Shown: one piece after another, positions 1-29,264 of the stretch
How the letters are laid out: every line of letters starts with the position of its first letter
How positions within the stretch are numbered: position 1 is the stretch's first letter
IMG/VR virus record: IMGVR_UViG_3300043786_000727
Coordinates: 1 to 29,264 of that record
Length of the DNA: 29,264 bases
Reading direction: 5' to 3' (one strand)
Source of the DNA: a virus
The notes under the pieces: generated by a model
What the model was told of the DNA's origin: nothing
Databases searched by the model: none
The model's input: only the letters and a program-made list of their open reading frames with translations
Position numbers and translations under genes: made by a program

Positions 1-644
1 GTGCAATAGCCAAACGCATAACTTTCAATTGTGGTAACTGAATTTCCGATAATTAAATTTCCAGTAAAACCTTGAGAAAGGGCAAATGCGTTTGGGCCTA
101 TTGAAACCACGGAATCCGGTATTACCAGTTGTCCAGTAAAATAAGACGTATAAAATACACCTTGATCTATTGACGTAATGGTGTTGGAAATAGTCAATTC
201 TCCTGTAAAATTTGAGCAGTAGCTAAAAGCATAGCTTCCAATTGATGTAACGGAGTTAGGAATGACTAAATCTCCCGCAAGGCCGAAGCAATATGTAAAT
301 GCGTAGCTTCCAATAGACGTGACAGAATTGCCTATGTAAAGTTGTGTGAGGTCGGAGTTGTTTTGTTGCCAGTTATTTGGAATGTCGCCGTAAACGAACA
401 AAGAATCCCCTGCTGCGGAGTCATAGACAAAAGTTGGCAATATGGGAAGGCTGCTTGGTGATGCGGCAAATGACCACGCTCCCGATTTGCGGCCATAAAG
501 GTCGCCATCAGAAGGAGCGTCTTGCAAGAAAGAATTGGCGGCTATCTTTCTGGTATTATTTACCGCGCCGTCTATAGCAAAAAAGTCACCAGCCGATGGG
601 GCTGTTGCTGTCGTTGCTATGTCTTTGATTCTTTGATCGGCCAT
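1..644 (-). CDS. LRR (BspA-type) tail-fibre-like protein, partial at window edge
   Basis: This reading frame runs from an ATG at 644 off the left edge of the window without a stop (214 codons visible). The first ~65 residues (MADQRIKDIATTATAPS...) match the N-terminus of the gene at 1929-2834 and resemble the short N-terminal module of many phage fibre proteins. From about residue 95 it becomes a series of ~23-residue leucine-rich repeats of the BspA/Treponema type (LRR_5), with units such as IGNSVTSIGSYAFTYC and LVIPNSVTSIGSYAFSYC. In that family these repeats form a curved binding surface, so a receptor-binding or adhesive role is inferred. It starts 6 bases after the stop of the 156-aa gene and has no clear SD, so it is probably translated by coupling. 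The C-terminus is outside the window. Confidence 0.85.
   Translation of the reverse strand, partial: MADQRIKDIATTATAPSAGDFFAIDGAVNNTRKIAANSFLQDAPSDGDLYGRKSGAWSFAASPSSLPILPTFVYDSAAGDSLFVYGDIPNNWQQNNSDLTQLYIGNSVTSIGSYAFTYCFGLAGDLVIPNSVTSIGSYAFSYCSNFTGELTISNTITSIDQGVFYTSYFTGQLVIPDSVVSIGPNAFALSQGFTGNLIIGNSVTTIESYAFGYC
262..374. repeat. Direct repeat, copy 1 (within LRR gene)
   Basis: This 113-base stretch is repeated at 2452-2564 with only two adjacent mismatches (near 286-287). It encodes the junction between the fibre N-terminal module and the first LRR units. The near identity is much higher than the rest of the two paralogous genes, which suggests recent duplication or gene conversion. Confidence 0.9.
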
Positions 645-650
645 GGCTTA

Positions 651-1121
651 CTACTGAAGTTTGCTTGCTGCCTCTTGGACTGTTTCTTCAAACGTAAACG
701 GAGCTTGCGGCCAATTGTTGCGGGGTTCGGGGTTGGCGGCAAATGCTCCCAAAATAGAGTCCAGCCAAGAGCGAACGGCTGAAAGCTTCGCGGAAGATTT
801 GCCAAGCTGCACAAGCTTACCCTCCAAGTCCATCAGGGTGACAAGTCGAATGGCGGGATAACCCTGACGCTCAATGTGCTTTTCTGCCGTAACCTTGGGA
901 CGCCGCTCTTCAAGAATTCTCGCCAGATGAACGCTGGCCTCTTCGAGTTCTCCTTGGTTGTAAAAATAAATAACCCTAGGTTCGCTTGCGAGTCCGGCCC
1001 CAACGATTGCTGCTTGCTCGTCCGTTATTTGAACAACCTTCGCAAATTGTCCGACAACTTGCGGCTCTGTGTCGCTAATACGGTTAATTGCCCCCTTGGG
1101 GCCAGTGATTGCATATTTCAT
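651..1121 (-). CDS. Hypothetical phage protein (156 aa), fibre-cassette associated
   Basis: A 156-residue soluble protein starting MKYAITGPKGAINRI. I do not recognise the family. Residues 1-50 are mixed hydrophobic/polar. The centre (about 57-75) is helical and charged (NQGELEEASVHLARILEERR). The C-terminal third ends in a Trp/Pro-containing stretch and a helix (FEETVQEAASKLQ). Its ATG overlaps the sulfotransferase stop by four bases (ATGA), so the two are translationally coupled, and it is followed at once by the partial LRR gene. Position between two LRR fibre genes suggests a virion-surface or fibre-assembly accessory, but this is inferred from context only. Confidence 0.75.
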   Translation of the reverse strand: MKYAITGPKGAINRISDTEPQVVGQFAKVVQITDEQAAIVGAGLASEPRVIYFYNQGELEEASVHLARILEERRPKVTAEKHIERQGYPAIRLVTLMDLEGKLVQLGKSSAKLSAVRSWLDSILGAFAANPEPRNNWPQAPFTFEETVQEAASKLQ

Positions 1122-1918
1122 AATTCGTTAATCCATTTGAATGTTTGTCCTATCTGGTCGGAAAGTTGCCGCCCAAGAGTGTCGAGCCAATCTGGTGTTA
1201 CGGGTTCCACTTTGTTTCTTATTTCGTGGTCGCCATACGGCCATCCAAGCTCATGCTCTTTTGTGTATTGTCTCACATTATTGAAGTCATGGCTATCAAA
1301 TTTAAGCCCAAGATATTCCCAAATTTCTCCCATGGTTTCGGCGGGCTTGGTCGCCAATGATTCAAAGTGAACAAAATGAAGTCTGTCCTTATGGCGACGA
1401 ACGGCGTCCGAAACTCGCTCAACAGCAATTCCAAGAGGCGGCATTTGCAGCCATCCCTGCGCTCGTTTTTCTAACGTAGTCCAATTCTGCGGGTTTTGTT
1501 TTTCAATACCAGTAAATGGAAAAGGATGCGCTCTCCACTTCTTCTCAAAGCTCGAAAGAATTCCTCGCATGTCTCGCACAGGAACAAGCACCTTGGCGTT
1601 CGGCCAAATGGAAAAAAGCATGTCTAGGTGTCCAACCCAACTGCGGCACTTGTCAGCCACAATCGGTCTGTCGGTTAAGCGATTGAAGGCATTTTCGCAT
1701 CCTCCCTTGATGTAATCGTAAAAAAGTGTCTCGCCGTCTTTGGGATTGGGGATGGTCTTGAACTCTTCGGTCTGGCTAAATTGTCTGGCAATGTAACCTA
1801 TCTCATGGAGTCCAGATGTTGCTGTTGAATGAACCAGCGGATTTTGCGCGAGGAGGTTCATTAGCAGCGTTGACCCGCTGCGCGGAAGGCCGGATACAAA
1901 GTGAATTGTTTTACTCAT
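1118..1918 (-). CDS. Sulfotransferase family protein
   Basis: A 266-residue P-loop sulfotransferase. The N-terminal SGLPRSGSTLL (residues 9-19) is the classic 5'-phosphosulfate-binding loop of PAPS-dependent sulfotransferases. A second typical element, VLVPVRDMRGILSSFEK (110-126), carries the Arg and Ser that bind the 3'-phosphate. Family members transfer sulfate from PAPS to sugar, protein or small-molecule hydroxyls; the acceptor here is unknown. The ATG at 1918 is chosen because the P-loop must sit near the N-terminus. A longer reading to 2077 would add 53 residues that merely overlap the LRR gene. It lies between LRR fibre genes, so sulfation of a fibre, capsid glycan or host surface sugar is plausible but inferred. 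Confidence 0.88.
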   Translation of the reverse strand: MSKTIHFVSGLPRSGSTLLMNLLAQNPLVHSTATSGLHEIGYIARQFSQTEEFKTIPNPKDGETLFYDYIKGGCENAFNRLTDRPIVADKCRSWVGHLDMLFSIWPNAKVLVPVRDMRGILSSFEKKWRAHPFPFTGIEKQNPQNWTTLEKRAQGWLQMPPLGIAVERVSDAVRRHKDRLHFVHFESLATKPAETMGEIWEYLGLKFDSHDFNNVRQYTKEHELGWPYGDHEIRNKVEPVTPDWLDTLGRQLSDQIGQTFKWINEL

Positions 1919-1928
1919 GGCCCCCAAA

Positions 1929-2834
1929 TTAAGGCACGTTTGGGTAATTTGTCCAGATAGAAACGGTGATGCCTGATTGTCCTCCGATGGTCTGACCTGA
2001 ACCCAAGGTGTAGCCTGTGGCATCGGGGCCAATATAGACGTTGGTGATTCCGCTGCCCGCAAGTGCATAGCTTCCAAGGGAGCCTATAGGTTGATTGAGA
2101 TAGGCTGCTGTGAGGTTTGTGCAACTTGTAAATGGATAGTCATCAATTATTGTTGTGGGGCTTGGGACAATGACGCTCGTAAGGCCTGTGCATCCTATAA
2201 ATGAAGAGTTTCCAATAAGTGTCACAGAGTTGGGGATAACGAGATTTCCAGAGAATCCAGAGCAATCTTGGAACGACGAAACTCCAATATATGTGACAGA
2301 ATTGGGGATTACTAGACTTCCTGTGAGTCCGCTGCAATTTCGAATCGCGTTATCTCCAATCGTTGTCACCGAATTACCAATGAACAAATTGCCGTCAAAG
2401 CCGCTGCAATACTGGAAAGCATAGCTTCCAATGGAGGTGACGGAATTAGGGATGACTAAATCTCCCGCAAGGCCGCTGCAATATGTAAATGCGTAGCTTC
2501 CAATAGACGTGACAGAATTGCCTATGTAAAGTTGTGTGAGGTCGGAGTTGTTTTGTTGCCAGTTGTCTGGAATGTCTCCATAGATAAATTGTGTAGTTCC
2601 TGCCGTGCCATCATATACGAACGTTGGAACAAGCGGAACGTCATCTGGGCTTGCCGCCTCTTCCCATGCGCCATCCTTGCGACCGTAAAGTGTGGCGTCT
2701 GTCGGCGCGTCTTGCAGGAAGGAATCAGCGAGTATTTTGCGCGAATTGCTGGTTGCTCCATCTATTGCAAAAAAATCATCCCCTGCTGGCGATGTGGCGG
2801 TAGTTGCTAAATCTTTTATTCTTTTGTCGGCCAT
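1929..2834 (-). CDS. LRR (BspA-type) tail-fibre-like protein
   Basis: A complete 301-residue protein. Residues 1-65 (MADKRIKDLATTATSPAGDD...) form the fibre-type N-terminal module shared with the partial gene at 1-644. About 95-260 are tandem ~23-residue LRR_5 repeats (VIPNSVTSIGSYAFQYCSGF, LFIGNSVTTIGDNAIRNCSG and so on), degenerating toward the C-terminus, which ends TVSIWTNYPNVP. BspA-like repeats bind proteins or surfaces in bacteria and protists. On a phage, host recognition is the natural inference. Unlike most genes here it has a good SD (AAGGAGA at 2841-2847, six bases before ATG). It ends 10 bases before the sulfotransferase start. Confidence 0.88.
   Translation of the reverse strand: MADKRIKDLATTATSPAGDDFFAIDGATSNSRKILADSFLQDAPTDATLYGRKDGAWEEAASPDDVPLVPTFVYDGTAGTTQFIYGDIPDNWQQNNSDLTQLYIGNSVTSIGSYAFTYCSGLAGDLVIPNSVTSIGSYAFQYCSGFDGNLFIGNSVTTIGDNAIRNCSGLTGSLVIPNSVTYIGVSSFQDCSGFSGNLVIPNSVTLIGNSSFIGCTGLTSVIVPSPTTIIDDYPFTSCTNLTAAYLNQPIGSLGSYALAGSGITNVYIGPDATGYTLGSGQTIGGQSGITVSIWTNYPNVP
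2452..2564. repeat. Direct repeat, copy 2 (within LRR gene)
   Basis: Second copy of the 113-base block at 262-374, same orientation, two mismatches. The copies are separated by exactly 2190 bases that hold the sulfotransferase and the 156-aa gene. Recombination between them would delete or swap that cassette. Confidence 0.9.
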
Positions 2835-2845
2835 GATATTTCTCC

Positions 2846-3352
2846 TTATGCGTAAATTAATTTACCTGAGTCGTCTCCATCATCGTAAAGAAGATCGCCA
2901 GCATCAACACCGTCATTGTATTCAATGAAGAATGTTTCTGGAGGTGGCGGGGTTCCGCCGTTGAGTTCTACCAAAAGGGCCAGTTGAATTCTCGTTGGAA
3001 GGTCGATGTAGTAGGCCAAGAATTGCCCGACATTTTGATCTCCGTAGGTTGCGCCAAGAATCCATCCCAATGCCTGTTTTTCAGACCAATCGTAATGAAC
3101 TCCCGTGTCCCCAGAAATTGCGTTGTAAATATCACTCCAAACGTATTGCTTGGGAAGTGATATGTAATCGGCTTCGGATTTGGGGCATCCGTAAGCTACG
3201 GCAATTTTGGCAAGAATGTATCGCTCTGGAAGCGTGGCGTAATCGCCAGTTTCGCCGAACCCCTGAACACCAATAAGCCACCTCGCAAAAATCTCCCTTT
3301 TGGGGAGTGATGCGTTAATGGCTACTTGGTCATTGAGAACGGGAATTGGCAT
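2846..3352 (-). CDS. Hypothetical phage protein (168 aa)
   Basis: A 168-residue soluble protein (MPIPVLNDQVAINASLPKREIFARW...) of unknown family. It carries repeated short units with the pattern LPxxxxLAxIAxAYG (YATLPERYILAKIAVAYG, YISLPKQYVWSDIYNAISG, YIDLPTRIQLALLVELNGG), each ~40-50 residues apart, suggesting three or four helical repeats. The C-terminal ~30 residues are acidic and Gly-rich (EYNDGVDAGDLLYDDGDDSGKLIYA) after a PPPP linker. It lies just upstream of the LRR fibre gene in the structural operon, so it may be virion-associated. Confidence 0.75.
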   Translation of the reverse strand: MPIPVLNDQVAINASLPKREIFARWLIGVQGFGETGDYATLPERYILAKIAVAYGCPKSEADYISLPKQYVWSDIYNAISGDTGVHYDWSEKQALGWILGATYGDQNVGQFLAYYIDLPTRIQLALLVELNGGTPPPPETFFIEYNDGVDAGDLLYDDGDDSGKLIYA

Positions 3353-3361
3353 CTTACCAGA

Positions 3362-3598
3362 TTAGGCCATACCCATGATGCGCTCGCCCATTCCTCCCAT
3401 AGAGGCGGCTTCTTCCATATCTTCCGTAGCCATGTCTTCGTCTTCATCTTCGGCTTCTTCAGCCGCGATTTCAACGCCAGCAATCATGGTGGGAACAAGC
3501 ATGTCGCCTTCAACGCGAAGGGTTACAAGTTCTTCTATGGTTTCGCCGTCAGCGGTTTCTTCGGGCAGGGTGTATCCTTCGGGAATGGGAATTTTCAT
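3362..3598 (-). CDS. Small acidic hypothetical protein
   Basis: A 78-residue protein (MKIPIPEGYTLPEETADGET...). The C-terminal half is very acidic (EEAEDEDEDMATEDMEEAAS) and ends in a Met/Gly-rich tail. No family recognised. The ATG at 3598 gives a sensible N-terminus; a TTG eight codons upstream (3622) is the alternative. No SD is visible for either. It sits between the homing endonuclease and the 168-aa gene, ten bases before the latter. A DNA-mimic or head-associated role would be speculation. Confidence 0.65.
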   Translation of the reverse strand: MKIPIPEGYTLPEETADGETIEELVTLRVEGDMLVPTMIAGVEIAAEEAEDEDEDMATEDMEEAASMGGMGERIMGMA

Positions 3599-3647
3599 AA
3601 TAGTAATAAGATTGGTTATCAAACATTAGTTCAAATTCCCCCAAAAG

Positions 3648-4364
3648 TCAAGCCGCTTTATTCTCAAAATATTGCGGAAAATATTCACGTTCAGCTTTTT
3701 CGCGGGCGGCAATCGCCAAGTCAAGGTCTGCAAATGTTCCAATATGTTTTACTTTTCCTTTAATAGTAATGGTCGCCTTCCATTTACCCTTAAATCTTGT
3801 GACGCCAGTTTTTCCAGACGAGTTGTTATTTCCTGTCCTTCTTAGCGTCCTTGGAATTGCCCTGTGCGGCTCTATTTTTGCATCCTCTGGCAAGGATGAG
3901 TTGTCTCGCGCAAACTCGCCGTAATGCTTTTTTGCGGCCTGATCTCGCACATAAATAGCCTCCTCTAGAGTCCTGTAACGTCCAAGAGATTTTCGCTTTC
4001 TATCAACATTGATATAGACTTGATATTTCTCTCTGTCTGGACACCAACTAATTCCTTTGTGGCCACTTGTGTTGTCCTCGCGCGCCCTTTGATTCATGTT
4101 GTTTTGTGATGGAACAACAAATCTCAAGTTTTCCCGACTGTTATTTAATCCGTTTCCGTCAATATGATCTACCGTTTCACCAGATTGTGCTCCCATTACC
4201 ATGCGGTGCATATAAACTGTCATTCCTCTAATTTTGCATGTCGCATAGTGCCTTTTGCCAGTTCCGTCATTGTCAACAGAGTTCCATTTATATTGATTGA
4301 TTCTGTCGAAGTCTTGTTCGTCTATGATTGCTGTGCCGTGTTTGAGTTGGATGTATTTCTTCAT
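3648..4364 (-). CDS. HNH homing endonuclease with two AP2 domains
   Basis: A 238-residue free-standing endonuclease. Residues ~50-82 hold the HNH core: His53, then VDHIDGNGLNNSRENLR (His67, with Asn71 and Asn74 in the zinc-less HNH_3 pattern). Two AP2-type DNA-binding modules follow, about 100-152 (SGHKGISWCPDREKYQVYI...) and 182-228 (SGKTGVTRFKGKWKATITI...). Such enzymes cut a cognate site and spread their own gene by recombination. It is inserted directly downstream of the capsid gene, its ATG ten bases past a strong hairpin. There is no sign of an intron or intein in its neighbours, so it is a stand-alone mobile gene. Confidence 0.92.
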   Translation of the reverse strand: MKKYIQLKHGTAIIDEQDFDRINQYKWNSVDNDGTGKRHYATCKIRGMTVYMHRMVMGAQSGETVDHIDGNGLNNSRENLRFVVPSQNNMNQRAREDNTSGHKGISWCPDREKYQVYINVDRKRKSLGRYRTLEEAIYVRDQAAKKHYGEFARDNSSLPEDAKIEPHRAIPRTLRRTGNNNSSGKTGVTRFKGKWKATITIKGKVKHIGTFADLDLAIAAREKAEREYFPQYFENKAA

Positions 4365-4373
4365 AAATAGTTA

Positions 4374-4399
4374 GGGCTGGCAGGATAACCTGCCAGCCC
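4374..4399 (-). terminator. Strong hairpin after the capsid gene (terminator/attenuator)
   Basis: A perfect 11-bp stem (GGGCTGGCAGG / CCTGCCAGCCC) with a four-base loop at 4385-4388 lies between the capsid stop (4426) and the HNH start (4364). On the minus strand it is followed by TAACTATTTATG rather than a T-run, so it is not a classical intrinsic terminator. It may attenuate read-through into the HNH gene or protect the capsid mRNA 3' end. Confidence 0.65.
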
Positions 4400-4425
4400 C
4401 AACTTGTCAATCAGTTTCGGTTATG

Positions 4426-5646
4426 CTAAACCAAATACCCGTATCCTGAACCAGCAGGGCAAGCAACCAAGTCATTGGCCAAGTTGCAGCGGAGGTGCAG
4501 GATATAGTATGCCCACTGAGGGAACACTTGCTTGACGGCGCAGGCCATCTTCGCTCTCCAGTAACCGCTGTTCTTGTCAGGGTTGCAGGTCTTGTCGTAT
4601 TCATTGATCCACTTGAAGTCGCCGCGATAATTCTGGGCATCATAGACCAATTTTCCGACTTTGACGTTCGGGTTAGGAACAAGCCATTCCATAGCCTTCG
4701 GGTGAAACACAACCGTGGAGGTGTATTTCGCCGTCTTGTAGGCGGGGTTGATGACATACTTGGTTCCCTTGGTCGCGCCAGAAGCAACGTAAGCGGGAAC
4801 TTCGGTATAACCACCAGCACCGTCATCATTGAAGCGTTTCGGGAACGGACGGCTGTGGAACACAAAGCCACCATAGCTCTTGCGGGGCAGGAGCGAGGAG
4901 CCGTTTGCGCCAAGCAGGTCGTTCACGCGGTCGCTCCAACGGATGTCTTGACGGACATCTTCCTGAAGCTTGATCAAGTTCTCAATCGTGGCGCGTTCGG
5001 CGAACACGTTGAAAACAGGCGAACCATCGTCGGTAACGGCGTCACCGTCATCACCAGCGTTGTCCTGATAGAGGTTGTCGTAGATCGAGCGCAGCACACC
5101 CGGAGTCAAAACGCTGGTAGGAGCGGTCGAGGGGAACGCAGTGTCATCTTCGGGCAGGCCCGGAGCAACAACCATTTTGTGCTCGGCCACCTCGAAGTAG
5201 TCATTGTCGTAACGCTCAATCCACTCAACGTTCACGTTGTCGGCGAGGATTTTGATGTAGTTGTTAACATCGTCCACGGGGAACGCGGAGGTGCGAACAT
5301 CTTCCAAGCAAATCCAATCCGACTCAATGGCCTGATGACGGAGCTTGAAGGTTTTCTGGTCAAACGCATAGCCAACCTTTTTGACGGGGGGCAAGCAGGC
5401 GTTGTCTTGACCGCTGACGGTCGAGATGCCCACGTCTTCCCATCCAGAGCCAGTGGCTTTGGTGCGTTGAGCAATGGTATTGGTGATGACCGCTCCCATG
5501 TTGTCAGGGAAGGCGGACTGCGAAACAAAACGCAGATACGGGTCTTTATAGAGGCCAAGACGATGAGTGCCAAGGGCAATACGTCCGGTTTCTCTCTGGA
5601 AGTTATCATTGATAGCTTCGCAAGTGAGGGATGAGGGTGCAGACAT
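4426..5646 (-). CDS. Major capsid protein (putative)
   Basis: A 406-residue protein (MSAPSSLTCEAINDNFQRETGRI...). I identify it as the major capsid protein from context and expression signals rather than a diagnostic motif. It directly follows the scaffold-like gene, has its own promoter after a terminator, a ~180-base leader and a strong SD (AGGAGA at 5656-5661). These are the marks of a highly expressed gene. Length and mixed alpha/beta composition fit an HK97-fold capsid subunit without an evident N-terminal delta domain, consistent with a separate scaffold. Its base composition is visibly more GC-rich than neighbouring genes, as expected for optimised codons. Alternative: another abundant head protein. 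Confidence 0.8.
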   Translation of the reverse strand: MSAPSSLTCEAINDNFQRETGRIALGTHRLGLYKDPYLRFVSQSAFPDNMGAVITNTIAQRTKATGSGWEDVGISTVSGQDNACLPPVKKVGYAFDQKTFKLRHQAIESDWICLEDVRTSAFPVDDVNNYIKILADNVNVEWIERYDNDYFEVAEHKMVVAPGLPEDDTAFPSTAPTSVLTPGVLRSIYDNLYQDNAGDDGDAVTDDGSPVFNVFAERATIENLIKLQEDVRQDIRWSDRVNDLLGANGSSLLPRKSYGGFVFHSRPFPKRFNDDGAGGYTEVPAYVASGATKGTKYVINPAYKTAKYTSTVVFHPKAMEWLVPNPNVKVGKLVYDAQNYRGDFKWINEYDKTCNPDKNSGYWRAKMACAVKQVFPQWAYYILHLRCNLANDLVACPAGSGYGYLV

Positions 5647-5822
5647 TTTATTAAGTCTCCTATTTAATCTAATTTGGTTTTTGCATTAAGCCTTGTATAA
5701 CGCACACGCATTATCTGGCCGCTTGCGGTTTTTTCCCACGCCGCGAGGGGGATAGACGGCTATTAGTTTTAGGAGGCGATGTCGCTCACCAACCAGCGTC
5801 CGTGACCAATTCGGCTAAGTCA
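5647..5822 (-). promoter_or_regulatory. Long structured 5' leader of the capsid gene
   Basis: About 180 untranslated bases lie between the capsid promoter and its ATG. The leader contains several self-complementary segments (for example CCGC-AA-GCGG around 5722-5731, and GCCG/CGGC arms near 5735-5760). It ends with TAGGAGACTTAATAAA before the ATG, the best ribosome-binding site in the window. I see no credible ORF in it. It could stabilise the transcript or control translation of this abundant protein. Confidence 0.5.
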
Positions 5823-5828
5823 TAATTG

Positions 5829-5857
5829 AATCTACTATATTGACAATATGGTGTCAA
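5829..5857 (-). promoter_or_regulatory. Promoter for the capsid gene with overlapping palindrome
   Basis: On the minus strand TTGACA (5857-5852) is followed by 17 bases and TAGATT (5834-5829), a good sigma70-type pair, immediately downstream of the scaffold-gene terminator. The -35 box is one arm of a palindrome TTGACA-CCATAT-TGTCAA (5857-5840), which could be an operator. Confidence 0.6.
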
Positions 5858-5858
5858 C

Positions 5859-5888
5859 AAAAAAAAGAGCGAGATGTTACTCTCGCCC
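5859..5888 (-). terminator. Intrinsic terminator after the scaffold-like gene
   Basis: On the minus strand GGGCGAGA-(GTAACA)-TCTCGCTC forms an 8-bp stem with one G-U pair, followed directly by eight T residues (5866-5859). This is a textbook Rho-independent terminator. On the plus strand the stem has a mismatch, so it mainly serves leftward transcription. Confidence 0.85.
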
Positions 5889-5910
5889 TTTTTGTGCTGA
5901 TAGGGGGAAA

Positions 5911-7227
5911 TTAGCGACGAAGCAGTGTTGCGCCGAAGTTGGTCAACGACTTGTCATCTATGTCCTCTTCTGGCTCTTGCGCCTCTGTGGTGGACGTTCC
6001 AAGACTGGGAGAAGCTCCGACCAATCCTTCGATTTGTTTTTTGAGTTCTGCAATCTCCGCGTTCTTTGCCTCTGACACTTTGGCAAGTTGCGTTGAATAA
6101 TGGCTGATTGCAGACTCCAAGAACGGAACAACGGAAGCCTTGGCAAGAATGGAAGACCTCTCTTCCACGCTCAATCTATCGAGGTTTATTTCGGCTGCTG
6201 TTTTTCTGGCGCTCCGAATGTGGTTGTTCCAGTCATCTTGTCCGTCAACCTCTTTTAAGAAGTTATGCCTGTCTTCAAAATTTGTCCACGTTTTTGATGT
6301 GAATACCTTTTGCAAGCGCAGATCGTTCTCGATGAACTCTTGTTCCTCTTGGGCTTTCCGCGCTTTCTCGTTTTCCACAAGAGATTCAGCGTCTCTCTGA
6401 AAGCGTTCATGCTCTGATGCTAGGTTGTGGTATTTCTCGGCCAGCTTGACAACCTCGATTTGCTCCATGCGCTTGAAGTCGCCAATCAGGTCTTCAAGGC
6501 TATCGGTTCGCTTGCGAATGTCGGGTTCTGTAACCGCTTGCCATAGCTTGCCGAAATCCGCGTCATTGGCTTCGGCGATTGCGCGAAGATCACCCTGCAA
6601 TCCGTTTAGCGGCTTTTTGACCCTTTCAACATACTCTGGACTGCGTTCAAAGTTGGCTGTTTTAAGCTCTCTGCTGAGTTCTGCAATTTTGGTCTTGTAG
6701 TCTTCGATTTCCTTTTTGTAGTTTTCGGCCTCAAAGGAACTCGTTGTTGAGGCGGCTTCTTTGGCGGCTTTAAGTTCTGCGGCAAGCCTGTCCCTTTCTT
6801 CTCTCGCTTTTTTAAGCTCTGCTTTGTGCTCTTTCCAAGAAGACAGTCCCTTTTCCGAATCATCTCCAGAGGGTTTGTCCGCAACCTCTTTGTCGTTAAA
6901 GTGGGGATTGACAGGAAGATCAGAGTCGGAAGAAACCAATTCTTCAGTTTTATCTTCGCTTTTTTCAGTAGCTTTTTCAGTTTGTTTTGCAATGTCAACA
7001 TCTTCAGTTTTCTTGGTTTTTTCTTCAACGTCTCTGGTGGGAACCTTGGTTTTTTCCTCCTGCTTAACAACCTCCTTGACTGGCGGTTGCTCTGCCGCTT
7101 TTTCAGCATCAGGTGTTGCTGGAGCCTGCTCGACGACTGGCTCTGCTGTCTCTTGACTTCTACCAAGAACGGCTCCGGCAAAATCTGCCTCGCCCGTTAA
7201 TGCACTGTTTAGTATCGCGTTTGACAT
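5911..7227 (-). CDS. Scaffold-like head assembly protein (putative)
   Basis: A 438-residue, highly charged, mostly helical protein. Residues ~25-115 are a low-complexity Lys/Glu/Thr/Pro-rich region. About 125-225 form a long coiled coil (SWKEHKAELKKAREERDRLA...), and another helix lies near 365-400 (SEAKNAEIAELKKQIEGLVG). The C-terminus ends LTNFGATLLRR. High charge, coiled coils and position between portal and capsid genes are the usual marks of a phage scaffolding protein. No protease domain or Ser/His triad is seen. It starts two bases after the 96-aa gene and is followed by a strong terminator. Confidence 0.75.
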   Translation of the reverse strand: MSNAILNSALTGEADFAGAVLGRSQETAEPVVEQAPATPDAEKAAEQPPVKEVVKQEEKTKVPTRDVEEKTKKTEDVDIAKQTEKATEKSEDKTEELVSSDSDLPVNPHFNDKEVADKPSGDDSEKGLSSWKEHKAELKKAREERDRLAAELKAAKEAASTTSSFEAENYKKEIEDYKTKIAELSRELKTANFERSPEYVERVKKPLNGLQGDLRAIAEANDADFGKLWQAVTEPDIRKRTDSLEDLIGDFKRMEQIEVVKLAEKYHNLASEHERFQRDAESLVENEKARKAQEEQEFIENDLRLQKVFTSKTWTNFEDRHNFLKEVDGQDDWNNHIRSARKTAAEINLDRLSVEERSSILAKASVVPFLESAISHYSTQLAKVSEAKNAEIAELKKQIEGLVGASPSLGTSTTEAQEPEEDIDDKSLTNFGATLLRR

Positions 7228-7229
7228 GG

Positions 7230-7520
7230 TTATTTATTTTTTTCTGATGTTATATGTGAAAATGGTTCTGGAAGCTCTGTTTTCGGTTTGTTCTCCACTC
7301 TTCCATTAGCCAAAATTTCAACAAGGTCAAGCACTTCTTGTCCGCCCTCATAGAATCCACAGGTTTTGATGAACACTGGAGACAGATCGAATCCCTGTGC
7401 GACTTGTCCAACCATTCGTCGTGGTCTTACCTTTTTGGCAATTATCTTCAATCCCTTAATCATGTGAGACTCTTGCCAAGTCTTTGCCCACTCGCGGGCG
7501 TCTTGATCTGTCCATTCCAT
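7230..7520 (-). CDS. Hypothetical small head-module protein (96 aa)
   Basis: A 96-residue protein (MEWTDQDAREWAKTWQESHMIKGLKI...), not recognised. It has an N-terminal amphipathic helix, a basic stretch (KKVRPRRMVGQ) and a charged tail (EKNK). It lies between portal and scaffold genes, a place often filled by small head or connector accessory proteins. About 56 bases of AT-rich DNA separate it from the portal gene, and no SD is seen. Confidence 0.7.
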   Translation of the reverse strand: MEWTDQDAREWAKTWQESHMIKGLKIIAKKVRPRRMVGQVAQGFDLSPVFIKTCGFYEGGQEVLDLVEILANGRVENKPKTELPEPFSHITSEKNK

Positions 7521-7576
7521 TGATAAGTCTAACTATACGAAAATTTTATTCTTGTCTAGCACGAATAGTGTAAAAA

Positions 7577-9853
7577 TTAAACTGTTTGCGCGGCAATCGG
7601 TGGTCTGCCTGCGGGTCTGGCTGTTTTCTCCAAAATGGAACTGCGCGTTTTGAGGTCGTTGAGGGCCATCTGCTGCCTGATTGTTTCCATCTTTTGCTGA
7701 TGCGCCTCTTGGCTCATCATTCGTTTTTCCTGCATTTCCGCCAAGCGCAGTTGTGCTTTTTCTAGCTCAATCATGTCTTTGGGGTTCGGCTGTTGTCCTT
7801 GTTGCTGCCCCGCCAAAGCCTGTTCCTGCATCTTATTTTGCTCGGTCATCATTCTGTTTATGACCTGTTGCTCAAGTTCGTCAACGTATGCGGTGACATT
7901 TTGCAGTTGTCTCTTGAGTTCGTTGACCTCCTGCTTGCGGAAACTATTGGTGGAAAAGAACACCAAATGCTGTGTGGTATGGTCTGCCAGCGGGCGGAGA
8001 ATTTGCATTGCCTGCTCGTCTGGGATTTGCTGCTGGCGATGAAGCTCGACAATTTCCGCCATAAGCGGGATATGGGCCTCGATGTGAACAGCGTGGTTTT
8101 GGCTGTCGTGGACAATTTGCTGTATTCCTTGGCGGAGGTTTCCGTTTTCAAGGTTGGCAATGTCAAAGTCAACAACGCGCCTTGGGCCTTTGTCTGCCAC
8201 GAAAAGATCAACCTTCTGGTAGCCAACTCCGGGGATTCCGGCCACAACCGCTCTAAGCGTGTTTTCTTTGCCCTTCTCGTCCATCAGCGAATAAAGCTCC
8301 ATGAGCTGCTTGCTGGCCATCTCGGTCATCACTGGGCTTCCGTCGCCCATGGCCCGCATTGCCGTCACCTTCAAGAACTGGCGCATCCTTTCAATGGACA
8401 CACCCTGTCTCTTGCATCTGGCGCGAAATTCGAGCGCAAGTCTTCCGCCTTTGTCGTTTGGCGTAATGAATGGGGAAACAGCGCGGCGATATTGCTCTGT
8501 CAGGAGCTTGTTGTATGGGGTGTAAAAAAGCTCCAAGGCTGCTGCGTTGAGTGTGGATTCTTGTCTCGCCTGCTGCACAACCTCCGTGGCCGATCTTGCT
8601 TGTCCCTCTGGCGTCACAGAGCGCGAGCGATAGCTGCCCGTGTTGTTCTGTAGGGTCTGGCTCATCAAGTTGTAAACAGGAAGTCCTTGTGTAGCCACGG
8701 TCGGGGGAGTGAGCTGAACTGGTGTCAGTCCGTTGGGAATAAACGTGTATGGCCCAACCTCGATGTATTGGAAGTCTTGGATAGCTTCAGAATCCCCCTG
8801 TAGCTGAATGAGCCCAGCGGTTATGGCGGCTTGGGCGGCTTGGCAAAGGATTCTGTTGGAAACTTGAATCGGATTGTAAATCTTTTGCTTTAATCCGCGA
8901 ATGGTATGAAAGGTTCCTTGGCCTACGCCGTAGGTAAAGATGACAAAACAATTGTTAACGCTATTGTATTTTCCGTATCTCTCGTAAAGAAAATCATCAG
9001 CGTCTCTGGAAGCGATTAGCTGCGTGAACTTTCCGTCAAACTCTCGGTTGTATGCGTAAATCAATTGAGCGCGATGGTAGGCGGACTCTCCAGAATAAAG
9101 GTCGTTCTCCTTTACCTCGCGCTCAAAGTCTTCCCAGTGATGGGTGTAATTCTTCCACTGATCAGACTTTGTGGAAGCCTTCCAAATAGCCTGTTTCACA
9201 GCCTCGATATTCCAACCCATCGCATTCGCCGTCTTGGGATTACGGATGTAGTAATAAAGCTGACTAACACTCATGTTGCGCGTAACAATGGCAACCTCTA
9301 TCGCCTCGTCCGACACCTTTGTGTCTCTGGCAACCTTGAAGTCTTTCAGCCCGCAGGGCTCCCAAAATATGGTTCGCTCGTCGGGCCACATGGCAACGCC
9401 AACGCCGTCACCAACGAACTCTCGCGAAAGTAGCTGCATGTTGTATGGGTAGTCGCTCCACTCCTTAAGCATCCAATCAAACTCCTGTGAGATGATTTCT
9501 GAATCTTCGTTTGAATCGCCCTCATACGCTTCCATGATAACGTTGGCAATTCTGGGGACGCCGTTCTGTAGTTCGATATACGGAGCCAAAGCTGCCTCCA
9601 TGACGGCACTAGCCTCTCCGAAGTTCGCATTGACAATGTGCGTCAATCCCTTGTCTCTTAGTTCGTCGGAATCATAGGGAGCCTCGCCATTAACAAGGGC
9701 TTGAGCTTTTGACCTCAGATACGCCGCTTCTTCGTCTTGGTCGATATATTTGTCCGCTATTGAAACAAGATGCTCCGAAGAAGATATGCGCTTTTTAGGC
9801 ACAGCACCAGAATCGTCAATATTGCTTAATTCAGCGTTTCCTTTGGTTTCCAT
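7577..9853 (-). CDS. Portal protein
   Basis: A 758-residue protein fitting a large phage portal (head-tail connector) protein, the dodecameric ring through which DNA is packaged and ejected. The N-terminal half has portal-like segments (YIDQDEEAAYLRSKAQALVNG, IISQEFDWMLKEWSDYPYNM, REFVGDGVGVAMW, IFWEPCGLKDFKVARD). Residues ~385-420 hold a Pro/Thr-rich turn followed by SQTLQNNTGSYRSRSVTPEG. The C-terminal ~110 residues are Gln/Met-rich and helical (NRMMTEQNKMQEQALAGQQQ...), matching the long barrel/crown helices of podovirus-type portals. Position just before the scaffold and capsid genes supports the call. A sigma70-like promoter precedes it with almost no leader. Confidence 0.88.
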   Translation of the reverse strand: METKGNAELSNIDDSGAVPKKRISSSEHLVSIADKYIDQDEEAAYLRSKAQALVNGEAPYDSDELRDKGLTHIVNANFGEASAVMEAALAPYIELQNGVPRIANVIMEAYEGDSNEDSEIISQEFDWMLKEWSDYPYNMQLLSREFVGDGVGVAMWPDERTIFWEPCGLKDFKVARDTKVSDEAIEVAIVTRNMSVSQLYYYIRNPKTANAMGWNIEAVKQAIWKASTKSDQWKNYTHHWEDFEREVKENDLYSGESAYHRAQLIYAYNREFDGKFTQLIASRDADDFLYERYGKYNSVNNCFVIFTYGVGQGTFHTIRGLKQKIYNPIQVSNRILCQAAQAAITAGLIQLQGDSEAIQDFQYIEVGPYTFIPNGLTPVQLTPPTVATQGLPVYNLMSQTLQNNTGSYRSRSVTPEGQARSATEVVQQARQESTLNAAALELFYTPYNKLLTEQYRRAVSPFITPNDKGGRLALEFRARCKRQGVSIERMRQFLKVTAMRAMGDGSPVMTEMASKQLMELYSLMDEKGKENTLRAVVAGIPGVGYQKVDLFVADKGPRRVVDFDIANLENGNLRQGIQQIVHDSQNHAVHIEAHIPLMAEIVELHRQQQIPDEQAMQILRPLADHTTQHLVFFSTNSFRKQEVNELKRQLQNVTAYVDELEQQVINRMMTEQNKMQEQALAGQQQGQQPNPKDMIELEKAQLRLAEMQEKRMMSQEAHQQKMETIRQQMALNDLKTRSSILEKTARPAGRPPIAAQTV

Positions 9854-9863
9854 GAATCTTTAT

Positions 9864-9891
9864 ATTCTATTATATCAATCTATTAAGTCAA
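9864..9891 (-). promoter_or_regulatory. Promoter for the portal gene (near-leaderless)
   Basis: On the minus strand TTGACT (9891-9886), a 16-base spacer and TAGAAT (9869-9864) precede the portal ATG at 9853. The predicted transcript start (~9857) leaves only about four bases of leader and no SD. Confidence 0.5.
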
Positions 9892-9896
9892 ACCCA

Positions 9897-10400
9897 TTAA
9901 ACGCTTTGCGTATGGGGAATGAGCAATGATGCCTTTTTGATTCCGTCATTTACCACGTTAAGGTCTGGATTAAGGGCGGAGCGAACAGATGAGGCAATAT
10001 CAATTTTATCTTGCGCCGTAACTCCAGAGCCAGTTGCTACAACGGTTGATGCTGCGGACTGGATTAGCAAGGTTTGGACTCCTTCTGAGTAGGCGATTGG
10101 GTCGCCTTCTGGGCCTCCTGTGAGGTTTCCTCCAGCGACTCGCGCAACGTAGTTTCCCGCCGTAAAACGAAGTTGCCACGTCCCCAATAGTTCGACGGTG
10201 AGGCCAACTTGCACTCCGGGGCCAAGTTCTTTGAGTCCTGAACCTGATCCGATTCCTTCATAAATTATTCCGACCTCCCCCGATTGTGCTGTTTTGATGG
10301 CAGAATAAAGCGTGGAACAATCAACATCTGTTGTTCCATCATCGACCTCGATAATGGATGTTTCAAAATCGAAGGTAAATGGAGATACATATTCTGTCAT
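9897..10400 (-). CDS. Phage structural protein (167 aa), fibre/baseplate cluster
   Basis: A 167-residue protein (MTEYVSPFTFDFETSIIEVDDG...). It resembles a family of small structural proteins found beside the 'MAxQDDFSIS' protein in aquatic phages; the recognisable run is GPGVQVGLTVELLGTWQLRF, then GDPIAYSEGVQTLLIQSA and a C-terminal VTAQDKIDIASSVR helix. Composition is beta-rich with few charges. Its ATG overlaps the preceding stop by one base (TAATG), indicating coupling. Function unknown; a virion or tail-accessory role is inferred from context. Confidence 0.75.
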   Translation of the reverse strand: MTEYVSPFTFDFETSIIEVDDGTTDVDCSTLYSAIKTAQSGEVGIIYEGIGSGSGLKELGPGVQVGLTVELLGTWQLRFTAGNYVARVAGGNLTGGPEGDPIAYSEGVQTLLIQSAASTVVATGSGVTAQDKIDIASSVRSALNPDLNVVNDGIKKASLLIPHTQSV

Positions 10401-11836
10401 TATACATCGGAGTTCCTACTTGCGTTAACAGAGCCTCCCGCCGATGTCACGCTTAATAGTGTATTAAACGGAATAATTGGTGATTCGCCAGAGCCATTGC
10501 GAACGTCAACTCTTGCGGTGAAGTTTGTTGAAAAGATGAAGGTCACGCTTTCGCTTGATGCCGCCGCAACCTTGTCGATGAACGGAACAAATACATCGTC
10601 TGCCGTCACAATGTTGCCCGCAAGAGATGGGGACAGGCCAGAAAACGTTTTGGTTCCAGCGTTAAATGAAGAGTAGGTATATCGAAGCCCCTTGATGCGA
10701 ATCACGCCAGATGATGGTGTATCCGTCTTGATGGACTCCACGACCTGTAACGATGTTGCTCCAGAGTTGGCTGCAACGGGTGTATATTCGTCTTTGAGCA
10801 CTCCGCCGCTTCCGTTTTCTCTGGCCACCAAAACCCTGTCTCCAGAAACAAGGTTTCCAACGGTGATGCCGATAAGTGTTGGCGGCACTTGCGTTGTTCC
10901 ATCATCGGCGATCAATTGATAGCGCGTAGCTTCAGCGGGTAAAACGCCAGACAAATACCATCCTCTGGCAACGAAAAAGGTTCCACCAGCAAATGTCCCG
11001 AACGGAGCAGAAACAACCTCCGGATATGCGGAGTTGAGCTTTCGATAACGCCATCCCGGAATGCTGTTCAGTGTTGTGGTTGACGACTCTCTTGTTATAT
11101 ATTGGAGATACTGATACGCCTCCTGTAACGTGCAAGAATCCGACAAAGCTATCGTTCCCTTGTAAAGCTTTGAGCCGTTACCATTGCCAATGTCTTGAGT
11201 GGTGTCTCCGAATGTGATTGTTACCTTTGACGAAAGAAGTGCGGCGTTTTCCTCGGAAAGAACGATTGACGCATCCACTGAGGTTGACAAAGCTGCCGCC
11301 GATTCGCCGCCAGCAGCAAGGTTTGTGTCAAAGTGTGAATATGTTTGACCCCACTTTCTTGAAAATGCGGTCACGTCCCCGCTATCAATAAATGAACCGC
11401 TCGTTCTGACTTTAACCAAAATCTGTATATGTCCATCAGACCAGAACTTGGTTAGCTTGTTTCCGTTCTGCACAACGTAAATCGGTGATTCGGCAACAAT
11501 ACCACCGATTGTTTTTAGACCCGAATATTGAACGTTACCACCGTCCTGCTTGATGGAGCCAAAGTTAATGTATTGAGATGCGCTGTCATCAATATTGAAA
11601 ACAACGGAACCTGATGTTAGGAGGTTTAACCGCGATGCAACAGCCGCGTCTCTTGGGCCGTCAAGTCTGGACGGGTTGGGTGCTAATATGTCAAGAAGAT
11701 CATTGCCGCTGGATGATGCGTCGTCTGCCAAATCCTGCAACCAAGCGTGAAGATCTAAAACGCTATAAATGGTGGTTCCGCTGGTATGCCGAATATCTCC
11801 TGTTGCGCTAATTGAAAAATCGTCTTGAATTGCCAT
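10400..11836 (-). CDS. Phage structural protein (478 aa), beta-rich
   Basis: A 478-residue protein starting MAIQDDFSISATGDIRHTSG. I recognise this as a common structural-type protein of metagenomic phages without an assigned biochemical function. The N-terminal ~240 residues contain conserved stretches (LDLHAWLQDLADDASSSGND, NIDDSASQYINFGSIKQDGG). The C-terminal half is beta-sandwich-like, Gly/Ser/Thr-rich, and includes a module (NLVSGDRVLVARENGSG ... VDVRNGSGESPIIPFNTLLS) that also occurs at the end of the 744-aa protein. This shared module suggests a common attachment or oligomerisation domain. Cysteines are almost absent. Confidence 0.78.
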   Translation of the reverse strand: MAIQDDFSISATGDIRHTSGTTIYSVLDLHAWLQDLADDASSSGNDLLDILAPNPSRLDGPRDAAVASRLNLLTSGSVVFNIDDSASQYINFGSIKQDGGNVQYSGLKTIGGIVAESPIYVVQNGNKLTKFWSDGHIQILVKVRTSGSFIDSGDVTAFSRKWGQTYSHFDTNLAAGGESAAALSTSVDASIVLSEENAALLSSKVTITFGDTTQDIGNGNGSKLYKGTIALSDSCTLQEAYQYLQYITRESSTTTLNSIPGWRYRKLNSAYPEVVSAPFGTFAGGTFFVARGWYLSGVLPAEATRYQLIADDGTTQVPPTLIGITVGNLVSGDRVLVARENGSGGVLKDEYTPVAANSGATSLQVVESIKTDTPSSGVIRIKGLRYTYSSFNAGTKTFSGLSPSLAGNIVTADDVFVPFIDKVAAASSESVTFIFSTNFTARVDVRNGSGESPIIPFNTLLSVTSAGGSVNASRNSDV

Positions 11837-11915
11837 ATTTTGTTGGGGGTATGTTTTTTACAATGCGGGCCTTACAAGTATAACTATAAAATTCTCAATT
11901 TCCAGAAATTATTTT

Positions 11916-14150
11916 TTAATCTATTTCTTGAAGCGCGGTAACCGTAGCTCCTGAGCCTACAGTAACAATCGTAAACCATGGCTTATATGCTGGAGTTCCG
12001 CTGGCATTACGAGCCTCAACTCTTACCTCTCCAGTGTAAGTTAGAGAAAAGGTGCGAGTTGTTCCTGCTTCTAAAACGTTTTCCAAAACCGTTCCGTTGT
12101 CGGTGCGGACTATTTTGATTCGAGAGCCAGCGACAAGATTGTTTACCGTAAGTTCCGCTCCGCTTATGATTGTAACTGTTGCGCCCTCGCTAGTTACTTG
12201 GCCGCTCTCTAAGGTGGTTGAGCCAGACAATGTTATCGTTACCGTTCCAGAAGTTTTTAATACATGAACTCTATCTGTGCTTGGTGTTCCCGCAAATGTA
12301 ACATCGGTCAGAGTGAACTCTGTTACGCTTGTTCCCAGCTCAATATGATACGCTGCTGACGTATTTGAAACGTCAATTGTCGTTCCGTTCATGCTGCTGT
12401 TGGCACTAAAGGCAATGGCGGCATCTGTGCTGCGGGTTGATGTAATGTTGCAATTGTTGAACTGTGCGCCCTTTGCGTCTATTTCTCCACATTGCTGAAA
12501 TGCCGCACCGTCACAGGTTACTCCGGTTTTCCACACCACGTCCCAACCAACGATTGAGGCTCCTGCAAATACATAGGTTGCGCTTGTGCTACTGTTTGTG
12601 TCAATTGTAAACGCTTGCCTTGTCGTTGTTGCTACAATTGCGCTTGAAAAATCAATAACGTCAGAACTGCTTGCGCGAACCGTCAGCGGTTGGTCAAGCT
12701 CGCCAAGACGAAACCAAGGCGTTTCGGCCTTGCCGCCAATCTGATATTCCAATGATTGCGCCGAACCCTTAAAATACGTTTCATTGGTTCCGTTTCCAAT
12801 CTGCGCTGGTATCCCTAATAGAGATTGTCCCGCGCCCTGAAGAAATGCGCGATAGATTCCGCCACCGCCAGAAGAAATCTTGGCAATATCGGCAATTGTA
12901 AGCGGTCTTACCGATCCTCCGCCCAAAAGCTCAATTGTTCCTATGGAACCCAATGCTTTAAGTGCTATTAAGCGGCTTGTCGCGTTTGCTGTTGTATTGT
13001 GACTCAACATGCCAAAATACACAATATTGGCCCAATTGATTGTTCCAGAAGTAGCAATGAAGGTTTCGTTCGGCAAATCTGCAATTATGCCCTTAAAGTT
13101 GTTTGTGCCAAACCGCGCTCTTGATATTGGTTGCCAAGCCGCCCACGCCCCCGCATTGTCCTCAAAGTAAAATATGGGGCCGCTTGGAGACATGACGTTG
13201 TTAAAGTTTGTGTATGCCAAAACGGCAAACAACTTGCCCGCCGACCAATCTGCCGTTACAGGGAAAACGCCACCGTATATTCCGATGGTTGCTGGCGGTG
13301 TGGTCGCAACGGTAACGAATGGCCCATACCAGTTTGGGTCGCCAGTATAAGATGGCTGAGTTGTGACGGTTGGCCCTGCTGTTGGTGTCAGGCACGTTAT
13401 TCCCGCAATTGACGCTCTGCGTGTGTGGATGGAAACCGGAGTTGGGCTATCGGCGTCTAAAGTAAATTCCTCAACAACCGTAAACGGCGAAGATGAATAC
13501 GCCGTGATGTTTCCACTTGTTTTGTTTCTGATGGCGATTGTTGCCAAAACTCCACCCCTAGTAACGCTCCTGTCCCAAGTAAATGTTCCAGTGGCCCCCG
13601 CCGTTCTTTGATGCTGCTCGACAACATAAAGCTCAACACCTGTATCGCTGCGGCGAGACACATCTGTAAATCCACCCAAAATCGTTGCTGGAGTTGATAC
13701 GCCGTTCAGGTCAAGGCCCGCAACGCGAATGATAAGCGCGTTGTTGTTTGACGTTGTAACGCTTGGAGCCACATATTTTGTAACAAATGATGTTTGCTCT
13801 GTCGTTCCAACAGAAACATCGAGAAATGTTGTTGCGTCCGCATCTCTAATCAGCATTGCGCTTACAATCCAGTCGTCGCTTGCTCCTGTAATTGTTGGAG
13901 CGGTTATATCGCTTCCGCTGCGTTTTGCTTGCCAGATTCCAACGCGAACACCAGCAACAGACGCCGAGCTTTTGTATATTTCTGTCCAACCTGCACTAAT
14001 ACCAAGCGCGGTTCCGCCACCATCGTTTACGGCGCACAGCAATATGTAGTCGTTGTCTTGTTGTGTATCTGTAATCCATTGATCTGGAACAAACGAAGCA
14101 GTTGTTGCCGTTTCGGTTGACGATTGCGCTGTTTGAACGATGTAAGCCAT
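11916..14150 (-). CDS. Large adhesin/fibre-like structural protein (744 aa)
   Basis: A 744-residue Thr/Ser/Ala/Gly-rich protein. Residues ~1-215 form a beta-sandwich-like domain (MAYIVQTAQSSTETATTAS...). The middle (~250-500) contains Gly/Pro-rich stretches, including LGGGSVRPLTIADIAKISSG. About 520-660 show short ladder-like repeats typical of a right-handed beta-helix (FQQCGEIDAKGAQFNNCNIT, ISSTRS..., VSNTSAAYHIELGTSV). The last ~80 residues (NNLVAGSRIKIVRTDNGTVL ... VRVEARNASGTPAYKPWFT) form a module shared with the 478-aa protein. This build fits a tail fibre, tailspike-like or capsid-decorating adhesin. No catalytic motif is visible. It sits between TerL and portal, an unusual place for a fibre. 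Confidence 0.78.
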   Translation of the reverse strand: MAYIVQTAQSSTETATTASFVPDQWITDTQQDNDYILLCAVNDGGGTALGISAGWTEIYKSSASVAGVRVGIWQAKRSGSDITAPTITGASDDWIVSAMLIRDADATTFLDVSVGTTEQTSFVTKYVAPSVTTSNNNALIIRVAGLDLNGVSTPATILGGFTDVSRRSDTGVELYVVEQHQRTAGATGTFTWDRSVTRGGVLATIAIRNKTSGNITAYSSSPFTVVEEFTLDADSPTPVSIHTRRASIAGITCLTPTAGPTVTTQPSYTGDPNWYGPFVTVATTPPATIGIYGGVFPVTADWSAGKLFAVLAYTNFNNVMSPSGPIFYFEDNAGAWAAWQPISRARFGTNNFKGIIADLPNETFIATSGTINWANIVYFGMLSHNTTANATSRLIALKALGSIGTIELLGGGSVRPLTIADIAKISSGGGGIYRAFLQGAGQSLLGIPAQIGNGTNETYFKGSAQSLEYQIGGKAETPWFRLGELDQPLTVRASSSDVIDFSSAIVATTTRQAFTIDTNSSTSATYVFAGASIVGWDVVWKTGVTCDGAAFQQCGEIDAKGAQFNNCNITSTRSTDAAIAFSANSSMNGTTIDVSNTSAAYHIELGTSVTEFTLTDVTFAGTPSTDRVHVLKTSGTVTITLSGSTTLESGQVTSEGATVTIISGAELTVNNLVAGSRIKIVRTDNGTVLENVLEAGTTRTFSLTYTGEVRVEARNASGTPAYKPWFTIVTVGSGATVTALQEID

Positions 14151-14155
14151 TTTGT

Positions 14156-14590
14156 TTATGCTCTGGAAACAATAAGTCCAGACAATATACCACCAGAAAA
14201 ACTCGAATAAAAGGAATCATTCGTTGGGTCATAGGGGGACGGAACATTTCTGTATCTGGTTACACCTTCCCAAGTATAACTCCATACAGTTCCTGATAAA
14301 AATGTTGGAGGTGTGTCCCACATGCTAACAAGGTCAATCCAAAGCAATGGGGCGTTTTCCCCCGCGTCCCCCTTGTCGCCCTTGTCGCCCTTGACTCCTT
14401 GTGGCCCCCTTTCGATGATTTCGATAACGTCCGTGTTGGTTTCGACAACCTCAATTACGTCAAAATTCGTTTCGACAACTTCAATTACCTCTACATTGAG
14501 ATTGTTTACCTCTACAACCTCGACACTCCTTTCGACTAAGGCGACAGTATCGGGATTTGCTTCAACGATCTGCACCACTTCTTGGCTCAT
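14156..14590 (-). CDS. Collagen-like fibre protein with 10-residue repeats
   Basis: A 144-residue protein with three parts. Residues ~5-64 are six imperfect 10-residue repeats (VVQIVEANPD, VIEVVETNFD, VIEVVETNTD, VIEIIERGPQ and variants), alternating hydrophobic and acidic, likely a stalk or beta-type shaft. Then comes a short collagen-like Gly-X-Y run (GPQGVKGDKGDKGDAGENA), a common trimerising spacer in phage fibres. The C-terminal ~65 residues form a Trp/Tyr/Ser-rich head (WIDLVSMWDTPPTFLSGTVW...). It overlaps the preceding gene by one base (TAATG). Role as a trimeric virion fibre or neck/tail appendage is inferred from the architecture. Confidence 0.82.
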   Translation of the reverse strand: MSQEVVQIVEANPDTVALVERSVEVVEVNNLNVEVIEVVETNFDVIEVVETNTDVIEIIERGPQGVKGDKGDKGDAGENAPLLWIDLVSMWDTPPTFLSGTVWSYTWEGVTRYRNVPSPYDPTNDSFYSSFSGGILSGLIVSRA

Positions 14591-14955
14591 TACCTTGCGA
14601 TTTCCTCGTAAACCTTGGCCTTTCCAGTTGCAAAAGCGATAGACGTATATCCTTGTGTTAATTCTATTTCGTAAACATTCTCTCCAGCCGTAAGGTTTGA
14701 AGCTTGTGTGCCAGTCATTACAATCTCAATGGTTCCGTCCGAACCAAGCGTAATGCCGTTTCCAGCCGTCAACGAAAGAAGCGTGGCACTACCCTTTGTG
14801 CATTCCCTAATCACAAATGAGGCTCCGTATGTCGAAAGATCAACGGGAACGTTGGTCTTTTTGTTGCAGGACTTGGTTAAATAACGGAATTTGGCAGTCC
14901 AAGTTTTACCTTGAACGATAACAATATCTCTCTCAAGTCTCCAGTAGTTCGTCAT
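14590..14955 (-). CDS. Small beta-sandwich fibre/baseplate accessory protein (121 aa)
   Basis: A 121-residue protein (MTNYWRLERDIVIVQGKTWT...). Start at 14955 is chosen because it overlaps the upstream stop as ATGA. Its order of elements matches the 120-aa protein at 16522-16884: an N-terminal 'xxIxIxxGxTW/Fxxxxxx' strand, a PVDLS-Y segment, a mid LTAGNGITLGSDGTIEI strand pair, and a C-terminal VYEIELTQGYTSIAFATGKA. This layout is that of the widespread phage baseplate/upper-tail N-terminal domain (BppU-like; 'DLSGYTAxMQIR' type). The two are therefore paralogues, likely attachment modules for fibres. Confidence 0.75.
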   Translation of the reverse strand: MTNYWRLERDIVIVQGKTWTAKFRYLTKSCNKKTNVPVDLSTYGASFVIRECTKGSATLLSLTAGNGITLGSDGTIEIVMTGTQASNLTAGENVYEIELTQGYTSIAFATGKAKVYEEIAR

Positions 14956-16202
14956 TGGAATAGGGGTATCCTGTAACTGTTTGTCACGTTGTTGGTAATA
15001 ATGCTCACTTCCATCCAAAGTATGGCCGTATTAAAGTTGACGGTGTTGACGTTGGCTGTATTTGTTGGAACAGCGTTTGTAGAGAAAATAGCGCGTTGAA
15101 AGCTAGCCGCGTTTGTATTCGTTAAAGCTGTAAAACCAAGACCAAGATTTGTTCGTGTAAGCGCAGCGTTGGTTACGGCAATTGCCCCGCCAACATTAAG
15201 ATTGGTGACAGCTGTAACAACTCCTGTAGAGGTCAACGTTCCAGATGCGGTAACATTTGAAAACGTAACATTGTTTGTTGTTCCAAGCTCGACGGCTGTT
15301 CTAAAGTTTGTTACGTTGGTATTTGTGAGCCACGTTGCACCAAGGCCAAGATTTGTTCTACTGGCTGCAATGTTGGCCGTAGCATTTGCTCCAGAAAAAT
15401 AAATTGGCTCAATATATGAAATATTGTCGGCAAGCGTCCATGCGTTTTCTTTGTAAATAAGCTTAACAGCCTCGTCTGCTTGATTTAGGACAATAATATT
15501 GGTTGCGGCCCCCAACTGTCTAATTTGTGTAACAGAACTGGTGTTTCCAGAATGTATAATGGTGGCCACGTCACCGTTAAATGTTGCGCCGTTTGTTGGA
15601 AGCGTAACAACGTTTGTCACATTGTTTACAGACGGAGAAAGGCTATACAGCCAAAGATTGCGCGAGTTTGTTGCAGCATTTGTGGCGTTTGCGGTAACGT
15701 TGGTAAAGCTTTGAACCGTTGTGCTGATGGGCGCAGCTTGCCAAAAGTTTGTAGGACTAATAACCGAGCCGTTGGTGTTAACAAGAACCGGATTTGTGCC
15801 AACCCCAAATAGCGCGGTTTGAAATGTTGGTGCGTTTTGATTTGTTAATCCGCTCCAAGGTATCCCCAGATTGATGCGTGCGTCAGTTGGATTGGTTGCT
15901 CCTGTTCCGCCATTTGCAATTGCCACAGAACCCACAAGACTGGACGTGTTGATGTTTGTCAGACTGCCTCCGTTGTTGGACGATAGGTTTGTCAAAACAG
16001 AAGAAGACGGCTGAAACGCTGATGCTGGATTTGTTGCTGCGCTTCCAAGGCCAAGACCCGATGTTGCGCTTGAAGCGTTTGCGCTCCAGAAGTTGGTTGG
16101 CTGTGTTACAACATTGTTTGTTCCAACCAAAACGCTTCTTGTCTGAGCAAGCCCAAGACTTGCAAACATCAAAAGTGCGGCAAATAAGAAAGTTTTTTTC
16201 AT
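14952..16202 (-). CDS. TN-rich tail-fibre-like protein with a signal peptide
   Basis: A 416-residue protein rich in Thr, Asn, Ala and Val. It begins with a convincing Sec signal peptide, MKKTFLFAALLMFASLGLAQ (basic n-region, hydrophobic core, Ala-x-Ala-like LAQ cleavage site), which is very unusual for a virion protein. The rest holds fibre-type repeats: SSLVGSVAIANGGTGATNP followed by at least three copies of a unit like R(T/I)NLGLGxxALTNTNxxxFxxAI (around 108-140, 285-320, 350-385). The C-terminus (VNFNTAILWMEVSIITNNVT) looks like a fibre cap. Start 16202 is preferred over a longer reading because it places the signal peptide at the N-terminus, two bases after the upstream stop. Confidence 0.8.
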   Translation of the reverse strand: MKKTFLFAALLMFASLGLAQTRSVLVGTNNVVTQPTNFWSANASSATSGLGLGSAATNPASAFQPSSSVLTNLSSNNGGSLTNINTSSLVGSVAIANGGTGATNPTDARINLGIPWSGLTNQNAPTFQTALFGVGTNPVLVNTNGSVISPTNFWQAAPISTTVQSFTNVTANATNAATNSRNLWLYSLSPSVNNVTNVVTLPTNGATFNGDVATIIHSGNTSSVTQIRQLGAATNIIVLNQADEAVKLIYKENAWTLADNISYIEPIYFSGANATANIAASRTNLGLGATWLTNTNVTNFRTAVELGTTNNVTFSNVTASGTLTSTGVVTAVTNLNVGGAIAVTNAALTRTNLGLGFTALTNTNAASFQRAIFSTNAVPTNTANVNTVNFNTAILWMEVSIITNNVTNSYRIPLFQ

Positions 16203-16204
16203 GG

Positions 16205-16525
16205 TTACATTAGCCTTTTCCAAACCCTTTTGTTTCCAGTTTGAACGCCGTAGTCATTGGGCCTGATTACGAATGGGTCGTTTTCCGCGTCGGTTCCTTC
16301 TGTAAGCTGATAAATTGCAGGAGCACCAGAAATGACCAAAAAAACAACGATGCCAACAACGTAGGTTCCGTTGATTGTGCTTAGTCCAGCAAGAGAGCCG
16401 CTTCCGCCTGTGAGCGTGGTTATTGATGGCTCAACGCGCAATATGTTCACGCTTGGCGTTGTGATCGGTGTGGACGAAACCCCGATAACGCTGGAAGATG
16501 GAATTGGTATGCAAATTTTACTCAT
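16205..16525 (-). CDS. Hypothetical small fibre-cluster protein (106 aa)
   Basis: A 106-residue protein (MSKICIPIPSSSVIGVSSTP...), Ser/Thr/Val-rich, with a hydrophobic stretch at ~53-70 (NGTYVVGIVVFLVISGAPAIYQL) that is probably beta rather than a membrane helix given the surrounding fibre-like sequence. The C-terminal PNDYGVQTGNKRVWKRLM is basic. Its ATG overlaps the preceding stop (ATGA). The TLTGGSGSLAGLSTINGTYV segment resembles short fibre modules. No firm family. Confidence 0.7.
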   Translation of the reverse strand: MSKICIPIPSSSVIGVSSTPITTPSVNILRVEPSITTLTGGSGSLAGLSTINGTYVVGIVVFLVISGAPAIYQLTEGTDAENDPFVIRPNDYGVQTGNKRVWKRLM

Positions 16526-16884
16526 TTTGTAACTGTTTCAGATATAATGACATTACCTTTGAGCACTGGAGTTTTAGTTGCTCCATTGTATAAAAACAGA
16601 TCATATACAGCGTCTTTGCACGAAGAAAGATTTTCAGTGTCGGTTGCGGCAACAAACAGACGAATTGATCCGGTGGTTTCGTTGAGGACAATCCTGCCGT
16701 TACTGGTGGACAGCTCCAATATTACAGCTTTACTTTCTGGTTTTGATCTTACTTGCATTTTGGCGGTATATCCAGAAAGGTCAACGGGAGACGATGGTTC
16801 TCCCGTTTCGTAAAACAGTGTTTGATTAAATGTGCCGCCTTTGAAAATGCAAATGTCGGCAACTGCAATTGGTAGTTCTGCCAT
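16522..16884 (-). CDS. BppU-like baseplate/fibre accessory protein (120 aa)
   Basis: A 120-residue protein (MAELPIAVADICIFKGGTFN...). It shows the typical sequence flow of the phage baseplate upper-protein N-terminal fold: IFKGGTFNQTLFY, PVDLSGYTAKMQVRSK, LELSTSNGRIVLNETTGSIRL, and a C-terminal YDLFLYNGATKTPVLKGNVI strand. It is a paralogue of the 121-aa protein at 14590-14955. ATG at 16884 gives the conserved-length protein; an upstream start would add four residues. It is the first gene after TerL in the leftward operon. Probable role: docking of fibres to the baseplate or tail. Confidence 0.78.
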   Translation of the reverse strand: MAELPIAVADICIFKGGTFNQTLFYETGEPSSPVDLSGYTAKMQVRSKPESKAVILELSTSNGRIVLNETTGSIRLFVAATDTENLSSCKDAVYDLFLYNGATKTPVLKGNVIISETVTK

Positions 16885-16902
16885 AATAATCAACAATAGA
16901 AT

Positions 16903-18747
16903 CTACCAATTAGACCTTAAAGTCAAGCGTTGTTTTATCTTCTTAAAGCCCTCTCTGTTCTTTTGTTTTATCTCTGATATTGCCTCGCTTCCAGCCATTG
17001 CTCCAAAAACCTTTCGCGCAACAAACAGACCAACAGCAAAAGAGTCGAACAAGTCGGGAGATTTTCCTATGCGCTTTTTCATGTCGGTCTTGGACTCAAT
17101 GATAATCTTTCTGGTTCTCCGAACATATTTTCGCTGCGTCATCTCCCAAGCCAAGTCTGGGGTTACGCCTTTTAATTGCTCGTTCTCAAGAAAGTATCTA
17201 CCAACAAAGCACAATTCGCTGGCCATATTGTGGAACAGCTCTTTCCCAACCTGCGGTTTTCCCGTAATCTCGTTTCTGAGTGCGTATTGCGCCGATACGG
17301 GTAGGTCGGATGCCGCGCCAGCAAAGCTTACCGCGTGCCAGCCCCTCAATAGCTCTCTTTCACCAATAGACCAAAATATGCCGCCAGCCGAGGCGTCCAC
17401 GCCCATCCACTGATTTGGTATTCCAAGTTTATCGGCAAGGTCTTTGATTTGATAAATCATCTCATATTGGAAATCCTCTTGGCTTCCCTGCCTCCTGTTA
17501 AGGACGTATTGTTTTTCTACGGCAATCGCCCATTTTCCTGTTATCAGCTTTCCGTATTTAAGATGGGTAAAAACAAATCTGTCGCCGCCTTCGGTGTAGC
17601 TTGGGTCAACTCCAGCTATGTCTTTGGGTGTTCCGTCCCATATTGGCTTGTCCAATGCGCCGTGGCGGGCCAAAAGGATGTCGCTAAAGATTGTAGTGTC
17701 ATCGGCGTCTGCTGGTGGCCAGAACCCGCGAAACTTTCTCCAATACTGTGGGTTAAGTTCTCCAAGCTCCTTTCTGGCAATAGCAACATCGTTGGGCTTG
17801 GGAAGGAATGGATAGCGCAGCCCCTTTCCCGCGTCAAACGATTGCTGGTTGGGATTGTCCTTTTCAGAGTCAAACCGAAGGCACAGCCCTTCAATGCCCG
17901 CCACCCTTATCTTCCAGTGTGATGTTTCTTCGTCAACGCTCATCCAGCCCTTAATGGGTTCGCAGAACTTTCCGTGGGGGTCAAAGATTGAGGATGGGTT
18001 TCCCGCGCCAACCACATACAGCTCTTGCGCCCCCTTAAAGCCCCAGATAGCCTCATTGATCACGGAAGCCGAACAGTCTTGCAATTCGTCGATGATCAGA
18101 ACGATACGGCGGTTCTTCTTGCCCTGAAGTCGTTTCTGCGCGTCATCCTTAAATTCGTCGCCAGCCGCCAATAGCATGATGGAAGATGCGTCGGACACGC
18201 CAACAGAGGCGTCAATCACTTTTCCCTCTTCGTCTGACAGTTTGATGATGTCCATGGACTCGATTAAACGCCCCGGAGCTACACCAAGGGCTTGGGCCTC
18301 TCTATACATCTTTACCAGTGCGCCCCAAATCCGCTGCTTCGCGTCAATCTTGCTTGTCGAAACAACGATGACCATAGTGTTTAGGGGGTCACAAAACCAG
18401 CTCACAAGGCCAAATGCAGCCATGTCCCAAGACTTTCCTGAGTCTGTGCCGCCAGCTAGACCCGTAACACCCCTTACATACTTGTTGTTGTTATCAATCT
18501 CAACGTTGTTCATGCAGAACGCTTGTGCTCTTAGCTCTGCCCATTTGTGCCAAGCAAAGGTTGGCCAGATTGTTGAAACAATGTTTTTGTAATGAACTGC
18601 CCTTCCGAGTCCTCCGTCCTCCTTGCTCAAGCCAGCTAGGAACGCGTCCATCTCAATTCTGAGCGGAGTAATGGCCGCCCCGCTCTTGGGATACCACAGC
18701 CTTCCATATTTTTCAATCGCCCCGTCAGCGTTAATTGCTGTTGCCAT
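16903..18747 (-). CDS. terL: Terminase large subunit
   Basis: A 614-residue DNA-packaging motor. The ATPase domain has a Walker A GGTDSGKS (99-106) and Walker B RIVLIIDE (214-221, catalytic Glu221), with a following GAGNPSS coupling segment (248-253). The C-terminal RNase H-like nuclease shows its acidic residues in IAGVDPSY (Asp381), MGVDASAGG (Asp451) and KSPDLFDSFAVGLF (Asp565/Asp568). The order and spacing are typical of TerL. It cuts concatemeric phage DNA and translocates it through the portal. The gene is transcribed divergently from the TerS-like gene at 18777. It is preceded by TATAAT sequences only a few bases from the ATG. Confidence 0.97.
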   Translation of the reverse strand: MATAINADGAIEKYGRLWYPKSGAAITPLRIEMDAFLAGLSKEDGGLGRAVHYKNIVSTIWPTFAWHKWAELRAQAFCMNNVEIDNNNKYVRGVTGLAGGTDSGKSWDMAAFGLVSWFCDPLNTMVIVVSTSKIDAKQRIWGALVKMYREAQALGVAPGRLIESMDIIKLSDEEGKVIDASVGVSDASSIMLLAAGDEFKDDAQKRLQGKKNRRIVLIIDELQDCSASVINEAIWGFKGAQELYVVGAGNPSSIFDPHGKFCEPIKGWMSVDEETSHWKIRVAGIEGLCLRFDSEKDNPNQQSFDAGKGLRYPFLPKPNDVAIARKELGELNPQYWRKFRGFWPPADADDTTIFSDILLARHGALDKPIWDGTPKDIAGVDPSYTEGGDRFVFTHLKYGKLITGKWAIAVEKQYVLNRRQGSQEDFQYEMIYQIKDLADKLGIPNQWMGVDASAGGIFWSIGERELLRGWHAVSFAGAASDLPVSAQYALRNEITGKPQVGKELFHNMASELCFVGRYFLENEQLKGVTPDLAWEMTQRKYVRRTRKIIIESKTDMKKRIGKSPDLFDSFAVGLFVARKVFGAMAGSEAISEIKQKNREGFKKIKQRLTLRSNW

Positions 18748-18769
18748 AAGAATTTGATTATACTATATT
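18741..18769 (+). promoter_or_regulatory. Promoter for the TerS-like gene (leaderless)
   Basis: TTGCCA (18741-18746), a 17-base spacer and TATATT (18764-18769) place the expected transcript start at 18776-18777, the A of the ATG itself. This predicts a leaderless mRNA. Confidence 0.5.
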
Positions 18770-18772
18770 ATA
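18757..18772 (-). promoter_or_regulatory. terL: -10 elements for terL
   Basis: Two exact TATAAT hexamers occur on the minus strand (18772-18767 and 18762-18757). The proximal one predicts initiation near 18750, three bases before the terL ATG at 18747. No good -35 is seen (AG-rich DNA). The 29-base intergenic region therefore serves both genes. Confidence 0.45.
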
Positions 18773-18776
18773 GCAA

Positions 18777-19550
18777 ATGGAAGAAAAAAAGAAGCGCGGA
18801 AGGCGTCCAACTGATTGGGACTCGCCAGAAAATAGGTATAAAAAGCAAAACGCATTTAGGCTATTTGTGGCGGATAGGGGCATTTCGGAAATTACTGAAG
18901 CTTTAGGGATTAAGAGCCTGACAACCACAAAGCGTTTTATTTACTCAGAAAATTGGGAAAAATACAAGAAAATTTGGCTTGATAATCCAGACAAGGAAAT
19001 GCCGTATCCTTGGGAACAAACCACTCCAGCCAAGCTGTCTGCGCCACCTCCTGACATGAGCCTAATGACTCAAGACAAGAGGCTACAGTGCATTAAAGGG
19101 TTTTCAATGTATTGCGCTGGTCGCAACATTGCAGAAATAGCACAAGAGCTTAAATTAAGCTATACAACAGTGTGCATGTGGGCCGACGCGCAGAGGTGGA
19201 AGGTTTGTCGTGAGCGTTTGGTTAATGACCAGTCTCCCGCTCCTTGGGAAAGCGAAGACGTTCCAACTCTTATATCCGACATTACGGCCTCGCTGGAAAC
19301 CATGAAGAAGTCCATCAAATTTTTGACTGGCAGGGTTCTGGTTAAAGCGGCGGACGCCGCGCAAGAACTGGACGGAATGGAGGCGTTGGGCATGATGCGA
19401 AACATCAAGCAGCTCGCAGAGGCGGCAACCATTAACTTCTCAGAACCCAACCAGCAATCACAGGTTCAGATCAATATTGCCACGAAGCTTGAATCCTTGA
19501 AAATACCAGACAACAATACCTTTGAGGCCGAATTGGTAGTCAATGAGTAA
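18777..19550 (+). CDS. Terminase small subunit-like HTH protein
   Basis: A 257-residue protein. A basic N-terminus (MEEKKKRGRRPTDWDSPENR) is followed by two helix-turn-helix-like units: ~27-66 (FRLFVADRGISEITEALGIKSLTTTKRF) and ~106-142 (GFSMYCAGRNIAEIAQELKLSYTTVCMW), both ending in WxxxxxxW-type basic helices. This repeated HTH plus long helical region (170-215) is typical of small terminases, which recognise the packaging site and recruit TerL. Location next to terL, divergently transcribed, supports the call. The alternative is a two-HTH phage regulator. It overlaps the next gene by eight bases. Confidence 0.72.
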   Translation: MEEKKKRGRRPTDWDSPENRYKKQNAFRLFVADRGISEITEALGIKSLTTTKRFIYSENWEKYKKIWLDNPDKEMPYPWEQTTPAKLSAPPPDMSLMTQDKRLQCIKGFSMYCAGRNIAEIAQELKLSYTTVCMWADAQRWKVCRERLVNDQSPAPWESEDVPTLISDITASLETMKKSIKFLTGRVLVKAADAAQELDGMEALGMMRNIKQLAEAATINFSEPNQQSQVQINIATKLESLKIPDNNTFEAELVVNE

Positions 19551-20133
19551 TCCGCTTAAATTTTGCCTAAGCAGAAAAGAGGCTGTTCCCCCAAATGGCT
19601 TTCGTTGCATTTGCCCCATGACGGACGTGATGGTTCGCGCTGCTGATTTTGGAGAGCTTGTTAAAGAATGCACCAAGACGATTATTTCTCTTGGGCTTGT
19701 TCCTCCTGCGGATTTGATCAGAGAAGTGGAAAATGCGGTCTGCAATGAACTTCCCGGCTACAAATTTTGCAAGCCCTGCTCGCAAGTTAGGCAAACCCTT
19801 GGCTTTGGAGAAATAACGCGGTGGGTTACGGCAATGTATAAATTTGCGAAGGACGCAAGGTTCTCACTTGTCGAACAAGAAGAAGCTGAACGGAGAGCTA
19901 AAATCTGTGCTTCTTGCCCTCACCAAATTGAGGCGGCTGGATGTTGGGGTTGCAAGGGAATTGCCGGAATGCTTCCACACATTGCTGGTGCAAGAAAAAC
20001 ATCTTTTGACCCTCAGCTTAAAGCTTGCGGGGTTTGCGGCTGCTACAATTCGGTTAGTGTTCATTTGCCTGTTGATATTCAAGGTGGAGAAAATTTAGAG
20101 TTTCCCGATTGGTGTTGGAAGAAAAAAGTTTAG
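19543..20133 (+). CDS. Cysteine-rich, probable zinc-binding protein
   Basis: A 196-residue protein with many paired cysteines: FRCIC (~22-24), YKFCKPC (~75-78), AKICASC (~121-124), GCWGC (~133-136) and ACGVCGC (~161-166), plus a C-terminal Cys near 192. The pairs CxxC suggest two or more zinc sites. The central RRAKICASCPHQIEAAGCWG resembles a recurrent Cys-rich module of phage proteins of unknown role. There is no catalytic motif. It shares eight bases with the TerS-like gene, so it is in its operon and could be involved in packaging or nucleic-acid binding. Its stop codon overlaps that of the convergent dnaB gene. Confidence 0.72.
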   Translation: MSNPLKFCLSRKEAVPPNGFRCICPMTDVMVRAADFGELVKECTKTIISLGLVPPADLIREVENAVCNELPGYKFCKPCSQVRQTLGFGEITRWVTAMYKFAKDARFSLVEQEEAERRAKICASCPHQIEAAGCWGCKGIAGMLPHIAGARKTSFDPQLKACGVCGCYNSVSVHLPVDIQGGENLEFPDWCWKKKV

Positions 20134-21443
20134 CCAATATCTTGGAATCTTGTGATTGGCTTGTTGAATAGCATCTTGCAGCTATCGGTTGCGCCCTCGC
20201 GCTGTTTGGCAACAAGAAACTCTACATACGGTGTTTGTGTCTGGTTTTCGGGGTCTTCGTCGTCCCTGTGAATCATGATCACAATATCCGCATCTTGCTC
20301 GATGGCTCCGCTGCCCTTAAGGTCTGCCATGGTTGGCTTGCCCTTTCTCTTTTCTGGGTCGCGGTTTAGCTGTGCCAAAATCAGAATTGGCACATTCAGG
20401 CTCTTGGCAAGCTCTTTGACGCCATTGCTGATTTCCTCGACCTCGCACACCCTGTTTTCCTTTCCACGCTTTGAATCGCCGTGAATAAGCTGAAGATAGT
20501 CTATAACGATCAAGTCTATTGGCTGTTTTTGGTGCGCCCTTCTGGAAACGGCCTTGATATACCCCATGCTTTTTCCTGAGCTGTCATCGCACAGTATGTC
20601 CGATTCCATGATTTCTTGTGTCGCGTTTGCCAATGCCATTTTTTGATCATTGGTTACGGCGCGGGCCAAAAGATGGGCAACAGGAACTTTAGCCCTTGAG
20701 CGAATCATTCTTTCCATCAGTGAAACGCTTGTCATCTCTAAAGAGAATATCAGAACCCTCTTTTTCAGGTCTAACGCCACATGCTCTGCAATCTGCATTG
20801 CGGCAGAAGATTTGCCAACGCTTGGGCGAGCCGCCAATACCGCCATGTCTCCGCCGCGCAGCCCGAACGCCAATATTTTGTCCAACTCCCTCATTCCTGT
20901 AGATACTCCGCGTCGTGGCTCTCCACGAAGAATGGCCTCAATATTGGAAACAGCCGCGTCGGCAGCGGACTTGATTGAAAGCTTGTCGCCGTCATCAAGC
21001 ATAAAGTCCGCCTTCATCACGCTTGTCTCGCTCCAGTTTTTGAGCTGATCAAGCGTCATTTCCCTGTCTCTAGCCTTGTGTATCATGTCTGACGCCAGAA
21101 ATTCCAAAGAACGGCGATAGCGGGCGTCTTCGAGCTTGGGGTAGTATCTTGTCCAGTTTGTGTGGGATGGGCAGAATGTGGCAATTTCGGCGATCTTCTG
21201 TTGTCCGCCAACCGAGGCAAGCTGTTGCTGCGCTTCAAGTTCGTTCATTATCGTAACCCAATCAGCCTGCAAATTTTGGGCAATAAGCCGTAGCGCGGCC
21301 CGATAAATCAACTTGTGCTCGTTTAGATAAAAATGGTCGTCTTTTATCTTTTCCACCATTTCTTTTTGCAGCTCTGTCGGTGCATGGCAAATGCAAGAAA
21401 GTGTGGCTGCTTCAGCGGATTGTTCGTAGATGATTTCTTTCAT
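20130..21443 (-). CDS. dnaB: Replicative DNA helicase (DnaB family)
   Basis: A 437-residue DnaB-type helicase. The N-terminal ~105 residues are the DnaB N-domain (EQSAEAATLSCICHAPTELQ...). The RecA-like C-domain carries Walker A ARPSVGKS (205-212), LIFSLEM motif 2 (231-237), Walker B LIVIDYLQLI (311-320) and the H3/H4-like LAQLNRDPEKR and GSGAIEQDADIVI segments. It unwinds DNA at the phage replication fork. Its stop overlaps the convergent gene's stop by three bases, with no terminator between them. It starts three bases after the SNF2-like helicase. No primase (zinc or Toprim) domain is fused, so priming is supplied elsewhere. Confidence 0.96.
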   Translation of the reverse strand: MKEIIYEQSAEAATLSCICHAPTELQKEMVEKIKDDHFYLNEHKLIYRAALRLIAQNLQADWVTIMNELEAQQQLASVGGQQKIAEIATFCPSHTNWTRYYPKLEDARYRRSLEFLASDMIHKARDREMTLDQLKNWSETSVMKADFMLDDGDKLSIKSAADAAVSNIEAILRGEPRRGVSTGMRELDKILAFGLRGGDMAVLAARPSVGKSSAAMQIAEHVALDLKKRVLIFSLEMTSVSLMERMIRSRAKVPVAHLLARAVTNDQKMALANATQEIMESDILCDDSSGKSMGYIKAVSRRAHQKQPIDLIVIDYLQLIHGDSKRGKENRVCEVEEISNGVKELAKSLNVPILILAQLNRDPEKRKGKPTMADLKGSGAIEQDADIVIMIHRDDEDPENQTQTPYVEFLVAKQREGATDSCKMLFNKPITRFQDIG

Positions 21444-21446
21444 GGG

Positions 21447-22760
21447 TTATTGTCCGTCATTAAGTATTTGAAGTTGTCTGAGTTTTTTGGCGCACCCCTC
21501 GACCATGAATTGGCTCATTCCTCCAGCAATGCATGGTATGTATTGCTTCGCGTGGGTCTTTCCCCCGCAACGATCAATGCGTCCGACGGCTTGACCCATC
21601 TTGACTGGTTGATCTGTTGGAAATATGTAGCTCACTCTTGGTCTGGTTCCTGTGGTGTCGTGCAAACTGACGCTTGCTCCGCCAGCTCCAATGTTAGACA
21701 GCAGGATGTGGATTTCGTTCAATTGAAATTTTTCAATAAGTTCTTTTCGCTTTTTTGGGGACTGTCCGCCAAAGAATCCGTCTTTTGTTCCGAGGATGCT
21801 TCCCGCAAGTTCCCTGCTCTCCGTAAAGGAAAAGAAGGCGGCTACAGAGTTTCCGTTTTTTACGTCCTCTTGGATTTTTTTGCAGACATGTGGAACGAGG
21901 GCCATCTCTGAGGCTTTCCAAGCTTTCATCCTGTTTCCGCGTCGAACATTCATAATAACGTTTCTGTCGATACCTTGCGCCTGCATCCATCGAGCTTGCT
22001 TGTCAGCGTTTTCCCATTTTCTTTCGATCTCATAAAATTCCTCAACAATGAAGGGAAGGACTTCAATGGTTGTTCCTGCATACTCGTCTCCAAGGTCTGA
22101 CTTTCTCATCCTGCACCCTCTTTGTGGAATGAGCCGCTTGTGAATTTCGACAAGTTTTTTTGTGTAGCTTTTGTCCCACCACCATCTGTCCTCGTTTTCG
22201 TTGTATCTGCATCCATTGCCATACATGAAGCGAATCCAATCCTCTCCGCCCTTATGAAGCCCTGTTATCCTTCCCGCGATTCGCAACTCAAGCGGAGAAA
22301 GGGCGAGTGTCGCACTGGCGCAGATTATTGGTATCTGTTGCTTTATTGCCCCGCCGATACAGGCTGTTGTTATGGAATCCATGTTGCGGGTTATCTGGGC
22401 CTCATCTGCGATGATGATGATGTCGCTTGGGTTGTTCCACTCAAAATACTTGTCCCCGAATTGCCCTATGCTTGGCCTCCAGTTGCCTCTGACCGCCTCA
22501 TAAGAGCCAATGTGGTATGGTTCCGCCCCGAAGTGGGAAAAAGCCTTGCGCCAGCCCTCAACACCAACAACAGGACACAATACGGCAACCCTGCGCCCTG
22601 TCTCCAAAGCGGCGGCAAGATCGCAGTAGGTTTTGCCCATGCCAACATCGCTCATGTCAACAGCACCAGCATATCCCCATTCTCTTGCCCCGTTTTGCAG
22701 GGAGCGCAAAAGCTGAGACGCTGGAACTTGTTGATGATTAAGAAGCTTGGGGTTGAACAT
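21447..22760 (-). CDS. SNF2/DEAD-like superfamily 2 helicase
   Basis: A 437-residue SF2 ATPase. Motif I is DVGMGKTY (38-45), with the SNF2-like VCP(V/C)..GW segment (CPVVGVEGWRKAF, ~62-74). Motif II is IIIADEAQ (115-122), a DEAQ variant. Motif III is SATLAL (149-154). Motifs V and VI in the second domain are LLSNIGAGGASVSLHD (353-368) and GQAVGRIDRCGG (389-400). This resembles phage SNF2-related helicases involved in replication or recombination-dependent remodelling. It sits just upstream of dnaB in one leftward operon and overlaps the glycosyltransferase-like gene by 23 bases. Confidence 0.93.
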   Translation of the reverse strand: MFNPKLLNHQQVPASQLLRSLQNGAREWGYAGAVDMSDVGMGKTYCDLAAALETGRRVAVLCPVVGVEGWRKAFSHFGAEPYHIGSYEAVRGNWRPSIGQFGDKYFEWNNPSDIIIIADEAQITRNMDSITTACIGGAIKQQIPIICASATLALSPLELRIAGRITGLHKGGEDWIRFMYGNGCRYNENEDRWWWDKSYTKKLVEIHKRLIPQRGCRMRKSDLGDEYAGTTIEVLPFIVEEFYEIERKWENADKQARWMQAQGIDRNVIMNVRRGNRMKAWKASEMALVPHVCKKIQEDVKNGNSVAAFFSFTESRELAGSILGTKDGFFGGQSPKKRKELIEKFQLNEIHILLSNIGAGGASVSLHDTTGTRPRVSYIFPTDQPVKMGQAVGRIDRCGGKTHAKQYIPCIAGGMSQFMVEGCAKKLRQLQILNDGQ

Positions 22761-23706
22761 TTTGCTTTCCCCAACGTTTTGCCGCCACGGATTTCATGTG
22801 GCTCCTTCTGCGCTCGCGTTCTTGTTCTGAGATGAATCGTTTCTTCTTCGTCTTTTTTGACGAGTTATTGCGTAATTTTGGAATCGCCTCGTTTTTCAAG
22901 ACGACTTGTTCTAATTCCCTCGATTTCGATGGAATTAAAATTCCGCCCTGAACCATTTTGTGCAGAGAGCCGTCTTTGCATCCGTGGACAACTACGGCAT
23001 CCATTGACATAATGCGATCTGGACAGGTGACGTTTTGTATTTCTTGAGCGTCTGGATTTTCGGCAAAAAAGATAATTTTTTCGTCTTTCCACTGGTAATT
23101 CACGCTTTTCCAATATGCGCGAATCATGGGTGTGTCTCTGGCTATTTTTAGAAACTCCCAACGGCAATATACGTCCCAAGGCTCTGGGTTTACCCCTGAA
23201 GAGCGATAGGTCAAATTGTATGAATTTAGATTTCTGGCTAGTGGGCAATAATCCAAAAAGTTGTGCGGATAAACTGCGCTGCCAACGACTATGTTGTAAA
23301 TTTTTTTGCCGCCAGTTGTAATGCCGCCAGCGTAAACGCATCCAAGGATTGAGGGATTCTTGGAGTATTCGTCTTGAAGCGCGTCGCACCATCCCGCTTT
23401 GGTTGGAACGCAGTCTGGTTCCCAAAAATACCAAGGCTCGCCCTTGGAGTAACACTCAACCGCAGCGTCGATAAACATTTGGTTGGGGCCAAGGGGCCAA
23501 CCGTTAAAGCCGTCTTGAGCAACGATTCGGTCAACATCCACGAAGCACTCATTCAATATTTTCGATATACTGTCCACATGCTCTGTATTTGATGGACAGC
23601 AAATGGTGGCTTTGTGCCTGATGTTTGTCCCAAGAGCCTTAATCGCTTTAGCTGACTCAATGGCAAGTTCGGCGTCTCCGTTGTGATATGCGAATACAAT
23701 GTTCAT
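22738..23706 (-). CDS. Glycosyltransferase-like phage protein
   Basis: A 322-residue protein (MNIVFAYHNGDAELAIESAK...). The N-terminal strand-helix start, and FWEPDCVPTKAGW (95-106) with its acidic EPD in the place of the metal-binding DxD, fit a GT-A nucleotide-sugar transferase. A conserved segment (SILGCVYAGGITTGGKKIYN) follows. This gene type recurs in phages and is usually labelled glycosyltransferase, but the acceptor is unknown. The last ~45 residues form a very basic helical tail (SKKTKKKRFISEQERERRRS...), perhaps nucleic-acid binding. It overlaps the 76-aa gene by four bases (ATGA). Possible role: modification of DNA bases or virion surface. Confidence 0.72.
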   Translation of the reverse strand: MNIVFAYHNGDAELAIESAKAIKALGTNIRHKATICCPSNTEHVDSISKILNECFVDVDRIVAQDGFNGWPLGPNQMFIDAAVECYSKGEPWYFWEPDCVPTKAGWCDALQDEYSKNPSILGCVYAGGITTGGKKIYNIVVGSAVYPHNFLDYCPLARNLNSYNLTYRSSGVNPEPWDVYCRWEFLKIARDTPMIRAYWKSVNYQWKDEKIIFFAENPDAQEIQNVTCPDRIMSMDAVVVHGCKDGSLHKMVQGGILIPSKSRELEQVVLKNEAIPKLRNNSSKKTKKKRFISEQERERRRSHMKSVAAKRWGKQNVQPQAS

Positions 23707-23933
23707 TTCTTTTTTGTTTTCTTTGCGTTGTGATCGTTAACGTATCTGGCAAAACTTTCGGCAAGATTTTTTGCCAAATCAAGCTCCGTGTCTGGGTCAA
23801 AGTAATACCCTCCGCGCTCTTGGTAAAGGTTTTCCATGGGCATTGGAAGCCCCCTCCTGAATCTAGGGCCAATAGGATATGGCGACACAGAATCGGTTGA
23901 TATGACCGTTAGGACAACTTTGAAGTTGGGCAT
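23703..23933 (-). CDS. Hypothetical small protein (76 aa)
   Basis: A 76-residue protein, MPNFKVVLTVISTDSVSPYP..., ending in a basic NAKKTKKK tail. It has a short beta start, a Pro/Arg-rich middle (YPIGPRFRRGLPMPMENLYQ) and a C-terminal helix (DLAKNLAESFARYVNDH). I do not recognise it. Start 23933 is preferred over an ATG/GTG 18 bases upstream because it gives a conserved-looking N-terminus. It overlaps the previous gene by 25 bases and couples to the glycosyltransferase-like gene. Confidence 0.65.
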   Translation of the reverse strand: MPNFKVVLTVISTDSVSPYPIGPRFRRGLPMPMENLYQERGGYYFDPDTELDLAKNLAESFARYVNDHNAKKTKKK

Positions 23934-24133
23934 TGTGGAAACTCCGACCAATATTTGATTAGCTTTTCAAGAACGTGGCCAACGCCGCTCCATCCATAAT
24001 GCGGGTCGTAATATGAGGCCGTGCGAAAAGGAGGATTGCAATTTGCGTTTGCAATGAGGTAAACTCCTGCTACGTTTGGTTTTTCGGCATCGTAATCGCG
24101 CCAAACTACTGGTTCTGATATAAACTCATTCAT
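23909..24133 (-). CDS. Hypothetical small protein (74 aa), DUF551-like
   Basis: A 74-residue protein, MNEFISEPVVWRDYDAEKPN..., with the pattern 'VxW...PxxxGxYLIA...ASYYDPHYGW...IKYWSEFP'. This is loosely like DUF551-type phage proteins (a pair of strands followed by a Trp/Tyr-Pro ending); the similarity is weak. Its ATG is only three bases from the ATG of the divergent HNH gene at 24137, so each gene's upstream signals must lie inside the other. Confidence 0.62.
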   Translation of the reverse strand: MNEFISEPVVWRDYDAEKPNVAGVYLIANANCNPPFRTASYYDPHYGWSGVGHVLEKLIKYWSEFPQCPTSKLS

Positions 24134-24136
24134 CTT

Positions 24137-24484
24137 ATGTCTTTGACAAGAAAAACTCCACTTCGTTCAAAAACTCCCTTAAAAAGGAGCGGCAGGTTGC
24201 GGGGAGCATCCCCAAAACGCGCAAAGCAATACCGCGAATATGACAAGGTAAAGAATGCGTATCTTGCTCTCCATCCACAGTGCGAGCGTTGCAAAAACAA
24301 AAAAAGCACAGATATACATCATAAAGCTGGCAGGGTGGGTCAATGGCTGTGTAAATACGAATATTTTGCCGCCCTCTGCCGAGAGTGCCATGATTGGGTT
24401 CATACCAATGGCAAGGATGCCAGAAAGTTGGGCTGGATTATTGATATAGTTCATGTTCTTCCAGATCGCGCTCAAGAGCCTTGA
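24137..24484 (+). CDS. Small HNH endonuclease-like protein (Ref/NinG-like)
   Basis: A 115-residue protein. The basic N-terminus (MSLTRKTPLRSKTPLKRSGR...) is typical of phage Ref/NinG/Rap-type HNH proteins. The core has CERC (~50-53), DIHHKAGR (~59-66, the HH of the HNH), then CRECHDWVH (~82-90). The two CxxC pairs should hold zinc and the histidines a metal at the active site. Such enzymes act in recombination or DNA branch processing. This is the only rightward gene inside a leftward block: it diverges from the 74-aa gene and converges with the lipoprotein gene, whose 3' end it overlaps by 47 bases. Confidence 0.82.
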   Translation: MSLTRKTPLRSKTPLKRSGRLRGASPKRAKQYREYDKVKNAYLALHPQCERCKNKKSTDIHHKAGRVGQWLCKYEYFAALCRECHDWVHTNGKDARKLGWIIDIVHVLPDRAQEP

Positions 24485-24728
24485 GCTTTTCTATCTCGTA
24501 GCCAAAATCAGGCTGTTCGGATTTTGTTAGCTCGCAATAAATCTTGTTTTGTGGTGTGGTCGCTTTGCGCCAGTGGTCAACAAGGTTAATCCAGCTTGTC
24601 TCCATTGGTGCGTTCCATTCGTGGGCTGGCGGAAAATTCCAAGGATAGGGTCTTGGAACAACAGAGCACCCCATGGTAAACATTATCGCGCCTGTGATTA
24701 GGATTGCTGCTTGAAGTCGTAAAACCAT
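24438..24728 (-). CDS. Putative lipoprotein (96 aa)
   Basis: A 96-residue protein with a lipoprotein signal peptide: MVLRLQAAILITGAIMFTMGC, with the lipobox-type MGC at about 19-21 (Cys21). The mature part is Pro/Trp-rich at first (SVVPRPYPWNFPPAHEWN) and acidic-helical at the end (IEKLKALERDLEEHELYQ). It resembles small phage lipoproteins; an outer-membrane spanin or superinfection-exclusion role is possible, but no inner-membrane spanin partner is clear. ATG at 24728 is chosen so that the signal peptide is N-terminal. Its 3' end overlaps the HNH gene on the other strand. Confidence 0.68.
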   Translation of the reverse strand: MVLRLQAAILITGAIMFTMGCSVVPRPYPWNFPPAHEWNAPMETSWINLVDHWRKATTPQNKIYCELTKSEQPDFGYEIEKLKALERDLEEHELYQ

Positions 24729-25342
24729 AGTTCTTCCTCGCTTTCGCTTACCCATCTGCTGCCAGAGTGCTCACAGCTAAACTCTTGGCTAAATACCTTC
24801 CAGTCTGGCTTGGTGGGGAAATTCTTGGCAATAAATGAACCGCCATCCATCCACAGCACACGGTTATTGGGTTGGATAAAGTATTGTCCGTCACCCGCAA
24901 ACACATGGCCGCATTTGTGGCCAGCCGCCATTTCGCCATAGCCTCCAGAATGTTGTGGCCCCAAACACCAGTCCAGAGTGAACATGTATTGGGCCTTTTC
25001 CAGAGATTTGTCTTTCAACATGATGTTTGCCGCACGATTCTTGCAGTAGTCCAAGATGTTGACCGAGCAGTAATAACTCATGGAGTCCCACAACTGAATC
25101 CAGTCCAAGGGATAAAATGTTCCCCCAGTTTCATCTGTATGGAGATATTGGATGGGAACTCTGGCGTGTTGGGAGCCATATTCGGTCATAACGCTAAACA
25201 TTCCGCACCTTTGGGGTATTGAAGTGTAGGCAAAGACCTCTACAACAACTCTTTCTCTTGTGACGTTTGGCTCTAGGTCGTAAAAGAAACCCGTGTCCAA
25301 ATAGGCAAAGAAAAACGGAATGTTTACGTTAAGATAGTTCAT
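24698..25342 (-). CDS. Conserved phage protein of unknown function (214 aa)
   Basis: A 214-residue soluble protein (MNYLNVNIPFFFAYLDTGFF...). Recognisable segments: FYPLDWIQLWDSMSYYCSVNILDYCKN (~78-104), ANIMLKDKSLEKAQYMFTLDWC (~107-128), AAGHKCGHVF (~140-149), FIQPNNRVLWMDGGSF (~156-171). This combination occurs in a widespread family of unannotated phage proteins. There are several Cys and His residues but no known catalytic motif. It overlaps the lipoprotein start by 31 bases and the HTH gene stop by four (ATGA). Confidence 0.75.
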   Translation of the reverse strand: MNYLNVNIPFFFAYLDTGFFYDLEPNVTRERVVVEVFAYTSIPQRCGMFSVMTEYGSQHARVPIQYLHTDETGGTFYPLDWIQLWDSMSYYCSVNILDYCKNRAANIMLKDKSLEKAQYMFTLDWCLGPQHSGGYGEMAAGHKCGHVFAGDGQYFIQPNNRVLWMDGGSFIAKNFPTKPDWKVFSQEFSCEHSGSRWVSESEEELWFYDFKQQS

Positions 25343-25875
25343 TGATTGGCGATTTTTTTCAGAAGCTTGGTTTGTTTCTCTAGCAATTCTGTTTGATATT
25401 GCATGTCGGTTCGCTGTCTGCTGGCATCAAGCTGTCGATATGATTCTTCAAGCCTGCGCTGGGAATCGGCGTTCATCCGGTCAACAATCGCCCTTGTTTC
25501 ATCCGATGTGCTCCTTGAGCGGGAAATTGTTGCCGTTCCGCTGTAGTAGTTCGGAGAGGTGTTGCCATAGCCAGTGGAGTAAGAATATCCGCTGTAATTG
25601 ACGGTTTCTTGGGCATTGACGATGCCGCATGTGATCAACAACGCAGCCGCCGTGGCTTTGATTTTTTGACCAAGCGAATAACGCGCATAGCGTTTTCCGT
25701 TTTTGGTCACAATCTCCTTGTTGACAATGATTCCAGATCGTTTGATTTCGTTGATTCTGGAAGCCAGACGAAAACACTTAAAGCGGCTTAACGCTTCAAG
25801 CGGCGTGATGGATTTACCTTTAAGCAGGTAGTTGAGGATTTTAACGGTTTGACTAGGATTAGTGTGGTTTTTCAT
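25339..25875 (-). CDS. HTH protein fused to a signal-peptide/coiled-coil region
   Basis: A 178-residue protein with three distinct parts. Residues ~1-70 (NPSQTVKILNYLLKGKSITP...ARYSLGQ) form a phage helix-turn-helix domain of the HTH_39 type (KxGKSITPLEALxxFKCFRLASRI). Directly after it comes KIKATAAALLITCGIVNAQ (~71-89), which looks like a Sec signal peptide with an Ala-Gln cleavage site. Then a Tyr/Ser/Gly-rich stretch (YSGYSYSTGYGNTSPNYYSG) and a long charged coiled coil (RRLEESYRQLDASRQRTDMQ...) to the end. The HTH suggests DNA binding, the hydrophobic segment a membrane. ATG at 25875 is chosen; 25893 is possible. It precedes the leftward operon. Confidence 0.72.
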   Translation of the reverse strand: MKNHTNPSQTVKILNYLLKGKSITPLEALSRFKCFRLASRINEIKRSGIIVNKEIVTKNGKRYARYSLGQKIKATAAALLITCGIVNAQETVNYSGYSYSTGYGNTSPNYYSGTATISRSRSTSDETRAIVDRMNADSQRRLEESYRQLDASRQRTDMQYQTELLEKQTKLLKKIANQ

Positions 25876-25899
25876 ACGACTCAATAGACACATGTTAAC

Positions 25900-26598
25900 C
25901 GCACTCGTTCAATCTTTTTTTAAAAAATATCCGCACTCCCAAAGCGTCCTTTGGGCGAAACCTGTTAATTCAGTTCCATGTTGCGCGTGCAAGCAGAGGC
26001 GTTGGCGGAAAATGTAGCTACGGCTCAGGTCGCTCACGCAGGCGTATGCTCCTTCGGGAGCAGGAACGGTTCTGTTAGTCGTGCCCTCAATGACCGCAGC
26101 TAAAATTTGGAGGAGTCGGTGATCGAAACCGAGTCCGAGGGTATAGCCCTTCGTCGAATCCAAGTCTCTCCCCCTTAAGATTTAAAAGAACTAAAGGTTA
26201 TGGATATGGTTAAATGATTATTATCGATATTGTCAAACAATTTCTTATTACGCCGTATTATCGAAGTTTAATCCATCCAGATAGATTGCGATGCTCTTCA
26301 CACACTCCGCCCCCGCAAAGGGGCAAGAGTTTTGTAAAAAGTCGAAGTATTCATCCTTCCGAGATGAGTTGCTTCAGCCCTACCACCAACGTCTAGGCTC
26401 CGAGGCTGCCATTCTGATGACCTACTAACGTCGATGCACCCCACAGGGCATGTCCCTGTCGCTTTACCAGACTACTTCTGGATTACCAAGCTGGCGAGGC
26501 TTGGTTCGGATTTCCCAACGTTCGGCGGTTTTATCCTTGCATACCTGCGCTGGGTGTTCGGCTACAATATGTCAGACGCGCCGTGCGTCTTTGTGTAT
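25900..26598 (+). ncRNA. Candidate large structured non-coding RNA
   Basis: About 700 bases without a credible ORF, whereas the rest of the window is packed with genes. Many stable hairpins are visible: CCCAAAG/CTTTGGG (25939-25956), TTGC/GCAA (25981-25992), GCTCC-TTCG-GGAGC (26047-26062), AGC-TACG-GCT (26026-26035), GGAGTCGGT/ACCGAGTCC (26110-26134), AGGG/CCCT (26138-26151), GCCCC/GGGGC (26309-26324), ACAGGG/CCCTGT (26443-26459), CCAGA/TCTGG (26467-26481), CAAGC/GCTTG (26488-26504). The two UNCG tetraloops closed by C-G are only proper on the plus strand. Size, setting and absence of a gene recall GOLLD-type giant phage RNAs, but I cannot confirm homology. Strand uncertain. Confidence 0.45.
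26574..26598 (+). terminator. Terminator-like hairpin at the end of the RNA region
   Basis: AGACGC (26574-26579), a five-base loop and GCGTCT (26585-26590) form a 6-bp hairpin followed by TTGTGTATT. This suits termination of a rightward transcript just before the promoter at 26598. The T-rich tail is imperfect. Confidence 0.4.
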
Positions 26599-26627
26599 TG
26601 ACAGCGAAACCTATCTGGCGTTCAAAT
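26598..26627 (+). promoter_or_regulatory. Rightward promoter-like element for the early operon
   Basis: TTGACA (26598-26603), a 17-base spacer and TTCAAAT (26621-26627) lie 57 bases before the ATG at 26684. The -35 is perfect; the -10 is poor against TATAAT. The TTCAAAT box is the left arm of an inverted repeat (26619-26627 / 26645-26653). Confidence 0.5.
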
Positions 26628-26644
26628 AAAGTCAAACAAAAAAA

Positions 26645-26674
26645 ATTTGAACGAAACGCAAACACCCGTGTCAA
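26645..26674 (-). promoter_or_regulatory. Mirror-image leftward promoter-like element
   Basis: On the minus strand TTGACA (26674-26669), 17 bases and TTCAAAT (26651-26645) repeat the rightward element exactly about a centre at 26636. It would send a transcript left through the RNA region and toward the leftward operon. It may be a true promoter or half of a regulator-binding dyad. Confidence 0.45.
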
Positions 26675-26683
26675 AGTAATCGC

Positions 26684-26998
26684 ATGAAAGTCCATAAAGA
26701 ACAACTCAAAGAAATACTGGCCCAAGGCCCAGCATCAACCAACGAAATCGCCAAGCTCTTTAATTGCAGCTCAGGAGCCGTTTATTACGCAATCAAAAAA
26801 CTTGGATTGTATCAGGGGCGCAAGCCTTCGGTCAAAAGCCGCCAGCACCCATCAACACGAATCATCAAGGTCATTGCCGACATTATTAAATCAGAACCCA
26901 CGGAATCCATGGCGAACATTGCAAGGCGCAACAATTGCAGCCGCGAATACGTCTCGCAGATTTCGGGTCAACTTCGGACAGAGGGGGTGATCAAATGA
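26684..26998 (+). CDS. Two-HTH DNA-binding protein, probable early regulator
   Basis: A 104-residue protein with two HTH-like units: residues ~5-42 (EQLKEILAQGPASTNEIAKLFNCSSGAVYYAIKKLG) and ~60-100 (IIKVIADIIKSEPTESMANIARRNNCSREYVSQISG). The linker is basic (GRKPSVKSRQHPSTR). The pattern is that of a small winged/tri-helical regulator or terminase-like DNA-binding protein. It is the first gene of the rightward operon, directly downstream of the dyad control region, so autoregulation is plausible. No SD is seen. Its stop overlaps the next start (ATGA). Confidence 0.82.
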   Translation: MKVHKEQLKEILAQGPASTNEIAKLFNCSSGAVYYAIKKLGLYQGRKPSVKSRQHPSTRIIKVIADIIKSEPTESMANIARRNNCSREYVSQISGQLRTEGVIK

Positions 26999-27041
26999 CC
27001 AACGAACAAATCAACATCGCAATCGCGAAAGCGTGTGGGTG
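26995..27041. repeat. Paralogue 5'-end repeat, copy 1
   Basis: The first 47 bases of this ABA-sandwich gene recur at 27563-27609 with a single change (A/C at the 26th-27th base). The rest of the two genes is much more diverged, so a recent conversion of the 5' end is likely. Confidence 0.85.
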
Positions 27042-27303
27042 GGAAGATGTATGGTTGCCAGACAGATCGGGGCTTCCAGTTGGAACTTCGCCAGAAAATA
27101 TATTTGGTCACATTCCGCGATATTGCCAAGACCTCAACGCGATGCACGAAGCGGAAGAAGTGCTGACACGCGATCAGATTGAAGTTTTCTGCGAGCAGTT
27201 ATTACCGAAACATCATGGCATTTGGTGGGGAATTCACACCACCGCCAGTCAACGCGCCGAGGCATTTCTGCGGACAATCGGAAAATGGGAGGAAGCAAAA
27301 TGA
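26995..27303 (+). CDS. Phage ABA-sandwich domain protein, copy 1
   Basis: A 102-residue protein (MTNEQINIAIAKACGWEDVW...). The pattern 'INIAIAxACGW ... PRYCQDLNAMHEAEEVL ... ATTASQRAEAFLRTIGKWEE' is that of the Phage_ABA_S (phage alpha-beta-alpha sandwich) family, short proteins of unknown biochemical role. ATG at 26995 overlaps the preceding stop. The first 47 bases match those of the paralogue at 27563 with one change. Confidence 0.82.
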   Translation: MTNEQINIAIAKACGWEDVWLPDRSGLPVGTSPENIFGHIPRYCQDLNAMHEAEEVLTRDQIEVFCEQLLPKHHGIWWGIHTTASQRAEAFLRTIGKWEEAK

Positions 27304-27566
27304 GCGACACGCCGGAAACAGACGCAATGGGTGGATATATCTCTGATTGGATAACCTTTGCACAAAAATTGGAACGCGAGCGAAACGCGTTAAAAAAGAA
27401 ATTTGTGGAAGAAAAATTTCGCACAATAGATGCGCTAGCAAAACTTGCCAAGGCGCGAGACATCGCAGACAAAGCAATAAATCTAGCAAGCTCATTGGGG
27501 GCCTCTGGTATGGATGAATGGGATGACCTCTGTGCTGAACTGAACCAATTGGAGGGCAAGAAATGA
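27300..27566 (+). CDS. Small coiled-coil phage protein (88 aa)
   Basis: An 88-residue protein starting MSDTPETDAMGGYISDWITF, a start seen in a common family of short phage proteins ('TPETDA... F...A..LERERN'). The middle is a charged coiled coil (AQKLERERNALKKKFVEEKF ... IDALAKLAKARDIADKAINL), and the C-terminus is acidic and Trp-containing (GMDEWDDLCAELNQLEGKK). Function unknown. It sits between the two ABA-sandwich paralogues, with ATGA overlaps at both ends. Confidence 0.78.
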   Translation: MSDTPETDAMGGYISDWITFAQKLERERNALKKKFVEEKFRTIDALAKLAKARDIADKAINLASSLGASGMDEWDDLCAELNQLEGKK

Positions 27567-27609
27567 CCAACGAACAAATCAACATCGCCATCGCGAAAGC
27601 GTGTGGGTG
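27563..27609. repeat. Paralogue 5'-end repeat, copy 2
   Basis: Second copy of the 47-base block at 26995-27041, same orientation, at the start of the second ABA-sandwich gene. Confidence 0.85.
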
Positions 27610-27913
27610 GAAATGGACAGGGAGCGGTCCAAATAAAGACGCGCATTGGCGTAGAAACAAAAACGATAAAACCTTCAAGCGCACGCACGAACTTCCCGAC
27701 TACTGCTACGACCTCAACGCCATGCACGAAGCGGAGGATAAACTAGAAGGCATGAACAAAGTTGAGTTTGCAATCCAACTATGTCGTGTTGTTGGCAAGG
27801 ATTGGCCAAGCGGAATTGGAGGTGGTTCGTTTGCTCACATCCACGCCACCGCACTTCAAAAAGCCGAAGCATTCCTGCGGACGATTGGGAAGTGGGAAGA
27901 GGGTGGAAAATGA
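27563..27913 (+). CDS. Phage ABA-sandwich domain protein, copy 2
   Basis: A 116-residue paralogue of the gene at 26995. It shares MTNEQINIAIAKACGW and a C-terminal HATALQKAEAFLRTIGKWEE, but has a different middle (KWTGSGPNKDAHWRRNKNDK ... LPDYCYDLNAMHEAEDKLEG). Diverged centres with conserved ends suggest an old duplication with a recently homogenised 5' end. Function unknown. It starts by ATGA overlap. Confidence 0.82.
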   Translation: MTNEQINIAIAKACGWKWTGSGPNKDAHWRRNKNDKTFKRTHELPDYCYDLNAMHEAEDKLEGMNKVEFAIQLCRVVGKDWPSGIGGGSFAHIHATALQKAEAFLRTIGKWEEGGK

Positions 27914-28167
27914 GCGGAAAAACAATTGAGGATATTCTTAAAAAAATATCAAAAGACAAAAACGCCGCAATCGACTGTCTTGAAGAGATAATATCTTCTT
28001 GTGACGATTGGCTTAACAGTATAATCCAAGAATCAAGTGTTGACTTTATCAAGGCAATCAGAGATTACACCAAAAAAGAGCTTGATAAAATCGAAGAACC
28101 CCACGAACTTCAAGAAATCCACGAGTGGAAAAACGGAAAATACCAAATTAACAGAGTAAATACATGA
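27910..28167 (+). CDS. Hypothetical helical protein (85 aa)
   Basis: An 85-residue protein, MSGKTIEDILKKISKDKNAA..., almost wholly alpha-helical and charged, with one Cys pair region (AIDCLEEIISSCDDWLNSII). It ends EIHEWKNGKYQINRVNT. No family recognised. ATG at 27910 couples to the paralogue upstream. It overlaps the membrane-protein gene by four bases (ATGA). Confidence 0.68.
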   Translation: MSGKTIEDILKKISKDKNAAIDCLEEIISSCDDWLNSIIQESSVDFIKAIRDYTKKELDKIEEPHELQEIHEWKNGKYQINRVNT

Positions 28168-28319
28168 CCCTGATACCGCTAATAATCACAACCGCCTGTT
28201 ACTTGGTAACAGCGTTTGGCTTCTGGCAACAGGGTAACGTGGGGCTTGCGGTCGCCTTTGCTGGATACAGTTTTGCAAATTTTGGATTTCTCTACATCTG
28301 CATCTACGGACAACCATGA
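28164..28319 (+). CDS. Small two-helix membrane protein (51 aa)
   Basis: A 51-residue protein, MTLIPLIITTACYLVTAFGFWQ..., with two hydrophobic helices (~3-20 and ~27-48) separated by a short QQGN turn. It starts at an ATGA overlap with the previous gene and ends at an ATGA overlap with the next, so it clearly belongs to the operon. This type of short integral-membrane protein is common in phage early regions. A holin-like or host-membrane role is possible but unproven. Confidence 0.75.
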   Translation: MTLIPLIITTACYLVTAFGFWQQGNVGLAVAFAGYSFANFGFLYICIYGQP

Positions 28320-28534
28320 GCAAAAAAGAACACTTCTGGAATTATCTTGTGCAAAAAAATCCAAGGCTGTTGGAAAGCCCGCACTTCACCACAGCCAGCA
28401 TCAAAAAGTTCTTTGACATTGTTTACAGCAAGGGCCACGATGACGGATATGTTGCGGCTTCAGAAATGCAAAAATCAACATACAAATCCTCATCCACATC
28501 AATTTTTGAAGAAATCTTTGGAGTAAAACAATAA
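28316..28534 (+). CDS. Hypothetical small protein (72 aa)
   Basis: A 72-residue protein, MSKKEHFWNYLVQKNPRLLE..., ending SIFEEIFGVKQ. The first half is basic/helical (PHFTTASIKKFFDIVYSKGH), followed by HDDGYVAASEMQKSTYKSSS. No known family. ATG at 28316 overlaps the membrane-protein stop. It ends three bases before the RusA-like gene. Confidence 0.7.
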   Translation: MSKKEHFWNYLVQKNPRLLESPHFTTASIKKFFDIVYSKGHDDGYVAASEMQKSTYKSSSTSIFEEIFGVKQ

Positions 28535-28537
28535 AAT

Positions 28538-28945
28538 ATGGGATGGGAAAAAATACCAAGCGGCTTTGTAGAAATCAGACCGGGGGTTTATGAACGAATA
28601 TCAAACTACAAACAGGGAATCGTTGCAAAAAGAGCCATTCCTAAAAATAACAGTAAGGGGAGTGACCCCAAGCCTCAACGCGCTGTTCGGAATGACTCAT
28701 TGGCAAAGGTTGTCGGTAAAGAAAAAAATACAGGACGCATTCATATCCGCCTTACAGCCAAAAGAAAACGGCTCATCGACCCAGATAATCTTATCTTCAA
28801 ATACCACATTGACTGCCTCCGGTATGCTGGAGCGATTCCAGACGATAGTGAAAGAAACGTTACTATTGAAACAAAACAAGAAAAGGTTGGCGAAAACGAA
28901 GAAACGATTATAGAATTGTTCTATTATGAACCAGCAACAATTTGA
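28538..28945 (+). CDS. RusA-like Holliday-junction resolvase (putative)
   Basis: A 135-residue protein. Its C-terminal half has the RusA-type core: RIHIRLTAKRKRLIDPDNLI (67-86, with Asp81 and Asp83) and DCLRYAGAIPDDSER (91-105, Asp102/Asp103), matching the acidic residues that bind metal in RusA. The N-terminal ~60 residues (GFVEIRPGVYERISNYKQG...) are the kind of variable leader seen in this phage group. RusA cleaves Holliday junctions and other branched DNA before packaging. A second reading frame overlapping the same DNA (28590-28913) also looks RusA-like (see findings). Its stop overlaps the next gene. Confidence 0.75.
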   Translation: MGWEKIPSGFVEIRPGVYERISNYKQGIVAKRAIPKNNSKGSDPKPQRAVRNDSLAKVVGKEKNTGRIHIRLTAKRKRLIDPDNLIFKYHIDCLRYAGAIPDDSERNVTIETKQEKVGENEETIIELFYYEPATI

Positions 28946-29072
28946 CGCCGACCTAAAAATCAAGTTTGACGATACCGGAGACTTTATGAAATTCCCCGAA
29001 CAAGAAGAGGGATTTTGGGAGAATCCGATTCGTAGAATTTTTGAGGGAGACGAAATTCCAGAAGAAGATTGA
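28926..29072 (+). CDS. Hypothetical small acidic protein (48 aa)
   Basis: A 48-residue protein, MNQQQFDADLKIKFDDTGDF..., ending EGDEIPEED. It is acidic with a Phe/Pro/Trp-containing middle (MKFPEQEEGFWENPIRRIFE). No family is recognised. It overlaps the RusA-like gene by 20 bases and has no SD. Operon position is its main support. Confidence 0.5.
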   Translation: MNQQQFDADLKIKFDDTGDFMKFPEQEEGFWENPIRRIFEGDEIPEED

Positions 29073-29108
29073 ACGAATCGCCTTGATCTTGGTCTAAACA
29101 CACACGCC

Positions 29109-29264
29109 ATGAACCAAGAACAGAAAAACAAATTTGCCTGCTTTCTTGGCAGCTCGATACTAAAGTATCACAAAAAAATCAAAATATCCTTCCATCCGGT
29201 AGAAAAATTGTTACAGGGAAGGGTTGAGTCAACTGGCTGGGCCGACGACAAAGAGCTACGCATT
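29109..29264 (+). CDS. Hypothetical protein, partial at window edge
   Basis: An open frame from ATG at 29109 to the window end, 52 codons without stop (MNQEQKNKFACFLGSSILKY...KELRI). It contains one Cys, a basic central stretch (KYHKKIKISFHPVEKLLQG) and a Trp-Ala-Asp-Asp segment. Function cannot be assigned from the visible half. It follows a 36-base gap in the rightward operon. Confidence 0.55.
   Translation, partial: MNQEQKNKFACFLGSSILKYHKKIKISFHPVEKLLQGRVESTGWADDKELRI

Follow-up and report, generated by a model that had tools for sequence, protein, structure and literature searches.

A minus-strand RNA locus of a tailed phage that combines a previously uncatalogued structured RNA, a TLD-only tmRNA and a conserved hairpin

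Among the elaborate RNAs carried by phages, GOLLD RNAs lie near tRNA genes, at times hold tRNAs in a linker and in many cases exceed 800 nt, with GOLLD env-38 forming a multimeric nanocage, and ROOL RNAs of phages and prophages contain pseudoknots and are often found near tRNA islands, ROOL env-120 measuring 659 nt (PMC12286853). The other systems closest to the locus described here are tmRNAs that consist of little beyond the tRNA-like domain (TLD). In the tmRNA database papers, the "CDS-less" tmRNA of mycobacteriophage DS6A is tagged "TLD only", DS6A is the sole phage named with this form, and the tmRNA genes of Mallomonadaceae plastids are given as ~65 bp (PMC4131195, PMC11915505). Among 97,179 tmRNA sequences, nine entries are classed as "standard, no CDS" (PMC11915505). 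As relayed by the database papers, a molecule similar to TLD-only RNA inhibits tmRNA (Mao et al. 2009, via PMC4131195, PMC11915505).

Here we analyze the window, by which we mean the whole 29,264-nt stretch of IMG/VR virus record IMGVR_UViG_3300043786_000727, positions 1 to 29,264. Its RNA locus contains three modules: a core RNA, a TLD-only tmRNA and a hairpin, designated b, that together span ~590 nt. Each of the three modules is present, and each shows conservation of its RNA structure. Their coordinates are collected in Table 1.

Table 1. Features of the RNA locus and of related loci; positions refer to the window unless a locus is named
Feature	Position	Strand	Basis or result
Promoter-like TTGACT-16-TAGGTT, upstream of core	26608..26635	-	By eye; TTGACT..TANNNT recognizable in aligned relatives
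Core of the new structured RNA family, ~370 nt (approximate ends)	26230..26601	-	Homologues, covariation, no Rfam match
5' pseudoknot: H0 26585-26590 with 26574-26579; H1 loop 26580-26583 (CGGC) with 26559-26562 (GCCG)	26559..26590	-	
H2 (26549-26554 with 26514-26519), closing the near-invariant loop AGGUAUGCAAGGAUAAAACCGCCGAAC (26520-26546)	26514..26554	-	
Hairpin H4	26485..26505	-	5/20000 permutations as strong
Hairpin H5	26467..26481	-	0/20000 permutations as strong
Hairpin H6, ACAGGG/CCCUGU	26443..26459	-	0/20000 permutations as strong
H7 (26428-26436 with 26384-26392)	26384..26436	-	0/20000 permutations as strong
TLD-only tmRNA, 67 nt, no tag frame, no pseudoknots, CCA not encoded	26108..26174	-	RF00023
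Hairpin module b: closing stem AGCUGCGG/CCGUAGCU, conserved UCAUUGAGGG ... AGCGACCUGA, inner stem	26016..26102	-	
Winged helix-turn-helix protein gene (PF14090), after the RNA unit	25339..25893	-	Pfam domain
tRNA-Met(CAT) beside core	L193:5091-5165; L105:2571-2645; L121:2732-2807; L177:3756-3830		
TLD-only RNAs of Streptomyces phages BRock, LuckySocke, Alone3	L207:591-671; L208:601-681; L215:580-659		

A structured RNA locus on the minus strand

The interval between the frames at 25339-25893 (minus strand) and 26684-26998 (plus strand) is without a plausible gene, bearing out the preliminary description of ~800 bases free of genes. Rfam at gathering thresholds and ARAGORN gave zero matches across the window, ARAGORN calling no tRNA gene in it. 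Read on the minus strand, this stretch folds more stably than its dinucleotide shuffles (z = -3.3, n = 20 shuffles), and the plus-strand reading also beats such shuffles (z = -2.3, n = 20 shuffles). In hand-set registers of helices H7 and H10, G-U cells are present and A-C cells are absent, and on the strength of these wobble pairs and of the pairing energies of both readings, the RNA was assigned to the minus strand, overturning the plus-strand reading first proposed. The gene-free stretch is a structured RNA locus on the minus strand of a tailed phage.

Individual plus-strand elements of the preliminary description survive in part. Of two hairpins with UNCG loops, TGCTCC-TTCG-GGAGCA is found at 26047-26062, but 26026-26035 reads CAGGTCGCTC and is not a C(UNCG)G hairpin. 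The hairpin described as terminator-like at 26574-26590 likewise exists, but terminator-like sites occur at chance level (2 found, 1.3 expected), and on the minus strand exactly these bases form a stem of the conserved pseudoknot. Because a consensus promoter scan made no call at 26608..26635, the promoter listed in Table 1 is offered as a suggestion only. Elsewhere on the same phage contig, positions 1929-2834 of the minus strand encode a BspA-type leucine-rich repeat protein (PF13306, E = 1e-37).

The core RNA, its helices and its flanking modules

Pattern scans of IMG/VR identified ~35 distinct core loci. The nearest relative found, L066, shares conserved non-coding blocks with the window, and the terminase on its contig is 96% identical; across a broad range of related contigs, the block containing the box AGGUAUGCAAGGNUNAANCCGCCG recurs at this position. 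Core length is constant at 369-383 nt except in loci with one expanded hairpin, and H5 is enlarged by 70-100 nt in L087, L097, L105 and L135. In a search for the host, a core motif scan of GTDB representative genomes gave no match, and the known phages of INPHARED yielded neither a genuine core relative nor a relative of the terminase.

The covariance models of Rfam, including those of GOLLD and ROOL, gave no match to the core, whether at E values up to 10 (window and L121) or at E values up to 1 (L195, L190, L193 and L181). The families that the preliminary description had named for a check (GOLLD, ROOL, HEARO, tmRNA, RNase P) thus fall away for the core, tmRNA in its full form, even at E = 10. 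Because Rfam gives no match for the core, the second half of the original inference, a novel family as complex as GOLLD and ROOL, holds up, with the corrections that the core is ~370 nt long, that it lies on the opposite strand and that a TLD-only tmRNA beside it had been missed. Membership of the core in GOLLD or ROOL as a divergent representative is extremely improbable: like these RNAs, it is phage-borne and pseudoknotted, has tRNA genes nearby in a minority of homologues and adjoins a variable slot able to accommodate a tRNA (PMC12286853), but it is smaller, and permissive thresholds returned no Rfam match for the window or for four homologues chosen from diverse loci. The core is a previously uncatalogued, intricately folded structured RNA family.

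To assess its helices, each was located by sequence anchors, and pairing between its own two strands was compared with pairing between strands swapped among loci. The permutation set comprised 12 clade representatives (11 for H5) and 20,000 permutations, and a larger set was also run; the shuffled and permuted controls ignore phylogeny, whereas slid controls keep relatedness. Eight helices, including those of the 5' pseudoknot, maintain their pairing by complementary changes around a near-invariant loop. In the pseudoknot, formed by H0 and H1, a hairpin loop pairs downstream. No permutation was as strong as the observed H1 pairing (0/20000), with H0 weaker (228/20000), and in L181, L177 and L121 both stems differ in sequence yet match. 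H2, examined in an ungapped alignment, has 88.1% of its cells paired, all 6 of its 6 pairs changed on both sides and a covariation of 0.709, compared with 0.254 for shuffled and at most 0.21 for slid controls, and again no permutation was as strong (0/20000). H7 has 94.7% of cells paired and a covariation of 0.530 (0.285 shuffled), and for H10 a single permutation in 20,000 equaled the observed strength. The covariation that the preliminary description had proposed to seek in homologues is therefore present, the named helices exceeding both shuffled and slid controls, and no conserved coding frame, the finding it had named as counting against an RNA, is open in all core homologues. Together, the covariation and the absence of a common reading frame uphold its claim of a large structured non-coding RNA.

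Two further analyses relied on unrefined alignments. When all pairs of columns in the unrefined MAFFT alignment were tested against a phylogenetic null, with low power because columns averaged 2 substitutions and helices were misaligned, one significant pair emerged, located outside the proposed helices. Along with the lack of phylogenetic correction in the permutations, this is the chief statistical caveat. From the raw alignment, RNAalifold predicted that the invariant loop pairs to the 3' strand of H6, a solution that was rejected because the local hairpin H6 covaries.

In most loci, hairpin b follows the core's box by ~450 nt, and its closing and inner stems each beat all 10000 strand-swapped permutations. 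The slot between core and b holds a TLD in the window and in L066, a changed TLD in L195, tRNA-Met in L193 and plain hairpins elsewhere. L086, L135, L169 and L180 carry a changed TLD, and b was not found there. In several loci, tRNA-Met(CAT) lies 305-661 nt upstream, and a minority of homologues have tRNA-Met no more than 700 nt away. Locus L181 contains b twice in tandem, and in L121, L145, L163 and L198 extra hairpin-like modules, which recur among loci in varied combinations, stand between b and the next gene, like insertable cassettes. Frames resembling HNH homing endonucleases by eye adjoin the RNA locus at L066:3257-3946 and, downstream of the core, in L194; a Pfam search of the L066 frame gave no match.

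The lengths of the matched stretches of b (42, 45, 63, 66 and 69) are all divisible by three, one frame of b gives IEG...SDL in the copies translated, and an 84-amino-acid frame is present at 25909-26163 on the minus strand, features that would fit a protein-coding function for the stretch or for its 3' part. Such a function is nevertheless very unlikely, as no core frame is open across the homologues and the conserved blocks of b hardly vary at third codon positions either. With third positions nearly fixed and both stems covarying, RNA constraint dominates in b.

The TLD-only tmRNA in the window and elsewhere

At permissive thresholds, RF00023 covers minus-strand positions 26174-26107 from end to end (41.7 bits, E = 6e-15), with 6 nt standing in for 312 model positions; the score lies below the Rfam gathering score of 47, and the match is not reported at gathering. 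The RNA has a 7-bp acceptor, GGGGGAG/CUCCUCC, that contains G3-U70, which confers alanine identity on tRNA-Ala and tmRNA, and is followed by A73. Its D-region is GGAUUCGAC, and its T-arm loop, UUCGAUC, fits UUCGANY and is thus a canonical T-loop. Between the two halves a short stem-loop replaces the tag and the pseudoknots, and the P2 stem forms 5 of 7 pairs in a fixed register. In L066, the TLD has a 6-nt T-loop and CGCAC in place of CGGAC, and the D-region and T-loop are altered in L195, L086, L135, L169 and L180; given these changes, conservation of the TLD among these phages is poor. The elements of the latter five loci (L086:643, L135:4151, L169:1336, L180:1660 on the reverse strand and L195:892) have GGUUCGAC, a T-arm loop UGCAAU and an intact 7-bp acceptor and lie within an open frame. 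Their sequences suggest a decayed or re-used TLD.

Scans of IMG/VR and of GTDB genomes, made by sequence pattern only, yielded 21 distinct, fully paired TLD-only sequences when that of the window is included; IMG/VR supplied 19 others and an Acidimicrobiaceae MAG the remaining one. Most matches of the first pattern were chance occurrences in coding sequence and were discarded, and L015, a first-pattern match that pairs only in a shifted register, was excluded. The distinct IMG/VR matches of the second pattern all have 7/7 acceptor and 5/5 T-stem pairs. Across the 21 sequences, for which full pairing was the condition for being counted, 147/147 acceptor pairs and 105/105 T-stem pairs form, and when the 3' strands were re-dealt among them at most 131 and 82 pairs, respectively, were obtained. 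Acceptor positions 1, 2, 3 (the G-U) and 7 do not vary, and covariation occurs at positions 4-6; G3-U70 and A73 are present in all 21.

These data bear on whether the TLD could be a functionless remnant of a host tmRNA gene, decaying or there by chance, or an attachment site, which we consider unlikely. Such an origin would be in keeping with its score below the Rfam gathering threshold, with the loss of the canonical T-loop in relatives and with the frequent integration of mobile elements in tmRNA genes (PMC11915505). However, every acceptor and T-stem pair is kept in the 21 distinct sequences, and a composition-shuffled control of 3.2 Mb gave zero TLD pattern matches. Moreover, the 5' and 3' halves are both retained, joined by a short stem-loop, which is unlike an attachment site and argues against a remnant of one.

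Unannotated TLD-only RNAs were also found in the tRNA arrays of the cultured Streptomyces phages BRock, LuckySocke and Alone3, and GiJojo gives a similar match. The TLD-only tmRNA of the Acidimicrobiaceae MAG (L201:220-300, minus strand, JAERSO010000156.1) may belong to a prophage or to a stray phage contig. On a viral contig, a Pistol ribozyme (50.7 bits; L026:5916-6012, minus strand) lies ~2.2 kb from a TLD-only tmRNA of that contig. Permuted two-piece tmRNAs account for the matches in Tunturi_3, Tunturi_4, Achromobacter JWDelta and Stenotrophomonas QDWS359, and a full tmRNA for that in Gordonia Boopy; none of the five is TLD-only. In Tunturiibacter phage Tunturi_4 (L209:218-565), an annotated RF-1 domain peptide chain release factor adjoins the two-piece tmRNA, so that two ribosome-rescue-type genes stand side by side. 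With more than 20 distinct sequences, the TLD-only tmRNA passes from the single phage named in the tmRNA database papers to a recurrent type of phage gene.

Proposed function and comparison with known systems

We favor, with moderate confidence, a model in which the minus-strand RNA unit combines the new core RNA, a TLD decoy and the conserved hairpin as follows. The 67-nt TLD would be cut from the transcript by tRNA-processing enzymes, receive CCA and be charged by alanyl-tRNA synthetase via G3-U70. SmpB with EF-Tu would then bind the charged TLD, which would compete with host tmRNA and so block trans-translation during infection; since the tag frame is absent, it would give no tagging. By analogy with the similar molecule whose inhibitory effect the database papers relay (PMC4131195, PMC11915505), the TLD probably lets the virus jam the host's rescue of stuck ribosomes. 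Some TLD-only RNAs are carried by phages of Streptomyces lividans, which makes decoy inhibition of trans-translation directly testable.

Less certainly, the core may serve as a stable trans-acting RNA scaffold, a role that has been proposed for GOLLD and ROOL, and an associated tRNA-like RNA may occupy the slot that separates the core from the 3' hairpin. A possible but doubtful alternative is that core and b form a long structured cis-acting 5' leader of the operon that runs leftwards from 25893, acting by attenuation, ligand or translation control, with the TLD as an inserted small RNA gene. In the loci examined, the core is followed by one and the same gene block, with orientation preserved, and in some relatives structured sequence nearly reaches the start codon of the next gene. 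The interval between core and gene is, however, freely variable, accommodating TLD, tRNA, extra modules or endonuclease-like frames; moreover, the core alone exceeds most leaders in length, and no riboswitch or leader of Rfam matches it. Because the sequence between core and gene varies so freely, a trans-acting scaffold is probably somewhat likelier for the core than a cis-acting leader.

A bolder form of the decoy and scaffold model, which we regard as rather improbable, holds that the locus exemplifies a novel kind of ornate phage RNA, perhaps multimeric, whose fold surrounds a tRNA-like cargo, a TLD or tRNA borne in its linker, and which, together with the TLD decoy, makes up a phage system for shutting down host trans-translation. 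If true, TLD-only decoys would be a widespread, overlooked counter-measure to ribosome rescue.

Compared with standard tmRNA (RF00023), the window TLD has in common the acceptor with G3-U70, GGAUUCGAC, CGGAC and the T-arm, but is without the pseudoknots and the tag frame, 6 nt taking the place of 312 positions. The tmRNAs of DS6A and the Mallomonadaceae likewise contain little beyond the tRNA-like domain and have no tag frame, and DS6A is likewise a phage; in contrast to both, the window TLD, which is likened to that of DS6A by description only, adjoins a large structured RNA and does not encode CCA. A jakobid mitochondrial tmRNA without the mRNA-like region was reportedly described by Jacob et al. 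in 2004 (cited in PMC11915505); judged by the title of that paper, it has likewise lost that region, but it is mitochondrial and not of a phage. The permuted two-piece phage tmRNAs (RF04321), such as those of Tunturi_3, Tunturi_4, JWDelta and QDWS359, are likewise tmRNA-derived phage RNAs, but they keep the tag part in a separate piece, whereas the halves of the window TLD stand in standard order around a short loop.

With GOLLD and ROOL, the locus has its setting in common, namely a slot for a TLD or tRNA between domains and, in a minority of homologues, tRNA genes nearby. The ~370-nt core is smaller than ROOL env-120 (659 nt) and many GOLLD RNAs (>800 nt) and matches no Rfam family. The likeness to GOLLD and ROOL is thus one of setting and complexity, not of sequence, and the core joins the few known ornate phage RNAs as an uncatalogued family in a similar setting.
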